Shown here: in pieces, positions 1 to 64,000 of the stretch
Layout of the letters: every line of letters starts with the position of its first letter
How positions within the stretch are numbered: the first letter of the stretch is position 1
NCBI GenBank assembly: GCA_028876495.1
Contig: JAGWRO010000093.1
Coordinates: 1 to 64,000, forward strand
Length of the DNA stretch: 64,000 nucleotides
From: Bacteroidota bacterium
GTDB lineage: Bacteria; Bacteroidota; Bacteroidia; Chitinophagales; Chitinophagaceae
Reading direction: 5' to 3'
Translations under genes and position numbers: made by a program
The notes under the pieces: model-generated
The model's database searches: none
Seen by the model: only the letters and a program-made list of their open reading frames with translations
Told to the model about the DNA's origin: nothing

Positions 1-37
1 GTAGGAATTTCGAAAAGCACAAGACGATAAGTTGAAT

Positions 38-61
38 AGCTCACGCTTTAGGGCGTGGGCT
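38..61. repeat. 9-bp stem-loop
   Basis: The arms AGCTCACGC (38-46) and GCGTGGGCT (53-61) pair over 9 bp with one G-U pair and a 6-nt loop. No T-run follows on either strand, so it does not look like an intrinsic terminator. Similar short GC hairpins occur at ends of small transposable elements, but no transposase is visible, so its identity is open. Confidence 0.45.
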
Positions 62-530
62 CTCTTATTCGTGCTTGGGCTCCTACGGCCTCTAATGCGG
101 TAAGTTGAGACCTGCGCCCTTCATTATCTTCTGCTTTTTCCAAAGCACTGGTAAAAACCAGCCTCTTCTTAAAAACTCAACCGGTATTTCGTATTGTTAA
201 TGGTAATACTTATAAATTGGGTTCAAGCCAAAAAGATCAACAACTACCAAAAGCAAAAGGAGCAAAATCTTCTTCACTAACGTGTATCCATAAATGTAAC
301 CGGTACTTCATCCTGCATTACCTTTTTATGCAGCAAATAAAAGCTAAGGCTACACTTACTCCAATTGACACATTTCCTAGTGGCCTTCACAGCTATTTTT
401 TAAATACCCGGTATAAAAACTTTCAATTAATAAGCCGCCTTAAAGGCGAGGCGCTTTGCGATATCAAAACCAAATTTTCAACCAAAAAAAGAAATCCCGA
501 ATAGCATTCCCCGTAACAAGCGTATAACGA

Positions 531-636
531 TCCTTGTGTTATACCTCACCGGCAGTGCTTTCTGATGTTTTCTTCTCATGTTTCAATTAGCGAAGCAATG
601 GTTGCCGGCGCAGTATCCGGCTACCGGCTGCCGGTG
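531..636. repeat. diverged GC-rich repeat, copy A
   Basis: Copy A begins with TCCTTGTG, continues through CCGGCAG and TTCTCATGT, reaches GCAATGG followed by GCCGG, and ends in GCTGCCGGT. Copy B at 806-905 carries the same blocks in the same order. Each copy ends in a GC-rich inverted repeat that contrasts with the AT-rich surroundings. Function unknown. Confidence 0.45.
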
Positions 637-805
637 TTCTTTAAAATAGATTAAAATTTAAAATAGGGTTTGATGCACCACTTTCGTTCCTTTTCGGTTT
701 TTTTTACTAACGTTCATTGGCGCCGGCTGTGGAGTGATGCAGTAAAAAGCCTCATGCAAAAAAGGTACGAACAAAAGCCTAAAAACCCTGTATAACTTGC
801 GTTTG

Positions 806-905
806 TCCTTGTGTGTTATAGTCCGGCAGCTGCTCCTTCTCATGTAGTTAAGCAATCAAATAAGAGCAATGGCCGCCGGTAGTCTTACGGCGGCCTGCTG
901 CCGGT
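806..905. repeat. diverged GC-rich repeat, copy B
   Basis: This is the second copy of the unit at 531-636: TCCTTGTG, CCGGCAG, TTCTCATGT, GCAATGG, then a GCCGCCGG/CGGCGGC inverted repeat and GCTGCCGGT. Identity is patchy with small indels, so the duplication is old. It lies about 70 bp upstream of the gene at 977. Confidence 0.45.
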
Positions 906-976
906 TTTTGGAAACTCTTTTCGATGGTTAAAACATAATCTTTGATTGATGACTTTATTACCTAAAATATTTTGGA

Positions 977-1291
977 ATGAACCATATTAACCCCGCTGCC
1001 ACAGCTACTATCGCTTATTATTACCCGCTGCTGCTGCGGTATGCGACTATGATCATTGACGACCGTGACGAAGCGGAAAAAATAGCCCGCAAGGTGCTGG
1101 AAGACCAGTACCAGGTGAATGGCCTTGCGCCTTCAAAGCTGTTGCGCCTGGTGCTTAAAACCGATGTGCTGAACCGCTGCCTTTATTTTAAACAATTTCA
1201 AATATTCGACCGGCCACCCATTAAGGTACCGTTCAACAATTTTGTACCCAACGAAAATGAGGATGACAACAAAAACCCGCTGATAAATTGA
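977..1291 (+). CDS. small protein with sigma-70 region 2-like sequence
   Basis: This 104-residue protein is not assigned to a known function. Residues about 15-75 (YYPLLLRYATMIIDDRDEAE, then KIARKVLEDQY and LKTDVLNRCLYFK) resemble the helices of region 2 of ECF sigma factors, where a DRDEAEDI-type motif precedes helix 2. No region 4 DNA-binding domain follows, and the tail is polar and probably disordered. It sits directly upstream of the TlpA-SusC-SusD genes, the usual place for FecI-type sigma factors in this phylum, so it may be a degenerate or repurposed sigma-like regulator. That role is an inference; the reading frame itself is well supported by composition and position. Confidence 0.65.
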   Translation: MNHINPAATATIAYYYPLLLRYATMIIDDRDEAEKIARKVLEDQYQVNGLAPSKLLRLVLKTDVLNRCLYFKQFQIFDRPPIKVPFNNFVPNENEDDNKNPLIN

Positions 1292-1299
1292 TAATTCCT

Positions 1300-1371
1300 A
1301 TGCGAAATGTAATCAATACTGTAAAATGGCTCAAAGCCCTTTTTGAGTGTAAGCCCAAAGGCCCTACCTAG
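1300..1371 (+). CDS. possible 23-residue peptide
   Basis: An ATG 8 bp after the preceding stop opens a 23-codon frame with a basic, tryptophan-containing sequence (KWLKALFECKPKGPT at its end). No family is recognised. The only support is its tight spacing behind the sigma-like gene; it could be chance. Low confidence. Confidence 0.25.
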   Translation: MRNVINTVKWLKALFECKPKGPT

Positions 1372-1426
1372 CAAGGCTTTGACCATACTGTAATACACTC
1401 AATTTTTCATCTTTAAACCAACTGCA

Positions 1427-2734
1427 ATGAAAACAATTTATTGCTTAATGATACTCTTTTGGCCTTTGGTGAACCAGGGACAAACGGTGAAAGCACTCAA
1501 TGTGGGAGAGGCTGTTCCGGCTATAACACTTACTAATATTTACAATTATCCTTCTTCAGCTCTTACACTGCCACAGCTTAAAGGAAAATTGGTCATTCTT
1601 GATTTTTGGGCTACGTGGTGTGGTAGCTGCATCCGTGAATTTCCGAAAATGCAGCACTTGCAACAACAGTTTGATGACAGGATGCAGATACTTATGGTAG
1701 ATGCTGACACATCTGAAAGTGTAGCTCACGTAAGCGCCTTCCTTATGAAAAGAAAAGAAAGGACAGGAGAATCTTTTACCCTTCCTTATGCGCTTCATGA
1801 CTATAGTATCAGCCTTTACTTTCCGCTAAAGGAAATACCGCATTATGTTTGGATAAATCCTTTTGGAAAAGTAGCAGGCATAACCAATGCTGAAGATGTA
1901 ACTGCAGCAAATATTGAAAAGTTTTTATCAGATTCAACTTTTACCCTGGTAACTAAAAGGGACTTCCTGAGATTTAACCCCGACAAGCCCTTACTGATTG
2001 ATGAAAATGGTGGAGATGATCCGGCAGGTTTTTTATACCGCTCTCTTATTACAGGCTTTAAGAAAAACCTTGGAGCAATGATAGGAATAAAAAGTAGTGA
2101 TAATGGTCGTATCAGCAGGATGTATATGCTTAATTGCGATCTTCCTACCCTTCTTGCGATTGCCTACCCTTCCGTTTTTAAATCTTACGGGGCAAACAGG
2201 TTAATTGTTGAATCAAAAAAATATAATAAAAAAATATTTACCGATACATCTCTTGAAAAACTACCTGAAAACAGGTATTGCTATGAATTGATTACTCCGC
2301 CGGTTTCAAGAGAGGAAGCTTATCGATACATGCAACAGGATCTTTATCGCAATTTCAGGATATCGGCAAGGAATGAAACAAGGGTTATGGATTGCTATGT
2401 TTTGCAGGCAACAAAAAATACGGTACAATTAAAAACTACCGGAGGTAAACCATTTATTGATGTACAACAAAACACGTTGCATAAAGCCATACAAAATGAG
2501 TCTTCCTCCATGCTGGTAAGTCAGCTATTGCAGCCATTGTTTTCCGTTCCAGTTATAGATGAAACCAACCTGCCTTACAAAATAGACCTTTCTTTTCCTT
2601 TTGAAATTAACACTTATAACGCTGAAAAAATCATGCGTTTCCTTGCCGGCCATGGCCTCCGACTTGTGGCTGCTAAAAGAAAAATAGAAGCGATAATTAT
2701 AAGTGACAGGCCTTTAAAAAATAATTACCAATAA
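1427..2734 (+). CDS. TlpA-like thioredoxin-domain protein
   Basis: A predicted signal peptide (residues about 1-19) is followed by a thioredoxin fold at about 24-170 with the redox-active motif WATWCGSC at 61-68 (cysteines 65 and 68) and a probable cis-proline in the segment KEIPHYVW. This architecture belongs to the AhpC/TSA-TlpA family of periplasmic thiol oxidoreductases. The remaining 260 residues match no domain I recognise. In Bacteroidota such proteins are often encoded just upstream of a SusC/SusD pair, as here, and probably act on the same envelope system. It ends 22 bp before the SusC leader ORF, so co-transcription is likely. The ATG start places the signal peptide correctly. Confidence 0.85.
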   Translation: MKTIYCLMILFWPLVNQGQTVKALNVGEAVPAITLTNIYNYPSSALTLPQLKGKLVILDFWATWCGSCIREFPKMQHLQQQFDDRMQILMVDADTSESVAHVSAFLMKRKERTGESFTLPYALHDYSISLYFPLKEIPHYVWINPFGKVAGITNAEDVTAANIEKFLSDSTFTLVTKRDFLRFNPDKPLLIDENGGDDPAGFLYRSLITGFKKNLGAMIGIKSSDNGRISRMYMLNCDLPTLLAIAYPSVFKSYGANRLIVESKKYNKKIFTDTSLEKLPENRYCYELITPPVSREEAYRYMQQDLYRNFRISARNETRVMDCYVLQATKNTVQLKTTGGKPFIDVQQNTLHKAIQNESSSMLVSQLLQPLFSVPVIDETNLPYKIDLSFPFEINTYNAEKIMRFLAGHGLRLVAAKRKIEAIIISDRPLKNNYQ

Positions 2735-2756
2735 CAAGCTTTAAAAAATTTACACA

Positions 2757-2912
2757 ATGAAAAAGTCTTATAAACAACTCACAGCGGCTATTGTTTTAAT
2801 GCTCACTTTTTGTATCCTTGAAATTTCCGATTGCCAGGCACAGCATTCACAAAAAATAACGGTTACGGGTAAAAAGTCAATGAAAAAAATGAGCCCGTGG
2901 CGTCGACGGTAA
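2757..2912 (+). pseudogene. SusC N-terminal fragment before frameshift
   Basis: This 51-codon frame starts with a SusC-type signal peptide (MKKSYKQLTAAIVLMLTFC) and runs into QKITVTGK, the canonical start of the carboxypeptidase-like regulatory domain of SusC proteins. It then goes out of frame at the A5 run 2871-2875 and stops at TAA 2910-2912. In another frame the same DNA continues as VNEKNEPVAS, the expected continuation. One base is missing or two are extra in the A-run. It is the real N-terminus of the SusC gene that follows. Mutation, sequencing error and slippage are all possible causes. Confidence 0.85.
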
Positions 2913-5900
2913 GCGTTAAGGGAACACAACTGGCAACAGCAACATCGGATGATGGCAGCTTTAAACTAAAAAATGTGGATGCCAACGCGGTTTTGGAAAT
3001 TACCGGCGTATCGGTTCAAACGGCAGAAGTGCAGGTAAAGGGACGGGGTAATATAGGAACGGTTATCACCACATCAAAGATTACCGAAGACAAAGAAGTG
3101 GTGGTAAATGCCAACACCGGATACCAAACGCTTAAGCCCAACGAGCTCAACGGATCTATTGCTGTTGTAGACAACAAAACATTAAATCAACAGGTGGGCA
3201 CAAACATTTTAAACAGGCTTAATGGAGTTACTACCGGGTTATTGTTTTCAAATAAATCGAATAACAATCCGGAAAGCGATCTGAACCTCTCAATCAGGGG
3301 GCTCAGCACCATCAACGGGCCTTTAAATCCTGTAATTGTCCTTGATAATTTTATTTATGAGGGTGACATCAAAAATATCAACCCAAACGATATTGAATCG
3401 GTTTCTATACTCAAAGATGCAGCGGCTACTTCTATCTATGGCGCTAAAGGTGGTAACAGTGTTATTGTAATCACTACCAAAAAAGGGAAATATAACCAAC
3501 CCCTGCAGGTGGAGTTCAACAGTACGCTTACTGTGGCAGACAAGCCCGATCTCTTTTATCCGTCACAGATATCCTCTTCTGATTATATTGAAGCCGAGCA
3601 ATTTCTATACAAAAACGGTTTTTATAACGACCAGGTGAGGTTCGACTGGTATTACCATACGCCCTTTACACCGGCCCTCCAAATATTTGTTGACCGTAAC
3701 CGGGGTTTGATAACTCAGCAGGATTCAATAGCTAAAATTAACCAGCTTAAAACCCAGGACGTGCGGAATGATTATAATAAATACTTTTACACCAATGCAG
3801 TTTCGCAACAGTATGGCATAAACCTTAGGGGAGGTTCTAATACCAATGCCTATACCCTCGGCATCAATTATGACCGCAACAGGGGAACACTTTACGACCG
3901 GTTTGATAAATTAAACATCCATATTCTCAACACTTTTAAGCCCGTTAAAAACCTGCAGCTTTCTGTGGGCGCCTACTATACCAACAGCACTGCAATCTCA
4001 GGAAGGCCGTCATCAGTAACTTTAAATGGAAAAAATGTACCGTATATTCAATTAACGGACAGCAATGGAAATCCGGCGGCTGTTGCACAAAATTACAGCT
4101 CCAGCTATACGGATACGATCGGAGGAGGAAACCTGCTTAACTGGAATTATTATCCTCTTGATGATTACAAACACAATCAGCTAAAAACCACTATTGAAGA
4201 AATCAACGCAAATCTTGCTTTAAGTTACAAGATAATAAATGGGCTGGATCTTGATATCCGTTATCAATATGAAAGACAAACCAGCGATGCCATAAGGAAT
4301 GCTGATATTGAAAGTTTTTACACACGAAACCTGGTCAACCAGTTTTCTCAAATTGATTACAGTACCGGGAATATTAATTATATCGTTCCTGCTAATGGAA
4401 TTCAAATGCGGTACAACGAAGTGTTGAATTCACAAAATTTCAGGAGCCAGCTTAACTTCAATAAACAATGGCAAAAGAATGCCGTCCTGGCCATAGCGGG
4501 CTTTGAAATAAGACAGATCACCAACAAGGGTTTTAGCAACAGCGTCTATGGGTACAATGAAGATCCTCTTTACTCCGCAAAAATTGATTATGCAAATCAA
4601 TATCCCACATTGCCCTTTGGAAGTTTAAGCAATATTCCCGGCAGTCCTAACTTGTCAGCTACAGTGAACCGATACGTATCGGCTTATTCAAACGCTTCCT
4701 ACATTTTTAAAAACAGGTACTCATTATCGGGCAGTGTAAGAAAAGACGGAGCTAATATTTTTGGCGTTAATACCAACGATAAATGGAAACCACTTTGGTC
4801 AGCAGGAGCCGGTTGGGAAATTTCGGGGGAAAATTTTTACCGGGTGAAGATGATGCCGTATCTGAGGCTGCGCGCATCTTATGGGTTTAGTGGTAACGTA
4901 GATCCTTCCCGGTCTGCCCTTCCGATTGCCAATTATTTTAATAATCCTACTACTAACCTTCCCTACACAAGGATTCAGACACTCAATAATCCTGATTTAA
5001 GATGGGAGCAATCACGCCAGATAAATTTTGGACTGGACTTCAGAAGCGCCAGGGATGTAATATCCGGAACATTTGAGTATTACCTTAAAAAAGGATCCGA
5101 TCTGTATGGATTAACCTATTACGATTATACAACATGGGGGTATGCTTCCCAGATAACAAAAAATGTGGCGGGTATGTCAGGTAAAGGGATTGACCTGAGG
5201 TTAGAATCGAAAAACTTTGATAAAAAATTTAAATGGATAACAGACCTTTTATGGAGCTTCAACAAAAGTAAGGTAACGCATTATTATACAGATGCTGCTT
5301 TAAATGGAAGCAGCCTTTTAGGCAGTAGTGGCTTAACTATTACTCCTGTTGTTGGCAAACCACTATATGCAATAGCTGCTTATAAATGGGAAGGGCTGAA
5401 TGACCAGGGAGACCCACAGGGTTTGCTGGATGGAAAGAAATCGACAGATTACTATGCAATGAGCGCGAATGTTGATAAAAATGGATTGATCAATAATGAA
5501 GGTGTCGTATTCATTGGGCCTGCAACGCCTGTCGTCTTTGGTTCCCTGATCAATACTTTTTCATGGAAAAAATTTTCTGCCTCAGTCAACATTTCCTATA
5601 AGCTTGGGTACTACTTTAAAAAATCAACTTTTTCCTATTATAATCTTTTTTATAACGGGGGAACTACTGCCGATTTCAGCAACCGCTGGCAAAAGCCGGG
5701 AGATGAAAATAAAACTAACATTCCAGCAATGGTATACACCAGGTATCCCCAGTTTTCGGCAAGGGACGCCTTTTTTGCCGCCTCGGAAATTAACGTGTTA
5801 AAAGGCGATCATATCCGCCTGGAGTATATAAACATTTCTTATGAAATCAGGCAACATGAAAATAAGGAGCATAAGCCTGGATTGAGAATATATGCAAACA

Positions 5901-6013
5901 TTTCAAATCTCGGAATATTATGGCGGGCTAATAAAGAAATGATTGATCCCGATTTTCCTTATTCAATACCTGCTCCCAAAACATACGCCATAGGATTGCA
6001 GGCAACATTTTAA
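2897..6013 (+). CDS. SusC/RagA-family TonB-dependent outer-membrane transporter (frameshifted)
   Basis: The main open frame codes for about 1038 residues: the rest of the carboxypeptidase-like domain, a TonB plug (NGSIAVVDNKTLNQQ through SIRGLSTINGP and LDNFIYEGD, then SVSILKDAAATSIYGAKGGN), and a long beta-barrel ending in an aromatic residue (GLQATF). With the partner SusD lipoprotein it would import an oligosaccharide or peptide across the outer membrane. The GTG at 2897 lies inside the conserved domain and is not a credible start; the true start is ATG 2757, joined through a frameshift at 2871-2875. As read, the barrel has no signal peptide and would not be exported. It is followed 20 bp later by susD. 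Confidence 0.9.
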   Translation: MASTVSVKGTQLATATSDDGSFKLKNVDANAVLEITGVSVQTAEVQVKGRGNIGTVITTSKITEDKEVVVNANTGYQTLKPNELNGSIAVVDNKTLNQQVGTNILNRLNGVTTGLLFSNKSNNNPESDLNLSIRGLSTINGPLNPVIVLDNFIYEGDIKNINPNDIESVSILKDAAATSIYGAKGGNSVIVITTKKGKYNQPLQVEFNSTLTVADKPDLFYPSQISSSDYIEAEQFLYKNGFYNDQVRFDWYYHTPFTPALQIFVDRNRGLITQQDSIAKINQLKTQDVRNDYNKYFYTNAVSQQYGINLRGGSNTNAYTLGINYDRNRGTLYDRFDKLNIHILNTFKPVKNLQLSVGAYYTNSTAISGRPSSVTLNGKNVPYIQLTDSNGNPAAVAQNYSSSYTDTIGGGNLLNWNYYPLDDYKHNQLKTTIEEINANLALSYKIINGLDLDIRYQYERQTSDAIRNADIESFYTRNLVNQFSQIDYSTGNINYIVPANGIQMRYNEVLNSQNFRSQLNFNKQWQKNAVLAIAGFEIRQITNKGFSNSVYGYNEDPLYSAKIDYANQYPTLPFGSLSNIPGSPNLSATVNRYVSAYSNASYIFKNRYSLSGSVRKDGANIFGVNTNDKWKPLWSAGAGWEISGENFYRVKMMPYLRLRASYGFSGNVDPSRSALPIANYFNNPTTNLPYTRIQTLNNPDLRWEQSRQINFGLDFRSARDVISGTFEYYLKKGSDLYGLTYYDYTTWGYASQITKNVAGMSGKGIDLRLESKNFDKKFKWITDLLWSFNKSKVTHYYTDAALNGSSLLGSSGLTITPVVGKPLYAIAAYKWEGLNDQGDPQGLLDGKKSTDYYAMSANVDKNGLINNEGVVFIGPATPVVFGSLINTFSWKKFSASVNISYKLGYYFKKSTFSYYNLFYNGGTTADFSNRWQKPGDENKTNIPAMVYTRYPQFSARDAFFAASEINVLKGDHIRLEYINISYEIRQHENKEHKPGLRIYANISNLGILWRANKEMIDPDFPYSIPAPKTYAIGLQATF

Positions 6014-6033
6014 TCAACTAAAAAAATTATTTT

Positions 6034-7404
6034 ATGCAAACAAGTAATAAATTCCTGCCACTATATATTTGGTTGGCTGTCATCGTACCAATCTTTTTTT
6101 TATCATGCAAAAAATACCTTGAAAAAAAGCCTGATAGTTCATTGACTGTACCCAAAACACTGGACGAACTACAGGGACTGTTTAATGATGCGCAGCTCAT
6201 GAATTTCCAGGTGACACCTTCCTTTGGCGAAACATCAGCTGATGATTATTTTTTGCCCCAGTCGACATATGACTACCTCCCTACCGAACCTCAACAACAA
6301 TACATCTGGGCTTTAAAATCATACAAATTTGCGAATGACTGGTCTGCCGGTTACCTGCCTGTTTATAATTCCAATTACACCTTGGAAACACTTAAAGAAA
6401 TTTCGCGTACGCCGGCTAATCAAAATCAATGGGACAAGGTCAAAGGCTATGCTCTGTTTACCAGGGCATACAGTTTTTTAAACCTATCGTGGGATTATGC
6501 CAAAAGCTATAATAAAGCTACAGCTGAAACTGATCTTGGAATTGTGATCAGAACCACTTCAGATTTTAATACTCCTTCAAAAAGAGCATCAGTAAACGAA
6601 ACCTACCAGCATATTATTTCAGATGCGGAAGAAGCTGCACAGTTACTCCCAGAACTTTCTGCCAACGTTCTGCTTCCTTCAAAAGCAGCTTGCTACGGGC
6701 TGCTTGCAAGAACGTTTCTTTCAATGAATGAATTTGACAGCGCTTTAAAATACAGCAGTCTTTGCCTGGATTTGAAAAGCGACCTCCTTGATTATAATGG
6801 AGTATCACTTGACAGCGATATCCCCTTTTCCAATTTTGATAACCCTGAGGTGATCTATTATACCGAAATGAACACGTATAATACGGATCATTATCCCTTC
6901 AATGCGTATGTCGATTCCACTCTTTATGCAGGCTATGACGAAAACGATCTGAGAAAGACCGGCTTTTTCAGGTTTGACAACGGGTATTACCGATTTAAAG
7001 GTGCCTATACCGCAGACTATATTAATTTATTCTCAGGTATTGCCACCGATGAAATGTTCCTGGTGAGGTCTGAATGTTATGCCCGTTTAGGGATGCTGGA
7101 AAAAGCAATGGCTGATCTGAATACTTTAATGAAAGAAAGATGGAACAACAACGTTCCGTATCCGGAAATCAACGAAACAGATAAGGCAACCGCTATCAAT
7201 AAAATATTATCAGAACGCCGCAAGGAATTATTATTACGCGGCATAAGATGGAGCGATATAAAAAGGTTGAATATTTTAGGAGCCAATATCACACCTACAA
7301 GAATCATAAATGGCCAAACGTATACTTTACCACCAAACGACAGCCGCTATGCACTTCCGATACCAATTGACATCATAACAAGTACCGGAATGGTACAGAA
7401 TTAA
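6034..7404 (+). CDS. SusD/RagB-family outer-membrane lipoprotein
   Basis: This 456-residue protein is the surface binding partner of the SusC upstream. It has a lipoprotein signal ending in the lipobox FFLSC with cysteine 25, followed by KKYLEKKPDSSL, the typical SusD N-terminus. The middle contains the TPR-like SusD segment (WDKVKGYALFTRAYSFLNLS) and the C-terminal RagB signature (KILSERRKELLLRGIRWSDI) near 385-405. The substrate cannot be read from sequence. It is the last gene of the cluster and is followed by a clear terminator. Confidence 0.93.
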   Translation: MQTSNKFLPLYIWLAVIVPIFFLSCKKYLEKKPDSSLTVPKTLDELQGLFNDAQLMNFQVTPSFGETSADDYFLPQSTYDYLPTEPQQQYIWALKSYKFANDWSAGYLPVYNSNYTLETLKEISRTPANQNQWDKVKGYALFTRAYSFLNLSWDYAKSYNKATAETDLGIVIRTTSDFNTPSKRASVNETYQHIISDAEEAAQLLPELSANVLLPSKAACYGLLARTFLSMNEFDSALKYSSLCLDLKSDLLDYNGVSLDSDIPFSNFDNPEVIYYTEMNTYNTDHYPFNAYVDSTLYAGYDENDLRKTGFFRFDNGYYRFKGAYTADYINLFSGIATDEMFLVRSECYARLGMLEKAMADLNTLMKERWNNNVPYPEINETDKATAINKILSERRKELLLRGIRWSDIKRLNILGANITPTRIINGQTYTLPPNDSRYALPIPIDIITSTGMVQN

Positions 7405-7410
7405 TAAAAA

Positions 7411-7441
7411 AAAGAGCAGTGGTTTCCCGCTGCTCTTTTGT
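7411..7441. terminator. intrinsic terminator, probably bidirectional
   Basis: The arms AGAGCAG (7413-7419) and CTGCTCT (7430-7436) are flanked by an A-run on the left and TTTT on the right. The position between the convergent SusD and DUF6520 genes suggests it serves both. Confidence 0.85.
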
Positions 7442-7452
7442 CTTCAAACGCC

Positions 7453-7812
7453 TTAAAACGTTTTGTTGTGAATCGTGCCGGAAGAAATTCCGTTCACATA
7501 GAAAACGCCTGTAGATCCATATTGTTGGGCACTAATGGAAAAGGAAGATTTAAGGCTGTTATCAGGATTTAACTGACTATCATCCACATCCATTTCACAA
7601 GCCCGCTGATTAACATTTGAAGGACAGTTGGCTGATCCGGTTATCAGGACCCAGTTGCCATTATCCTGGACATTAGGTTGTGAATAAGATCCGCCCGGAG
7701 CTGAATAGCGGAACAACTTAGTCCCTAGTTTTTTATTTACAGGGTTGGTAAACGCAAAAGCGCCAACAGCAATAATAATGGCCAAAAGGCCGGTTCCATA
7801 TTTCTTTATCAT
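7453..7812 (-). CDS. DUF6520-like small secreted protein
   Basis: A 119-residue protein with an N-terminal signal or anchor helix (MIKKYGTGLLAIIIAVGAFAF) followed by a short polar domain with a cysteine pair (C63 and C72 region: SANCPSNVNQRACEMD). This layout matches the DUF6520 family of Bacteroidota, whose function is unknown. In many genomes such genes lie beside a MauE-type membrane protein, as here (125 bp apart, same strand). The two cysteines probably form a disulfide in the periplasm. Assignment is by pattern and neighbour; no biochemical role is known to me. Confidence 0.75.
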   Translation of the reverse strand: MIKKYGTGLLAIIIAVGAFAFTNPVNKKLGTKLFRYSAPGGSYSQPNVQDNGNWVLITGSANCPSNVNQRACEMDVDDSQLNPDNSLKSSFSISAQQYGSTGVFYVNGISSGTIHNKTF

Positions 7813-7937
7813 AATAATGGATGCTTTTATGATTCAAAAAGCAACAAAAACTTTATGGTTAAATAATGTGATGAAAGAGCAATGCGGGAGGCATTGTTTT
7901 ATTGTATTAATAATATCGCTTACTCTGTTAAAGGTTT

Positions 7938-8393
7938 TCAGCTTACTTCCTTTGTATTAGTACTAATGCGTTTAGTTCTTTGTTTAAAGTGATCAATAAG
8001 GGCCACCCATGAGAGGCACATGAAAAAGAAATTAAAGATCAAATGCTCCTTCCACGTCAACTGTGCAATTACACCACCGCAACTGCAGGGCAACGAGCTT
8101 TGATAAAGGAGCATGTCGGCTACATAGATTGTAAAAGCAGTCATTAGAAAAGTACCCGATAGCAGGCCTAAAAGAAGCGTCTGGTCAAACAGGATGAACA
8201 GAGAGGTAAGGACTTCAGCTACCGGCAACAACCAGGAAAGAAAAAGAGAGATGGGCGCAAGATGGGGCTGCAAGCTTAACTGTGCCGCAAATTGCTCATG
8301 ACCTGAGAGTTTACTGATACCTGTGTAAGTAAAAACCAGGATGAGCAGAAACTTTGCGACCTGGGAAACCGTTTTTGAAATTTGATGCTTCAT
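7938..8393 (-). CDS. MauE/DoxX-type redox-associated membrane protein
   Basis: About 151 residues with four predicted transmembrane helices. The first (VAKFLLILVFTYTGISKLSG) is the DoxX/MauE signature helix. Between helices 3 and 4 lies the motif LPCSCGGVI then LTWKEHLIFN, typical of Bacteroidota MauE proteins, whose C-x-C-G-G pair is thought to take part in thiol-disulfide exchange. It probably works with the adjacent DUF6520-like protein. An 8-bp inverted repeat lies immediately before the ATG. Confidence 0.85.
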   Translation of the reverse strand: MKHQISKTVSQVAKFLLILVFTYTGISKLSGHEQFAAQLSLQPHLAPISLFLSWLLPVAEVLTSLFILFDQTLLLGLLSGTFLMTAFTIYVADMLLYQSSLPCSCGGVIAQLTWKEHLIFNFFFMCLSWVALIDHFKQRTKRISTNTKEVS

Positions 8394-8396
8394 TTT

Positions 8397-8429
8397 CGGG
8401 AGCTACTTTTTATAACAACAAAGCTCCCG
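8397..8429 (-). promoter_or_regulatory. 5' UTR hairpin before the MauE-like gene
   Basis: On the minus strand, CGGGAGCT and AGCTCCCG form a perfect 8-bp stem around a 17-nt AT-rich loop. The stem ends about 3 nt before the ATG at 8393, so in mRNA it would sit over the ribosome entry site. There is no following T-run, so it is not a terminator. Role as a translational control element is inferred. Confidence 0.5.
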
Positions 8430-8681
8430 GTTAATCCTTATTCGTTTGGACGCAATCATTATTCAAACGGGTTTATTTTTTAAGGATAGTAAATATCAGC
8501 AACAAGTATGGCGGACAGGAATGCACTAAATAATTCTAGTGAGATCATAGTGACAAGTATTCTAAAAAACACAAACATCATGGCCAGAAATATTAACGGG
8601 AAACTATAAATGGGATACAAAGACAACCAAAACATTCAAGGAAATTAGATTTAAGCCTTGTTAAGTTTGAATTTCCGAACA
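8430..8681. other. AT-rich spacer
   Basis: Spacer between the MauE-like gene and the AraC-type regulator, both on the minus strand. I see no open frame of note and no clear terminator or promoter apart from the hairpin at its left edge. Confidence 0.5.
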
Positions 8682-9026
8682 TTAATGAACAGAAAATAGC
8701 TCCCTATATTTACCGGGAGTTAATCCATGGTAAGCGGTAAAGGCCTTGGTAAAATTGGAGGCATACTTAAAGCCAATATCTCCGGCTATTTGTTTTATAG
8801 TTCTCCGGGTTTCGGCCATCAGTTCAGCTGCCTTAATCATTCTCTGTTTGCGTAAATAGCTATACAATCCCATGCCATAATACTGCCTGAATCCAATCGT
8901 GAGCTTCGTTTTCCCTATTGTTGCTTTGACCGCAATAAATTCAATGGTAAAATGCGTTCCCAGGTTGGCATCAATGAGTTCTTTTGCCTTATTAATACAT
9001 TCAATATCATAATCAGTAAGATGCAA
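8682..9026 (-). CDS. AraC-family HTH regulator (DNA-binding domain only)
   Basis: 114 residues covering just the double helix-turn-helix of the AraC/XylS family: first HTH in FTIEFIAVKATIGKTKLTIG, then the linker GLYSYLRKQRMIKAAELM, and the second HTH with the signature IKQIAGDIGFKYASNFTKAF and LTPGKYR. Full AraC proteins add an effector domain of about 150-200 residues, which is missing; HTH-only versions are common in this phylum. It may control the MauE/DUF6520 pair or the downstream pckA-fbp operon, but no operator is evident. Confidence 0.88.
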   Translation of the reverse strand: MHLTDYDIECINKAKELIDANLGTHFTIEFIAVKATIGKTKLTIGFRQYYGMGLYSYLRKQRMIKAAELMAETRRTIKQIAGDIGFKYASNFTKAFTAYHGLTPGKYRELFSVH

Positions 9027-9197
9027 AGTTTAGGAGAGTTCGTGTTCCTCAAATTTGGTAATATTTCATATTCGATTAATCAGTATAAAAGCTGATTTTA
9101 ATCAAAGCTTGAATGTATTTTTTACGTAAGTGTTTACACTGAGTGATCTCAGTTTTCATAGAATAAAAATGGAGGAATTTTAATTTGCATTTTGCAT

Positions 9198-10211
9198 TTA
9201 CTTGGTTTCATCTTCAAACTCTTCCATCATTTTTTTACTTCCAATAAAAAAAGGGGAACGCTCATGTAATTCTGCAGGCTCTTTCTCAAGGATCCTTTGT
9301 TTTCCATCAGTAGCTTTTCCGCCTGCTATTTCAATAATGTAAGCCAGGGGATTACATTCATATAACAACCTTAGCTTGCCATTGGGCCTTTGTTGTGTAC
9401 CAGGATACAAAAATATGCCGCCTTTTATTAAGTTGCGGTGTACGTCAGCAACCATACTGCCGATATATCTTTGCGTATAAGGTCCACCGTTAGTTTCATT
9501 CTTTTGCTGGCAGTCGGCGAGGTATTGCTGAACCCTGGTGCCAAACTGAAAAAAATTACCGTGGTTTACTGAATATATTTTCCCGCTTTCAGGGCAATGA
9601 ATGCCAGGATGGCTTAAACAAAATTCACCAATTGACTGGTCCAGCGTAAATCCGTTTACGCCTCTTTTGGTAGCGTACACAAGTATGGTAGAGGAGCCAT
9701 AAATGATATAACCCGCGGCAACCTGCCTGATCCCCGGCTGGAGAAAATCTTCACGCTTTACCAGGGCCCCTGTGTCGGTAACCCTGCGGTAAACAGTAAA
9801 AATAGTTCCGATAGATACATTGACATCTATATTACTGCTTCCGTCAAGAGGGTCAAACATGCAAATATATTTTGAATTCCTGCTGATGGCATTGTCAAAG
9901 CCTACGATATCATCAAGTTCTTCACTGGCAATTCCCGCACAACTTATTCCATGCCTCAAAACGCCGGTGAACTGGCTATTGGCATATTCATCCAATTTTT
10001 TCACCTCTTCCCCTTGCGCGTTGATATCTCCGGTGTTTCCCAGGATATCTACCAACCCTGCTTTATTTACTTCTACATTTACACGTTTGGCTGCCAGCCC
10101 TATATCTCTTAAAAGGCCTGCCAGTTCGCCTGTAGCCCTGGGGAATGCGTGCATTTCCCTGAGCGTAAATTCATCCAATGTCAATACATTCCTGTTAACC
10201 ATATATTCCAA
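9198..10211 (-). CDS. fbp: fructose-1,6-bisphosphatase, class I
   Basis: Hydrolyses fructose-1,6-bisphosphate to fructose-6-phosphate, the committed cytosolic step of gluconeogenesis. The 337-residue protein carries the metal-binding motifs SEE at 96-98 and DPLDGSSNID at 120-129, the FBPase signature KLRLLYECNP near 281 and the expected full length. The start follows the pckA stop by only 3 bp on the same strand, so pckA and fbp form a gluconeogenic operon with pckA first. Confidence 0.97.
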   Translation of the reverse strand: MEYMVNRNVLTLDEFTLREMHAFPRATGELAGLLRDIGLAAKRVNVEVNKAGLVDILGNTGDINAQGEEVKKLDEYANSQFTGVLRHGISCAGIASEELDDIVGFDNAISRNSKYICMFDPLDGSSNIDVNVSIGTIFTVYRRVTDTGALVKREDFLQPGIRQVAAGYIIYGSSTILVYATKRGVNGFTLDQSIGEFCLSHPGIHCPESGKIYSVNHGNFFQFGTRVQQYLADCQQKNETNGGPYTQRYIGSMVADVHRNLIKGGIFLYPGTQQRPNGKLRLLYECNPLAYIIEIAGGKATDGKQRILEKEPAELHERSPFFIGSKKMMEEFEDETK

Positions 10212-10214
10212 TTT

Positions 10215-11834
10215 TTAATTAATTTTTGGCCCTGCCGAAATGATCTCGCTGCTTAGCAATCCACTATATTTTTCAAAATTCTTTATAAAATAACCGGCAA
10301 GCTGGTTAGCTGCATCCAGGTAGCATTCTTTATTTTCCCAGGTTAGTTCAAGATCCAATACCATGGAAGGGACACCCGGGCATAATGTTGGTGTCATTAA
10401 TCCAAACAAGTTATGAGGTCGGTAGCTTACTTTTTCCAGTTTTCCTTCAAGGGCAGCTTTAACCATTGCCCTTGTATATTCAAGCTTCATTCTTTTTCCC
10501 ACTCCATATCCCCCACCAGTCCATCCGGTATTTATCAGCCAAACACACGGCTGATATTCATTTATTTTTTTCTCCAACATGGCAGCATAAACAACAGGAT
10601 GCAAAGGCAGGAATGGCGCTCCAAAGCAGGCGCTGAAAGTTGGTTTAGGTTCTATAACCCCTTCTTCTGTACCAGCAACTTTAGCAGTGTATCCGCTGAT
10701 AAAATAATACATCGCCTGTGAAACGGAGAGTTTACTTATGGGCGGCAAAACCCCAAAAGCGTCCGCAGTTAAAAAAAAGATATTAGCCGGAATGCTGCCA
10801 ACAGAAGGTTGTAAAGCATTGCTTATATAATCTATTGGGTAGCTTACCCGTGTATTCTCTGTTATTTTTTTGCAGAAAAAATCAACAGTATTGGTACCCT
10901 TTAAAAAAGAAACGTTTTCCACCACGGCCCCAAACCTGACGGCTTTATAAATTTCTGGTTCTTTTGCCGCTTCGAGATTAATGGCCTTGGCATAACATCC
11001 CCCTTCGATATTAAATATCGAATAATCGTCCCATCCATGTTCATCATCGCCAATCAATTTTCTTTCACGGGTAGCGCTAAGGGTTGTTTTACCAGTGCCA
11101 CTCAATCCAAAAAAAAGAGCGGTGTCTCCTTGTTTTCCTACATTGGCAGCACAATGCATGCTCAATACATTTTTTTCCTTTGGCAGGATAAAGTTTAAAA
11201 TGCTGAATACCGATTTCTTTATTTCTCCGGTGTATTGGGTGCCACCTATGAGAATTATTTTTTCAGTAAAATTGATTATCACAAAATTTTTGCGGGGTAC
11301 TCCATCTGTTTCAGGGTCTGCAAAAAAGTGCGGAAGCTGAATTAAATGCCAGTCAATCTTTATATTTTTTAATTCCTCTTTTTGAGGTCTGAGAAACATA
11401 TTGTAAGCAAAAAGATTGCAGCAGGGATTTTCATTGATCACCCTTACGTTTAGCCTGAAATCAGTATTTGCACAAACGCAGGAGTCACGGATCCATAATT
11501 TTTTACCTTTTATGTATTCCAACATTTTCTTAAGCAGTAAAGCGAAGTATTCATGCGCTATAGGTTGGTTAAAACCGTTCCAGTCAATTGTTTTTTCGGT
11601 TACATCATCTTTAACGATAAACCTGTCTTTTGGGCTTCTGCCGGTAAATTCACCGGTATCTATTACCAATGACCCGGTACTACTTAAAACGCCTTCACCC
11701 ATTTCAACTGCCTGTCTTACCAGGTCTTCCGGTAATAGTTGATAAAATATATTTTCGGAATTGCCGGTAGTTACTTTAAAATATTCGGTAACCTGAAGCA
11801 TAGCTGAACCTTTTGTTGTTTGAAAATTATCCAT
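10215..11834 (-). CDS. pckA: phosphoenolpyruvate carboxykinase (ATP)
   Basis: Converts oxaloacetate and ATP to phosphoenolpyruvate, CO2 and ADP, the entry step of gluconeogenesis. The P-loop GLSGTGKT is at 243-250 and is followed by the kinase-2 metal site LIGDDEHGW (260-268). The GEFTGRSPKDRF segment (61-72) binds oxaloacetate. The family length is about 530-540 residues. The ATG at 11834 gives 539 residues; an internal ATG (residue 12) is an alternative start. It is the first gene of the pckA-fbp operon. Confidence 0.96.
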   Translation of the reverse strand: MDNFQTTKGSAMLQVTEYFKVTTGNSENIFYQLLPEDLVRQAVEMGEGVLSSTGSLVIDTGEFTGRSPKDRFIVKDDVTEKTIDWNGFNQPIAHEYFALLLKKMLEYIKGKKLWIRDSCVCANTDFRLNVRVINENPCCNLFAYNMFLRPQKEELKNIKIDWHLIQLPHFFADPETDGVPRKNFVIINFTEKIILIGGTQYTGEIKKSVFSILNFILPKEKNVLSMHCAANVGKQGDTALFFGLSGTGKTTLSATRERKLIGDDEHGWDDYSIFNIEGGCYAKAINLEAAKEPEIYKAVRFGAVVENVSFLKGTNTVDFFCKKITENTRVSYPIDYISNALQPSVGSIPANIFFLTADAFGVLPPISKLSVSQAMYYFISGYTAKVAGTEEGVIEPKPTFSACFGAPFLPLHPVVYAAMLEKKINEYQPCVWLINTGWTGGGYGVGKRMKLEYTRAMVKAALEGKLEKVSYRPHNLFGLMTPTLCPGVPSMVLDLELTWENKECYLDAANQLAGYFIKNFEKYSGLLSSEIISAGPKIN

Positions 11835-12370
11835 GAGTAAATCTTTACAGTGAAAATTAATATATGCTGGTAAAAAAAATTTGGAAGGAATGGATCTTGA
11901 AATAATGTATTAAAGTATAAGTAGCTTAATATCTGGTAAAAGGAATTATAAAATCAGGAGGAATGTTATTACCTAATTATAATAATTACCAATAATTCTG
12001 GATTGTACTTTAGATACTAATTAAATTGAGGTAAAGGATTGGCAGCAAGAGCTTGCATCAAACAGCTATAGTTGTCTGATTTGTCATTAAAAATTTTGGA
12101 AGGATAATCCGGCCTCATAATTTTAAAAAACGCAATTTAAAATAAATTATGATATCCACTAAAATAAAGTTGATAATGAATGTTTTTTGCTAATAACCTG
12201 GATTGGAAAAAAATCCTTTTTAGAAAATGTGTATCCTTTTTTAAAATTTTAATGGCAATATTGGTTATAACACAGAAAAGAATTGAACAAGTTGCCTCTA
12301 CATTTATCAACTTAACTTATTAGAAGAAAAGGTAAAATAAAAATTTGTAGGGTAAATTGTAGGGTAAATA
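11835..12370. other. AT-rich intergenic region upstream of pckA
   Basis: No open frame of quality is visible. It is presumably where the pckA-fbp promoter lies, though I cannot point to a TAnnTTTG box with confidence. At its right end it contains a perfect tandem duplication of a 12-mer (12345-12368) next to the tRNA-Val terminator. Confidence 0.5.
12345..12368. repeat. tandem 12-mer repeat (x2)
   Basis: TTGTAGGGTAAA occurs twice without a gap. It lies directly beyond the tRNA-Val terminator. Short direct repeats next to a tRNA 3' end are typical of integrase arm sites or scars, but no integrase is present in the window, so this is only suggestive. Confidence 0.55.
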
Positions 12371-12376
12371 AAAAAA

Positions 12377-12404
12377 CCACTTACAAGTAAATTTATGTAA
12401 GTGG
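12377..12404 (-). terminator. tRNA-Val intrinsic terminator
   Basis: Read on the minus strand, CCACTTAC (12404-12397) and GTAAGTGG (12384-12377) pair over 8 bp and are followed by six T. It lies 14 bp beyond the tRNA 3' end. Confidence 0.85.
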
Positions 12405-12417
12405 CTGATTATCATTG

Positions 12418-12492
12418 TGGGAGCACACGGGTTCGAACCGCGGACCCTCTGCTTGTAAGGCAGATGCTCTAAACCAACTGAGCTATGCTCCC
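12418..12492 (-). tRNA. tRNA-Val (anticodon TAC)
   Basis: The minus strand reads GGGAGCA for the 5' acceptor arm and TGCTCCC plus discriminator A for the 3' arm. The D arm is TAGCTCAGTTGGTT, the anticodon stem is TCTGC/GCAGA around the loop CTTACAA (anticodon TAC), and the T loop is GGTTCGAACC. CCA is not encoded. A TATATTTG promoter box lies just upstream and an intrinsic terminator just downstream, so it is a monocistronic tRNA gene. Confidence 0.97.
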
Positions 12493-12507
12493 TTATTTTT
12501 GGGAGTG

Positions 12508-12515
12508 CAAATATA
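12508..12515 (-). promoter_or_regulatory. -7 promoter box of tRNA-Val
   Basis: On the minus strand the sequence TATATTTG matches the Bacteroidota -7 consensus TAnnTTTG and lies 15 bp upstream of the mature tRNA 5' end. The -33 region about 19 bp further up is TTC rather than TTG. Confidence 0.65.
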
Positions 12516-12572
12516 GGAGATGAATTGGAATTTTGAAAAAATAAAAATGGAATTTTATGTAAAAGAATAAAA

Positions 12573-13085
12573 GTGAATTTTTATAGGCTATTGCGAAATG
12601 CCGCTCTTATTGGCTTCCCTCTTAATTTCCTGGTGGCCTGGATGTATGGCTTCTGGAGTAGTAAACGCACCATCATTATACCAACCCTGCTTACAGCGGC
12701 AGCGATGTTGGGATTTATATTGGCAGGGAATTCCATTATTCAACATCCAATGTGGCTTTACATATTACTTATCATTCCTATCTGGGGTATAAGTTCATTA
12801 ATCTCTGTTTTGTCTGCTTACGCTGCCGAGATTTATCCTACCAGCATCCGGTCGCGAGGTAGTGGTGGTATTGCCGGTTTCAGCAAATTTGGAGGTGTGC
12901 TTGTGATAGCCCTGGTTGTTGTTGCGATAGCCCCGCCATCAATTGCTGTAAGCGCTTTGATTGGAGCAGGACCACTGATATTTGCTGCGATAGCAATCGG
13001 TTTCTTTGGAGTTGAGACCAGGAAACGCCAATTGGAAGAAATTACTGCAGAACAATTAGGTAACCTAAATATTCACCCAGTGTGA
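12573..13085 (+). pseudogene. C-terminal remnant of an MFS transporter
   Basis: This 170-residue frame aligns by eye only to the C-terminal part of sugar-porter-type MFS proteins. It contains the segment AWMYGFWSSKRTIII and the signature AEIYPTSIRSRGSG that usually sits between helices 10 and 11, and encodes about four or five helices instead of twelve. No ATG opens it; the frame continues upstream without a stop into the tRNA-Val promoter region, but no N-terminal MFS sequence is there. The N-terminal half has been lost, probably by a deletion or insertion with one end next to the tRNA. It is unlikely to be functional. Confidence 0.8.
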
Positions 13086-13103
13086 TAAAATTAGAGTCTT
13101 TCG

Positions 13104-14105
13104 TCAAGTGCTTACGGCTATCCGCTTTCTGCGTTTTGTAAGTAAAAAGAAGATTACTATTCCGGCTAAAAAACCTCCGATCGAGAAAAGCAATAAATCG
13201 CCTGCCGGTTTTATGATTAAAATAGCCCCTATAAACTGTACGAGGATTATAAAGCAGAGAAAATTTATAATATGGAGTCGTTTCGCTTTACTTACCACAT
13301 AAGCTCCCATGGGTGCGCCTAAGAGACAAACAGGAATACAAACCAGCCAATAATTGTAGACGACAGGCGCAATATCCCCGATAATAAACTGGTGCAAAAA
13401 GAAACCTACAAGTGCATTAGAAGCCATGAGCACCACAGAAGTAGGGGTTGCTACCTTTTCAGATAATTTATATTTCATGGTAACGAATGCAAACGTGCAA
13501 ATATCAATGCCACTCCCTAATATTGCACTTAAGATTCCACCTACCAGCCCAATGATAACCAATTCAATCTTCTGGGTTTTATTTAAATCCGGAAGATGAT
13601 CCTGCACATTACGTTTGCGATAGTAAGTAACAATAAATAAAGTAATACCAAAGCTTAGCCAAAAAGAAACAAAAAGCATTTTTGCATAAGCAGGCGATGT
13701 ATAAGGTGCGATAAAATAGCTACCTAAAATAATACCGGCCGTGCCCCCGATAGCTGCCAATCTCAGGTAGGTTTTTTCAAGAGGAATTTTACGCGCAATT
13801 ATCCACAACGTAGCCGCCGTCATACCCACACTTTGAATTGCAAGACTGAAATTCCTTGCTTCGGCAGGATGAATTTTAAATAGAAGTGTCATTACAGGAA
13901 ACGCAATAGCACCCCCACCTTCTGAACTTGCGCCTGCCACAAAAGAACCGAACATCATGGTGATGCTCATGTAAAAATAGTGGTAAAAAAGTTTCCAACT
14001 ATTGGTGGCGAACATATAAAAAGCCCAAACTATGTAGGTAGCCAGTACGGGTAATATGAAAATTAAAATCCTGTTCGACCTGGAATTGCCGGTTCTGTTT
14101 TTCAA
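13104..14105 (-). CDS. TauE/SafE-family anion exporter
   Basis: A 333-residue multi-helix membrane protein. The first TauE repeat is seen in FGSFVAGASSEGGGAIAFPV and the second in GLVGGILSAILGSGIDICTF, the paired glycine-rich helices of the family, which exports sulfite, sulfoacetate or related organic anions. It has an extra N-terminal helix compared with the shortest members. The gene follows the UnbU-like gene by 5 bp and is the last of a three-gene minus-strand operon. The substrate is not inferable from sequence. Confidence 0.88.
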   Translation of the reverse strand: MKNRTGNSRSNRILIFILPVLATYIVWAFYMFATNSWKLFYHYFYMSITMMFGSFVAGASSEGGGAIAFPVMTLLFKIHPAEARNFSLAIQSVGMTAATLWIIARKIPLEKTYLRLAAIGGTAGIILGSYFIAPYTSPAYAKMLFVSFWLSFGITLFIVTYYRKRNVQDHLPDLNKTQKIELVIIGLVGGILSAILGSGIDICTFAFVTMKYKLSEKVATPTSVVLMASNALVGFFLHQFIIGDIAPVVYNYWLVCIPVCLLGAPMGAYVVSKAKRLHIINFLCFIILVQFIGAILIIKPAGDLLLFSIGGFLAGIVIFFLLTKRRKRIAVST

Positions 14106-14110
14106 GCAAA

Positions 14111-14944
14111 TTAAGTTTGGAGCGAATAAGTTTGTTTACTGTCGAATGCCATTACATTCTCTTTCTTTGCATTCCTTTTCAGATCAATAAACTTAGCAAG
14201 GGGTCCCACAAGGAAAAGTGCATAGAAAGGCGCGTAAATAAAGCTGTTTAACCTCAAAACAAATTCAACGAGGGCAATAAGAATGGCAACAATTATCCGT
14301 CCCTTTCTTGTAGATACAGAAGTAGGCGGATCTGTCATCATAAAAAATATAAATAGCTGGTACATGGGACCGGTTAACGGCGACACCTCTGCCAGGAAAG
14401 TATCTCCAACAATAAGACTGCGTATATAGGCCAGAATTATAAAGCTAATTACATAGGTGATCGTAACATGAAATCTCTTTGCCCGGTAAACAATTACAAG
14501 GCCTAATACCCAAATGACTGCCAATCCCAAAAAATTACTTCCCCATTGAATACTTAATCCTGCTACATCCAAAGGAGCCATAAACAACATCCAGGAAACA
14601 CCAAAATTAGAAGGGTTCCATAGGTGTTTGCCTTTATATCTTAACACATATTTTGACATAATGGAAAGTACGGCTGTAATAATGTAAGGCCAAATCATCG
14701 TGGAGCGAATTAAAATTCCAACGCTTATTCCACTAATATAAGCGCTGGAAAGACTTTTCCATTTGCCCAGCAAGACTCTTGACAAAATCATCTCTGTAAG
14801 CATGGCTGCGCAAACAGAAACAACTACGTTTATATAACTATCCAACACACCAAAACTCAATTGTCCAATCAACAACAATAATGTAATGAATGCAGGCGGT
14901 ACATATTGAAAATATCCTTTTGGGCGGTCAACGATCCAGGGCAT
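14111..14944 (-). CDS. UnbU-like / RnfD-NqrB-type membrane protein
   Basis: 277 residues with about nine hydrophobic helices. Two segments match the RnfD/NqrB family: HLWNPSNFG at 107-115 and TDPPTS at 204-209 (RnfD and NqrB have HxFNPSA and TDPxS). In Rnf and Nqr these proteins carry flavin and move electrons in the membrane. Short stand-alone versions are annotated as UnbU because they are found next to unbV in enediyne clusters. Here it lies between an UnbV-type protein (30 bp upstream) and a TauE/SafE gene. No other Rnf or Nqr subunit and no polyketide synthase is nearby, so it acts in another process. Flavin binding is not proven by the sequence. Confidence 0.75.
   Translation of the reverse strand: MPWIVDRPKGYFQYVPPAFITLLLLIGQLSFGVLDSYINVVVSVCAAMLTEMILSRVLLGKWKSLSSAYISGISVGILIRSTMIWPYIITAVLSIMSKYVLRYKGKHLWNPSNFGVSWMLFMAPLDVAGLSIQWGSNFLGLAVIWVLGLVIVYRAKRFHVTITYVISFIILAYIRSLIVGDTFLAEVSPLTGPMYQLFIFFMMTDPPTSVSTRKGRIIVAILIALVEFVLRLNSFIYAPFYALFLVGPLAKFIDLKRNAKKENVMAFDSKQTYSLQT
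14130..14139 (-). repeat. GTAAACAAAC motif copy (within CDS end)
   Basis: Exact copy on the minus strand, preceded by A, lying in the last codons of the UnbU-like gene. See the finding on the recurring 11-mer. Confidence 0.55.
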
Positions 14945-14974
14945 ATTTTGGGAGAGTTTAAATTTGTATTATTT

Positions 14975-16810
14975 TTATTTATAAAGTTGAACAGTCTGTT
15001 TTTCTTCCTTTCCGTTAGTCTCTTTTACTATAAGTAGTTTATCAATTTCAGGATTATTAATAACAGTTTGTTTCCCGGAAGGCCAATTGATAGTTATGTG
15101 ATCCACCTTGGTGCTTTTGCCAATTCCGAAATGGAGCCTGTGTTCGTTTTGAGAAGAAAATCCCATTCCCCCGGTAACTACCTGTACCTGCTTCATGCCA
15201 TTCCACTCAAGTATCACTTTTGCCCCTACCGCATCTGCATTACTCAATGTTCCTTGCAGGTCAATCTCTATCCAGTGGTTACCATTTTCAAGGTCATTTT
15301 TATACACCAAAGGAATGTTGTTTTGATTAGCTACAATAATATCCAATTTTCCGTTATTAAAAAGATCGGCCATGGCAACTGACCTGCTATCGTACGTGGC
15401 ATAGGGACATACCTCGTCAGACACATCTTCAAATGAACCGTTGCCCTGGTTCAGCCATATTTTATTTTGTTCATAACCTGACTGACTTTTACCTTTCATA
15501 TCAGGCCAGTTATTGGCATCTTCAATTATTGAACTGTTGCCTCCTGTAACTTTTGAGTAATCATACCAATAAGAAGTTCCCTTTTTTGCTGAAATGAATC
15601 CATTAGCTACATAAAGATCCATATTTCCATCATTATTTAAATCTCCGAACTGCGCGCCGTAACTCCAGCCCGCATTATTAATACCGGCCAGTTGAGCTAA
15701 ATTTACAAATCGCGGATAGGAATTATCTGTCTGATCTTTCTCAGGTTCCCAATAATTGTTATCCTGTATCAAAATTCCTTTTTCGGTGATAGTGGTATTA
15801 TAAATTCCAAGAATACCCTTATTATTAATATCACCAAAGGATACACTCATACCACTTTTTGGAATATTACCAATTCCTGCTTGCCTGCCAACTTCCGTAA
15901 ATTTTTTGCCTTTATCATTAATATACAGTTCATTTACATTATAATCATTGGCTATGAACAAATCAGGGTAGCCATCACCGTTAAAATCTGCTGAAGCCGC
16001 CGCCAATGTCCACTTGGTAGAATTTAAACCATATTCACTTGTTACATCTTTAAATTTGCCATTTCCCATATTTTCCAAAAGATATTTTCTGCCGCCGTTA
16101 TTGGCATAGCGAAAACTTTCGGGCATTATTTTCGTTGTAGTAAGATGGCTCAGATCAAACTTTTCACTATAATACCCGCCCAAAAAAAGATCAAGTAAAC
16201 CATCGTTATTAAAATCAAGCCATATCGCGCTATTGGCGTTAACCCACGCGGGTAAACCACTTCCTTCAGTTACATTTACAAATCCTTTACCGGCAACATT
16301 ATGAAACAACTCCGGCTTGCCCCATTTGTACAAAAACAAGTCATCATAGCCATCATTATCATAATCGCCCCAGATGGCTCCCATTGAAACGCCCGTACCT
16401 TCTTTATTTACATCTGCAATTCCCAATTGAGCAGCCACGTTTTCAAATTTGCCATTTCGCAAATTATGGTAAAGAGCATTCTGACTTCCATCACGGCTAT
16501 TGGTAAAATAAATATCTTCCCATCCGTCTTTATCATAATCAACAATGGAAACCGATGCGCCCATAGAAGCGATTTGAGGTTCAATGTGTCTTATTTTAGG
16601 GTCAAGTTGAGGACATAAGTGACGGAAATCTATACCGGTTTCTTTATTAACCGGTTCAAGATAAAATCCGTATTTTTTTAACGACAATTCCTTTTGCTTT
16701 GCACCAGAAGGATGAAAGGAACGTTTCACTGATGAAAGTGCGGTGCCAATAAGTAAACCCGCAAATATTATTATCGTTATAATTTTCGGTATTCTTTTTT
16801 GCCAATTCAT
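14975..16810 (-). CDS. CRTAC1-type FG-GAP repeat protein with ASPIC/UnbV domain
   Basis: 611 residues: an N-terminal membrane anchor (IITIIIFAGLLIGTALS), then repeated FG-GAP/VCBS blades with calcium-binding motifs such as DYDKDGWED, DYDNDGYDD, DFNNDGLLD, DFNGDGYPD and DLNNDGNMD, forming a predicted seven-bladed propeller, and at about 530-600 the ASPIC/UnbV domain (GAKVILEWNGMKQVQ, then HFGIGKSTKVDHITINWPSG). The family is extracellular; its activity is not known. It is the first gene of the operon with the UnbU-like and TauE genes and is divergent from a larger paralogue 129-155 bp away. Both may belong to one envelope system. Confidence 0.9.
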   Translation of the reverse strand: MNWQKRIPKIITIIIFAGLLIGTALSSVKRSFHPSGAKQKELSLKKYGFYLEPVNKETGIDFRHLCPQLDPKIRHIEPQIASMGASVSIVDYDKDGWEDIYFTNSRDGSQNALYHNLRNGKFENVAAQLGIADVNKEGTGVSMGAIWGDYDNDGYDDLFLYKWGKPELFHNVAGKGFVNVTEGSGLPAWVNANSAIWLDFNNDGLLDLFLGGYYSEKFDLSHLTTTKIMPESFRYANNGGRKYLLENMGNGKFKDVTSEYGLNSTKWTLAAASADFNGDGYPDLFIANDYNVNELYINDKGKKFTEVGRQAGIGNIPKSGMSVSFGDINNKGILGIYNTTITEKGILIQDNNYWEPEKDQTDNSYPRFVNLAQLAGINNAGWSYGAQFGDLNNDGNMDLYVANGFISAKKGTSYWYDYSKVTGGNSSIIEDANNWPDMKGKSQSGYEQNKIWLNQGNGSFEDVSDEVCPYATYDSRSVAMADLFNNGKLDIIVANQNNIPLVYKNDLENGNHWIEIDLQGTLSNADAVGAKVILEWNGMKQVQVVTGGMGFSSQNEHRLHFGIGKSTKVDHITINWPSGKQTVINNPEIDKLLIVKETNGKEEKQTVQLYK

Positions 16811-16889
16811 ATAAAGAGTAAACAGATTATTTTATCAAGCTTCCATTTTAAAATTTCTCAAAAACCTTAGCAAGTTAAAAAATAAATCG

Positions 16890-16900
16890 GGCTTTAAGCC
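16890..16900. promoter_or_regulatory. palindrome between divergent CRTAC1 genes
   Basis: GGCTTTAAGCC is an inverted repeat with 5-bp arms centred in the 155-bp space between the two oppositely oriented FG-GAP/UnbV genes. It could be an operator acting on both promoters. Short palindromes also arise by chance, so confidence is low. Confidence 0.3.
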
Positions 16901-16965
16901 AGTGAAACGACATATTCCTGTAATTTTACTTTCAATATTTGCCAATTATTCACCCAATAGATAAA

Positions 16966-19900
16966 ATGTTTGCTTTTTTAAATTTCCGCAAAAGTTTTTT
17001 ACATAGCTTTTTTACTTTTTTTGTTATAAGTATTCTTGTATTCGCGTTTGCAGGATGCGTTTCAAAGACCAAGGATAATAACGACACCTCCAAAGCGAAT
17101 CCGAAAGACCTTGCACTGCAATATCTTTCTCAAAATCATCTTGATGAAGCTGTGGCGGCTTTTCAACAAGCTATAAAAATGAGTCCTGATGATATATCAA
17201 GTTATCTTGGGCTTACCCGGCTTTATCTCTTGCAAAAAAATTATACTGACGCTGAAGACCTGGCTAAGAAGGGATTAAAAATAAAGCCCGATAACGTAGA
17301 CTTGAAGTTATTGTTGGCAGATATATATAGCCTGAAAAATGATAAAGAAAACGCAGTAAGCGTATTAAATGAAATAATTGAAAAAGATCCAAAAAATGTA
17401 ATTGCTTATTATACATTGGCTGAACTTGATACCAGCAGTTCTGATGAAGAATTAAGAAAAAATTATTTATTGAAAGTCCAGAGTTTGGTGCCGGCAAATA
17501 TTGTTCCGCGTGTGCACTTAACGGAACTTTTTGCCAGGGAAGGTAAAACTGATTCATCCCTTTTTTATCTTCAAAGCATTAAAAAAATAGCGGTTGGTTT
17601 TACCGATGCTGCAGAAAAGGCATATGCTAAATCCGCTTCCTTATTAGAAGCCAGTCAGCCAACTGCTGCTTTACCCTATCTACAGCAATTTCATGAGCTT
17701 ATGAAAATTTCTCCTGAATATGCATCAGGAATTGATGAAATTGAAATTCCAAAAATGGTTGCCGGATATTTTGATTTCGACACCAACATAGCTGTGTCTG
17801 CTTTTGATAGCACTAGCGGATCTCATCCAAAAGATAATAGTTCTCTCAAAGCCCCTTTAACTTTTAAGGTAGTTTCGGGCATACCCGGATCTGTAATTGA
17901 AAACGGTTCCAAAGCTGAAAATGGAGTATTAGCTGTTGCAGATTATGATGTACAAGGAAATATGTACATCTATTCAAGTTACGTAGCTACAGGCACGTCT
18001 ACTTCCAAAGCATATTTATCAGTTAACCAGGGCGGCACCTTTAAAGAATGTACCGTTAATGGAGGAATCGCCCATAAAGGCCAGGATTTGGACGCCACCT
18101 TTGCCGATTATGACAATGACGGTTACCAGGATCTTTTTGTGGCTACTACTGATGGAATTATTGTATACAAAAACAAAGGTGATGGCTCCTTTGACAGGAT
18201 AACCGAAAATATAGGATTAAATAATTCGGCGAATGCCAACAAAATTCTCTTTGCAGATTTTGACCAGGACGGTGATCTTGATATGTATGTAGCAGGAAAG
18301 GGAGGAAATAAGCTTTTTCGTAATAATGGTGATGGAACTTTTACTGAAAATGCAGCGGCCATGAACCTCACAGGAGATAAAAAAGGCACAGTGAGCATGG
18401 ATTTCGGGGATTGGGATGATGATGGCGATCTCGATATTTTTACACTCGGAGAAGATGGGAGTATTCATTTACTGAACAATAACAGGCATTCAAATTTTAG
18501 TGATATCAGTAAAACAGTAGGATTAAACAATCCCCAATTTACAGGCACTGCATTAACCTTAGGCGATTACAATAATGATGGAACCCTTGATATTCTTGTT
18601 GCAGGAGGGCCCGGAGGTAAGTGTTTTTTGCTTAAAAATGAAGCAGGGCATTTTGTTCCTGATGAAAAAGCCTCAGAACAGTTAAGTAATTCACTAATGG
18701 GAATTAAAGTGTATGATGTAGCTTTTGTAGATTATGACAATGACGGTCACCAGGATATCGTAATCGCGGGTATTAATGATAATAACTCAGAAAAGGGAAT
18801 AAAATTATTTCACAATGATGGGGCAAAAGGATTTTCTGATGCCAGTTCTCTGCTACCTGATAATGTGATGCAGGCCTACAAAATCTCAATTGCAGACTTT
18901 AATTTTGACGGCGACAGAGACTTGTTTTTTGCCGGCCCTAACGGAGTACAATTAGCAAGAAATGATGGAGGCAATTACAGCAATTATGTTCAGGTTCAAC
19001 TTACCGGCCTTTCATTTGGCAGCAGTAAAAATAACAGGTTGGGAATCGGGGCACAAGTAGAGCTAAAGTCAGGCGACTTATATCAACTTAAAACCATCAA
19101 AGGGCCACTTACCGAATTTGGGGTAGGTTCCAGAACTCAAATTGATGCATTACGTATTATTTGGCCTAACGGAGTTCCGCAAACTATTGTAGATCCAACC
19201 CGAAAGCAAAGAGCCTTGGAACAGGCAGAACTGAAAGGCTCTTGTCCATTTTTATTCACCTGGAACGGTAAAGAATTTGTATTCCTCAAGGATATGTTAT
19301 GGAGAAGTGCACTCGGGATGCCGGTGGCCATTCATGGCAAGGATACGACATTTGCCTATAGTGAGCCATCCAAAGAATACCTCATGATTCCCGGTGATAA
19401 ATTGCAACCGCGCAACGGACTATACACCTTAAAGATCAGTGAAGAACTTTGGGAAGCAGTTTATTTTGATAAAGCGCAATTATTCGCAGTAGATCATCCT
19501 GATTCTGTTGATGCCTATGTTGATGAGCGATTCGTTGCGCCGCCATATCCGGGCAAAAAGGTTTACCTGGTTTCTCATCAACATTTACCTGTTTCAGCAA
19601 CCGATGGAAAAGGAAACAATGTACTTCCTAAATTGGAAAAATATGATTTTCAATACGTGTCTAATTTTTCAATGGGCAAATACCAGGGTGTTGCTAAAGA
19701 ACATGATTTGATTTTAGACCTGGGAAAGAAAGCAGAAACTAACAGTTTATTGCTATATATGAGAGGATGGATTTTTCCTCCTGATGCAAGCATCAATACT
19801 GAGCTTACACAAACCAACAAATACCAGCTTCAGGCGCCATCGTTGCAGGTAATCAATAAAGAAGGCAAATGGCAGACTGTTATCCCCAATATTGGATATC

Positions 19901-20565
19901 CCATGGGAAGGGATAAAATGGTGATTGTTAACCTTACCAATAAATTTCTTACGCCACACGACAGGCGTGTTAGAATCCGCACTACCATGCAAATTTATTG
20001 GGATCATATATTCTTCTCCACAGGAAAAGTAAAAGCTCCTGCAAAAACTTATGACTTAAAAATGATGGCTGCAAATTTGGATTTCCGCGGTTACTCAGCT
20101 TCCTATCACAAAGGCGGACCTTACGGCCCGCAATGGTTTAACTATTATGATGTAACCAAAGGGCAAAAATGGAGAGATCTAACGGGCAACTATACACGCT
20201 ATGGAGATGTTTTGCCTTTGTTGAAAAAAGCCGATGACCAATACATCATTTGTGACGGAGGCGACGAAGTAACGATCGATTTTGATGCAACCCATCTGCC
20301 TGCTTTACCCAAAGGATGGAAACGGGATTTTATTATTTACAGCGAAGGATGGGTAAAAGATGGCGATATGAACACTGCATACGGACAAACAGTAGCTCCA
20401 TTGCCGTTTCACGATATGCCTTCTTATCCTTACAGTAAAAATGTTCACTACCCAACAGATAAAGAACATAGAGAATACCAGGAGAAGTATAATACAAGAA
20501 AAGTTTCTACCGAAGCTTTCAGAAACGCAATTAAATTAGGCAGTTTTGCAAATGAAAAGAATTAA
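16966..20565 (+). CDS. large TPR, FG-GAP and ASPIC/UnbV lipoprotein
   Basis: About 1199 residues. ATG 16966 is preferred over a TTG nine codons upstream because it directly precedes the signal peptide, which ends in the lipobox FAGC. Then come TPR units (ALQYLSQNHLDEAVAAFQQA, GLTRLYLLQKNYTDAEDLAK and the following repeat), FG-GAP blades with calcium loops (DYDNDGYQD, DFDQDGDLD, DWDDDGDLD, DYNNDGTLD, DFNFDGDRD), the ASPIC/UnbV domain (LGIGAQVELKSGDLYQ to IIWPNG), and a C-terminal region of about 400 residues starting at CPFLFTWNGKEFVFLKD and rich in Trp and Tyr. It is an anchored envelope protein, divergent from the UnbV-UnbU-TauE operon. Function unknown; the TPR part suggests a scaffold or partner-binding role. 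Confidence 0.88.
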   Translation: MFAFLNFRKSFLHSFFTFFVISILVFAFAGCVSKTKDNNDTSKANPKDLALQYLSQNHLDEAVAAFQQAIKMSPDDISSYLGLTRLYLLQKNYTDAEDLAKKGLKIKPDNVDLKLLLADIYSLKNDKENAVSVLNEIIEKDPKNVIAYYTLAELDTSSSDEELRKNYLLKVQSLVPANIVPRVHLTELFAREGKTDSSLFYLQSIKKIAVGFTDAAEKAYAKSASLLEASQPTAALPYLQQFHELMKISPEYASGIDEIEIPKMVAGYFDFDTNIAVSAFDSTSGSHPKDNSSLKAPLTFKVVSGIPGSVIENGSKAENGVLAVADYDVQGNMYIYSSYVATGTSTSKAYLSVNQGGTFKECTVNGGIAHKGQDLDATFADYDNDGYQDLFVATTDGIIVYKNKGDGSFDRITENIGLNNSANANKILFADFDQDGDLDMYVAGKGGNKLFRNNGDGTFTENAAAMNLTGDKKGTVSMDFGDWDDDGDLDIFTLGEDGSIHLLNNNRHSNFSDISKTVGLNNPQFTGTALTLGDYNNDGTLDILVAGGPGGKCFLLKNEAGHFVPDEKASEQLSNSLMGIKVYDVAFVDYDNDGHQDIVIAGINDNNSEKGIKLFHNDGAKGFSDASSLLPDNVMQAYKISIADFNFDGDRDLFFAGPNGVQLARNDGGNYSNYVQVQLTGLSFGSSKNNRLGIGAQVELKSGDLYQLKTIKGPLTEFGVGSRTQIDALRIIWPNGVPQTIVDPTRKQRALEQAELKGSCPFLFTWNGKEFVFLKDMLWRSALGMPVAIHGKDTTFAYSEPSKEYLMIPGDKLQPRNGLYTLKISEELWEAVYFDKAQLFAVDHPDSVDAYVDERFVAPPYPGKKVYLVSHQHLPVSATDGKGNNVLPKLEKYDFQYVSNFSMGKYQGVAKEHDLILDLGKKAETNSLLLYMRGWIFPPDASINTELTQTNKYQLQAPSLQVINKEGKWQTVIPNIGYPMGRDKMVIVNLTNKFLTPHDRRVRIRTTMQIYWDHIFFSTGKVKAPAKTYDLKMMAANLDFRGYSASYHKGGPYGPQWFNYYDVTKGQKWRDLTGNYTRYGDVLPLLKKADDQYIICDGGDEVTIDFDATHLPALPKGWKRDFIIYSEGWVKDGDMNTAYGQTVAPLPFHDMPSYPYSKNVHYPTDKEHREYQEKYNTRKVSTEAFRNAIKLGSFANEKN

Positions 20566-20669
20566 ATTTCTTCAGCATAAATAATAAAAGGGAGCTATAG
20601 TAAACCAACAAATAATGCGGATTTCTGTTTGTAGAGCATCCATGCTAACTTTATCAAAATTTATAAATC

Positions 20670-21140
20670 ATGTTTGATACTTTAAGTAATGAGCAAATAA
20701 TAGATGTTGTTTCTAATAGTCTTGTAGGAAGGTTAGGCTGCCATGCAGACGGTAAAACTTATGTTGTGCCTATAAGCTATGCTTATGATGGAGATTATAT
20801 TTATGCAAGATCATTTGAAGGGATGAAATTAACTATGATGCGAAAAAATCCAAATGTTTGTTTCCAGGTTGATAAAATGGAAAGTATGTCAGATTGGGAA
20901 TCGGTAATTATTTGGGGAACTTTTGAGGAGCTTACGGATAAAAAAGAAAGAGAAAAGGGGTTAAAAATATTACTTTCAAGAATTCTTCCCAATGTATCAA
21001 GCAGAACTGTAAAGTTTACTCCTGAGTGGCCTTTCCCGACCAATGATTTTGAGAGGATTGATGGTATTGTTTTTAGAATCCGCATCAATGAGATGACAGG
21101 TCGGTGCGAAGAACTGCATTCGGATTCTTTTAGAAAATAA
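20670..21140 (+). CDS. pyridoxamine 5'-phosphate oxidase-like flavin-binding protein
   Basis: 156 residues with the split beta-barrel of the PNPOx/FMN-binding family: LVGRLGCHADGKTYVVPISY at about 18-37, YIYARSFEGMKLTMMRKNPNVCF at about 45-67, and the ending EELHSDSF. This small subfamily (often called NimA-like or flavin-nucleotide-binding) binds FMN or F420 and can reduce nitro compounds or quinones. It is a lone gene between the large UnbV lipoprotein and a convergent operon; a weak A/T-flanked hairpin lies at its end. Confidence 0.85.
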   Translation: MFDTLSNEQIIDVVSNSLVGRLGCHADGKTYVVPISYAYDGDYIYARSFEGMKLTMMRKNPNVCFQVDKMESMSDWESVIIWGTFEELTDKKEREKGLKILLSRILPNVSSRTVKFTPEWPFPTNDFERIDGIVFRIRINEMTGRCEELHSDSFRK

Positions 21141-21168
21141 AAAACGATTGTAGTAAAGCGTTTTTTTT
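21141..21168. terminator. weak intrinsic terminator
   Basis: AAAACG (21141-21146) and CGTTTT (21159-21164) form a short stem followed by more T. It lies between two convergent genes. The stem is mostly A-T, so it is only a weak candidate. Confidence 0.4.
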
Positions 21169-21205
21169 GTGAATACAATTGCCTTCCCCATGTTATTACC
21201 TGAAA

Positions 21206-22720
21206 TCATAACACCGCAACCGTGTGGTGATACATATTTTTTGATGCGGGATCAAGGAGGCCGGCTATATTAAAAGGTTGAATTCTTTCTTTTACAAGAT
21301 TGGTAAAATCTCTAATTTCTTCAGTTGAAGGCGCTTTTGAAGAAATTATTTTCAGCAAATCATCATAAGAATTATAAACCATTTTCCTGATGTTAGGATC
21401 ATCCGCATTTAAAAAATATCCGGGAGCTTTATTTTTTAACCTTCGCTGTTCGTGGGCAATGGTTGCCGCAAAATAAAACATGGACCATACATTGAAAAGT
21501 TCAAAATGGGCCATTGTTTTATAGCATCCAGCAATAAGACAATCCGCCAGTTTTAATTCCTCAAAAACTTTGTGTTCGTATTCTTGTAAGCTTTTGTAAA
21601 ATAATGTGTCGTTGCCCCAAAACTGTTTGATACTATCAACCAGTTTTTCAACTCCTGAAAGCGTGTGAGCGATTCCTGAACTAAACAACGGATCCACAAA
21701 ACCAACTGTATGCGGTAATGCAACCCAACCTTCTCCAAAACAATGATTTAATTTTCTTTGCAATCTTGCAGAGCGGATAATTTTTCCCGGCATCTTTGCT
21801 AATGTAGCGTCTTTGAAAATAGTTTTGATAGACGGATATTTTGCAAGTAAGTCATTCCATATTTCCTCTGTTGACAATTTATCATACGCTCCTTCACTAT
21901 CATCAATGACAAAGCCCAAACTTGTAAGATCATTGTTAAATCGAAGCATCCACAACCAGCCTTCATCAAGGATTTGATGCAAAGCCGAATGATCAGGATT
22001 ATAAGGAAAATCATTAATCGGGATGTTGAATTTTTTGAGCATTTCCTTCCAAAGAGGAACATGATCAAAATGAGAAAACAGGGCAAATGAATTGGTGAAA
22101 AAACCAGAAGAAGAAGATTCAATTTCAAACAATCTCCCGGCTAAATCACCGCTACCGGTAGCATCAATAAAAAAAGAAGAATAGATCACCTCATTTTTAT
22201 CAGAACGGCTGACACGAAATTCCCATTCGCCAATCCGTGTAGCTGTCGTAATCTCAGCAAGATCAAAATAATCAATACCGCTTTCTTTTACTTTGCTTAC
22301 CAAGAAAGCATCAAAATCAGCGCGCAGCCAATTAGTGTCTGATTCAATATCACTTGAACTGGCAGCCACCAAAAGTTCGTTTTTATGATTTTCATCTGTT
22401 GTAAATTCTTCTCCCGGATAGTGCTTAAAAAAACTAAATCCTCTTTTGATGCCGCAAACAATTTCCGGGTGCGATTGTTGCCACGTGCCATATCTTGAAA
22501 AATCATACAGCCAGGGAAGATCATAGGTCGATGACAATTTTCGCAAAATCATATCTGCCACCGGTGTGGAAGATTCACCGATTGTAAAACGCGGATGCTG
22601 TCCTTTCTCCAGTAAACCAACTTTAAAGCCTGATTTTTGTAATATCAATGCAGTAAGCGAACCGGCGAAACCAGCTCCTGCTATCAAAATATCATAGTGA
22701 TTTTCACTTCTGTTCTCCAT
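21206..22720 (-). CDS. FAD-dependent oxidoreductase, halogenase/geranylgeranyl-reductase-like
   Basis: 504 residues. The FAD-binding Rossmann motif GAGFAG is at about 15-20, then GESSTP near 48-53 (the GExxxP loop of flavin halogenases and related enzymes), DATGSGDLAGR near 188-198, and the second FAD motif GFVDPLFSSGIAHTLSG near 342-358. These define the tryptophan-halogenase/GGR superfamily. The halogenase signature WxWxIP is present only as WLWMLR, so halogenation is not supported and oxidation, reduction or hydroxylation is as likely. The ATG follows the radical SAM stop codon without a gap, so translation is coupled. It is the last gene of a three-gene operon. Confidence 0.85.
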   Translation of the reverse strand: MENRSENHYDILIAGAGFAGSLTALILQKSGFKVGLLEKGQHPRFTIGESSTPVADMILRKLSSTYDLPWLYDFSRYGTWQQSHPEIVCGIKRGFSFFKHYPGEEFTTDENHKNELLVAASSSDIESDTNWLRADFDAFLVSKVKESGIDYFDLAEITTATRIGEWEFRVSRSDKNEVIYSSFFIDATGSGDLAGRLFEIESSSSGFFTNSFALFSHFDHVPLWKEMLKKFNIPINDFPYNPDHSALHQILDEGWLWMLRFNNDLTSLGFVIDDSEGAYDKLSTEEIWNDLLAKYPSIKTIFKDATLAKMPGKIIRSARLQRKLNHCFGEGWVALPHTVGFVDPLFSSGIAHTLSGVEKLVDSIKQFWGNDTLFYKSLQEYEHKVFEELKLADCLIAGCYKTMAHFELFNVWSMFYFAATIAHEQRRLKNKAPGYFLNADDPNIRKMVYNSYDDLLKIISSKAPSTEEIRDFTNLVKERIQPFNIAGLLDPASKNMYHHTVAVL

Positions 22721-23650
22721 CTAATAATTACAGTTACAATTTATAGGTTGTTGAAATTGTTGCGTAAGATTCATTTGTTCCAAACGATGTTTCCGGGCTT
22801 CGAAACATTGAGGACAATCTGATAAAAAACCAATATCCCAGGTATCTACCAACACTCGTCCCTGTTGCAACGCAAGCGATCGTTCAAATACTTCTTCCAA
22901 AGCATCTAATGTTGGTGTAACGTATTCTCCCATTTGTTTTAAAACCTCCATTATACCGTTTCCTGGCCGGGTAGGAATAATGGAACAGCAATCTACGCCA
23001 CATTCAAAAGCAAACTGCACCGTTTTAAAAGTCCATTCAATATTTTCTCTTTGATCAGTTAGAAAAGGAGGATTTAAAAGAATGAAAGCACGCATTTGGA
23101 TTTTGTTTCTTCCCAAAAAACCGGTTGCTTCTCTAAAATCTTCGGGAGTAAGTTTCTTGTTTAGTTTAGGCAAAACATCAGGATGAATGGTTTCAAGCCC
23201 CATGGCTATTTCGAGAGTTCCACCAAGTTTTTCGTTAAATTCTACACAAGCATTGCCACAAAGATTGGGATGATTTTCAACAATCACTTTTTTGTATGAT
23301 TGAAGCCGATCAATAATTCCCGGATAATCTGAAATTGGAATAGCTTTTTGGTCGAAGAAATTGCTGCTGTTATAAAGTTTAATCGCAGTGGCTTTTGGAA
23401 GCCTCGCTAAAGCATAGTCTATCTGTTTTAAAATCGCTCCAGCCGGAGTTAAAGTTGTGAGTGTATTTTTCCATAGATCGCACATGGTACATTCAAAAGC
23501 ACATTCTTTACCGGTAAGAAAAATGGTATTTACCTGCTGCAAATTACCATGCTCATCCGGCTCCTCTTCATGGAGAAAATGATAAGGTATTTCAGGATTT
23601 ACTTTGTTTCTTTCCGGACGAAGCTTTTTAATATCATAGCTGTCAGGCAT
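22721..23650 (-). CDS. radical SAM protein (RaSEA/TIGR01210-like)
   Basis: 309 residues from the ATG at 23650. A start further upstream is possible, but this one overlaps the preceding stop by 8 bp, typical of coupled genes. Cysteines 50, 54 and 57 form the CxxxCxxC iron-sulfur motif (CAFECTMC). Further segments LETIHPDVLPKLNKKLTPED, RAFILLNPPFLTDQRENIEW and CSIIPTRPGNGIMEVL resemble the radical SAM family that includes the archaeosine enzyme RaSEA. The C-terminus has two extra cysteine pairs (DCPQC and NCNC) that may hold a second cluster. The substrate is unknown. The neighbouring ATP-dependent amidating-type protein and flavoprotein suggest one small-molecule or macromolecule modification pathway. 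Confidence 0.85.
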   Translation of the reverse strand: MPDSYDIKKLRPERNKVNPEIPYHFLHEEEPDEHGNLQQVNTIFLTGKECAFECTMCDLWKNTLTTLTPAGAILKQIDYALARLPKATAIKLYNSSNFFDQKAIPISDYPGIIDRLQSYKKVIVENHPNLCGNACVEFNEKLGGTLEIAMGLETIHPDVLPKLNKKLTPEDFREATGFLGRNKIQMRAFILLNPPFLTDQRENIEWTFKTVQFAFECGVDCCSIIPTRPGNGIMEVLKQMGEYVTPTLDALEEVFERSLALQQGRVLVDTWDIGFLSDCPQCFEARKHRLEQMNLTQQFQQPINCNCNY

Positions 23651-24971
23651 AGAGCGAATTGAAATAAGTGCGGTATTCCATTTCATCGTCGGAAAACATT
23701 TGCTTAAATGTATTTTCATCTGCCGCACCGCGCTGAAACCGGCGTTTCTCAAATACAGGCATATCGAAGCCGGTAACCGCCTTTATGCCTCTCCTGACAA
23801 TTTCACCTTTGAGGGCATACAATTCTTCTTCTTTCCAATTGGTCAATTCAATGAAAGGAATTCCTTCGGCCACTTCAATAACATTGGGCAATGCATAAGG
23901 ACTAAACCCTTTGAATCCTAATAAACGTGACGGGGCATAAGAACGTACATGTCCTCTGCTTTGTCCGCCTGTATAAGTAAGAGAATGTTTTATTTTATCA
24001 ACGCCCCACCCTTCCTGGTAAAGCATCGTGTTGTTTAGCACGCTTCGTATAGTAAGTTCAGTATTTTCTTCAATTGGATAATCCTTCAGGTTTTCATCAC
24101 CTCCATCTCCATCGGCCATGTATTTCCAATCAGGATAAAGTTTGCGTATTTGTTTGCACAATGCCAGCGCCATTGTGGCTGATTCAATGTCGAGCGGCTT
24201 ATAATCTTCCACCACTTTAATGGCATCTTTATAATTAACTGCAGATTGTGGTACATCCAACACTTCGAGGAAAAGCGATAATCCTAACTGATCCAAAAAC
24301 TGGTACGCCTGTTCCGCGTCCGGTCCGTTGTTTACTGAAAGTGTGAACGCTTTTAAACGCTGCGGAGAAAGGCCCATTTTCAGCATCAGATGGTAAAGCA
24401 CCAGGAAAACCGAACCACTGTCAATTCCTCCCGAGAATAATACACCGATCGGCTCATTTTCCGGAATCATTTTCAACCATTTCTGGCACTCATTAGCCAA
24501 CGCGCCTATATAGGCTTTTCCTATCTCATCGAGGTTATTGGTTAAGCGATTTCTTTGCGGAGCAAAAAAGCGTGTGTACACAGGGTTAGGATCAGGGCAG
24601 CCAATTACTTCCAATCTTACCACAAAATGTGCAGGAACCATCCTGGTGTAAGAAGGATGGAACTGCGAATGCAAATTTTTGGTTTTAAGAAATTCGTAAA
24701 TTTCATCCATTCGTTCTGCAACAATAAGTAAGGGACCTGCAACTTGTTTAGCCAAAAAATACCGCATCGGCCTTCCGATAGAACGCGCCATAAATACCTC
24801 CTGACCTACTTTTTCTACGATCGCAAACTGGCCTTCGATTTCACGAACTCGGCTTGCATCACCGGAAATAATTGCTGCGGTAACTTCTTCCGGCGACATG
24901 TTGAAAATGATATTGTTCTTATAATCAAGGAGGTTTACAAAGTTTTGAACGGTTTGGGATTTATTATCCAT
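23643..24971 (-). CDS. asparagine synthetase-like protein without glutaminase cysteine
   Basis: 442 residues. The C-terminal half is the asparagine synthetase ATP-pyrophosphatase domain: P-loop SGGIDSGS at 180-187, then YMADGDGGDEN near 285-295, matching the acyl-adenylate binding region. The first residues do not show the Cys2 nucleophile of class II glutaminases, although residues about 30-120 keep an Ntn-like fold pattern (EIEGQFAIVEKVGQEVFMAR). Such proteins usually form an amide or ring by ATP activation without glutamine, as in beta-lactam synthetases and lasso-peptide cyclases. It is shorter than AsnB (about 550). It heads the operon with the radical SAM and flavoprotein genes. Confidence 0.82.
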   Translation of the reverse strand: MDNKSQTVQNFVNLLDYKNNIIFNMSPEEVTAAIISGDASRVREIEGQFAIVEKVGQEVFMARSIGRPMRYFLAKQVAGPLLIVAERMDEIYEFLKTKNLHSQFHPSYTRMVPAHFVVRLEVIGCPDPNPVYTRFFAPQRNRLTNNLDEIGKAYIGALANECQKWLKMIPENEPIGVLFSGGIDSGSVFLVLYHLMLKMGLSPQRLKAFTLSVNNGPDAEQAYQFLDQLGLSLFLEVLDVPQSAVNYKDAIKVVEDYKPLDIESATMALALCKQIRKLYPDWKYMADGDGGDENLKDYPIEENTELTIRSVLNNTMLYQEGWGVDKIKHSLTYTGGQSRGHVRSYAPSRLLGFKGFSPYALPNVIEVAEGIPFIELTNWKEEELYALKGEIVRRGIKAVTGFDMPVFEKRRFQRGAADENTFKQMFSDDEMEYRTYFNSLYA

Positions 24972-25001
24972 TTTATTTATGCTTTAGATTTAAAAGGTTG
25001 A

Positions 25002-25364
25002 AAATTGAAACTGATTTTGAGCCTTTTAGTTTTTAAAATTTTAGTTTTCAGATTGAAGAGTTGCAAGTTATAAAAAAAACACTTTGTTATTTTTTCATTT
25101 TTTATCTTATCAGCTTTTACTTTGTTAAAATGAACTTTTCCTCAAAAAAATCAACATTCAGCAGTAAAAAAAACAAATAGGAAAGAATCTTATTCGCATA
25201 AATCATTAAACCTTTAGAAGAAGGCAATTTAATGATGTAATAAACGTTACTAAATTGCTAAATGCTCCTTTTTAAAAATATTATTATTATTAGATAAATA
25301 TAAAAAGGGCGAAAGTTGTAGTTATAAATTAATTGAATACTTTTGTACTAATGAATTTGTACTA
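25002..25364. other. AT-rich divergent intergenic region
   Basis: 363 bp between the asparagine-synthetase-like operon (minus) and the T9SS-domain gene (plus). It contains the well-formed promoter at 25316-25345 for the plus-strand gene. No open frame or RNA structure of note is visible. Confidence 0.55.
25316..25345 (+). promoter_or_regulatory. Bacteroidota sigma-A promoter
   Basis: TTG at 25316-25318 is followed after 19 bp by TACTTTTG at 25338-25345, matching TTG-N19/20-TAnnTTTG. The predicted transcription start (about 25352) is only some 13 nt before the start codon of the T9SS-domain gene. Confidence 0.8.
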
Positions 25365-25700
25365 TTGAAAAAAATTTTCTACATATTTATTTTTATTGCC
25401 GGTTTTCAGTTGAGCAGCAATGCCCAGGTGAGGCATGTTTCAAACGATGATACAAAAACAGTAAAGTTTTACCCTAATCCAGCATCAAGTTTTATCAATT
25501 TTGAGTTTGCCGAAAATTACAACGACTCTTATACTCTGGTAATTTTTAATTTTATTGGAAAAAAAGTAGAAGATTTCAAAGTAACTGATCAAAAAATTAC
25601 CGTCTCTCTTACCGATTTTTACCGTGGTTTGTATATTTTTCAGCTTCGCGATAAGCAAGGAAATATTGTCGAATCCGGTAAATTCCAGGTCGTTAAATAA
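25365..25700 (+). CDS. minimal T9SS type A sorting-domain protein
   Basis: 111 residues: signal peptide MKKIFYIFIFIAGFQLSSNA, a linker of about 12 residues, then a complete T9SS C-terminal sorting domain (FYPNPASSFINFEF at about 35-48, DFYRGLYIFQLRDKQGN, ending FQVVK). There is no passenger domain. The T9SS domain normally directs a larger protein across the outer membrane and is removed; a protein made of little else is unusual, although Por-secretion-tail-only proteins occur. The start codon is TTG, placed right at the signal peptide; the nearby ATG at 25351 is out of frame. Its own promoter lies just upstream. Confidence 0.85.
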   Translation: MKKIFYIFIFIAGFQLSSNAQVRHVSNDDTKTVKFYPNPASSFINFEFAENYNDSYTLVIFNFIGKKVEDFKVTDQKITVSLTDFYRGLYIFQLRDKQGNIVESGKFQVVK

Positions 25701-25764
25701 TTTCTTTAACAAATACCACACGCTTCCTCTCTTCTCTTAGTGTCATTTTGTCTAATTTTTAATA

Positions 25765-25794
25765 TTGGCAAAAAGTTTGACTGTAGTACCTTTG
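25765..25794 (+). promoter_or_regulatory. promoter of grpE-dnaJ
   Basis: TTG at 25765-25767 and TACCTTTG at 25787-25794 with a 19-bp spacer, an excellent match to the Bacteroidota housekeeping promoter. It is 37 bp upstream of the grpE ATG. Confidence 0.85.
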
Positions 25795-25831
25795 CAGCCA
25801 ATTTAGTAACGGATAAAAAAACAAGAAAGAT

Positions 25832-26410
25832 ATGCAAGAAAATGACTTCAAAAATCAAACAGAAGAAGAGGAATTACCTATGGAAGTAAATGAAGAAAAC
25901 GCGTCTGAAACTGATGAAGCAAAAGAAGAAGAGGTGCAGGAAACTTCTGATAAAGGTAGCAGCAATATTGAAAAATTAAAATCTGAATTAGCAGAACAAA
26001 AAGATAAATACATTCGGCTTTTTGCAGAGTTCGACAACTACAAAAGACGTACTTCGAAAGAAGCAATCGAACTAAGACAAACTGCAGGTAAAGAAGTGAT
26101 TATTTCCATGTTGGATATTTTAGATGATATGGACAGAGCAGAGCAACAACTGCAGGAAAGTGACATGGAGAACTCAATCAAAGAAGGGGTATTATTGGTA
26201 TTTGATAAGTTCAGAAAAACATTGCAGGCAAAGGGATTGAAACCATTAAATACATTGCATTCTGAATTTGATGTTGAAAAAGATGAAGCAGTTTCTGAGA
26301 TTGATGTTCATGATAAAAAATTAAAAGGTAAAGTAGTTGCTGAATTACAAAAAGGATATTACCTTAACGATAAACTGATACGATTTGCAAAAGTAGTGGT
26401 AGGAAAATAA
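25832..26410 (+). CDS. grpE: nucleotide exchange factor GrpE
   Basis: Releases ADP from DnaK in the cytosolic Hsp70 cycle. The first 45 residues are acidic and disordered, followed by a long coiled coil (SNIEKLKSELAEQKDKYIRL, then AEFDNYKRRTSKEAIE, the GrpE signature region) and a C-terminal beta domain (FDVEKDEAVSEIDV, then KGKVVAELQKGYYLNDKLIR). The length of 192 is normal. It is in one operon with dnaJ 67 bp downstream. Confidence 0.97.
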   Translation: MQENDFKNQTEEEELPMEVNEENASETDEAKEEEVQETSDKGSSNIEKLKSELAEQKDKYIRLFAEFDNYKRRTSKEAIELRQTAGKEVIISMLDILDDMDRAEQQLQESDMENSIKEGVLLVFDKFRKTLQAKGLKPLNTLHSEFDVEKDEAVSEIDVHDKKLKGKVVAELQKGYYLNDKLIRFAKVVVGK

Positions 26411-26477
26411 TCATTCCTCAAAATACAAAATTCTAATAACCGTAAATGCCCGTTGATGGCAGTTTACAATAAATATT

Positions 26478-27653
26478 ATGGCAAATACAATGTCTTCAAA
26501 AAGAGATTATTACGAAATTCTGGGTGTAAGTAAAAGTTCCACCGCTGATGAAATTAAAAAAGCTTACCGAAAAGTTGCTATGAAATTTCATCCTGATAGA
26601 AACCCGGGAGATCATACAGCAGAAGAAAAATTTAAAGAAGCTGCAGAAGCTTACGAAATTTTAAGCGACTCTGATAAGCGCGCGCAATACGATCGCTTTG
26701 GCCATAACGCATTTGGTCCCGGGCGCGGCGGCGGCTTCTCAGGCCATGGCATGAACATGGATGATATCTTCAGCCAGTTTGGAGATATTTTTGGCGATGA
26801 TATGTTTGGCAGTTTCTTTAGTGGAGGATCAAGAGGGGGAGGATCAAGAAGAAGCCGTGGTACAAGGGGTAGCAATCTTCGAGTAAGAATAAAAGTCAAT
26901 TACGAAGAGATCGCCAAAGGAACTACAAAAACCATCAAGGTAAAAAAATACATTATCTGCAACACTTGTGGTGGCTCGGGCGCTAAAGATAAAAACAGTG
27001 CTCAAACTTGCAGAACCTGCGGTGGTAACGGGCAAGTACGTAGAGTTCAAAATACATTTTTAGGGCAAATGCAAACGGTAACTACCTGCCCTGATTGTAA
27101 TGGCGAAGGAAGTGTGATCACCAGCAAATGTACCGCATGCAGGGGCGAAGGAAGAGTGTATGGAGAAGAAACGGTAACGCTTGAGATACCTGCCGGCGTA
27201 CAGGAAGGAATGCAATTAAGCATGAGCGGAAAAGGAAACATGGGAGAAAGAGGAGGTGGCCCCGGCGACCTGGTGATCTTAATTGAAGAAGAACCACATC
27301 CATTTTTACATCGTGAAGGATTGAATGTAGCTTATGACCTGCACATTTCTTTTCCTGAAGTTGTTTTTGGTACTCAAATAGAAGTACCCACTATAGATGG
27401 TCGTGCAAAAATTAAAATTCCGTCTGGCACACAAAGTGGAAAAATTTTCAGATTAAAAGGGAAAGGTTTTCCTTCTATCAACAGCCATGAAAAAGGAGAT
27501 CAGCTTATCCAGGTAAATGTATGGACGCCGCAAAATATTTCTGAAGTGGAAAAAATAGCGCTTGAAAGTTTGCAGGACAGTGAAAACTTTAAGCCTAAGC
27601 CTGATAAAAACGACAAAACTTTCTGGGAAAAAATAAGAGAAACTTTTAGTTGA
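26478..27653 (+). CDS. dnaJ: chaperone DnaJ (type I)
   Basis: Hsp40 co-chaperone that binds unfolded substrate and stimulates DnaK ATPase. Domains in order: J domain with HPD at 38-40, Gly/Phe-rich segment (about 75-115), zinc-finger domain with four CxxCxGxG repeats ([32 protein letters not shown]), and the C-terminal peptide-binding domain ([16 protein letters not shown]). Start is ATG 26478; the ATG four codons later is also possible. 391 residues is the usual length. It lies downstream of grpE and is followed by two hairpins. Confidence 0.97.
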
Positions 27654-27680
27654 TATAAGAGAAATTTTAAAATCAGGCTT

Positions 27681-27712
27681 ACAGTAAAGCAACCAATTTT
27701 AAGGTTTACTGT
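27681..27712 (+). terminator. hairpin after dnaJ
   Basis: ACAGTAAA (27681-27688) and TTTACTGT (27705-27712) form an 8-bp stem 28 bp after the dnaJ stop, followed by TT and an A-rich run. It probably assists termination together with the stronger hairpin at 27736-27774. Confidence 0.55.
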
Positions 27713-27735
27713 TTAAAAAACTGATATAATTTTAT

Positions 27736-27780
27736 AAGTAAGCCACAGCAGAAAATACATGACGTGGCTTACTTATTTTG
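27736..27780. terminator. 11-bp stem-loop between convergent genes
   Basis: AAGTAAGCCAC (27736-27746) and GTGGCTTACTT (27764-27774) are a perfect 11-bp inverted repeat followed by ATTTTG on the plus strand. It lies between the ends of dnaJ and the convergent FAH-family gene and is a likely bidirectional terminator. Confidence 0.75.
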
Positions 27781-27824
27781 TTGAAAAAAATGTTGAATCT
27801 TTTTGGGTGATAAAGTAATTGTAA

Positions 27825-28436
27825 TTATTTTATCTCAAGAGAAAGCACAAGTTCTTTTTCAAAATATCCTTCAAGTACATCACCCACAATACACTCTCCT
27901 ACTCCTGCGGGCGTACCGGTATAGACAAGATCTCCGATATTAATTGAAAAATAATTAGAAATGTTGGCAACAACCTGGTCAATAGAAAAAATCATTTCCG
28001 ATGAATTCACCTTTTGTACGACTTCTTTATTTTTTGTAAGCGAAAAATTGATATTCTTTTTATTCATCGCAGGTGTTATCTCCATAAATTTTCCTACAGC
28101 CGCTGAATTGTCAAAAGCTTTCGCCTTTTCCCACGGCAAACCTTTTTCTTTTAATTGCTTTTGAATATCACGTGCAGTAAAATCAATACCTACAGAAATT
28201 GCGTTGTAATAATTAGATGCGTGTTTTTCCTGTATATATTTTCCGTTTTTGCTGATACGCACTACCAGTTCAGCTTCATAATGAAGTTCGTTAGTAAACT
28301 CGGGATAATAAAAGGGAGTATGGCCCTGAACGAGCGCACTCTTGGGTTTCATAAATATTATGGGTTCTTCCGGAACGTCGCTACCCATTTCCTTAGCATG
28401 TTTGGCATAATTACGCCCTATACAAAATATTTTCAT
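27825..28436 (-). CDS. fumarylacetoacetate hydrolase-family protein
   Basis: 203 residues, the compact single-domain FAH fold that hydrolyses or decarboxylates 2-oxo-acid C-C bonds, as in fumarylpyruvate hydrolase or oxaloacetate tautomerase. The N-terminal motif IGRNYAKHAKEMG and the metal ligands in HYEAELVV (near 70) and GIDFTARD (near 105) are conserved, as is KAFDNSAAVG. The substrate is not defined. It is a lone gene convergent with dnaJ and upstream of nothing obviously related. Confidence 0.88.
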   Translation of the reverse strand: MKIFCIGRNYAKHAKEMGSDVPEEPIIFMKPKSALVQGHTPFYYPEFTNELHYEAELVVRISKNGKYIQEKHASNYYNAISVGIDFTARDIQKQLKEKGLPWEKAKAFDNSAAVGKFMEITPAMNKKNINFSLTKNKEVVQKVNSSEMIFSIDQVVANISNYFSINIGDLVYTGTPAGVGECIVGDVLEGYFEKELVLSLEIK

Positions 28437-28536
28437 TTCAATCAGGTTTAGTCAGGGCTTTTCAAAGGTTGTGCGAAAATATAAAAAACAAATCTAAAAA
28501 AGAATTTATCTAACGATTTAATTACTTATTAGAAAT

Positions 28537-29109
28537 TTAAAAATTCAAGTGATTTACTTCACTCATTGTTCTGTCAATTCCAATAGTTGCAAACATCTCA
28601 ATTATCTCTGAACATTTTTCAATTTTAGTTTTTACAACCGGAACTTCCTCCTTCAGCCATCGGCTTAATACAAATTCAACCTGCATCCCCCTTGGAAACT
28701 GGTTGCCAATTCCAAAACGTAATTTAGGAAATTCGTCGGTACCCAAAATATTTTGAATATCGCGCAAACCGTTATGACCTGCATCACTGCCTCGTTTCCT
28801 TAACCGCAGTTTACTCAAAGGAAGCGCCAGGTCATCAACTATTGTCAAAGAATGTTCTACAGCAATCTTTTCTTTATCCAGCCAATATTTTATCGCTCTG
28901 CCACTAAGATTCATAAATGTAGTTGGTTTTATACAAACGAATATTTTTCCTTTAAATTTTATCTCGGCCAAATCTGCCAGGCGTGATGATTGAAAAAAAG
29001 CATTGTGTTTTAATACAAATGCATTTAAAACATCAAAACCGATATTGTGCCTTGTATTCACATATTCATTTCCGGGATTACCTAACCCAATAATTAAAAA
29101 CTTCGACAT
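28537..29109 (-). CDS. pth: peptidyl-tRNA hydrolase
   Basis: Cleaves peptidyl-tRNA released by stalled ribosomes. 190 residues, with GLGNPG at 8-13, the catalytic histidine 21 in NTRHNIGF, the FMNLSG loop near 68-73 and KRGSDAGHNGLRDI near 108-121, all typical of bacterial Pth. The start codon sets the beginning of the first strand (MSKFLIIGLGNPG). In many Bacteroidota pth is next to a ribosomal protein L25 gene; that gene is absent here, and the upstream side is occupied by the small-RNA region. Confidence 0.96.
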   Translation of the reverse strand: MSKFLIIGLGNPGNEYVNTRHNIGFDVLNAFVLKHNAFFQSSRLADLAEIKFKGKIFVCIKPTTFMNLSGRAIKYWLDKEKIAVEHSLTIVDDLALPLSKLRLRKRGSDAGHNGLRDIQNILGTDEFPKLRFGIGNQFPRGMQVEFVLSRWLKEEVPVVKTKIEKCSEIIEMFATIGIDRTMSEVNHLNF

Positions 29110-29183
29110 AAGAACGAAGATAAATTGATTGAAGTATTTTCAAACGAAGATTCAGGTTTTTTTTGCAAGGCTTTATTAAAGTA

Positions 29184-29193
29184 GTAAACAAAC
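29184..29193 (+). repeat. GTAAACAAAC motif copy
   Basis: Exact copy, preceded by A, in the space upstream of pth. See the finding on the recurring 11-mer. Confidence 0.55.
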
Positions 29194-29221
29194 ATTTAAA
29201 CCAGCTTTTAATTTTCTACAC

Positions 29222-29255
29222 GTAGTTATACGATTTTTTTAAATCGTTAAACTAC
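29222..29255. repeat. long inverted repeat upstream of sRNA unit 1
   Basis: GTAGTT-ATA-CGATTT, a TTTT loop, then AAATCG-TTA-AACTAC form two perfect 6-bp stems separated by a symmetrical 3-nt internal loop. It is followed by TTTTT on the plus strand. No gene on the plus strand ends here, so it could block readthrough into the sRNA unit or be a protein-binding site. Confidence 0.55.
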
Positions 29256-29265
29256 TTTTTGAACA

Positions 29266-29277
29266 GTAAATACAATA
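29266..29277 (+). promoter_or_regulatory. upstream element of sRNA unit 1
   Basis: GTAAATACAATA begins exactly 60 bp before the -7 box of unit 1. The identical 12-mer begins exactly 60 bp before the -7 box of unit 2 (29733-29744). Identical sequence and spacing suggest an activator site or UP-like element. Confidence 0.6.
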
Positions 29278-29302
29278 CTTGCAAAAAAAGGCAATAGTGC
29301 TC

Positions 29303-29333
29303 TTGCGCAGGGAGCCCGGGCTCTATATCTTTG
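29303..29333 (+). promoter_or_regulatory. promoter of sRNA unit 1
   Basis: TTG at 29303-29305 and TATCTTTG at 29326-29333 with a 20-bp spacer. The spacer contains the perfect palindrome GAGCCCGGGCTC (29312-29323), a possible operator that is missing from unit 2. Confidence 0.8.
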
Positions 29334-29339
29334 TTCCAG

Positions 29340-29563
29340 AAATTGATTGATGGCTAACAAACATTAATCAAACAATCCAAATCCATTGAAAAAAACGTTT
29401 CCTTTAATCCGGGAAAAACCAAAAAAATCTGATACCTAAGAAGACTAACCATTTCCGTTGAAAACCCGGCTTTAAAATCCAAGCTGAAAAAGTATCCTGA
29501 AAAAAACCAAACCCTGGAAATTAAATCGTTAAACTTCTGCCCCGAAAGCAGAAGTTTTTTTTA
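29340..29563 (+). ncRNA. putative small RNA, unit 1
   Basis: A predicted transcript of about 224 nt runs from 7 nt beyond the -7 box to an intrinsic terminator. The 5' hairpin pairs TTGATTGATG (29343-29352) with CATTAATCAA (29362-29371). It is followed by the unpaired block ACAATCCAAATCC (29372-29384) and a small TTTCC/GGAAA hairpin (29398-29402 with 29412-29416). The unpaired block and the stems are conserved in unit 2 while both loops differ. No credible protein is encoded. A trans-acting regulatory RNA is the simplest reading; no Rfam family is recognised by me. Confidence 0.7.
29532..29563 (+). terminator. terminator of sRNA unit 1
   Basis: AACTTCTGC (29532-29540) pairs with GCAGAAGTT (29548-29556), followed by a run of T. 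It is a strong intrinsic terminator with no protein gene in front of it. Confidence 0.9.
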
Positions 29564-29584
29564 TCTTCTGTTTTTTAAATTCCA

Positions 29585-29594
29585 GTAAACAAAT
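29585..29594 (+). repeat. near-copy of GTAAACAAAC motif
   Basis: GTAAACAAAT, one base different at the last position, preceded by A, lying just after the unit 1 terminator. Confidence 0.4.
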
Positions 29595-29732
29595 AAAATA
29601 TACTGATTTTCATTTTACTTTCTTTCAAATCATCCAAGCAGTTTATTTAATTTGTATTTTGAATATCGAGCAAGAAAAATAATTGTTCGTATTTCTACTA
29701 ATCGCAGTATTCGTTAATTTACGGTCAATTCG

Positions 29733-29744
29733 GTAAATACAATA
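29733..29744 (+). promoter_or_regulatory. upstream element of sRNA unit 2
   Basis: Second copy of GTAAATACAATA, beginning 60 bp before the -7 box of unit 2, the same distance as in unit 1. Confidence 0.6.
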
Positions 29745-29769
29745 GTTCTAAAATTAAGCAGTCCTGCCC

Positions 29770-29800
29770 TTGTGCACAGGTTGCTGACTCTCTATCTTTG
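29770..29800 (+). promoter_or_regulatory. promoter of sRNA unit 2
   Basis: TTG at 29770-29772 and TATCTTTG at 29793-29800 with a 20-bp spacer, the same geometry as unit 1. The first transcribed bases TTCCAGAA are shared by both units. Confidence 0.8.
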
Positions 29801-29806
29801 TTCCAG

Positions 29807-30057
29807 AAGTTGATTGATGTTCAATAAACATTAATCACAATCCAAATCCGATGAAATGACTTTTCCCTTTATCCAGGAAAAACCAACAATAATCCGATAT
29901 CAATCAACTTCTTTTGTTTTTAAATCAATATCTGAGAAAAATATAAATCCTATGAAATCCAGCCTGTAAGATGGCTTAAACTTTAACCCTGAAAAACTAA
30001 AAAACCCAGGTTTAAATCTTTAAAAAGCTTCCGCGAAACACGCGGAAGCTTTTTTTA
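29807..30057 (+). ncRNA. putative small RNA, unit 2
   Basis: A predicted transcript of about 250 nt, paralogous to unit 1. The 5' hairpin pairs TTGATTGATG (29810-29819) with CATTAATCA (29829-29837) around a different loop. The block ACAATCCAAATCC (29837-29849) is identical, and a TTTTCC/GGAAAA hairpin follows. The second half is more diverged but alignable. It ends in a terminator of unrelated sequence, so the RNA bodies were duplicated and kept, with the terminator stem replaced. No open frame longer than a few codons is shared. Confidence 0.7.
30022..30057 (+). terminator. terminator of sRNA unit 2
   Basis: AGCTTCCGCG (30026-30035) pairs with CGCGGAAGCT (30041-30050) around the loop AAACA, followed by a T-run. 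Very strong intrinsic terminator. Confidence 0.92.
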
Positions 30058-30116
30058 TTGAAAACTTATAACTTTACGTGGTATCTCATTTATTTCATTC
30101 TTTAAAAATTATTTTT

Positions 30117-30482
30117 ATGATTGAAACTATTTCGGGTTTTCCACCTTACGTTGCCGCATTTAATGCCACAGAGAATATAACAGGAAAAGATTATGATGAA
30201 ATAATTAATCCTCTGGTAAGTAAAATTTATAAAGAACATGGAAAAATAAATTATCTGCTCGTTCTCAATACATCATTGAGCAATTACAGTTTAGAAGCCT
30301 GGCTAAAAGATGCCCTTTTAGGATTTGTATATTTTACCGAATGGAAAAAGATCGGTATCGTTTCAAATCAAAAAAGTATAAAAAATTTTACCGATTTATT
30401 TGGCCATCTATTGCCCGGTACTACAAAAGGATTTTTAATGGAAGACCTGGACGAAGCCAAACTTTGGATTGCAGCAAAATAA
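30117..30482 (+). CDS. SpoIIAA-like (STAS-fold) protein
   Basis: 121 residues from ATG 30117; a GTG 13 codons upstream is less likely because the conserved fold begins at MIETISGFPPYVAAF. The remaining sequence (GKDYDEIINPLVSKIYKEHG, KINYLLVLNTS, AWLKDALLGFVYFTEWKKIG) matches the SpoIIAA-like/DUF3478 family, a small STAS-related alpha/beta fold of unknown cellular role. It stands alone between the sRNA units and cbpA, and an 11-bp inverted repeat (30526-30574) follows it. Confidence 0.82.
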   Translation: MIETISGFPPYVAAFNATENITGKDYDEIINPLVSKIYKEHGKINYLLVLNTSLSNYSLEAWLKDALLGFVYFTEWKKIGIVSNQKSIKNFTDLFGHLLPGTTKGFLMEDLDEAKLWIAAK

Positions 30483-30525
30483 ATAAAGAATGTTGAAGCT
30501 TCAATGCTGCCCACAGATTACAGGT

Positions 30526-30574
30526 AATTTTTACTTTAATTATTTCTATTCCTGTTTCATTTTAAGTAAAAATT
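30526..30574. repeat. AT-rich 11-bp inverted repeat
   Basis: AATTTTTACTT (30526-30536) and AAGTAAAAATT (30564-30574) are perfect inverted arms around 27 nt. It lies 44 bp after the SpoIIAA-like gene and may end its transcript, though the stem has few G-C pairs. Confidence 0.45.
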
Positions 30575-30737
30575 AAAGTTAAGAAGGAAAAACACGCCTT
30601 GTTGGCACAAGAGTAAAATGAGGTACTAATTTTGATAGTGTGATACCTGCTAATAAACTATGACTTTCAATATTTGAAAATTTTAGTTTATTATCTCTTA
30701 ATTTTATCACCTATAATTTCTAAGCTAAAATAAGAAA

Positions 30738-31664
30738 ATGGATTTTGTTGATTACTATAAAACATTGGGCGTCGCAAAAAACGCATCTGCAGAAGATATC
30801 AAAAAAGCATACCGAAAGCTGGCACGAAAACTTCATCCTGATGTAAATCCGAATGACAAAGAAGCACACAAAAAATTCCAACAGATCAATGAGGCCAACG
30901 AGGTTTTAAGCGATACGGAAAAAAGAAAAAAGTACGACCAGTATGGCGAAAACTGGAAAAATGCTGACCAATATGAAAAAGCAAGGCAGCAACAGGGACA
31001 GCAAGCCGGTGGAGGCTTTGGTGGCTTCGGAGGTTTTGGTGGAGGCTTCGGTGGCGGAGAATATACCTACTCTTCAGGTGAAGAAGGAAATTTTTCTGAT
31101 TTTTTTGAATCCCTTTTTGGTGGATCCAGGGGCAGAAGAAGCCAGGCAAAATACCGCGGACAGGATTATAATGCGGAGCTACAGGTATCGTTAAGAGATG
31201 CATTTGCAACTCATAAACAAACATTGACGATTAATGGAAAAAATGTGCGCATTACCATTCCCGCTGGCGTAGAAAACGGACAAAAAATAAGATTAAAAGG
31301 ATATGGAAGCCCCGGAGCTAATGGTGGCCCAAATGGAGATCTTTTCATAACTTTCATTATTCCAAATGAACCTGATTTGAAACGCGAAGGAAATAATTTA
31401 TATAAAACTGAAGACCTGGATCTGTATACCGCTTTGCTGGGTGGCGAAAAAACCATTGACACATTAAGTGGGAAAATAAAATTAAAAGTACAGCCTGAAA
31501 CACAGAATGGCACTAAAGTACGTTTAAAAGGAAAAGGTTTCCCGGTTTATAAAAATGAAAGCCAGTTTGGTGATTTGTATATTACATGGAACATTAAACT
31601 GCCCACCAATTTAACCGAAAAACAAAAAGAATTATTTACTGAATTATCAAAATTATCATCCTAA
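30738..31664 (+). CDS. cbpA: DnaJ-like co-chaperone CbpA
   Basis: 308 residues: J domain with HPD at 33-35, a Gly/Phe-rich segment with GGFGG repeats at about 90-115, and the C-terminal peptide-binding domain ([29 protein letters not shown]) without a zinc finger. This is the type II J protein layout of CbpA, a DnaK co-chaperone and curved-DNA-binding protein. It is followed 10 bp later by the gene for its modulator CbpM, which supports the assignment. Confidence 0.93.
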
Positions 31665-31674
31665 AATTTTTGAT

Positions 31675-31974
31675 ATGCAAAAGGACGAATTAATTCCGGC
31701 AGAAGATTTTTGTATTTATCACAACATTGAATATTCTTTTATCAGTTCCCTTGAAGATTCAGGATTGATAAGCGTTACATCGGTTGAGCAATCTACTTAT
31801 ATTCCTGCAGAGGAATTACAAAAGTTAGAAAAGTTTGTGCGGCTTCATTATGATCTTGATATAAATATAGCAGGAATAGAAACGATCAATCATCTTCTTG
31901 AAAGAATAGAGGAAATGCAAAGGGAAATTTTACAATTAAAAAGCGTAGCAGTAATAAATGATCTTCCAGGATAA
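31675..31974 (+). CDS. cbpM: CbpA modulator CbpM
   Basis: 99 residues resembling the MerR-like helical CbpM family: an N-terminal HTH-like region (FCIYHNIEYSFISSLEDSGL) and a C-terminal coiled segment (IAGIETINHLLERIEEMQRE). CbpM binds the J domain of CbpA and inhibits both its co-chaperone and DNA-binding activity. It directly follows cbpA in the same operon. Confidence 0.88.
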   Translation: MQKDELIPAEDFCIYHNIEYSFISSLEDSGLISVTSVEQSTYIPAEELQKLEKFVRLHYDLDINIAGIETINHLLERIEEMQREILQLKSVAVINDLPG

Positions 31975-31995
31975 AAATCTTCTTTATTTGTTTGC

Positions 31996-33339
31996 TTACT
32001 GGTTTTCAGGAATTGCAAAAGGCCATTCTTTTTGAATCTTTGCTTTAATAAAATAAACGATCTCTCCAAGAAAAATTACAATCACTCCACTGAACATTAA
32101 TTTAGTTCCTGTAGAAATAAGGATAAACAGCCACATGGCGATAGCAACAATAACAGGCAAAGGAAACAAAGGCATCTTAAAAGGAAAATCTGAACCATTT
32201 TTCTTACTCCTTAAAATTAACAAACCTACAGCCTGACCTATAAACTGGATCATAATGCGCATAGCCAGTATGGCGCTAATCGTTTCACTCAATTTAAAAA
32301 GCATACTAAAAATAAACGCTACCCCTCCCAGAAACAATAAAGAGATATAAGGAAAATTTTTCGTCGGATGAAGCTTCGCAAAAATTTTAAAAAACTCTCC
32401 ATCCTCAGCCGCCGCATACGGAATACGGCTATAGCCAAGCGTAGCAGAAAAAACAGAAGCAAAAGCCACCCACAAAATAAGACAGGTAACGATCGTTGCA
32501 GCTGTGTGTCCCAGCAAAACCTGCATAAATTCACTAATAACAAATTCACTGTCTTTAGCCTGCTGCCATGGGATAACACTTACTACACTTATGTTCATAA
32601 GCAGGTATAAAATAGCGATTCCGATAATGGAAATGAAAATGCTACGAGGGATATTTTTAGAAGGGTTTTTTATTTCACTTCCAAGATGACAAATATTGTA
32701 GTAGCCCAGGTAACTATAAACAGATTTCACACTGGCAAACCCAATCGCGGTAACAAAGGCGTAGTCAACATTTAATCCTGAATTTATATTTTTGATCGGC
32801 ATTAAAAAATTCCCGTGCAATATTCCTCCGCCTATGATCCAGAACATGGTAATGATAACGCCACTCCATAAAAAAATGCTGATCTTTCCTATCGCTTCAA
32901 TTTTTCTATATAATAAAATGATGATTAAAATAATCACTCCCCCACTCACCAATTTTTCAGTGAGAGGTGTGAGAGGAACAATAAAAGAGAAATATTTAGA
33001 AAAGCCAATTGCGGCAGAAGCTATTACCAGCGGCGCTTGAATCATGGTTTGCCATACAAACAAAAAACTCATCATCCGGCCCGCCCCTTTTTTGCCATAT
33101 GCCTCTTTTAAAAAATTATAACTACCCCCCGCACGAGGAAAAGCAGCACCTAATTCACTCCAAACCATTCCGTCTACAATGGATAAAAAAGCCCCGGCGA
33201 TCCATGCATACAAAAAGTAAGGACCGTTCATCATTCCAATTACCATTGGTAAAGTAATGAAGGGGCCAATACCAACCATATCTGTCATATTAATAGCAGA
33301 TGCCTGCCACAGCCCAAGCTTTCTATCCATTACAGCCAT
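31996..33339 (-). CDS. APC-family amino acid permease
   Basis: 447 residues, about twelve predicted helices. The first helix carries the APC signature MVGIGPFITLPMVIG, and the second part has GGSYNFLKEAYGKKGAGRMM, both typical of the amino acid-polyamine-organocation superfamily. The substrate is not predictable; basic or neutral amino acids are usual. The gene is convergent with cbpM and divergent from the glycosylasparaginase gene about 200 bp away. Confidence 0.9.
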   Translation of the reverse strand: MAVMDRKLGLWQASAINMTDMVGIGPFITLPMVIGMMNGPYFLYAWIAGAFLSIVDGMVWSELGAAFPRAGGSYNFLKEAYGKKGAGRMMSFLFVWQTMIQAPLVIASAAIGFSKYFSFIVPLTPLTEKLVSGGVIILIIILLYRKIEAIGKISIFLWSGVIITMFWIIGGGILHGNFLMPIKNINSGLNVDYAFVTAIGFASVKSVYSYLGYYNICHLGSEIKNPSKNIPRSIFISIIGIAILYLLMNISVVSVIPWQQAKDSEFVISEFMQVLLGHTAATIVTCLILWVAFASVFSATLGYSRIPYAAAEDGEFFKIFAKLHPTKNFPYISLLFLGGVAFIFSMLFKLSETISAILAMRIMIQFIGQAVGLLILRSKKNGSDFPFKMPLFPLPVIVAIAMWLFILISTGTKLMFSGVIVIFLGEIVYFIKAKIQKEWPFAIPENQ

Positions 33340-33494
33340 AAAATGAATTAAATGAAAAAAAATAAGCAGTGATCCATTAAAAAAAAACCAATTTAGCGAT
33401 AAAAATACAATTCAAAAAAGAGGATATTTTTTAAGTAAAAAAATTATTGTTAGCATAAAAGTTATTTTTTCCAAAAACATTTTTTTCAAAAAAA

Positions 33495-33504
33495 GTTTGT
33501 TTAC
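33495..33504 (-). repeat. GTAAACAAAC motif copy
   Basis: Exact copy on the minus strand, preceded by A, 33 bp before the glycosylasparaginase start. See the finding on the recurring 11-mer. Confidence 0.55.
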
Positions 33505-33514
33505 TATTCTTTTT

Positions 33515-33522
33515 TACATTTG
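33515..33522 (+). promoter_or_regulatory. -7 promoter box of glycosylasparaginase gene
   Basis: TACATTTG matches TAnnTTTG and lies 14 bp before the ATG. A TTTG lies upstream, but with a short 15-bp spacer. Confidence 0.5.
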
Positions 33523-33536
33523 GAAAAATTTCTTAC

Positions 33537-34586
33537 ATGCTTAACAGAAGAAAATTCTTACAACTTTCAACACTTGCCACTCCGCTACTTTCATTCAAAA
33601 ATGTACTTACTAACGGCAAGGCACCCACGAAACCAATAGTTGTTTCAACATGGAATAACGGTAAAGAGGTAAACGCAGAAGCCTGGAAAATCCTTTCAAA
33701 TAACGGCCGCGCCCTGGATGCCGTGGAAGCCGGCGCCCGATATGTAGAAGATACAATTGATTGCTGCATTGGCCTGGGCGGCTACCCTGACAGGGACGGG
33801 ATTGTAACCCTTGATTCGTGCATCATGGATGAAAATGCAAATTGCGGTTCCGTTGGTGCTATTGAACAAATCAAGCATCCTATTTCGGTAGCAAGAAAAA
33901 TAATGGAAACCACGCCGCACATCATGTTGGTAGGCGATGGCGCTCAGCAATTTGCTCTTGAAAATGGTTTTGAAAAGCAGCAGCAAGTGCTTTCTGACCC
34001 TGCAAAAAAAGCTTATGACAACTGGTTGAAAAAAAGTGAATACAAGCCTGAAATAAATATCGAAAATAAAGAAGCTGTAGAGAAAAGTAAAAAAGGTAAT
34101 GGCCCTTTTGCTCCCCAATATTTTGATGATGGAAGGATCAACCACGACACAATGGGTTTGGTGGCATTGGATGCGTCAGGAAATATGAGCGGTGCAGTAA
34201 CCACCAGCGGGATGGCTTTTAAAATCCATGGCCGTGTAGGAGATTCTGCTATTATTGGCGACGGACTTTTTGTAGATAATGAAGTGGGTGCAGCAACTTC
34301 CAGCGGCATGGGTGAAGAAGTAATGCGTATTTGCGGAACTCATGTGGTAGTAGAATATATGCGACAAGGTTATTCGCCTGAGGTAGCCTGCAAAAAAGCA
34401 ATCGAGCGCATCATTCATCGAAGCGAAGAGAAAGCCAAGAAAGTACAGGTTGGTTTTTTAGCATTAAATAATAAAGGAGAATATGGCGCTTATGCTATCC
34501 AAAAAGGTTTCGTGTTTGCAGTAAAAAGCAATGGCGAAGAAAAGATTTATCCGGCCAAATATTTTTATGACCTTGGCGTTACCTGA
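33537..34586 (+). CDS. N(4)-(beta-N-acetylglucosaminyl)-L-asparaginase
   Basis: Ntn hydrolase of family 2 asparaginases that cleaves the GlcNAc-asparagine bond of glycoasparagine. The autoproteolytic nucleophile Thr205 is in HDTMG (203-207), preceded by the precursor linker. GRVGDSAIIGDGLFVDNEVG and ATSSGMGEEVMR complete the active site. The N-terminus MLNRRKFLQLSTLATPLLSF has a twin-arginine-type signal, so the enzyme is probably exported folded. 349 residues is normal. The gene is followed by cutC 20 bp later. Confidence 0.93.
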   Translation: MLNRRKFLQLSTLATPLLSFKNVLTNGKAPTKPIVVSTWNNGKEVNAEAWKILSNNGRALDAVEAGARYVEDTIDCCIGLGGYPDRDGIVTLDSCIMDENANCGSVGAIEQIKHPISVARKIMETTPHIMLVGDGAQQFALENGFEKQQQVLSDPAKKAYDNWLKKSEYKPEINIENKEAVEKSKKGNGPFAPQYFDDGRINHDTMGLVALDASGNMSGAVTTSGMAFKIHGRVGDSAIIGDGLFVDNEVGAATSSGMGEEVMRICGTHVVVEYMRQGYSPEVACKKAIERIIHRSEEKAKKVQVGFLALNNKGEYGAYAIQKGFVFAVKSNGEEKIYPAKYFYDLGVT

Positions 34587-34606
34587 TCAATTACTTAAAA
34601 AATTCT

Positions 34607-35344
34607 ATGAAATTAGAGATCATCGGTTTTAATATTGAAAGTTGTATCGCAGCCCAGTCAGCCGGTGCGGATAGGATTGAATTGTGCGCAGGCCCCGGAG
34701 AAGGCGGCACTACGCCTTCTTATGCTTTTATACAAACTGCAAGAGAAAAACTAAAAATTGATTTATATGTAATGATTCGGCCGCGTGGTGGTGATTTTTT
34801 ATATAGCGATGAAGATTTTGAGATCATGAAAAAGGACGTAGCGGTTTGCAAAAAACTAGGCTGCGATGGAATCGTAACGGGGATACTAAAAGCTGATGGT
34901 AACGTCGACAAAAAAAGATGTAAGGAATTGATTGAACTTGCTTATCCTTTAGAAGCAACTTTTCATCGTGCATTCGATCGCGTAAAAGATCCTTTTGAAT
35001 CTTTGGAAGAGGTTATTGAATCAGGATTTGAAAGAATTTTAACTTCAGGATTGAAACCAAAAGCTATTGAAAGTACCGATCTCCTTGCCAAATTAATTAA
35101 GCAGGCAAATGAAAGAATCATTATCATGCCGGGATCAGGAGTAAATGCTGACAATATCATTTCTATTGCTGAAAGTACCGGCGCTAAAGAGTTTCATAGC
35201 TCTGCTACCATTTCAAAAGAAACTGAAATGAAATTTACAAATACGCAAATGAAAGAATCACTTACCCACATTTCTGTAAATAAAGAAGACGTAAAAAAAA
35301 TGAGGCAGCTTTTAGATGACTACCATGCTAAAAATGCTCTTTAA
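34607..35344 (+). CDS. cutC: CutC-family protein
   Basis: 245 residues forming the CutC TIM-barrel: start MKLEIIGFNIESCIAAQSAG, then RIELCAGPGEGGTTPS and MIRPRGGDFLYSDEDFE, then HRAFDRVKDP. The family was named for copper homeostasis in E. coli, but that role is disputed and the metal link is unclear. Its order after the glycosylasparaginase gene suggests co-transcription. It is convergent with serA with only 5 bp between stops. Confidence 0.93.
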   Translation: MKLEIIGFNIESCIAAQSAGADRIELCAGPGEGGTTPSYAFIQTAREKLKIDLYVMIRPRGGDFLYSDEDFEIMKKDVAVCKKLGCDGIVTGILKADGNVDKKRCKELIELAYPLEATFHRAFDRVKDPFESLEEVIESGFERILTSGLKPKAIESTDLLAKLIKQANERIIIMPGSGVNADNIISIAESTGAKEFHSSATISKETEMKFTNTQMKESLTHISVNKEDVKKMRQLLDDYHAKNAL

Positions 35345-35349
35345 TTCCC

Positions 35350-36588
35350 TCAATACAATAATCTTACTTTTATGGTATCCTTCACACCTTTTAGTAATTG
35401 AAGCGCTTCTTTTGAAAGACTTTTATTTACATCCAATACTACATATCCAATATCATCATTCGTTTTTAAATATTGTGCCAGGATATTTATTTTATGAGAA
35501 GAAAGTTGCGTGTTGATTTCAGACAAAACGCCTGGTACATTCTTATGAATGTGTAAAATACGATGCGTATTCTCATTAGGCGGAAGATTTAATGGAGGAA
35601 CAGAATGAGAACCGGTTGTAATACCTCTTTCCAGGAAATTAAATAATTTGTTACTTACATCTTCACCAATATTTTGTTGTGCTTCTTCTGTAGAGCCACC
35701 AATATGAGGAGTTAAAATAACATTGCTTAATCCCTGCAAGGGAGTTGTAAATGGATCACCGTTTTTTGCAGGTTCTTTCGGAAACACATCTATAGCTGCA
35801 CCCCCCAGTTCATTTTTTTGGAGGGCCTTTCTTAATTCGTCCAGGTCAACTACACCCCCCCTCGCATAATTAATAAGAATCCCTGTTTTTTTGAAATATT
35901 TGATATTATTTTTATTAATTAAATTCCGGGTAGAAGGAAGATCAGGCACATGAAGCGTTACAATATCTGCCTCCTTTAACAGATCTTTCAATGTTTTTTT
36001 ACTCTCCGCATTACCAAGAGGCATTTTTGTTTCTGTATCGTAAAAAATCACTTTCATTCCAAGTGCTTCTGCGAGTACACTTACCTGCGAACCAATGTTT
36101 CCATACCCGATAATGCCTAAAATTTTCCCTCTGAGTTCATGGCTGCCCGTTGAGTCTTTTAGCCAAGTACCTTCATGAGCAGCTTTGTTTTTGTCTGGTA
36201 TTTTACGGATCAACATAATAGAAGAAGCCATTACCAATTCAGCAACAGAGCGGGTGTTGGAATAAGGGGCGTTAAACACCGCAACGCCATTATTCGTTGC
36301 CTCTTTCATGTTTACCTGGTTGGTGCCAATACAAAAACAGCCGATGGCTTGTAGTTTTTTTGCATTTTTTAACACTTCGGCAGTGATCTTTGATTTGGAA
36401 CGAATGCCCAACAAATGAACATTTTTAATTTCTTTAATTAACTCGGCTTCAGACAATGCTCCTGGCAATCTTTTAACTGATGTATAACCTGCGTCCAAAA
36501 ACTTTTCAGCTGCAGCTGAACTAATGTTTTCTAAAAAAAGAATATTTATTTTTTCTTTAGGATAACTGGTGATTTTTTTCTCTGGCAT
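35350..36588 (-). CDS. serA: D-3-phosphoglycerate dehydrogenase
   Basis: First step of serine biosynthesis from 3-phosphoglycerate. 412 residues: substrate domain, NAD-binding Rossmann motif GYGNIGSQ at about 160-167 with the acidic end of strand 2 (VIFYDTE), catalytic arginine in NYARGG near 238, the histidine in TPHIGGSTEEAQ near 292, and a C-terminal ACT domain from about 340 (HIHKNVPGVLSEINTQL) that usually binds serine for feedback inhibition. A -7 box TATATTTG lies upstream at 36612-36619. Confidence 0.94.
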   Translation of the reverse strand: MPEKKITSYPKEKINILFLENISSAAAEKFLDAGYTSVKRLPGALSEAELIKEIKNVHLLGIRSKSKITAEVLKNAKKLQAIGCFCIGTNQVNMKEATNNGVAVFNAPYSNTRSVAELVMASSIMLIRKIPDKNKAAHEGTWLKDSTGSHELRGKILGIIGYGNIGSQVSVLAEALGMKVIFYDTETKMPLGNAESKKTLKDLLKEADIVTLHVPDLPSTRNLINKNNIKYFKKTGILINYARGGVVDLDELRKALQKNELGGAAIDVFPKEPAKNGDPFTTPLQGLSNVILTPHIGGSTEEAQQNIGEDVSNKLFNFLERGITTGSHSVPPLNLPPNENTHRILHIHKNVPGVLSEINTQLSSHKINILAQYLKTNDDIGYVVLDVNKSLSKEALQLLKGVKDTIKVRLLY

Positions 36589-36611
36589 ATTAAAATAGTA
36601 ATGTAATATTG

Positions 36612-36619
36612 CAAATATA
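36612..36619 (-). promoter_or_regulatory. -7 promoter box of serA
   Basis: On the minus strand the sequence TATATTTG matches TAnnTTTG, 24 bp before the serA ATG. No TTG is seen at the expected -33 distance. Confidence 0.45.
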
Positions 36620-36645
36620 ACCCCTTAATCCTTGAATATTTTTTG

Positions 36646-37923
36646 ATGAGACTTAGAAATTTTTTTGCAATATTTATAGTTTTATTTTTTTTTATTTCCT
36701 CGTGCAGTTCGCACAGCATTAAAGCAAAACCAACTTCAAAAGACACTACAGGTTATATAGCACCTGACCTTGGTAAACTTCCCCCTAACCAGTTGGAAGT
36801 TTACCGAAATGAGGTGGAAAATTTTTATTATAACAAATTACTCCGAACGGGATTCAACGGCGCCATTCTTGTAGCCAAGAAAGGACAGGTGATATTTGAA
36901 GCTTACCATGGATATTATAATCTTAGGAAAAAAGATTCTCTCACAAGGCACAGCGCTTTTCACATCGCTTCCGTTTCAAAAACCTTTACTGCGATGGCTA
37001 CTTTGAAACTGGCACAAATGGGGAAACTTTCTCTTGATGATGATGTGAAAAAATTTCTTCCCGCCTTTCCATACGATAATGTTAGAGTAAAAGATTTGCT
37101 AAGCCACAGAAGTGGTTTACCCAACTACCTTTATTTTATGGACAAGTTAGGCTGGGATACCAAGCAACATGTAACCAATAAGGATGTGCTTGATTATCTG
37201 ATAAAATTTAAACCACCCGCTACAAAACCCAATACGCATTTTACCTATTGCAATACCAATTATGCCTTGCTGGGATTAATTATTGAAAAGGCTTCTGGAG
37301 AATCTTACGCTGATTTTTTAAAGCAACAGTTTTTTACGCCACTACATATGGATGACACCTATGTTTGGAACATAAGTGACAGCGCTACTGCGATGCCTTC
37401 TTACGATTACCGGGGAAGACAGGAAGCCTTTACTTTTTTAGATTGCGGGTTTGGTGATAAAAATATTTACAGTACCCCTGAAGACTTGCTTAAATGGGAC
37501 CAGGCTTTATACACGAATGAGATCCTTAGTAAAGAAATGCTTGAAAAAGCGTATACGCCTTACAGCAATGAAAAGCCGGGAATAAGAAATTATGGTTACG
37601 GATGGCGAATGAATGTATATCCTGATGGCCGTAAAATCATTTATCATAATGGCTGGTGGCATGGCAATAATGCAGTGTTTATAAGGATGATCCAGGACTC
37701 AGTAACGATTATTGTACTCGGCAATAAATATAATCGCAATATTTACGAGGCTAAGGAAATGGAGAAGTATTTTAATGGAAAAGATACTTCACCCAACGAT
37801 GAAGAAAATGCTGAAATGCCGCAGGAAGAAACAATAAGTAAAGCAACTCCAAAAGCCAAAGCTCATACTTCACTAACCCGAAAAAAAGTAGTAAAAAAAT
37901 CAATTGTAAAAAGGAAAAGATAA
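36646..37923 (+). CDS. beta-lactamase-fold serine hydrolase (lipoprotein)
   Basis: About 425 residues; ATG 36646 is chosen over the TTG directly before it. A lipoprotein signal ends in FISSC. The class C beta-lactamase/DD-peptidase motifs are present: SVSK near 109-112, YCN near 205 (FTYCNTNYALLG), and HNGWWHG near 336-342. The C-terminal 40 residues are unusually rich in Lys and Thr (KATPKAKAHTSLTRKKVVKK), a low-complexity tail not part of the fold. Probably a periplasmic esterase or D-Ala-D-Ala-type peptidase. Confidence 0.9.
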   Translation: MRLRNFFAIFIVLFFFISSCSSHSIKAKPTSKDTTGYIAPDLGKLPPNQLEVYRNEVENFYYNKLLRTGFNGAILVAKKGQVIFEAYHGYYNLRKKDSLTRHSAFHIASVSKTFTAMATLKLAQMGKLSLDDDVKKFLPAFPYDNVRVKDLLSHRSGLPNYLYFMDKLGWDTKQHVTNKDVLDYLIKFKPPATKPNTHFTYCNTNYALLGLIIEKASGESYADFLKQQFFTPLHMDDTYVWNISDSATAMPSYDYRGRQEAFTFLDCGFGDKNIYSTPEDLLKWDQALYTNEILSKEMLEKAYTPYSNEKPGIRNYGYGWRMNVYPDGRKIIYHNGWWHGNNAVFIRMIQDSVTIIVLGNKYNRNIYEAKEMEKYFNGKDTSPNDEENAEMPQEETISKATPKAKAHTSLTRKKVVKKSIVKRKR

Positions 37924-38138
37924 TAACGCTTTATTTAAGCTAACACATTAGACCATATTCTAATTAGTCTTTTGAATATTTCAGTTCAGCGGATAATTTA
38001 TTTTACAGTAAGCAAATAAATAATCGGTTTTTTAATTCTTGTTTTAAAACCTGTTTGAACGGGTAAAGGTATTTTCACAATTAATCCACCATCACCACAT
38101 GTTATTTATCTTTAAGCAATGACCCGGTAATTTCAGCC

Positions 38139-38152
38139 AATTGGGCCCAATT
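38139..38152. promoter_or_regulatory. 14-bp perfect palindrome
   Basis: AATTGGGCCCAATT reads the same on both strands. It is in the long space before the DeoR-family gene and could be an operator for a dimeric regulator. Confidence 0.45.
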
Positions 38153-38170
38153 TCTTTTCACTACCAATTA

Positions 38171-38222
38171 ACCCGCTTTATACAATAATAATCATGTATA
38201 AACCGCATTATACCGCATAAAT
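38171..38222. promoter_or_regulatory. direct repeats ACC(C)GCWTTATA
   Basis: ACCCGCTTTATAC (38171), ACCGCATTATAC (38202) and ACCGCATAAAT (38212) share one core in the same direction. DeoR-type regulators often bind several copies of a short repeat, so this may be autoregulation. Inferred. Confidence 0.35.
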
Positions 38223-38485
38223 TTAATTATTGTTACCATTGTGAGCCCATATTACTTTAACAGAATGGTTTGTCATCATAAATCACTTTTATTCTACTTA
38301 AAATCCTTTTATAATAAGAATTAGAGGGTATAACTACTCGCGAAATTTTGCCCAAAAACCTAAAAAGTTATTAACATTTTTGCGTTTTTTTGCCTATTTA
38401 AGTAATAAAATGCAAATAAATATTGCACGCTGTGAATTTTCTGTTAAAAAAAGTAATAAGTTTGCTTATAAACATAAACTAACAA

Positions 38486-39235
38486 ATGCTTAGAATTGAT
38501 AGACACGCCTTTATTATTCACCAGGTCAATCTGCATAACAAAGTTTTGTCAACAGATCTTAGTAAGCAATTAAAGGTATCCGATGACACAGTTCGCAGAG
38601 ATATACAACAATTAGCAGAGGCTGGAAAAATTATAAAAGTTCATGGTGGTGCATTGTCAAGATCATTTCATAATACATACACTACTTCAGACGATGTTTA
38701 TGCTTACAAACAAAAAAAGATCATTGCTGAAAAAGCGATTTCATTAATTAAAGATGGAATGTGCGTTTTGACAACAGGTGGAACCACCATCATCGAAATG
38801 GCGCGGGCACTACCAACTGAACTACATGCCACTTTTATTTCAGGAAGTATTCCGGCTTTGGCAGAATATATCATCCATCCGAACATAGAGGTAATTGCTA
38901 TTGGTGACAAAATTTCCAAAGATTCCAAACTTACCGTGGGAGCTGATGCAATTGCGCGAATTAAGGAATTGAAAGTAGACTTGTGCTTTTTAGGCGTCTC
39001 AGCCATCAACCTCGAGAATGGAGTTTCAGACAATGATTGGGAGGTAGTTCAAATAAAAAAAGCAATGGTTGAAGCATCGAAAAAACTGATTTGTTTAACC
39101 ATTTCAGAAAAGATCAATTCTCAACAGCCTTTCCAGGTATGTGATAGCAAAAAGATCCATACACTTATAACAGAATTATCACCGGATGATCCATTATTAA
39201 GCCCTTACAAAGAAGCAGGTATAACTGTATTATAA
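38486..39235 (+). CDS. DeoR/GlpR-family transcriptional regulator
   Basis: 249 residues: N-terminal winged HTH (LHNKVLSTDLSKQLKVSDDT then VRRDIQQLAEAGKIIKVHGG, the DeoR signature) and a C-terminal sugar-phosphate sensor domain of the DeoRC type (LTTGGTTIIEMARALPTE, LFLGVSAINLENG). Usually a repressor relieved by a phosphorylated sugar. It lies 120 bp upstream of the SusC/SusD pair on the same strand, so it probably controls that uptake system. Confidence 0.93.
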   Translation: MLRIDRHAFIIHQVNLHNKVLSTDLSKQLKVSDDTVRRDIQQLAEAGKIIKVHGGALSRSFHNTYTTSDDVYAYKQKKIIAEKAISLIKDGMCVLTTGGTTIIEMARALPTELHATFISGSIPALAEYIIHPNIEVIAIGDKISKDSKLTVGADAIARIKELKVDLCFLGVSAINLENGVSDNDWEVVQIKKAMVEASKKLICLTISEKINSQQPFQVCDSKKIHTLITELSPDDPLLSPYKEAGITVL

Positions 39236-39355
39236 AAAAATCTTAATTAACTCAAAAAAATATCATTTACCAACCAACAAAAACAGAATAACCAATTCCC
39301 AAAATATATATTGGAATAATTTTTTAAAAAACCCTTTAATCTTAAAATTTCGCAC

Positions 39356-42300
39356 ATGAGAAAACTTTTAACGGCATTTTTTGCATTATTATTAATGCAT
39401 GTAAGCCAAACAACGTTTGCACAGGAACGAACAATCACCGGAACCATATTGACATCCGATGATACACCTGTGCCAGGTGCAAGCGTCCTCATCAAAGGAA
39501 GCGGCTCCGGAACACAGACAGACAGTAAGGGACACTTTTCCATTAAAGCCAGGATTGGAGATGTCTTGGTAATAAGTGCAATTGGCTTTACTGCCCGGGA
39601 AGTCAAAGTCGGAAGCTCTTCTCCCGGCACTATTACCCTGGAAAAAAGCAACGATCAGTTACAGGAAGTCGTTGTAACGGCCCTGGGTATTAAAAAAGAA
39701 CGGAAGGCGTTAGGCTATTCTGTTTCTGAGTTAGATGCGAAGGAATTGATGAAAAATAAGAATACTAATGTGATTAATTCTTTAGCAGGTAAAGTTCCTG
39801 GTGTAAACATTACTCAATTTAGTGGGGCAGCAGGTGCCGGAGCATCTATAACTATTCGCGGTGGTAATTCTACATCGGAGGGAAGGCAAAATCAGCCGTT
39901 ATTTGTTGTAGATGGTATTATATATGATAATTCTACATCTGTTACCGGTAACACCGGTACTGATGGCCTTTCCCGCAGCAATACCACCTACTCCGATCGT
40001 ATCATGGATATTAACCCGGAAGATATTCAGAGCTTATCAGTTTTAAAAGGTGCAGCTGCAGCTGCATTGTATGGATCACGGGCAGCTGATGGAGTTGTTA
40101 TTATTACTACAAAGCAAGGACAAGAAGGCAGAGTAACAGTAAATGTCAATAGCAAGATGAGTACTTCCTGGGCAGATAAATTGCCTCAAGCTCAAACCAC
40201 ATTTGGACCCGGAAACTATTCCAGCAATGGCGTATTAAACGATGTTACTTATGGTTCATGGGGACCGAAAATTCCGTCTGACAGTACTATATATGATAAC
40301 ATTGGTAATTTCTTTCAAAACGGCGTTATATATGATAATAACGTAAACGTATCCGGTGGTTCAAAAAACGGTACTTTTTATCTATCGGGATCTAACTTTA
40401 AGCAAACAGGTATCATTCCCGGCACAGATTATGATAAAACCACTTTCCGTTTTAATGGTGATCAGAAATACGGACGTTTGACACTGAATGCAAATGCTGC
40501 CTATTCTATTGCCAATACCAACAGAACCTTGACTACTTCAGGCTTGTATGGAGGCGGTGGCAATGGAACAATGGGGGCTGTATATAGCTGGCCACAGACA
40601 TTCAATATGGCAAATTACATAAACCCGGATGGAACACAATATCGCAAATTTGCAGGCACTATACCTTTAGAAAGCGATATTGACAATCCTAATTGGATAA
40701 TAAACCAGGATAATCTAACGTCAAAAACCAACCGGTTCACCGGAGGCATAAACGGCAATTTTAAAATTGCAAGCTGGTGGGATATTACAGGACGTGTGGG
40801 TTATGACCAATACACCACTAACGATTATACCTTCATTGCTCCGGGTTCTGCTGTTATTCCATTATATCAAACCGGGCGTTTGAGTAAAGACCAGCTTAAT
40901 TATACTTACATGTCAACAACGGTGATGAGTAATTTTCATAAAACATTTGGAGATTTTGATACGCACCTGATGTTGGGAACCACTTCAGAAAGTACCGAAT
41001 GGCTAAATCAGAATCATTGGGGATACAACTTTATTACTGCCGGCACTATCAGCTTTAATAATATTTCCACCGATAATAAATTTTTTACGGATGGTACCAC
41101 TAAAAAGCGACTGGTAGGAGGATATGGAGAATTTGGCATATCTTATAAAGATCTTATCTATCTAACTGCAACAGGGCGAAACGATTGGTCGTCCACCTTG
41201 CCTATCCAAAATAGGTCTTATTTTTATCCATCTATAAGCGGTTCTTTTGTTTTCACCCAATTGTTACCAGCAAACAATATTCTTTCTTTCGGTAAAATTC
41301 GCGGAAGTTGGGCACAGGTTGGTAAGGACGCCAATGCTTATGCTACAAATACTTATGTTAATCCCCCGATCACCATTGGCTCTTTTACCGGGGTGGGTAA
41401 TCAGTACTATGCCGGTAATCCTATATTGAAACCGGAAATTCAAAATTCCTGGGAAGTTGGAGGAGAGTTTAGATTTTTGAATGGACGCCTTGGTTTGGAT
41501 TATACGTATTATCATAGTCAAACAAAGAATCAAATTGCCCAACCACGTTTAGCTCAATCCGGCGGGTTCATTTTCAGCTCCCTCAATAGTGGCTCTGTCA
41601 TTAACAAGGGTATGGAAATAGCGGTTACGGGTAAACCTATAGTTAGAAAGGATTTCTCGTGGGATATGATGTTGAATTTTTCCTACAATAAAGGCAGATT
41701 AGGTGCGTTCCTTCCGGGCATAGCATACTTCTACCCCACAGATGCCCAGTTTGGAACAGTAAAAGCCGCCTCAATTCCTAACGGTGGTTATTTTCTGGGG
41801 ATGACTGGTCAGCCTTATTTGCGCGAAGTTGACACAACCGGGAAAGAAATTCCAAACGGACCCTACCAGGTGGATCCCACAACGGGCTTATATAAGCTAA
41901 ACACTACTAATCCCGTAGTAGGTAACCGTGAACCGGATTTCATAGCTGGCTTTAGTAATACTTTACGTTATAAAAACTTCACGTTATCATTCCTTCTCGA
42001 TATCCGCAAGGGTGGAGATGTATTCAACGGTACAGAGTATTCTATGGTTGTTAATGGTTTAAGCAAAAAAACTTTACTAAATGATCGACAGTCAGTTACA
42101 GTAACAGGTGTCAATAGCCAGACAGGGGGAGATTATACTCAAACTTACAATGCAGATCAGTCTTATACGATTAATGGAACAACTTATTCCGGTCAGTATA
42201 TGATTGAAAGGTATTGGGCAAACTATGCAGCTAATTCCGAAAACTTTATTACTTCTGTAAATTGGCTGAAACTGCGTTCTTTGTCATTAACGTATGACTT

Positions 42301-42508
42301 CACCAATATGTTGAAGAACCAAAAAATTATTAAAGGAATTTCAGCAACTGCGGTGGGCACTAATTTATTTACAATAACAAACTACAAAGGAATGGATCCC
42401 GAAGTAAGCGCAGCGGGGGGAACAGGAGGTTCGGGTTCTACAGGTATTGATTACCTTGGAGTGCCTGCGGTATCTACTTTCACCTTCGGAATAAATCTTA
42501 GATTTTAA
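39356..42508 (+). CDS. SusC/RagA-family TonB-dependent outer-membrane transporter
   Basis: 1050 residues: signal peptide to about residue 22, a carboxypeptidase-like beta domain (ITGTILTSDDTPVPGASVLI), the TonB box region and plug (LQEVVVTALGIKKERKALGY, then SITIRGGNS, FVVDGIIYDN, SVLKGAAAAALYGSRAADG), then the beta-barrel ending in FGINLRF. Intact, unlike the first SusC in the window. Works with the SusD 19 bp downstream; likely imports a saccharide given the DeoR regulator. Substrate not known. Confidence 0.94.
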   Translation: MRKLLTAFFALLLMHVSQTTFAQERTITGTILTSDDTPVPGASVLIKGSGSGTQTDSKGHFSIKARIGDVLVISAIGFTAREVKVGSSSPGTITLEKSNDQLQEVVVTALGIKKERKALGYSVSELDAKELMKNKNTNVINSLAGKVPGVNITQFSGAAGAGASITIRGGNSTSEGRQNQPLFVVDGIIYDNSTSVTGNTGTDGLSRSNTTYSDRIMDINPEDIQSLSVLKGAAAAALYGSRAADGVVIITTKQGQEGRVTVNVNSKMSTSWADKLPQAQTTFGPGNYSSNGVLNDVTYGSWGPKIPSDSTIYDNIGNFFQNGVIYDNNVNVSGGSKNGTFYLSGSNFKQTGIIPGTDYDKTTFRFNGDQKYGRLTLNANAAYSIANTNRTLTTSGLYGGGGNGTMGAVYSWPQTFNMANYINPDGTQYRKFAGTIPLESDIDNPNWIINQDNLTSKTNRFTGGINGNFKIASWWDITGRVGYDQYTTNDYTFIAPGSAVIPLYQTGRLSKDQLNYTYMSTTVMSNFHKTFGDFDTHLMLGTTSESTEWLNQNHWGYNFITAGTISFNNISTDNKFFTDGTTKKRLVGGYGEFGISYKDLIYLTATGRNDWSSTLPIQNRSYFYPSISGSFVFTQLLPANNILSFGKIRGSWAQVGKDANAYATNTYVNPPITIGSFTGVGNQYYAGNPILKPEIQNSWEVGGEFRFLNGRLGLDYTYYHSQTKNQIAQPRLAQSGGFIFSSLNSGSVINKGMEIAVTGKPIVRKDFSWDMMLNFSYNKGRLGAFLPGIAYFYPTDAQFGTVKAASIPNGGYFLGMTGQPYLREVDTTGKEIPNGPYQVDPTTGLYKLNTTNPVVGNREPDFIAGFSNTLRYKNFTLSFLLDIRKGGDVFNGTEYSMVVNGLSKKTLLNDRQSVTVTGVNSQTGGDYTQTYNADQSYTINGTTYSGQYMIERYWANYAANSENFITSVNWLKLRSLSLTYDFTNMLKNQKIIKGISATAVGTNLFTITNYKGMDPEVSAAGGTGGSGSTGIDYLGVPAVSTFTFGINLRF

Positions 42509-42527
42509 CCACCAAAAAAATAAAGTT

Positions 42528-44516
42528 ATGAAAAATATAAAATATATAATATTAGTTTGTATCGTCGTCCTGTTAGGTTCCTCTTCATGTAAAAAGTGGC
42601 TTGATGTAAATACGGATCCCGATAATCCAAACAACCAAAGTGTATTAATTCAAAACCGGTTGCCCTGGATTGAACACTTTTATCAGTACACATCTGGCGT
42701 TACCAACTATCGTACCTCATTACAGGCAGGAGTTTTCTATACCACCCTCGCGGCCGGCAATACTTTTAGCACTACATGGCAATGCTCTACCGGCAACGTT
42801 ACAACTCCCTATCAAACCTGGTTTATTGAAGTATCTTCGAATGTGATTGATTTGTATAATTCTGCTGAGAAACAAGGTGCCTATCAATATATGGCTGCGG
42901 CTGATGTCTTCCATGCATTGGGTTTTATGGAAATGCTGGATTTGTATGGCGAAATGCCCTACACACAGGCAGCAACAGGAAACCCAAGTCCTAAACCTGA
43001 TGACGGTAAAACTATTTACAACGGATGTATGGCAAAATTGAATGAAGCTATCAGCCTGTTCGGTAAAACACAGGAGGCCGGAGCACCTGCATTTGCCAGC
43101 GGAGATTTGTGGAATAACGGAGATGTTAGCAAATGGATAAAACTATGCTGGGGATTAAAAGCCAGGTACATGCTCAAGCTGTCAAAAAAATCAGACCTGT
43201 ATAATGCGGATTCTATTCTATATTGTTTGTCCAAAGGTCCACAATCTAATGCCGACAATACATTTGGGCCTGGCTACAACAACAGTACTGTAACCGATTA
43301 TTTGTACGGTGATCCTGTTGTAACAAATGGCATTTTTGATTATGCGGCGTATGGTAGTGGCCAACGTATTTCCGAGTATTATTACAACTTATTGACCAAT
43401 TTGCGTGGCTCAGGGGTAACAGATCCCAGGATGAGCAAAATTGTTCCTGCTGTCATGTCCAATATTCACCTTGATGGCAGTGGTAAGGTCATTTCTTATA
43501 CCTGGAACCGTTCAAAAGGTGTTGATTCTTATGGCCCGTCTACCCGGTTGCTGAAAGGAGGTCCTACTTCTATTGCATTAACAAGTTATGCCGCTACAAA
43601 TACTAATAAAACATATAGCATTACCGATGCAACGGACCGTGCCAACTTTATTGCCGCTCAGGACTCAGTAGGGCGACCTTACACAGTTAATGGCAATAAC
43701 GTAACAGTAACTTATCCGGCAGGCTCCATGTATATCAACAGTACGAACTACATATATGCAGGAGATACTGCTTATGTAAATCTGCGTAGTTTTGCTCTTG
43801 CTACAGGTGGAGTAGATCCATTGGATGTTGACTGGTATCCTTCAGCGGCAGCCATGGCGGCAGGAGCCGTTGGTTCCACTGGATCGTTCCAGACACGACC
43901 TGTTTCAGACCAGGATATTTTGACTTACCATGAAATGTGCTTTATTAAAGCTGAAGTTTATATGAGGAAAGGTGATAAGGGGGATGCTTATACGGCGTAT
44001 ATGAATGGTATACAGGCAAACCTGGATATGATGCAGGCTAAATTAAACGAATGGCAGGCTGAGGGTTATACTAAAACAAATCCCGATATGGCTCCAATGG
44101 ACCAAAATGATATCAATACTTATCTTTCCAGCAGTGCGGTTTGCCAGGATGCAGGTTCTTTGACTATGTCAGACATAATGCTGCAAAAATACATTGCTAT
44201 GGGTTGCAGTATTGAAAACTGGAACGATATGCGCCGGTTCGACTATAGTGCCGGTGATATAGCAAGCTTTGGCGTTGTTTACCCGGGTTATCAAAGGGGG
44301 CCCTTATTTACAGGTCAGGCTCAGTTGACAGGTGGTTCCCCAACAGATCCGAGGTATTGGATGCGCCGTTGGTATTTACCTCCAACCTACGAAATAAATT
44401 ACAACTCGGTAAATACTCTTACCTTAAATCCCCATGCCGCAGATCCAAACATTTGGAGCATGCCTGTTTGGTGGGATACTCCAACAGATGATGTGTACTA
44501 TGGATACCTCAAGTAG
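42528..44516 (+). CDS. SusD/RagB-family lipoprotein
   Basis: 662 residues; lipobox GSSSC followed by KKWLDVNTDPDNPN, which identifies the large SusD-like subfamily. The TPR core is near QYMAAADVFHALGFMEMLDL. The C-terminus has the RagB-like helix (LQKYIAMGCSIENWNDMRRF). It is the surface receptor partner of the SusC upstream. It is longer than the first SusD (456), mainly through insertions in the middle. A strong terminator follows. Confidence 0.94.
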   Translation: MKNIKYIILVCIVVLLGSSSCKKWLDVNTDPDNPNNQSVLIQNRLPWIEHFYQYTSGVTNYRTSLQAGVFYTTLAAGNTFSTTWQCSTGNVTTPYQTWFIEVSSNVIDLYNSAEKQGAYQYMAAADVFHALGFMEMLDLYGEMPYTQAATGNPSPKPDDGKTIYNGCMAKLNEAISLFGKTQEAGAPAFASGDLWNNGDVSKWIKLCWGLKARYMLKLSKKSDLYNADSILYCLSKGPQSNADNTFGPGYNNSTVTDYLYGDPVVTNGIFDYAAYGSGQRISEYYYNLLTNLRGSGVTDPRMSKIVPAVMSNIHLDGSGKVISYTWNRSKGVDSYGPSTRLLKGGPTSIALTSYAATNTNKTYSITDATDRANFIAAQDSVGRPYTVNGNNVTVTYPAGSMYINSTNYIYAGDTAYVNLRSFALATGGVDPLDVDWYPSAAAMAAGAVGSTGSFQTRPVSDQDILTYHEMCFIKAEVYMRKGDKGDAYTAYMNGIQANLDMMQAKLNEWQAEGYTKTNPDMAPMDQNDINTYLSSSAVCQDAGSLTMSDIMLQKYIAMGCSIENWNDMRRFDYSAGDIASFGVVYPGYQRGPLFTGQAQLTGGSPTDPRYWMRRWYLPPTYEINYNSVNTLTLNPHAADPNIWSMPVWWDTPTDDVYYGYLK

Positions 44517-44545
44517 TAAGAGGTTTATATATTTCCGGTTATAAT

Positions 44546-44585
44546 AAAAAGGCTGTCTCAAAATTCAAATTGAGACAGCCTTTTT
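44546..44585 (+). terminator. intrinsic terminator after SusD
   Basis: AAAAAGGCTGTCTCA (44546-44560) pairs with TGAGACAGCCTTTTT (44571-44585), a 15-bp stem with U-tract. Very strong; it may also work from the minus strand. Confidence 0.92.
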
Positions 44586-44830
44586 AGTTTTAGAAAATTG
44601 AGTAATATAATATTCATTGCAAATGATTTAAAAAGTGCTCTAACACTTGCCTTTGCCGATATGCGTTCCGGCAGATACCAATCCTGATCAAAAAATAAAG
44701 TGATTGTTACCACAATGGATGGTAGGTGAGCTGTATTAAATTTTAAAAATCAGACAGGGAATTAAAATCAGTCGTAGTTATTCTACAGTAACCTAACAAA
44801 TATTCCTGATTTTTATTTTCGGAGGAACCA
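44586..44830. other. spacer between convergent genes
   Basis: AT-rich sequence between the SusD terminator and the end of the DUF2207 gene. I see no further feature in it. Confidence 0.5.
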
Positions 44831-46555
44831 TTACCAACTGCTTCCTCCCCCACCGCCAAAACCGCCGCCGGAGAAACCTCCGCCGCCACTAAAACTGCCA
44901 CCACTAGTGCCGCTGCTGCTTGGGGCGCTGTAAAAAGTTTGCGTCATTTCATTCATTGAATGATCGAGGCTGTTCATAAACATGAGCGTATTAAAATTAG
45001 CGCTGCCATAATTTCCGTAATACCATTTTGGTGGCGGTACATCAAGTCCTTTTAATTTGTCTTTCCATTTATCTGCCATATCAAAAACAATGGCATAAGG
45101 CAAAACTTTATCAAAATAATTTTCATCCTGTTTTAAAAATTCCTGCAACCGGTCTTTTTCAACAGATTTTATAAACTCTTTAAATCCTAATAATTTTTGA
45201 TAAAGCAAGGTTCCCTTTTTTGTTTTCTTCGTCATAAAAACACCGAAAAAAACCAATATAATTCCGCTGGCAATAAGGGCGCTGCCTAACCAGAGTTTTT
45301 GCTGCCAATCATCTACCAAAGCAAAAAAACCAATTGCAGCAACAAGTATTCCCAAAAAAGGAAAAACACACCCCATGCTTCTCGAAAACATCACATAATA
45401 ATCTTCTTTATTAATTTCTGATTCAAGTTGTGATTTAGCCTTATTCATGGTTGTATAAAGTACATTTTTAAGATCACTCAGTTTTACTTTTTCGCCTGTT
45501 TCAAATATGCCATCAAACAAAGTTTTTTCAAATTGCGGCACAGTTGCGGGCAACTCTTTCAGCTTTACAAATTCGTAATCTTTTGATTTTATAATTCCTA
45601 ACAAAGAACTCTTTTCAATTTCGATTACGCGTAAATAACCTCCCGCTCCCCAGTAAGGAACCAAGGCCGTAAGATCACGCCGGTTAAGTTTATTATCGAT
45701 AATATACCCGGAAATACCTGGACTTATATTTTCAGGCGGATAATATTCTGTTTGCACCGTCACCTCTTCGTCCTTACCCCATCTTTTCCAAACCTGGTAC
45801 ATCGCTATTAATATTAAAACAGGTAGAAAAAGCCACCAAATTCCACGAAGTGTATAATTCGGTTTTATAAAAAACCCATTGGGGAAACTGATGCCAACCG
45901 TTAATCCTTCATGCGGATTTAATTTTTGTGTGGTGTAGCCGTAGAGTATTCGGTTCGCAGACCAATGGGTAAGGGTATTATTTTCCTTTGATCCAAAAAC
46001 TCCTGTGGCAACAAAATAATAAGGCGTTTCTGGAAGAGCCTGCGGTAATTCAATTTCAAAATCTACAGAATCAATTGAAGTGTACCACCCTTCACCTATT
46101 ATATTGAAATACAATTCTGAATGGTTTTTAAAAAAATTGATCGCATTGAGAATAGTATATTTAATAGTGTAATGCTGATCGCCATCAACATATTTATCGG
46201 CCGAACCGATCTTTATGTTTTCATAATCACCACTTTTGCTGGTACTGAATTTATAACCGGGGACTTTTACATTTTCAATAAAGGTTCTCGTATAGCCATT
46301 GGCGTGCATTTGCCTCTCAGCCCTTTCAACACCTGCCGGAAGTTTTTCCATTGGGTATTTATAGGGAATTGAACGTATAATTCCATGTCTTTGCTCTGTA
46401 AAATGGACGTCTAAATTTTCAGTAATATCAAGCGAAGCGTTTTTGTTTACTTTTAAATTGATATGATAATGTGTAATAGTAAAGGCTTCCTGCGCTTCAG
46501 AATATTTGCAAAAAAAAACAAAGAAAATAAGTGCAACAATTCTTTTCATTTGCAA
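44831..46555 (-). CDS. DUF2207 membrane protein
   Basis: 574 residues: signal peptide, a predicted extracytoplasmic DUF2207 beta domain (HYHINLKVNKNASLDITENL, then HGIIRSIPYKYP), one helix near 235-252, a cytoplasmic middle part, two helices near 390-435, and a C-terminal Gly/Ser-rich tail ending GGGFSGGGFGGGGGSSW. Such proteins are regularly encoded next to LemA, which is 3 bp upstream here, and the two probably form a membrane complex of unknown role. Confidence 0.92.
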   Translation of the reverse strand: MQMKRIVALIFFVFFCKYSEAQEAFTITHYHINLKVNKNASLDITENLDVHFTEQRHGIIRSIPYKYPMEKLPAGVERAERQMHANGYTRTFIENVKVPGYKFSTSKSGDYENIKIGSADKYVDGDQHYTIKYTILNAINFFKNHSELYFNIIGEGWYTSIDSVDFEIELPQALPETPYYFVATGVFGSKENNTLTHWSANRILYGYTTQKLNPHEGLTVGISFPNGFFIKPNYTLRGIWWLFLPVLILIAMYQVWKRWGKDEEVTVQTEYYPPENISPGISGYIIDNKLNRRDLTALVPYWGAGGYLRVIEIEKSSLLGIIKSKDYEFVKLKELPATVPQFEKTLFDGIFETGEKVKLSDLKNVLYTTMNKAKSQLESEINKEDYYVMFSRSMGCVFPFLGILVAAIGFFALVDDWQQKLWLGSALIASGIILVFFGVFMTKKTKKGTLLYQKLLGFKEFIKSVEKDRLQEFLKQDENYFDKVLPYAIVFDMADKWKDKLKGLDVPPPKWYYGNYGSANFNTLMFMNSLDHSMNEMTQTFYSAPSSSGTSGGSFSGGGGFSGGGFGGGGGSSW

Positions 46556-46558
46556 TAT

Positions 46559-47116
46559 TTAAAACTTAACTTCTACGTTTTTTGCTTCATCCTGGTTTTC
46601 TAATTCGTAAAACTCACGTGCAGTAAATCCAGACATGTTCGCAATAATTACACCTGGAAATTGTTGGATGGTCGTATTATAATCTCTTACAGTTGCATTG
46701 TAATAACGCCGCGCATTTCCAAGATCTCCTTCGATAGATTGTAGTGCGCTTTGCAGTTCCAGGAAATTTTGATTCGCTTTTAATTCGGGATAATTTTCCG
46801 CTACAGCCAGCAATCCTCTCAAAGCACCACCTAAAACCTGGTTAGCCTGTACGGCGCCTTGGACATCATTCGGAGGAACCGCTGCCGCTGCGTTTCGAGC
46901 CTCCGTAACCTTTTCAAAAGTTTCACGCTCATGAGCGGCATATCCTTTTACTGTGTTTACCAGGTTAGGAATAAGATCATAACGTTTCTTCAAATAAACA
47001 CGGATATCGCTCCAACTGTTATCAACTTTTATTTTAAGTTTTATAAACCCGTTGTACATGCTAATGATCCATACGATCAATAAAACTACCAGTGAAACAA
47101 TAATAATTAGTACCAT
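46559..47116 (-). CDS. lemA: LemA-family protein
   Basis: 185 residues: an N-terminal membrane helix (LIIIVSLVVLLIVWIISMYN) then the LemA helical domain with the conserved segment VDNSWSDIRVYLKKRYDLIP and NLVNTVKGYAAHERETFEKV, and GDLGNARRYYNATVRDYNT. The outside helical domain has unknown function. It is the first gene of the lemA-DUF2207 operon. Confidence 0.95.
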   Translation of the reverse strand: MVLIIIVSLVVLLIVWIISMYNGFIKLKIKVDNSWSDIRVYLKKRYDLIPNLVNTVKGYAAHERETFEKVTEARNAAAAVPPNDVQGAVQANQVLGGALRGLLAVAENYPELKANQNFLELQSALQSIEGDLGNARRYYNATVRDYNTTIQQFPGVIIANMSGFTAREFYELENQDEAKNVEVKF

Positions 47117-47235
47117 AAAAAAGTATTTTAAAATATAAAAATGAATTTGATTATTTAAAACACAATTTAAAATAAATAATAATATAAACCATGGTTAAAT
47201 TTAACTCAAAAAAATGAAAATTGATATTCAGTACA

Positions 47236-47245
47236 GTAAACAAAC
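47236..47245 (+). repeat. GTAAACAAAC motif copy
   Basis: Exact copy, preceded by A, 120 bp upstream of lemA and 44 bp after the hydroxyproline epimerase gene. See the finding on the recurring 11-mer. Confidence 0.55.
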
Positions 47246-47288
47246 TAATATCATCAATTTTTATTTTTGGGGCTCAAAATTGAATCCT

Positions 47289-48344
47289 TTAAATCACCTG
47301 GAAACCAAGCGCATAAGGATCATCTATCTCATCAATAGAAATGGTGTTGTAACCATAAATCTTTGCCCAGCCTTCTATTGACGGGCGTATAGCAGGTTTG
47401 CCCGCAACAATTAATTCTTCTTCAATGCGGCCGATAAATTTACTCCCGATAATACTTTCGTGAATAAACTCCTCTCCTTTCTTTAATTTTCCTTTTGTAT
47501 ACCATTGGGCCATACGTGCCGAAGTGCCCGTGCCGCAAGGTGAGCGGTCAATTGCTTTATCGCCATAAAAAACGGCGTTGCGGGCGGTCGAATTTTTATC
47601 CAAAACTTTCCCCGTCCATAAAATATGTGAACAGGAATTGATAGTTGGATTTTCTGGATGAATAAATTCATTTTTATCATTTATCCATTTTCTCATTTCC
47701 CTGCTCCATGAAATCAACTGGCCGGCAGAATAATTTTCAATCCCCGAAAAATTTTCCTGTACATCTACAATTGCATAAAAATTTCCTCCGTAAGAAACAT
47801 CCACTTTTAATTTTCCCAAACCAGGGCAATCTACTCCGATATTTTCTGCTGCAAGAAAGGATGGCACATTGGTAAACTTTACTGAAGAAACCTTTCTATT
47901 TTTTCGTTTATACGTAACCGTTACCAATCCCGCAGGTGTTTCCATAAGTACGACGCCAGGTATTTTTGGCTTGATTAATTCTTCTTCTATCGCAATGGTA
48001 ATTGTTCCGATCGTACCATGGCCACACATCGGAAGGCAACCACTTGTTTCAATAAATAATACGGCCACATCATTTTCAGGATCGCATGGCGGATACAAAA
48101 TACTACCACTCATCATATCGTGGCCCCGCGGTTCAAACATTAATCCTTTTCTTATCCAATCATATTCTTTTAAAAAATGTTGCCGCCTTTCACTCATCGT
48201 ATTACCTTCCAAAGCAGGCCCGCCATCGGCAACCAGGCGAACCGGATTGCCGCATGTATGCGCATCTATGCAATGAAATACAGAACCGCCAAATCGTTTT
48301 ACAGATGAATTGGGATATTTTTTTGTAATGGGTTTTGATAACAT
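47289..48344 (-). CDS. 4-hydroxyproline 2-epimerase (proline racemase family)
   Basis: 351 residues. Two catalytic cysteines act as acid and base: the first in MCGHGTIG near 103, the second in SPCGTGTSA near 263. The first step of hydroxyproline breakdown converts trans-4-hydroxy-L-proline to cis-4-hydroxy-D-proline. The adjacent 2-oxoglutarate semialdehyde dehydrogenase and DapA-type lyase genes support this substrate over proline. It is the last gene of the cluster. Confidence 0.9.
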   Translation of the reverse strand: MLSKPITKKYPNSSVKRFGGSVFHCIDAHTCGNPVRLVADGGPALEGNTMSERRQHFLKEYDWIRKGLMFEPRGHDMMSGSILYPPCDPENDVAVLFIETSGCLPMCGHGTIGTITIAIEEELIKPKIPGVVLMETPAGLVTVTYKRKNRKVSSVKFTNVPSFLAAENIGVDCPGLGKLKVDVSYGGNFYAIVDVQENFSGIENYSAGQLISWSREMRKWINDKNEFIHPENPTINSCSHILWTGKVLDKNSTARNAVFYGDKAIDRSPCGTGTSARMAQWYTKGKLKKGEEFIHESIIGSKFIGRIEEELIVAGKPAIRPSIEGWAKIYGYNTISIDEIDDPYALGFQVI

Positions 48345-48359
48345 GGAGAAAGAATAATT

Positions 48360-49844
48360 TTAATGAATCACCTCCTTTGTAAGTTCATTGTTAACTGTCC
48401 GCCAAATTCCTAATAGATTTTCATTTTTCAATTCGTCAGGCAAAAGGCTATTCGGCCAGTTTTGAAAAGCCATTGGCCTGGCAAAACGTTTAATCCCGTC
48501 TGCGCCGACAGATGTAAACCGCGAATCTGTGGTCGCCGGGAAAGGGCCGCCATGCTGCATACTGAGGCAAACCTCAACACCTGTAGGAACACCATTCAAA
48601 ATAAATCTTCCGCAAATATTTTTTACAGCTTCTATTAATTTATCATTTTCAAGAATATCTTTTTCAGTTGCCATTAATGTAGAAGTTAACTGACCTTCCA
48701 AATGTTGGGCAACGCCGACCATTTCTTTCATGTCTTTACAGGCAATTACTAAAGAATAAGGTCCGAAAACTTCCTGGTGCAAAACAGGGTTGCTGAGAAA
48801 AACTTCTCCGGTTGCAGTTGCGATGGTCGGTGTACCTTCATTTTCTTTTTTTAGAATACCTGAAACAGAAACTGTTGTTACGTTATTTTGATGCAAAGCA
48901 GTATTTCTTTTTTCCTCAAATGCTTTTGCTATTCCCGGATGCAACATTTTTGCAGGCGCAATTTTTTCTATTTCATTTCCAAGTTCAGAAATGAATTTCT
49001 GCAGATCATCGTTTTCAATTCCAATGATTAATCCCGGATTGGTACAAAATTGCCCAACACCGAGAGTAATCGAACCGGCATACGCTTTAGCAATCTCTTC
49101 TGAAGATTGTTTTAATTTTTCAGGCAATAAAAAAACGGGATTGATACTTCCCATTTCTGAAAATACAGGGATAGGAACTTTACGCTGGTTGCCCCAATCA
49201 AATAATTGTTTTCCGCCGGCAAGTGAACCTGTAAACCCAACCGCTTTTGTATATTCATGCATTACCAAAGCTTTTCCCACTTCTATTCCTGCTCCATGAA
49301 GGTGTGCAAAAATCCCTTTCGGCATATTGCATTTGTCAGCCGCTTTTAAAATTGCTCCGGCAACTTTTTCAGATGTTTCTGCGTGAGCAGGATGGGCTTT
49401 TACAATCACCGGGCAACCTGCAGCAAAGGCGCACGCAGTATCTCCGCCCGCAGTAGAATAAGCAAAAGGAAAATTACTGGCGCCAAAAACAACAACAGGC
49501 CCCAATGGTACCAACATTTTCCGGATATCAAGCTTGGGTGGATTTTTATCAGGAACGGCAGTATCTATCCTTACTTCCAGCCATTCGCCTCTTTCTGCAG
49601 CTTCGCCATATTGATTTAATTGAAAAATGGTTCTTGCTAATTCTCCCTTTAATCTTGCTTCAGGCAAATTGGTTTCTTTCATCGCTGACTGCACTAATTC
49701 ATCCTCATTATTTTTTAATTCATCCCCTATAGCTCGCATAAAATCAGCACGGGATTTTAATGGCAGTTTCCTATATTGATGAAATGCCAGCCACGCTTCT
49801 TTCATCGCACTATTTATTTCTTCTGAAGTTGCATCTGTAAACAT
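48360..49844 (-). CDS. 2,5-dioxovalerate (alpha-ketoglutarate semialdehyde) dehydrogenase
   Basis: 494 residues of the aldehyde dehydrogenase family that oxidises alpha-ketoglutarate semialdehyde to 2-oxoglutarate with NAD(P). The catalytic cysteine is in GVGQFCTNPG and the general-base glutamate in FSEMGSINPVFL; PLGPVVVFGASNFPFAYS is the cofactor-binding part of this subfamily. It gives the last step of the hydroxyproline route. The gene is 15 bp upstream of the epimerase gene and 40 bp after the DapA-family gene. Confidence 0.9.
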   Translation of the reverse strand: MFTDATSEEINSAMKEAWLAFHQYRKLPLKSRADFMRAIGDELKNNEDELVQSAMKETNLPEARLKGELARTIFQLNQYGEAAERGEWLEVRIDTAVPDKNPPKLDIRKMLVPLGPVVVFGASNFPFAYSTAGGDTACAFAAGCPVIVKAHPAHAETSEKVAGAILKAADKCNMPKGIFAHLHGAGIEVGKALVMHEYTKAVGFTGSLAGGKQLFDWGNQRKVPIPVFSEMGSINPVFLLPEKLKQSSEEIAKAYAGSITLGVGQFCTNPGLIIGIENDDLQKFISELGNEIEKIAPAKMLHPGIAKAFEEKRNTALHQNNVTTVSVSGILKKENEGTPTIATATGEVFLSNPVLHQEVFGPYSLVIACKDMKEMVGVAQHLEGQLTSTLMATEKDILENDKLIEAVKNICGRFILNGVPTGVEVCLSMQHGGPFPATTDSRFTSVGADGIKRFARPMAFQNWPNSLLPDELKNENLLGIWRTVNNELTKEVIH

Positions 49845-49884
49845 TTTGTATATTTTTTTGGGTAAAAAAATCCGACCCAGGTTA

Positions 49885-50805
49885 TTAAATCTCTATTGAC
49901 AAATAATCAGGAAGTTCCGGACGGGTCGCCATTCCATCATTGATAATTTTTAAAATCGTTTCACGCTCCTCTCCTTCCAAAATAAGCCGCGGAGCTCGTA
50001 CAGCCTCACTTCCAATACCTTCCTGCTCTTCTGCCAGTTTTATATATTGCAACAGTTTTGGGTGAATATCCATTTCGAGCAAAGGCATAAACCAACGATA
50101 AATTTTGGTAGCTTCTTCAATCCGCCCTGCTTTCACCAACCGGTAAATCGCTACGGTTTCTTTTGGAAAAGCACAAACTAATCCTGCTACCCAGCCATCA
50201 GCACCAAGGCAAAGTTCCTCCATCGCCAGCGTGTCTACTCCGCATAAAATTTTGTAGCGATTTCCAAAGCGATTTCTTAACCTGGTAACATTAGTTACGT
50301 CCCTTGTAGATTCTTTTATCGCCTGGATATTTTTACATTCTTCTAATTCATCAAACATCTCCAAAGTGATCAATATCTTATAATCTATAGGATTATTATA
50401 AATTATTATTGGCAAATCAGTAGCGTTGGCAATGGTTTTAAACCATTGAACGGTTTCCCTGTGATCGCTCTTATAACGCATAGGTGGCAAAGCCATCAAA
50501 CCCTGAGCTCCCCAATGTTTGGCATACTCTGACTGTTGCAAGGCTTCCCTCGTACTCCCTTCCGCGATGTTTAAAATCACAGGTATTTTTCCATCCACTT
50601 TTTCAAGAGCAAACTTTACCAATTTTCCTTTTTCTTCTGTAGAAAGAACACTTGACTCTCCTAATGTTCCTCCCAAAATAATGCCACCAATACCCGCATC
50701 TAATTGCGCTTTTAAATTTTTTGCAAACAAGTCAAGGTCAAGTTCATCCGATGATGTAAACTTCGTAGTAAGTGCGGGGTAAATCCCTTTCCAGTTAACT
50801 TCCAT
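49885..50805 (-). CDS. DapA-family lyase, probable pyrroline-4-hydroxy-2-carboxylate deaminase
   Basis: 306 residues with the Schiff-base lysine in IQAIKESTRD near 168, the tyrosine of IIIYNNPIDY near 138, and the GGTLGESSVLS loop near 46. The DHDPS/NAL superfamily includes the enzyme converting 1-pyrroline-4-hydroxy-2-carboxylate to alpha-ketoglutarate semialdehyde. Its place before the semialdehyde dehydrogenase and epimerase supports that role; other aldolase functions are not excluded. Confidence 0.87.
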   Translation of the reverse strand: MEVNWKGIYPALTTKFTSSDELDLDLFAKNLKAQLDAGIGGIILGGTLGESSVLSTEEKGKLVKFALEKVDGKIPVILNIAEGSTREALQQSEYAKHWGAQGLMALPPMRYKSDHRETVQWFKTIANATDLPIIIYNNPIDYKILITLEMFDELEECKNIQAIKESTRDVTNVTRLRNRFGNRYKILCGVDTLAMEELCLGADGWVAGLVCAFPKETVAIYRLVKAGRIEEATKIYRWFMPLLEMDIHPKLLQYIKLAEEQEGIGSEAVRAPRLILEGEERETILKIINDGMATRPELPDYLSIEI

Positions 50806-50854
50806 AATTTTATTTTTAATCAGGTTCTAATTGCAAAATTTATGCAGTTTTTTT

Positions 50855-51607
50855 TTAAAATAATCTTGAAATGCCTTTTTCAAAAAATCCCCAGAAAGCT
50901 TTTTTGGGTTTCATGTATTTCAATCCAAACGCCATGATGCTTTTTTCTTTGATGTATTTGATAGCATCAGGAATAGAATCGGTGAGGTAATAAAGTTTGG
51001 CTTCATGTTCGGATATAGTTCCCGCTTCCAGCATTTTTTGATTATGCTCTATAATATTCCGATAAAAATCTTTATCAAAAATGATAATAGGAAACATTTC
51101 CATCTTTCTTGTTTCGATCAAAGTAATGGTTCCGAAAAACTCATCTAAAGTTCCAAATCCACCGGGCATTACCATGAAGGCATAAGAATATTTTATCAAC
51201 AGCATTTTCCTCAGAAAAAAATATTTGATATCTACCCACTTATCAAGATACGGATTGTGATGTTGTTCCTTAGGTAGTATAATATTACAACCCACACTTC
51301 TTCCGCCTACATCTTTAGCACCGCGGTTGGCAGCTTCCATAATACCCGGTCCACCGCCGGTCATAATGGTGAATCCCAACTTCGCAATTTCTCCTGAAAG
51401 CTCTCTTGCCTGTTTGTAAAAAGGGTGATCTTCCTTAAAACGCGCCGAACCAAAAACGGTAACACACGGGCCTACAAAATGCAATGCCCGGAAGCCTTTT
51501 ATAAACTCAAAAAAAACGCTTACTGCATATTTAAAATTTTTCCAACGACTTTGAGGCCCTTCAAAAAACTGGATTTCTTTTTTATTATTTTTATCTTGCT
51601 GTTCCAT
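50855..51607 (-). CDS. LOG-family nucleotide-binding protein (TIGR00730)
   Basis: 250 residues with the signature GGGPGIMEAANRGA near 82-95 and PGGFGTLDEFF near 146-156, which define the cytokinin-riboside 5'-monophosphate phosphoribohydrolase (LOG) and lysine decarboxylase-like family. In bacteria these enzymes cleave nucleoside monophosphates to base and ribose phosphate. It is 49 bp upstream of the hydroxyproline genes, on the same strand; functional linkage is not evident. Confidence 0.9.
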   Translation of the reverse strand: MEQQDKNNKKEIQFFEGPQSRWKNFKYAVSVFFEFIKGFRALHFVGPCVTVFGSARFKEDHPFYKQARELSGEIAKLGFTIMTGGGPGIMEAANRGAKDVGGRSVGCNIILPKEQHHNPYLDKWVDIKYFFLRKMLLIKYSYAFMVMPGGFGTLDEFFGTITLIETRKMEMFPIIIFDKDFYRNIIEHNQKMLEAGTISEHEAKLYYLTDSIPDAIKYIKEKSIMAFGLKYMKPKKAFWGFFEKGISRLF

Positions 51608-51718
51608 TCTTTTTCTTCAAACTTAATTGATTTGCCATTTCCTTCATAGAAATATTAAATAAAAAAAATAAAATTATCAGTGGTTGGGGTTTGGGGAAAA
51701 TAAAAAATCACCGCTTTT

Positions 51719-51728
51719 GTTTGTTTAC
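51719..51728 (-). repeat. GTAAACAAAC motif copy
   Basis: Exact copy on the minus strand, preceded by A, between the divergent LOG-family and Nramp-like genes. See the finding on the recurring 11-mer. Confidence 0.55.
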
Positions 51729-51808
51729 TACGAAAATTATTTAAGACCCTTTCTTAACTAAAGGGTTGAGTTCTTCTATTGATTAACTTACATCCACAAT
51801 TAAAAAAA

Positions 51809-53113
51809 ATGGCTGAGGAAAAAACACCTAAAGTCAAACGAAATAAACTGCAGAAATTTTTTTCAATTCTTGGCCCCGGGCTTACCACCGGCGCAGCTGA
51901 TGATGATCCATCCGGTATTGCTACCTATTCCCAAACAGGTGCCCAGTTTGGTTATGGACAATTGTGGACCGCGCTTTATATGCTTCCTTTTATGATTGGC
52001 GTACAGGAAGCCTGTGCCAGAATAGGAATAGTGACCGGCAAAGGGATTACGGCAAATATGAAGGCACATTACAGCCCAAAAGTGGTGTATTTTACAGTGA
52101 GCCTTTTAGTAGTTGCCAATGTGCTTAATATCGGGGCAGACATTGGCGCCATGGCAGCGGCCGCCAGGTTAATTCTCCCATTGCCATTTGTAGTATGGAC
52201 TTTACTTTTTACTGTAAGCATTTTGATCCTGGAAATATTTACAACTTATAAAGTTTATGCGAGAATATTGAAATGGCTGGCGCTTTCATTGCTTGCTTAT
52301 CCGGTTACTATTTTTATTATTCACATGCCATGGCTTGCAGTGATGAAAGCAACATTTATCCCTCATATTGAATTTAATTTTGCGTTCTTTTTTATTATCA
52401 CAGGAGTGCTCGGAACGACCATTTCTCCCTACATGTTTTTTTGGCAAACTTCCCAGGAAGTAGAACAATTAAAAGAAAAAAATTGGATAAATAACGGAAT
52501 ACCTTCCATCCGAAAAAGTAATATACGCTCCATGCGTATTGACAATAATGCCGGAATGATTATTTCTGAAATTACCACCTGGAGCATTATAGTGGTTGCA
52601 GGAACCGTTTTACACAATAGTGGAATTACCGACATACAAACTGCTGCAGATGCGGCTAAAGCGATTGAACCATTGGTACATTCTTTTCCGCATTCGGGCT
52701 ATTTATCAAAAGTTATTTTTTCTATTGGGATCATCGGCCTGGGATTTTTGGCAATCCCTGTTCTCTCCGGTTCCGCTGCCTACGCGGTTTCCGAAGCCGT
52801 AAACTGGGAAGCAGGATTAAATTTGAAATTAAAAAAAGCGCATGGGTTTTATGGCATTATCACTATTGCTACGCTTATTGGTTTGATCATCAATTTTGTT
52901 GGAATTAATCCGGTAAAAGCGCTCGTGTACGTTGCGGTGCTAAATGGCGTGGCTGCAGTCCCGCTGATTTTTTTAATCATTAAAATCTCCACCAATAAAG
53001 CCATCATGGGAAAATACAAAAGCGGCCTGCTTTCAAAGACCTTTTTATGGATTACTTTCCTGGCAATGGCTTTAGCGGCGATTGCAACGCTTATTATATT
53101 GGTGAATGGTTAG
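51809..53113 (+). CDS. Nramp-related divalent metal transporter
   Basis: 434 residues from ATG 51809 (a TTG ten codons earlier is possible), about eleven helices. Helix 1 has GPGLTTGAADDDPSG where classic Nramp has DPGN, and helix 6 has TISPYMFFWQ where classic Nramp has MPH. Both metal-binding motifs are thus altered in the way seen in the distant Nramp-like clade that includes magnesium-type transporters, so Mn/Fe transport should not be assumed. It stands alone, divergent from the LOG gene. Confidence 0.87.
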   Translation: MAEEKTPKVKRNKLQKFFSILGPGLTTGAADDDPSGIATYSQTGAQFGYGQLWTALYMLPFMIGVQEACARIGIVTGKGITANMKAHYSPKVVYFTVSLLVVANVLNIGADIGAMAAAARLILPLPFVVWTLLFTVSILILEIFTTYKVYARILKWLALSLLAYPVTIFIIHMPWLAVMKATFIPHIEFNFAFFFIITGVLGTTISPYMFFWQTSQEVEQLKEKNWINNGIPSIRKSNIRSMRIDNNAGMIISEITTWSIIVVAGTVLHNSGITDIQTAADAAKAIEPLVHSFPHSGYLSKVIFSIGIIGLGFLAIPVLSGSAAYAVSEAVNWEAGLNLKLKKAHGFYGIITIATLIGLIINFVGINPVKALVYVAVLNGVAAVPLIFLIIKISTNKAIMGKYKSGLLSKTFLWITFLAMALAAIATLIILVNG

Positions 53114-53154
53114 TAGATGCTAATTGCCCTTTTCTCATTGCTCTTCTCCGATAT

Positions 53155-53351
53155 CTATTTCTTCTCCACCAGCACTTTCAATTCAGCTGCATTTTTTACA
53201 GCATTACAACCGATATCGTTATTGAAATAAATGAAGACCTTTTGGGTTTTCTTTGATGCGCGATTTTTTTTTACCATCTTTTTCAGGTCAGAAGTTGAGT
53301 ACGGAGACCTTTATAATGAAAGCCGGAACATCCGATGTGCCATTCTATCAT
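53155..53351 (-). pseudogene. internally deleted DUF72 (YecE-like) gene remnant
   Basis: Read on the minus strand from ATG 53349-53351, the start MIEWHIGCSGFHYK is the conserved N-terminus of DUF72 proteins. After about 14 codons the frame changes, and another frame gives SPYSTSDLKKM, then KTQKVFIYFNNDIG and NAVKNAAELKVLVEKK with a stop at 53155, the conserved C-terminus. About 175 internal residues (of about 240) are missing. Both ends are nevertheless well preserved, so the deletion is probably recent in evolutionary terms. It cannot give a functional protein. Confidence 0.8.
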
Positions 53352-53440
53352 GCTGCTGAGATTAGATTTTGCAAATCTCAAATAACATGCCTATAGAGTG
53401 TTTTAGAGTAAATTAAAAATCATTGGATTTTGTTTGTTGT

Positions 53441-53476
53441 TCAGGCCTCACCCCAACCCCGCAAAGGAGAGGAACC
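53441..53476. repeat. possible intergenic CCTCACCCC-type repeat
   Basis: GGCCTCACCCCAACCCC followed by AAAGGAGAGG is GC-rich against an AT-rich background and resembles the short repeats (CCCCAACCCCTCTCC...GGAGAGG) dispersed in many Bacteroidota. Only one copy is seen here, so the call rests on similarity I recall. Confidence 0.4.
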
Positions 53477-53500
53477 CGAAGATTGGGAAGTGGACAATAA

Positions 53501-55564
53501 CTAATAATTCAATAATTCAATAATCAGCTTACTCACTTTTTCTGCATTGGGCAGCATGGCATTTTCCAGAATCAAATTCATAGGAATTGCAGGAAGATTT
53601 AAAGCGCCGAGCACGCGGACCGGCGCGTCTAAAAATTGAAAACATTCTTTCGAAATACGCCCTGCAAGCGCTTCTGCAAAGGAATTATTTTGTTGCTCTT
53701 CTGTAAGAACCAAACATTTTCCATGCTTTTTCACCGTTGAAAAAATCAATTCTTCATCCAACGGAAACAGCGTTCTTACATCTATAACTTCTACCTGGGC
53801 TGGAAAGTTTTTTGCCGCGGCTTTTGCCCAATAAACACCCATTCCATAAGTGATGACACAGCAAGTTTCACCGGAGTTGATTTTATTTTCATCAGCCTTC
53901 AAAACTACATTTCCCTTACCTAACGGTAATACATAATCGCGGGAAGGCTCGGCAGTTTTTGCTTCTTCCGTTCCGGGAACTTTACTCCAGTAAAGTCCTT
54001 TGTGTTCCAGCATGATAACAGGATTCGGATCAAGAAAAGCGGCCTTCATTAAACCTTTCATGTCTGCAGCATTGGACGGATAAGCAATTTTTATTCCTTT
54101 AATAGCAAGCAAAAAAGTTTCAATACTTCCACTGTGATAAGGGCCGCCGCCTCCGTAAGCTCCTATCGGTACACGAATTACCGTTTGCACCGGAAATTTT
54201 CCGTTACTTAAATAACAACTCTTGGCAACTTCTGTATACAATTGATTAAAACCCGGAAAAATATAATCCGCAAACTGAACTTCAACAATGGGCTTAACAC
54301 CGCTTGCGCTCATGCCAACAGCAGAACCGATAATGTATGCTTCCTGGATGGCGGTATTAAAAACCCGGTGATCTCCAAATTCTTCTCCTAATGTAGCTGC
54401 CTCTCTAAAAACCCCGCCAAGTCTTTGTCCTACATCCTGTCCGTATAAAACAGCTTCAGGAAATTCTTCCATAATTTCACGAATGGCAAACAACGCCGCA
54501 TCTACCATTACTACTTTTTCTTTTCCTTCAGGATGGCGTTCTCCTTTTTCTTCTGTAACAGTGGTAGGTGCAAAAATATGCTCTGCGACTTTTGAAGGAT
54601 CGGGTTCCGGAGCCGATTTCGCGCTTTCAAACTGTTGCGCCACCGCATCTGCTACAATCGCCTCTATTTCATTTAAATCATTTTCTGCAATACCAGAATG
54701 AAGCAGCCGGGTTTTTAATTTAGGTAGCGGATCGTCTTCAGCGTGTTTTGCAAGATCTTCTTCTGAACGATAAAATTCTCGTCTAACGCCGCTTGTATGA
54801 TGACCAAGCAGCGGCACTTTGGCATGAACTAAAAAAGGTTCAGAATTTTCACGTACCTGGCCTACCACATTTTTCATCACTTCATAGCTTTGAAAAAAAT
54901 CACTACCGTCTATGCTTATACGCTGCATGCCTTTAAATCCCTTTGCAAACTCAGAAGCGTTCATAGTTCTTGCTTCAGACGAGGTAACACTAATTCCCCA
55001 GCCATTATCCTGTACCAGGTAAATGATGCGAAGTTTTTTTAAAACCGCCACCTGCATGGCTTCTGACACTTCGCCTTCTGTAAGGCTTGCATCGCCAAGC
55101 GAACAAATAACAATGGGAGTTTCTCCATCTTTTCCTTTTTTATAAAGAGGAGAATCAATCGATTGTAAATATTGTAATCCTTGTGCAACACCTGTGGTGG
55201 GAATTGCCTGCATTCCTGTAGCGCTGCTTTGATGAATGATGGTTGGTTTATCTTCTCCGCGATAATTTGGATGAGAATAATATTCTCTCCCTCCCGTAAA
55301 AATATCATCACGTTTCGCCAGCAATTGCAACATTAAAGTATAAGGGGTAAAACCTAATCCAAGTAGCAAACTTTCATCACGATAATAAGGGCTTACAAAG
55401 TCACACGGCAATAACTGAAAAGCAGTTGCTAATTGAATCGCTTCATGCCCGCGGGAAGTGGAATGGACATATTTGCAAACCTGCCTGTTGGCTTCATACG
55501 TTCGGGCCATTGCGCCCGCTGTGCACATTAAGCGAAAAGCGTTGAGAAGAATTTCTTTATCCAT
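53501..55564 (-). CDS. fused branched-chain 2-oxoacid dehydrogenase E1 (alpha + beta)
   Basis: 687 residues. The alpha part (about 1-330) carries HSTSRGHEAIQLATAFQL and the thiamine diphosphate motif GDASLTEGEVSEAMQVAV...QDNGWGIS. The beta part (about 345-687) carries YGQDVGQRLGGVFREA and VPIGAYGGGGPYHSGS. It decarboxylates branched-chain 2-oxoacids (or pyruvate-like acids) and passes the acyl group to an E2. The fused form is typical of Bacteroidota. E2 and E3 are not in this window. Confidence 0.94.
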   Translation of the reverse strand: MDKEILLNAFRLMCTAGAMARTYEANRQVCKYVHSTSRGHEAIQLATAFQLLPCDFVSPYYRDESLLLGLGFTPYTLMLQLLAKRDDIFTGGREYYSHPNYRGEDKPTIIHQSSATGMQAIPTTGVAQGLQYLQSIDSPLYKKGKDGETPIVICSLGDASLTEGEVSEAMQVAVLKKLRIIYLVQDNGWGISVTSSEARTMNASEFAKGFKGMQRISIDGSDFFQSYEVMKNVVGQVRENSEPFLVHAKVPLLGHHTSGVRREFYRSEEDLAKHAEDDPLPKLKTRLLHSGIAENDLNEIEAIVADAVAQQFESAKSAPEPDPSKVAEHIFAPTTVTEEKGERHPEGKEKVVMVDAALFAIREIMEEFPEAVLYGQDVGQRLGGVFREAATLGEEFGDHRVFNTAIQEAYIIGSAVGMSASGVKPIVEVQFADYIFPGFNQLYTEVAKSCYLSNGKFPVQTVIRVPIGAYGGGGPYHSGSIETFLLAIKGIKIAYPSNAADMKGLMKAAFLDPNPVIMLEHKGLYWSKVPGTEEAKTAEPSRDYVLPLGKGNVVLKADENKINSGETCCVITYGMGVYWAKAAAKNFPAQVEVIDVRTLFPLDEELIFSTVKKHGKCLVLTEEQQNNSFAEALAGRISKECFQFLDAPVRVLGALNLPAIPMNLILENAMLPNAEKVSKLIIELLNY

Positions 55565-55689
55565 AATTAATTAGCTGATTTGCAAATTAGCTAATTAATT
55601 TCTTAATGGGTAATGATTGAGACGCGATCAGTTATTCAAATTATTCCTTACATTAGTGTCGAATTAATTCATATCTAAATTGATCGCTC

Positions 55690-56046
55690 ATGCTGTTTCC
55701 CCGCATTTTAAAAATCAGCATTCCTATGATGTTAGCAATCTTTTGCACTTTAGGTATAAAAGACCTTTCATCAATTAAGAATAACCTGGCAGAAAATGAA
55801 ATTTTCCTGAATTTCGATTATCTGAAGTTTAATAACAATGGCAAATTGCAGGCAATTAAATATTCAGTTAAATACAAAACCGTTGGTGGAGCAGATGAAT
55901 CAAAAGATATGAAAAAGGAACTGGGATTTATCGTTAATACAGATTCAAATCCACATGCTAAATATGGGATTATAGTCGGTTTTAAAGATCAAATTGAAAA
56001 ACGCAGGATAGAAATAGAAAGAGGGGAATTTCCTCCAAAGAATTGA
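55690..56046 (+). CDS. small secreted or membrane-anchored hypothetical protein
   Basis: 118 residues with a hydrophobic N-terminus (ILKISIPMMLAIFCTLG) and a polar domain (FDYLKFNNNGKLQAIKYSVK; KELGFIVNTDSNPHAKYGII). I do not recognise a family. The FNNNGKLQAIKYSV segment faintly resembles the C-terminal repeats of Bacteroidota BlaR1-type sensor proteins. It is a lone gene between the E1 gene and convergent bioB. Confidence 0.6.
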   Translation: MLFPRILKISIPMMLAIFCTLGIKDLSSIKNNLAENEIFLNFDYLKFNNNGKLQAIKYSVKYKTVGGADESKDMKKELGFIVNTDSNPHAKYGIIVGFKDQIEKRRIEIERGEFPPKN

Positions 56047-56057
56047 ATCAATTTGTC

Positions 56058-57062
56058 TTAAAGAATTGCCTTCTCAACGAAACCTCCTGCTTCGGCAGTG
56101 GCTACCTCTTTAAAAGATTCCCGCGGTTTTAAACCAAGCAATTGGAACATCGCATTGTCTTCTTCAAAACCGGGATTTGGAGTAGTCAATAATTTCTCTC
56201 CCGAAAAAATGGAATTGGCACCTGCCATAAAACACAAGGCCTGTTCGGCAACTGTCATTTCAGTTCTTCCGGCGCTCAATCGAACCATCGCTTTAGGCAT
56301 AATGATTCTTGCAGTAGCGATCATACGTATCATATCCCAAACATCTACTTTTTCATTTCCTTCCAGCGGCGTTCCTTTTACTCTTACCAGCGCGTTTATC
56401 GGAACGCTTCCGGGATGAACGGGCAGCGTTGACAAGGTGTGCAACATTCCGATTCTGTCTTCATGCGTTTCTCCCAAACCGATAATGCCGCCGCTGCAAA
56501 CACTTATACCTGCTTTGCGCACATTACCCAATGTTTTTAAACGATCATTGTAAGTGCGGGTAGAAATTATATCCGCATAATGTTCTTCCGAAGTATCAAC
56601 ATTGTGGTTGTAGGCGTACAATCCTGCGGCCTGTAATTTTTCCGCCTGGCTTTCGGTAAGCATGCCCATTGTGCAACAAACTTCCATACCCAATTCATTT
56701 ACGCCTTTTACCATTTCCAATACACGATCAAAATCCCTGTTGTCTCTCACTTCGCGCCAGGCAGCACCCATGCAAAATCTTGTTGATCCTGCATGTTTCG
56801 CCTTTTGTGCATATGCCAACACTTCTTCTTTCTTCATTAATGCCTGCACATCCACGCCTGTGTTGTATCTCGCTGCCTGGGGGCAATACGCACAATCTTC
56901 AGGGCAGCCACCGGTCTTGATAGAAAGTAACGTACACACCTGTACTTCGCCGGTTGCCTGGTACTCACGGTGAACCACAGACGCTTCATAGATCAGTTCC
57001 AGCAAAGGCATATTATAGATTTCAGAAATTTCCTCTTTTGTCCAGTTGTTTCTTAACGACAT
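56058..57062 (-). CDS. bioB: biotin synthase
   Basis: Radical SAM enzyme that inserts sulfur into dethiobiotin. 334 residues; the [4Fe-4S] motif is [16 protein letters not shown] near 52-67, and the [2Fe-2S] ligands are in later segments ([32 protein letters not shown], and RLSAGRTEM). No other biotin gene is nearby. The ATG follows the PIN-protein stop codon without a gap (TAAATG), so it is translated from the same mRNA as the toxin-antitoxin pair. Confidence 0.96.
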
Positions 57063-57470
57063 TTATTTAAATGGATTTATAATAATTAGTGTATTTTCGA
57101 TTTTTTGTTTATGATGCAAATCTTCTGAGTATAAGATGGAACAACCATTCTCCAGGGCAGATAAAATTATTAAAGAATCGTAATAAGAGAATTTGTATTT
57201 GAAATGAACCCGAAGTGCTGTTGTTACAGTTTCTACATTATTAATAGCAATTAAAAAATTGCTACTCATCTCCGATAAAGCGCGGGAGATGGAAAGGTCA
57301 TCCATCTTAAATTTTTTAATTAAAATATTGCACATTTCCTGGAGTACCTGGGTACTTATTACGCCATTGGAATCTAAAATAAGTCTTTTAGCCATATCCT
57401 TTTTTGGCTCAGATTTATATGAGTAAGAATATAAAATAATGTTTGTATCAAAAAAAACTTCATCGCTCAT
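57063..57470 (-). CDS. PIN-domain (VapC-like) toxin
   Basis: 135 residues with the PIN fold: first acid Asp8 in FFDTNIILYSY, a middle acid in the helix after ISTQVLQEMCNIL, and DSLIILSALENGCSILYSED near the end. PIN toxins are RNases that cut tRNA or rRNA when the antitoxin is lost. The gene overlaps the antitoxin end by 11 bp, as is usual for such pairs, and touches bioB. Confidence 0.88.
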   Translation of the reverse strand: MSDEVFFDTNIILYSYSYKSEPKKDMAKRLILDSNGVISTQVLQEMCNILIKKFKMDDLSISRALSEMSSNFLIAINNVETVTTALRVHFKYKFSYYDSLIILSALENGCSILYSEDLHHKQKIENTLIIINPFK

Positions 57471-57672
57471 TGGCTTCTTCCCTGTTAAATTTAAATCCTG
57501 TAAGATCTAATGTAATTGCATCAAAACTTTTCTTCCTGGGGTCTCTTGAAACCTTTTGCTTTTCCTCCAATTCAAATGCGAGTACTTCAATTTTTTTTCC
57601 AATAAAATGATCAGGAATGGTCAACTCTATTTTATTGTTTTCAGGAATAACAATTTCTCTTATTGATTCCAT
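57460..57672 (-). CDS. antitoxin of the PIN pair
   Basis: 70 residues: an N-terminal AbrB/MazE-like beta segment (IVIPENNKIELTIPDHFIGK, KKIEVLAFELEE) that binds DNA, and a C-terminal tail (RDPRKKSFDAITLDLTGFKF) that probably enters the toxin active site. It overlaps the PIN gene by 11 bp and starts 17 bp after the M42 peptidase gene, so the pair sits inside a longer operon. Confidence 0.8.
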   Translation of the reverse strand: MESIREIVIPENNKIELTIPDHFIGKKIEVLAFELEEKQKVSRDPRKKSFDAITLDLTGFKFNREEANER

Positions 57673-57689
57673 ATAATAAATTTTGTTCG

Positions 57690-58793
57690 TTAAAAATAAC
57701 TCAAATTCGTTTTAGGCGTTAACGCCAGTAAGCTTTCATACATAAGCCTGATCGTGCTTTCAACATCTGCTTTATTGATCATTTCTACAGTTGTATGCAT
57801 GTAACGCAAAGGAATTGAAATTAACGCGGAAGGACAACCATCATTTGCATAAGCAAAAGAATCTGTATCAGTTCCGGTGCTGCGGCTAACTGCAGACAAC
57901 TGGTACGGAATTTTATTTTTGATCGCCGTTTCTTCTATCACGGCGAGTAGTTTATTATGAACCGCTGGTCCATACGTTAAGGCCGGTCCTTTACCGCATA
58001 CACATTCTCCCTCTTTATTTTTGTTGATCATCGGCGTTGTTGAATCGTGCGTTACATCGGTAACGATCGCTACATCAGGTTTAATTCTTCTTGCAATCAT
58101 CTCTGCACCACGCAAACCGATTTCTTCCTGAACTGCGTTTACGACATACAATGAGTAAGGAAGATCTTTCTTATTTTCCTTTAATAAACGGGCCACTTCA
58201 GCAATCATAAAACCACCGATGCGATTGTCGAAAGCACGGCCAATAAGATTATCATAAGCGATCTCATCATAACCTTCGGAATAAGTACACGCAGCGCCTA
58301 CATGCACACCGAGGTCTTCTACTTCTTTCTTATTTCGTGCTCCGCAATCGAGAAACAGTGTTTCCACTTTAGGTTGATTTTCCTTATCTCCGTTTCCTGA
58401 ACGTGTATGAATAGCGGGCCATCCAAAAACTGCCTTTACCGGTCCTTTTTTACCGTGAATAATTACCCTTTGTGAAGGCGCGATTTGCTGATCAACACCA
58501 CCGTTTCTTTTCAGGTAAATCAGTCCTTCAGGATTAATATAATTTACAAACCAACTGATCTCATCGGCATGTGCTTCAATTACAACTTTAAATTTTTTAT
58601 CAGGATTGATTACACCAACAGCCGTTCCGTAGGGATCTGTAAAAGTAGTGTCTACATATTTTTTTATATAATTAAGCCACACCTTTTGACCGTTGAATTC
58701 AAGGCCAATTGGCGATGCCGTATTCATGTAAGTTTTCAAAAATTCTTTGGATTGATCAGAAATACCAAAAGGTGATTTTTTATTTTTTGCCAT
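57690..58793 (-). CDS. M42-family aminopeptidase
   Basis: 367 residues of the glutamyl/TET-type aminopeptidase family with two metals. Ligands are visible in EAHADEISW (His75, Asp77), NLIGRAFDNRIGGF (Asp), and the catalytic pair in VQEEIGLRGAE, with a further ligand in TDVTHDST and a C-terminal histidine in PLRYMHTTVE. It degrades peptides in the cytosol as a large shell-shaped oligomer. Located between the UbiA-like gene and the antitoxin on the same strand. Confidence 0.93.
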   Translation of the reverse strand: MAKNKKSPFGISDQSKEFLKTYMNTASPIGLEFNGQKVWLNYIKKYVDTTFTDPYGTAVGVINPDKKFKVVIEAHADEISWFVNYINPEGLIYLKRNGGVDQQIAPSQRVIIHGKKGPVKAVFGWPAIHTRSGNGDKENQPKVETLFLDCGARNKKEVEDLGVHVGAACTYSEGYDEIAYDNLIGRAFDNRIGGFMIAEVARLLKENKKDLPYSLYVVNAVQEEIGLRGAEMIARRIKPDVAIVTDVTHDSTTPMINKNKEGECVCGKGPALTYGPAVHNKLLAVIEETAIKNKIPYQLSAVSRSTGTDTDSFAYANDGCPSALISIPLRYMHTTVEMINKADVESTIRLMYESLLALTPKTNLSYF

Positions 58794-58831
58794 ATATTAT
58801 TATTTGAATTCTTTATTAAGTATTTGCAAAT

Positions 58832-59680
58832 TTAAAGGTTTAAACTGAAAAGATAAACCAGCAGCGCCTGCAACAACATCATTCCGTCGATGCCGGCGAG
58901 ATAAATAAAATCGGTGTTGGTTTTCTTGGTTCTTTGAATGACTACAAACGTAATCAGGCAAGAAACTATCATGGCAATAAAAAACGATAATTGGGGAAGA
59001 TAGAGATATTGCAGCAAGGCGATTGCCAAAAACAGTAACAGCAAAACATAGGATAAAGTGTAGCACTGCTCCTTACCAAGCATTACAGCAAGGGTGTTAA
59101 TCTTTTCTCTACGATCAATCTCAATATCCCTAACATCGAATAGTAAACAAAGAATAAACATGAAAATAAATCTTTTGACAAAAACAAACGCAAAAAGCAG
59201 GCTATTTACCGGAACGGTGTTTACGGGGAACCAAACGGTTACCAATGTCCATAAAAGAGAGAGTGTAACAATTTTTAATAACCCGTAATCTTTGATGCGT
59301 CTTTTTTTTCCAAAAGGCAGAAAGGGAAAAGAATATAAAAATGAGATCGCTGCGAGGCAGCCAAGAATAAGAAAATGTTTAAGATGAAAACTGAAAAAAC
59401 TAAAAAGGATGAGTAAGGCGCCAACCACCAGGAGAAATAAATGAGTTTTTTTGTTGCTGAGTGACCACCGAAGTCTTTCAGAATTGTTAACCGCAATTTT
59501 TTTAGTGGAGTAATGAAGATTGTACTGGAGCAATGTGGCTCCGAAAACAAAACAATAAAAACTAAATGAATTAAGCGGCAGGCCTAAAAGTATATTGGTT
59601 TCGATACAAAAACCTACGGCACAAGCCGCTATAAAAATGCTGCTGAATAAAATAAATTCCAGTATTTTTTTCAAATACAC
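58832..59680 (-). CDS. UbiA-like membrane protein
   Basis: 282 residues, about eight helices. The second Asp-rich motif of UbiA prenyltransferases is present (DVRDIEIDR, acids 182, 185, 189), as is FLYSFPFLPFGKKRRIKDYG. However, the first motif NDxxDxxxD, which binds the magnesium-diphosphate and is expected near residues 53-62, is replaced by NLHYSTKKIA. So the fold is UbiA-like but classical prenyl transfer is doubtful. It directly follows the lipoprotein gene (2 bp). Confidence 0.75.
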   Translation of the reverse strand: MYLKKILEFILFSSIFIAACAVGFCIETNILLGLPLNSFSFYCFVFGATLLQYNLHYSTKKIAVNNSERLRWSLSNKKTHLFLLVVGALLILFSFFSFHLKHFLILGCLAAISFLYSFPFLPFGKKRRIKDYGLLKIVTLSLLWTLVTVWFPVNTVPVNSLLFAFVFVKRFIFMFILCLLFDVRDIEIDRREKINTLAVMLGKEQCYTLSYVLLLLFLAIALLQYLYLPQLSFFIAMIVSCLITFVVIQRTKKTNTDFIYLAGIDGMMLLQALLVYLFSLNL

Positions 59681-59682
59681 TT

Positions 59683-60123
59683 TTATTGATAATATAAAAT
59701 AATTGGCGGTGAAGATACAGTGTCGCTAACATGGTTGGCTTTATCCTTGATAGCAAAACGAAAAACAGCAGTATCATTTCTTTGGCATTGCGGAGAAATA
59801 TTTTCCAAAGAACTTACATTATTTCCGAAAGTAACTACGATATCCCCTTTCTGATTTTTGGTAGCCGGGAAAGAAGGAATCGAATCCGTTTCGCTAAAAC
59901 TGCTGGCAGAGCAGGTCGGTTCATTTTTTTCAATATATACAGAGCCTGAAACATCGCCTTCTGCATCTGTAAATGTCAAGGTAAACTTAACAACTGAACC
60001 CGGAGGAACACGAGTGGAACTGACGGATTTAAAAGTAAGGGAAGGGGTGGATTTATACTTATCCTTCTTGCAACCGGTTAAAATTGCAAATAAGAATATT
60101 GAAAATAAAACAGTGTATCGCAT
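59683..60123 (-). CDS. conserved lipoprotein of unknown function
   Basis: 146 residues: lipobox TGC with cysteine 18, then an Ig-like or cadherin-like beta domain (GSVVKFTLTFTDAEGDVSGS with the calcium-type DAEGDV motif). Two further cysteines (CSASSF and PQCQRN) may form a disulfide. It is the first gene of the minus-strand operon with the UbiA-like gene and is divergent from the LuxE-like gene. Confidence 0.75.
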   Translation of the reverse strand: MRYTVLFSIFLFAILTGCKKDKYKSTPSLTFKSVSSTRVPPGSVVKFTLTFTDAEGDVSGSVYIEKNEPTCSASSFSETDSIPSFPATKNQKGDIVVTFGNNVSSLENISPQCQRNDTAVFRFAIKDKANHVSDTVSSPPIILYYQ

Positions 60124-60160
60124 CTTTGTGGTTTATTTTTTCAAATTTAATTATTAAAAA

Positions 60161-61174
60161 CTGAATAATAAGTTAGAAATAGCGGAATGGGAAAATAAAA
60201 TCTTCGATGCCTCTTATTACAATTTTAATAACCTGGCATTAGAGATATTTTCTTTCCAGTATCAGAATAATGAGCTGTACCAAACTTATGTAAGATCAAT
60301 TGGCGTTATTCCTTCATCAGTTGATAGCGTTGAAAAAATCCCGTTCCTTCCCATTTCATTTTTTAAAACGCATGAAGTAAAAACAACTGATTTTGAACCT
60401 GAAATTATTTTTGAAAGCAGTGGAACTACCGGGGCCAACACAAGCCGCCATTTTGTAAAAAGTGCAGCACTTTATCAAAGAAGTTTTTTAAAAGCATTTC
60501 ATTTATTTTACGGTAATCCTTCCGAATGGTGCATCCTGGCCTTATTGCCCGGCTATCTTGAAAGGGAAAATTCTTCTTTGGTTTACATGGTTAATGACCT
60601 GATAAAGAAAACAAATAATCCGGGAAGCGGGTTTTATTTACACAACTACACCAAACTTTACCAGGCGTTGGTGCGAAATGAAATTATGGCAAAACCCACT
60701 TTGCTTATCGGCGTAACCTATGCCTTACTTGATTTTGCAGAACAACATTCCATGAAATTGAAGAGCAACTTTGTGATGGAAACCGGCGGAATGAAAGGAA
60801 AAAGAGAAGAAATAACCCGTGAAGAAGTACACGAAACCTTAAAAGAGAAATTAGGATTACAAAGCATTCATTCAGAATATGGAATGACAGAATTACTTTC
60901 ACAGGCGTATTCAGATGGTAACGGAAAATTTCGTTCGCCGCCATGGATGAGGGTTTTAATCCGGGAATACAATGATCCTTTTGCTATTAAGGCTGCTTCG
61001 GAAGGTACAAAACCGGTAAATGGTCTCATAAATATTATTGACCTTGCTAATTTATATTCCTGCAGTTTTATTGCCACAGACGATGTAGGCAGATTGTATA
61101 AGAATAATAGTTTTGAAGTGATAGGGAGAAGGGATATGAGCGATTTGCGGGGTTGTAGTTTATTGACTTTGTAG
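60161..61174 (+). CDS. LuxE-like acyl-protein synthetase
   Basis: The full frame of about 337 residues has the LuxE/AMP-binding features: FEPEIIFESSGTTGANTSRH near 80-99 (phosphate-binding motif SSGTTG), WCILALLPGYLERENSSL, then HSEYGMTELLSQAYSDGNG. Such enzymes activate a fatty acid as acyl-AMP and transfer it to protein thiol. No ATG, GTG or TTG occurs in frame between the upstream stop (60155) and 60545, yet the conserved domain starts near 60180. I assign CTG 60161 as the start. A true N-terminus inside the SSGTTG-less region is ruled out by the conserved motifs. Confidence 0.7.
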   Translation: MNNKLEIAEWENKIFDASYYNFNNLALEIFSFQYQNNELYQTYVRSIGVIPSSVDSVEKIPFLPISFFKTHEVKTTDFEPEIIFESSGTTGANTSRHFVKSAALYQRSFLKAFHLFYGNPSEWCILALLPGYLERENSSLVYMVNDLIKKTNNPGSGFYLHNYTKLYQALVRNEIMAKPTLLIGVTYALLDFAEQHSMKLKSNFVMETGGMKGKREEITREEVHETLKEKLGLQSIHSEYGMTELLSQAYSDGNGKFRSPPWMRVLIREYNDPFAIKAASEGTKPVNGLINIIDLANLYSCSFIATDDVGRLYKNNSFEVIGRRDMSDLRGCSLLTL

Positions 61175-61243
61175 CTTATATAGTAATCCAACAAAAAAAT
61201 CGAATTCCTGTTTTGTTTTAAACATTATTTTATGCAGTTGGCT

Positions 61244-61278
61244 AAAAAGTTTGAGTAATCAGACTCAAACTTTTTATT
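61244..61278 (+). terminator. intrinsic terminator after the LuxE-like gene
   Basis: AAAAAGTTTGAGT (61244-61256) pairs with ACTCAAACTTTTT (61263-61275), a 13-bp stem followed by AT-rich sequence. It lies 69 bp after the stop. Confidence 0.88.
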
Positions 61279-61396
61279 TATACAAATGGCTGAGGTATGA
61301 TGCAGAACAAATGTTAAAGCTATTTTAAAAAATAATGCATGCAGCAACCTTCCACTTTAAAAGCGCATTTTTATTGATATAAACTAACGTTCACAA

Positions 61397-63847
61397 ATGT
61401 GGCGCAACTGGTACCTCATTATTTTTATTTTTCTATCTGCCAAAGTAAATGCGCAATCGCATAAACTTTTTGGAAAAATAACCAATGCCAAACTTGAACC
61501 ACTTGCTTTTGTAAGTGTTGAGGTAAGAGAAACCAAAAGGGGAACAATTACCAAAGAAGATGGAACGTACCGGTTGTGGCTGGATGAAGGGAAATATGAT
61601 CTCGTGGTCAGCATGATAGGCTATAAACCACAGGTACTTACTGTTATTATCGGAAAAACTGACGTAGAGAAAAATATCATCATGGAAAACGACGATTCCA
61701 AAGGACTTGCTGAAGTTGTTGTAAAAGGAAGAGACCAGGCAGAGGAAATCATAAGAAATGTGATACGGCATAAAGAGGAAATAAATGCGGCTCACGGCGC
61801 ATACTCATGTAACATGTATATAAAAGCGGTAGAGCAGGATTCTTCTCTCGCAAAAAAAAGAATTGCTAAAAAAGATTCGTCCGATACTATTAATTCAGAT
61901 CTGAAACAAATGGCTATGACCGAAGTGGCGCTCAGGTATGATTATGAATCGCCTGAACGAACGAAAGAAGAAAGAATTGGGGTTACAAGAGGGAAAAAAG
62001 CCGACGGACTTTTTTATTTATCCACTACTGATGGCGATTTTAATTTTTACAACAATCTTGTAAAAGTTCCTGCTGTTTCAGAAGTACCTATTCTTTCGCC
62101 GGTAAGTTACAGTGGCTTACTGGCCTATAAATTCAAAACGCTTGCCATAAAAAGTGAAGGAGACAGAAAAATTTTCACGATCAGTGTAAAACCGCGCCAG
62201 CTAAGCAATGCAACAGTAGAAGGAGAAATCACCATTACTGACAGTTCGTGGGTAATTCTTCATACACAATTTAACTTTCCAAAATATCATTTACCCGAGT
62301 ATGATTTTTTTAAAGTAGAACAGAATTATTCTTTTGTAAAAAATACTGCCTGGATGATCACCCAACAAAAATTCACTTATTTCTCAAAAGCCGGAAAGAA
62401 AACGCTGTCAGGAAATACAACTGTCACCTACAAAGAATTTCAGCTTAATAAAACTTTTGATAAGAAATATTTTGGTGCTGAAGTGAGTACAACGGCTCAA
62501 TCGGCTTATGAAAAAGACACCACCTTCTGGCAAACGGAAAGAACAGTTCCGTTAACACAAAAAGAGGTTCGTTACATTCATTATAAAGACAGCATTTATA
62601 CCGCCACTCATGCCACAACTTACCTCGATTCAATGGATAGAGTGATCAATAAAATCACCTTAAAAAAGCTTTTCTTAACAGGCCTTCAGTTTAATGATCA
62701 TCATAAAGAAAGGCGATGGTATATTCAACCGATTACCGCTTTTTATCAGCCCTTTCAATTTGGAGGCACACGCATTAATCTATCTTTCTTATATACAAAA
62801 ATTTACCAGTCGAAGAAATCGATTTCTTTGTGGAACAATTTAAGTTATGGTATCCGCAATCGTGATGTAAATGGAAGTATCAGGTTCTCTAAATTATACA
62901 ATCCTTTTAACCGGTCTTATTTCAACATTACTTTAGAAAGAAACTTTCAATATATTTTTCAGGGAGATGCATGGATTAACATGTTGAAGCGAAGTAATAT
63001 TTACCTGAATAACGGTATAGGTATAGGTCATAGTTTTGAAATGGTAAACGGGTTGTATTTGTTTACTGATATCAATATGGCTTTGCGCCGGTCTGTCAGC
63101 AATTATAAAACCAATCCCAAAGTTGACAGTCTTTTCGGTAATATCCTTACTGATAATCAAGCGGTAAGTTTTGAACCTTACAATGCACTCTATGGGCAAA
63201 TAAGATTAGAATATACTCCGCACCAACGCTACATCCGTGAGCCAAAAGAGAAAATAATTCTTGGTTCCAAATGGCCTTCTTTTTATACCACGTGGCGCAA
63301 AGGAATTCCCGGCATTTTAAACAGTAAAGTTGAGTTTGATTATCTCGAATTTGGAATTACCCAGGAAATAAAATTGGGCCTTTTAGGTGTTTCCAATTAT
63401 ACTTTGCGTACCGGATCTTTTCTAAGCCGAAAAGATTTACGGCTTGTTGATTATAAGTTTCAGCGCCAGGGCGATCCTCTTTTATTTTTAAACCCAAATG
63501 AAGCTTTTCAATCTCTTGATTCCACCTTCCCGGTATTCAATCGTTTTTATGAAGCACATTATGTTCATAATTTTAATGGTGCTATCATCAACAAAATTCC
63601 TTTGCTGAAAAAATTACAATTGCGTGAAGTAGCAGGTGCGGGGTTTTTAATTGCCCCCGAACGTAACCTTCGCTATGTGGAAGGTTTTGCAGGAATTGAA
63701 CGGGTGATCAAATGGCCTTTTAACCCGTTAACAAAATTTAAATTAGGCGTATATATTGTCGGTTCAGCAGCTAATAAATTCCATAATCCTGTTCAATTTA
63801 AAATTGGCATAACCTCATGGGATAAAGTGAGAAACAAATGGTATTAG
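61397..63847 (+). CDS. DUF5686 outer-membrane beta-barrel with carboxypeptidase-like domain
   Basis: 816 residues: signal peptide to about 20, a carboxypeptidase-like regulatory domain (LFGKITNAKLEPLAFVSVEV; DGTYRLWLDEGKYDLVVSMI), a middle DUF5686 part (EIIRNVIRHKEEINAAHGAY), and a long beta-rich C-terminal region with Tyr and Asn-rich strands, the shape of an outer-membrane barrel. Function unknown; widely found in Bacteroidota. Lone gene preceded by a terminator. Confidence 0.92.
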   Translation: MWRNWYLIIFIFLSAKVNAQSHKLFGKITNAKLEPLAFVSVEVRETKRGTITKEDGTYRLWLDEGKYDLVVSMIGYKPQVLTVIIGKTDVEKNIIMENDDSKGLAEVVVKGRDQAEEIIRNVIRHKEEINAAHGAYSCNMYIKAVEQDSSLAKKRIAKKDSSDTINSDLKQMAMTEVALRYDYESPERTKEERIGVTRGKKADGLFYLSTTDGDFNFYNNLVKVPAVSEVPILSPVSYSGLLAYKFKTLAIKSEGDRKIFTISVKPRQLSNATVEGEITITDSSWVILHTQFNFPKYHLPEYDFFKVEQNYSFVKNTAWMITQQKFTYFSKAGKKTLSGNTTVTYKEFQLNKTFDKKYFGAEVSTTAQSAYEKDTTFWQTERTVPLTQKEVRYIHYKDSIYTATHATTYLDSMDRVINKITLKKLFLTGLQFNDHHKERRWYIQPITAFYQPFQFGGTRINLSFLYTKIYQSKKSISLWNNLSYGIRNRDVNGSIRFSKLYNPFNRSYFNITLERNFQYIFQGDAWINMLKRSNIYLNNGIGIGHSFEMVNGLYLFTDINMALRRSVSNYKTNPKVDSLFGNILTDNQAVSFEPYNALYGQIRLEYTPHQRYIREPKEKIILGSKWPSFYTTWRKGIPGILNSKVEFDYLEFGITQEIKLGLLGVSNYTLRTGSFLSRKDLRLVDYKFQRQGDPLLFLNPNEAFQSLDSTFPVFNRFYEAHYVHNFNGAIINKIPLLKKLQLREVAGAGFLIAPERNLRYVEGFAGIERVIKWPFNPLTKFKLGVYIVGSAANKFHNPVQFKIGITSWDKVRNKWY

Positions 63848-63973
63848 TTTTAAAAATTATACTTGCCCGGATTCAGCAAAATAATAATCATTCAAAAAGG
63901 TTGGTTTACCATAAAATGGCATAGGATTTTAAAAAACAGGCTTTTTTACAGGCATCACTGTTCAGTTCTAAAA

Positions 63974-63983
63974 GTAAACAAAC
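63974..63983 (+). repeat. GTAAACAAAC motif copy
   Basis: Exact copy, preceded by A, 127 bp beyond the DUF5686 gene. See the finding on the recurring 11-mer. Confidence 0.55.
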
Positions 63984-64000
63984 AAATCTTATAAATTCCT

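Follow-up and report, generated by a model that had tools for sequence, protein, structure and literature searches.

Two tandem noncoding units from a Chitinophagaceae genome are predicted members of a multicopy paralogous small RNA family

The window analysed here, a stretch of 64,000 nucleotides, carries two tandem noncoding units on the plus strand, at 29266–29566 and 29733–30057, both read directly from the sequence. They lie between a divergent peptidyl-tRNA hydrolase gene (28537–29109, minus strand) and a gene for a SpoIIAA-like protein (30117–30482, plus strand), which is followed by a DnaJ-type gene; these neighbours are given as context only. The first-pass annotation of this DNA had described the units as a local pair of paralogous small-RNA genes, each with its own promoter and terminator and with RNA structure kept. 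The sequence supports this description and the two copies stand, but they are two of the seven that the genome was found to contain.

The predicted promoter of the first unit (RNA1; 29266–29333, plus strand) consists of GTAAATACAATA at 29266, an AAAA tract, the dyad GCAATAGTGC, TTG at 29303–29305 and TATCTTTG at 29326–29333. That of the second unit (RNA2; 29733–29800, plus strand) has GTAAATACAATA at 29733, the dyad, TTG at 29770–29772 and TATCTTTG at 29793–29800. In both promoters TATCTTTG begins 60 bp after GTAAATACAATA, the spacer behind TTG is 20 bp, and the shared start TTCCAGAA follows at 29334 and 29801, an offset of 467 bp; all of this had been read correctly before. The module, of a Bacteroidota type and common to the family copies described below, agrees with their sequence logo and matched the pattern derived from it with no mismatches in RNA1 and one in RNA2. 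A scan of the units with a sigma-70 promoter pattern reported no promoter.

RNA2 (29801–30057, plus strand; about 257 nt between predicted ends) is a typical copy, as indicated by its fold and by profile and covariance-model searches. A 17-bp long-range helix is predicted between a 5′ strand, AGAAGTTGATTGATGTT at 29805–29821, and a 3′ strand, GATATCAATCAACTTCT at 29896–29912, with a T-rich tract after it, and can be formed in nearly all relatives. The helix encloses a loop (29822–29895) in which the UCC motifs AATCCAAATCC, TTTTCCC, TATCCAGGAAAAACC and AATCC were read directly. It competes with a local stem, in which AACATTAATCA at 29827–29837 pairs with 29811–29821 once the long-range helix is open. 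The terminator, a 14-bp stem with a T tract at 30022–30057, was seen only in the fold and is absent from the list returned by the terminator pattern scan.

RNA1 (29334–29566, plus strand; about 233 nt, likewise with predicted ends) is atypical. Its local hairpin, formed by TTGATTGATG at 29343–29352, a 9-nt loop and CATTAATCAA at 29362–29371 (29343–29371 in all), is present, as is a terminator with a 10-bp stem and a T tract at 29531–29562, which appeared both in the fold and in the pattern scan. Promoter and terminator are intact, but the stretch that would supply the long-range helix with its 3′ strand is missing. Since the orthologue in one relative (genome G018) retains that strand, RNA1 may be a decaying copy.

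Folding energies of both units were lower than those of dinucleotide shuffles (z = -3.51 for RNA1 and -6.41 for RNA2). The stem TTGATTGATG/CATTAATCA with its 9-nt loops, the common block ACAATCCAAATCC and the dissimilar terminators all lie where the first-pass annotation had placed them; a second hairpin that it had drawn from TTTCC and GGAAA is missing from the consensus fold of 46 full-length copies from the genus. The spacing between the two helix strands was spread over all three reading frames among 83 copies (34, 28 and 21), which indicates that the units are noncoding and bears out the absence of a protein frame.

The distribution of the units was examined in the same genome (4.70 Mb in 99 contigs) and beyond. 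A DNA search recovered six copies and a second query together with a covariance model (R1, built from 63 sequences) added a seventh, giving two copies in the window, three on contig C80 and one each on C27 and C5. The three on C80 share a stretch (20000–28500; L037) with the RNase P RNA gene (L037 5587–5964; Rfam RF00010). The DNA query matched 21 of 39 genomes, the genome under study being counted in both figures. Within the genus 17 of 19 genomes were positive, the two misses being 59% and 79% complete, so that the presence in close relatives on which the first-pass annotation had made its case depend was found. Three of four genomes from other genera of the family also matched, and none of 15 from other families of the order did. 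The recurrence of the unit in seven copies, together with its presence in relatives, points to more than chance.

An iterated profile search, seeded with the six copies and applied to the fetched loci of genomes with DNA-query matches, returned 88 matches, including one fragment. Model R1 detected the RNA in at least 16 of 198 genomes of the order, all 16 belonging to the same family, which contributed 35 members to the set. A second model (R2, 46 family-wide sequences) found it in at least 88 of 244 sampled family genomes and at least 38 of 101 genera, with up to 10 copies in each genome, this being the kind of covariance search that had been proposed at the outset. At the scale of the phylum R2 was positive in at least 7 of 395 genomes, all seven from Chitinophagaceae; neither the R1 search of the order nor the R2 search of the phylum gave a match outside this family. 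These counts are lower bounds, since strict filters were used.

A pattern built on the helix strands identified at least 116 stretches in named genomes. The genera among the matches listed were Ferruginibacter, Ginsengibacter, Flavisolibacter, Flaviaesturariibacter, Paraflavitalea, Pseudoflavitalea, Flavitalea, Terrimonas, Cnuella, Flavihumibacter and Pseudobacter, all of which we take to belong to Chitinophagaceae; other listed matches were metagenome-assembled genomes labelled Chitinophagaceae, Chitinophagales, Sphingobacteriales, Bacteroidetes, Bacteroidota or bacterium. Named strains bearing the RNA include Flavisolibacter ginsengisoli DSM 18119 and Ginsengibacter hankyongi BR5-29. The assignment of the two units to a multicopy paralogous small RNA family of Chitinophagaceae is thus well supported at the level of sequence, and several copies with a promoter and a terminator each are what is found in multicopy paralogous sRNAs generally.

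The core of the predicted structure is a nearly invariant long-range helix of 14–17 bp, whose strands lie 72–113 nt apart around a large loop of about 80–110 nt. An alignment of 63 copies pairs the 5′ strand AGAAGUUGAUUGAUGUU with GAUAUCAGUCAACUUCU in 97.4% of cells, compared with 24–59% in controls in which the partner was slid by 1–3 columns, and in the 46 family-wide sequences 96.1% of the helix cells are paired. Cells changed on both sides numbered 14 in the family-wide set against 3.7 in shuffles (0 of 500), an example being UA to CG at columns 20/172 in six sequences. By other measures the signal was small: pairs with changes on both sides did not exceed shuffles in the family-wide set (4 against 2.5; 52 of 500) and numbered 2 against 0.9 (44 of 500) in the 63 copies, further pair types were not above shuffles (13 against 12.5; 249 of 500; family-wide set), one slid control equalled the structure in changed cells (7 against 6; 63 copies), and the RNAalifold covariation term was -0.32. 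The evidence from covariation is limited because the helix hardly varies. On inspection, L126 and L135 carry an additional A in the 5′ strand and, matching it, an additional U in the 3′ strand; at L125, L129, L134, L142, L145 and L148 this U occurs without that A.

Energy comparisons likewise favoured the long-range helix. To within 0.6 kcal/mol it gave the minimum-energy fold of 78 of the 83 genus copies examined and of 29 of the 35 family copies, with a median advantage over the best helix-free fold of 8.5 and 11.5 kcal/mol, respectively. In at least one family copy the long-range fold was unfavourable (minimum difference -7.5). Four of the 87 genus copies were skipped here as the pattern did not match their 3′ strand; one of the loci, L059, has this strand with a single change. 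The consensus fold of the 46 full-length genus copies contained the long-range helix and nothing else. The 5′ hairpin named first by the earlier reading can also form: local pairing of the same 5′ strand with AACAUUAAUCA (the element represented by 29827–29837 in RNA2) is found in 91.3% of cells, and five pairs show changes on both sides against 2.1 in shuffles (3 of 500). Its place as the core structure was rejected, and it is retained as an alternative fold: both stability and conservation favour the long-range helix, and by eye the local partner could not be made out in some genera.

The composition of the loop and the 3′ tail was compared with expectation in 122 RNAs. The loop is poor in G (9%); ATCC is in excess there (436 against 187.7 expected), as is ATCCA (245 against 49.8), which is also abundant in the tail (117 against 27.4). 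TTCC is rarer than expected, and GGA is not enriched in either the loop (69 against 68.1) or the tail (95 against 110.7). As related copies inflate such counts, the test was redone on a set of 20 genera, each represented by a single copy chosen non-randomly from the fetched loci. UCC occurred 104 times, where shuffles gave 60.6 (at most 74 in 500 shuffles), and UCC doublets spaced 6–8 nt apart occurred 30 times against 5.2 (maximum 13). Between genera the loop sequence changes and the UCC doublets persist, the shared linker ACAATCCAAATCC being one instance of the repeated motif. The predicted unpaired probability was 0.74 at UCC sites and 0.69 in the rest of the loop. Further downstream, a terminator-like hairpin is present in 74 of the 86 copies examined and lies between +241 and +287 in 56 (by a criterion of our own, applied without a shuffle control).

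Conservation also extends to the promoter. With one representative for each of 20 genera, the -7 box, [TC]AnnTTTG, was present in 20 of 20 and a GTAnnnnC element in 18 of 20. The logo of the 84 genus copies reads GTAAATtcaata, AAAATt, GcAaTa.TgC, TTG and TATCTTTG; 30 family copies were included in addition, and 5 of 35 family promoters, in which CATCTTTG replaces TAnnTTTG, were left out. In the genome under study the module pattern, with up to three mismatches, gave five matches, each upstream of one family RNA, and none in a reversed control. It misses the copies on C27 and C5, and thus finds five of seven, and it had been derived from the family's own copies. The confinement of the pattern to these RNAs in this genome suggests, at the level of sequence, a dedicated regulator that reads the module.

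Comparison with known RNA families gave no assignment, in agreement with the earlier reading. No Rfam 15 family other than tRNA reached its gathering score in the window, and at 20 family loci none did so other than RNase P. A permissive search (E ≤ 10) of 29100–30130 returned 32 weak matches, mostly on the RNA2 terminator, the best having an E-value of 0.006 and 20.5 bits against a gathering score of 440; membership of a known family was accordingly rejected. The RNA is not named in the literature searched, that is, titles and abstract openings, mostly outside the subscription journals and excluding supplements.

The closest precedent is FopS, a paralogous sRNA family of Bacteroides thetaiotaomicron with promoters of the sigma-ABfr type, which binds the RRM protein RbpB and represses susC mRNAs; it is described as single-stranded at its 5′ end and then closing with a terminator, its structure reportedly having been deposited in Rfam (PMC11697453). 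Both are multicopy paralogous sRNAs in Bacteroidota with promoters of this type, and the host genome here has a single RRM protein. Unlike FopS as published, the present family is about 250 nt long, with a long-range helix and a UCC array, and its 5′ end lies within the predicted 14–17 bp helix instead of being single-stranded. Rfp18, a conserved structured sRNA of Flavobacterium and so likewise of Bacteroidota, differs by description: it is reported to be conserved within its genus, to affect protease mRNAs and to have a predicted pairing region in the third stem-loop (PMC9723704). An array of short repeated motifs in a multicopy noncoding RNA also recalls the CsrB/RsmZ type, from which the family differs in that its motif is UCC, without enrichment of GGA, and is displayed in one large loop. 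RNAs of the CsrB/RsmZ type occur in several copies and titrate a protein, CsrA, via repeated GGA motifs. With no match at an Rfam gathering score, these differences from FopS and CsrB/RsmZ and no name in the literature searched, the RNA family appears from its sequence to be new, within the already known kind of multicopy paralogous sRNAs.

Two further accounts of the units were considered. 6S RNA is likewise noncoding and has long-range pairing, and a 6S-like RNA that binds RNA polymerase would fit the pairing around a large open region seen here. The 32 weak matches in 29100–30130 (E ≤ 10) include no 6S family, and neither multiple copies nor a UCC array is known as a 6S feature; the model of 6S-Flavo (RF01685) had no match in the genome under study either, which shows little as the same search matched no control genome. 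We regard this account as the least probable of all. Barely more credible is a mobile, MITE-like repeat that carries a promoter and has no RNA function. The copies are both dispersed and tandem, and their number varies between species, as such a repeat would predict; compensatory changes in the helix and promoter boxes kept across 20 genera speak against it, as does a recurrent genomic site. Among the matches listed, the commonest neighbour (50 of 120 loci, mostly directly upstream and on the same strand) was a PLP-dependent enzyme with a CBS domain, presumably a cysteine synthase or a cystathionine beta-synthase-like enzyme, followed by a periplasmic-binding BtuF-like protein (36 of 120). The family had no match in plasmid or phage records, nor by pattern in viral contigs, and a mobile origin was rejected.

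The context set comprised 137 matches at 120 loci (at least 116 stretches of named genomes and the genome's own loci), and its counts are approximate because the helix is nearly palindromic, so that matches can appear, and were counted, on both strands. The C5 copy is flanked by the PLP/CBS enzyme and a BtuF-like gene; the remaining copies in this genome have other neighbours, and no one downstream gene accompanies every copy. The PLP/CBS enzyme was present in 27 of 28 genomes without an RNA match (20 from the same family, 8 others). In those 27, motif inspection of the 1.5 kb behind the enzyme revealed no such unit, and missed copies were rejected as an explanation for their lack of matches. 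At some loci between L149 and L264, copies are found near genes that look fructose-bisphosphate aldolase-like (two unrelated types) and near one that looks response-regulator-like.

The family probably acts, to judge from its sequence, either by holding an RNA-binding protein or by pairing with mRNAs, and of these we infer the former to be slightly more likely. In this tentative reading, to which we give somewhat less than even credence, the units are two of seven paralogous sRNA genes of about 250 nt that titrate an RNA-binding protein. The nearly invariant helix would pin a large, mostly unpaired loop, in which the array of UCC doublets would form a multivalent binding surface; doublets that persist while their surroundings change, in a loop held by a strong helix, fit a multivalent protein-binding RNA. 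A signal that switches the promoters on would yield many RNA copies and draw the protein off mRNAs or other sRNAs, and the local hairpin, which would arise while the 3′ strand is still to be transcribed, is probably an intermediate in folding. The most plausible candidate partner is the RRM protein, as the genome gave no match to Hfq (with a control positive in only 5 of 14). RRM genes occurred in 30 of 30 RNA-bearing genomes, a hand-picked subset of the 88 bearers, and in 27 of 30 hand-picked genomes in which no RNA match was obtained. The RRM protein is thus compatible with this role and was rejected as a discriminating partner. Across these 60 family genomes the number of RRM_1 matches ranged from 0 to 9 per genome and seemed higher in RNA bearers, uncorrected for genome size.

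Several observations count against titration. Four genomes of the Ginsengibacter group carry several RNA copies each and one or two RRM genes, exposure of the UCC sites is only marginally above that of the remaining loop, the sequence of the helix is conserved beyond the needs of pairing, which titration does not explain, and repeated short motifs could equally be repeated antisense seeds. An antisense family of the FopS kind, repressing mRNAs with the loop (AAUCCAAAUCC) or a helix strand as seed, is a possibility that we rate not far behind. It has the Bacteroidota precedent of FopS, in so far as that system is described (PMC11697453), the strong, seed-like conservation of the helix strands and a G-poor, largely open loop in its favour, but these strands pair with each other in the predicted fold and the loop sequence varies among genera while the UCC doublets stay. 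Moreover, the perfect 11-nt complement of the linker, GGATTTGGATT, occurs at 15 sites in the genome, five within the RNA genes themselves and the other ten away from translation starts on a frame check. The earlier proposal of the linker as a seed for start codons is therefore unsupported and was rejected, as regards perfect pairing in this genome. A conformational switch, in which the local hairpin serves as antiterminator and the long-range helix with its U tract as terminator, so that a signal would determine the length of the transcript, is improbable. The 5′ strand does have two possible partners, both with some compensatory changes, and behind the long-range helix most aligned copies have a T-rich tract; against this, the long-range fold is much the more stable in most copies, a loop of 72–113 nt is long for an intrinsic terminator, the distal terminator-like hairpin follows in most copies, the local partner is unrecognisable in some genera and the copies share no downstream gene.

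The wider form of the titration reading, a sponge family of new architecture with up to about ten copies and a dedicated promoter module that globally titrates an RRM-type protein in Bacteroidota lacking Hfq, is more doubtful, and we place it a shade below the antisense alternative. Post-transcriptional control in Bacteroidota is little known, with Hfq not found in this genome, and to our knowledge only few sRNA families have been studied in the phylum. The family offers a handle on the role of RRM proteins in Chitinophagaceae and on the regulator of the promoter module, a pattern seen at no other gene of the genome, and a single covariance model detects it in at least 38 of 101 sampled genera, including named strains.

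Two minor features were noted around the promoter boxes. In most of 82 copies, and also upstream of 29266 and 29733, a TTAC-like element lies 13–14 nt before GTAA and forms a spaced dyad with it, possibly a second regulator site beside GCAnTAnTGC. In addition, the spacers between the -33 and -7 boxes at L126, L129, L135, L142, L148 and L314 carry TTATCCACA or TCCACAT...ATGTGGA, motifs which in our estimation resemble a DnaA box.
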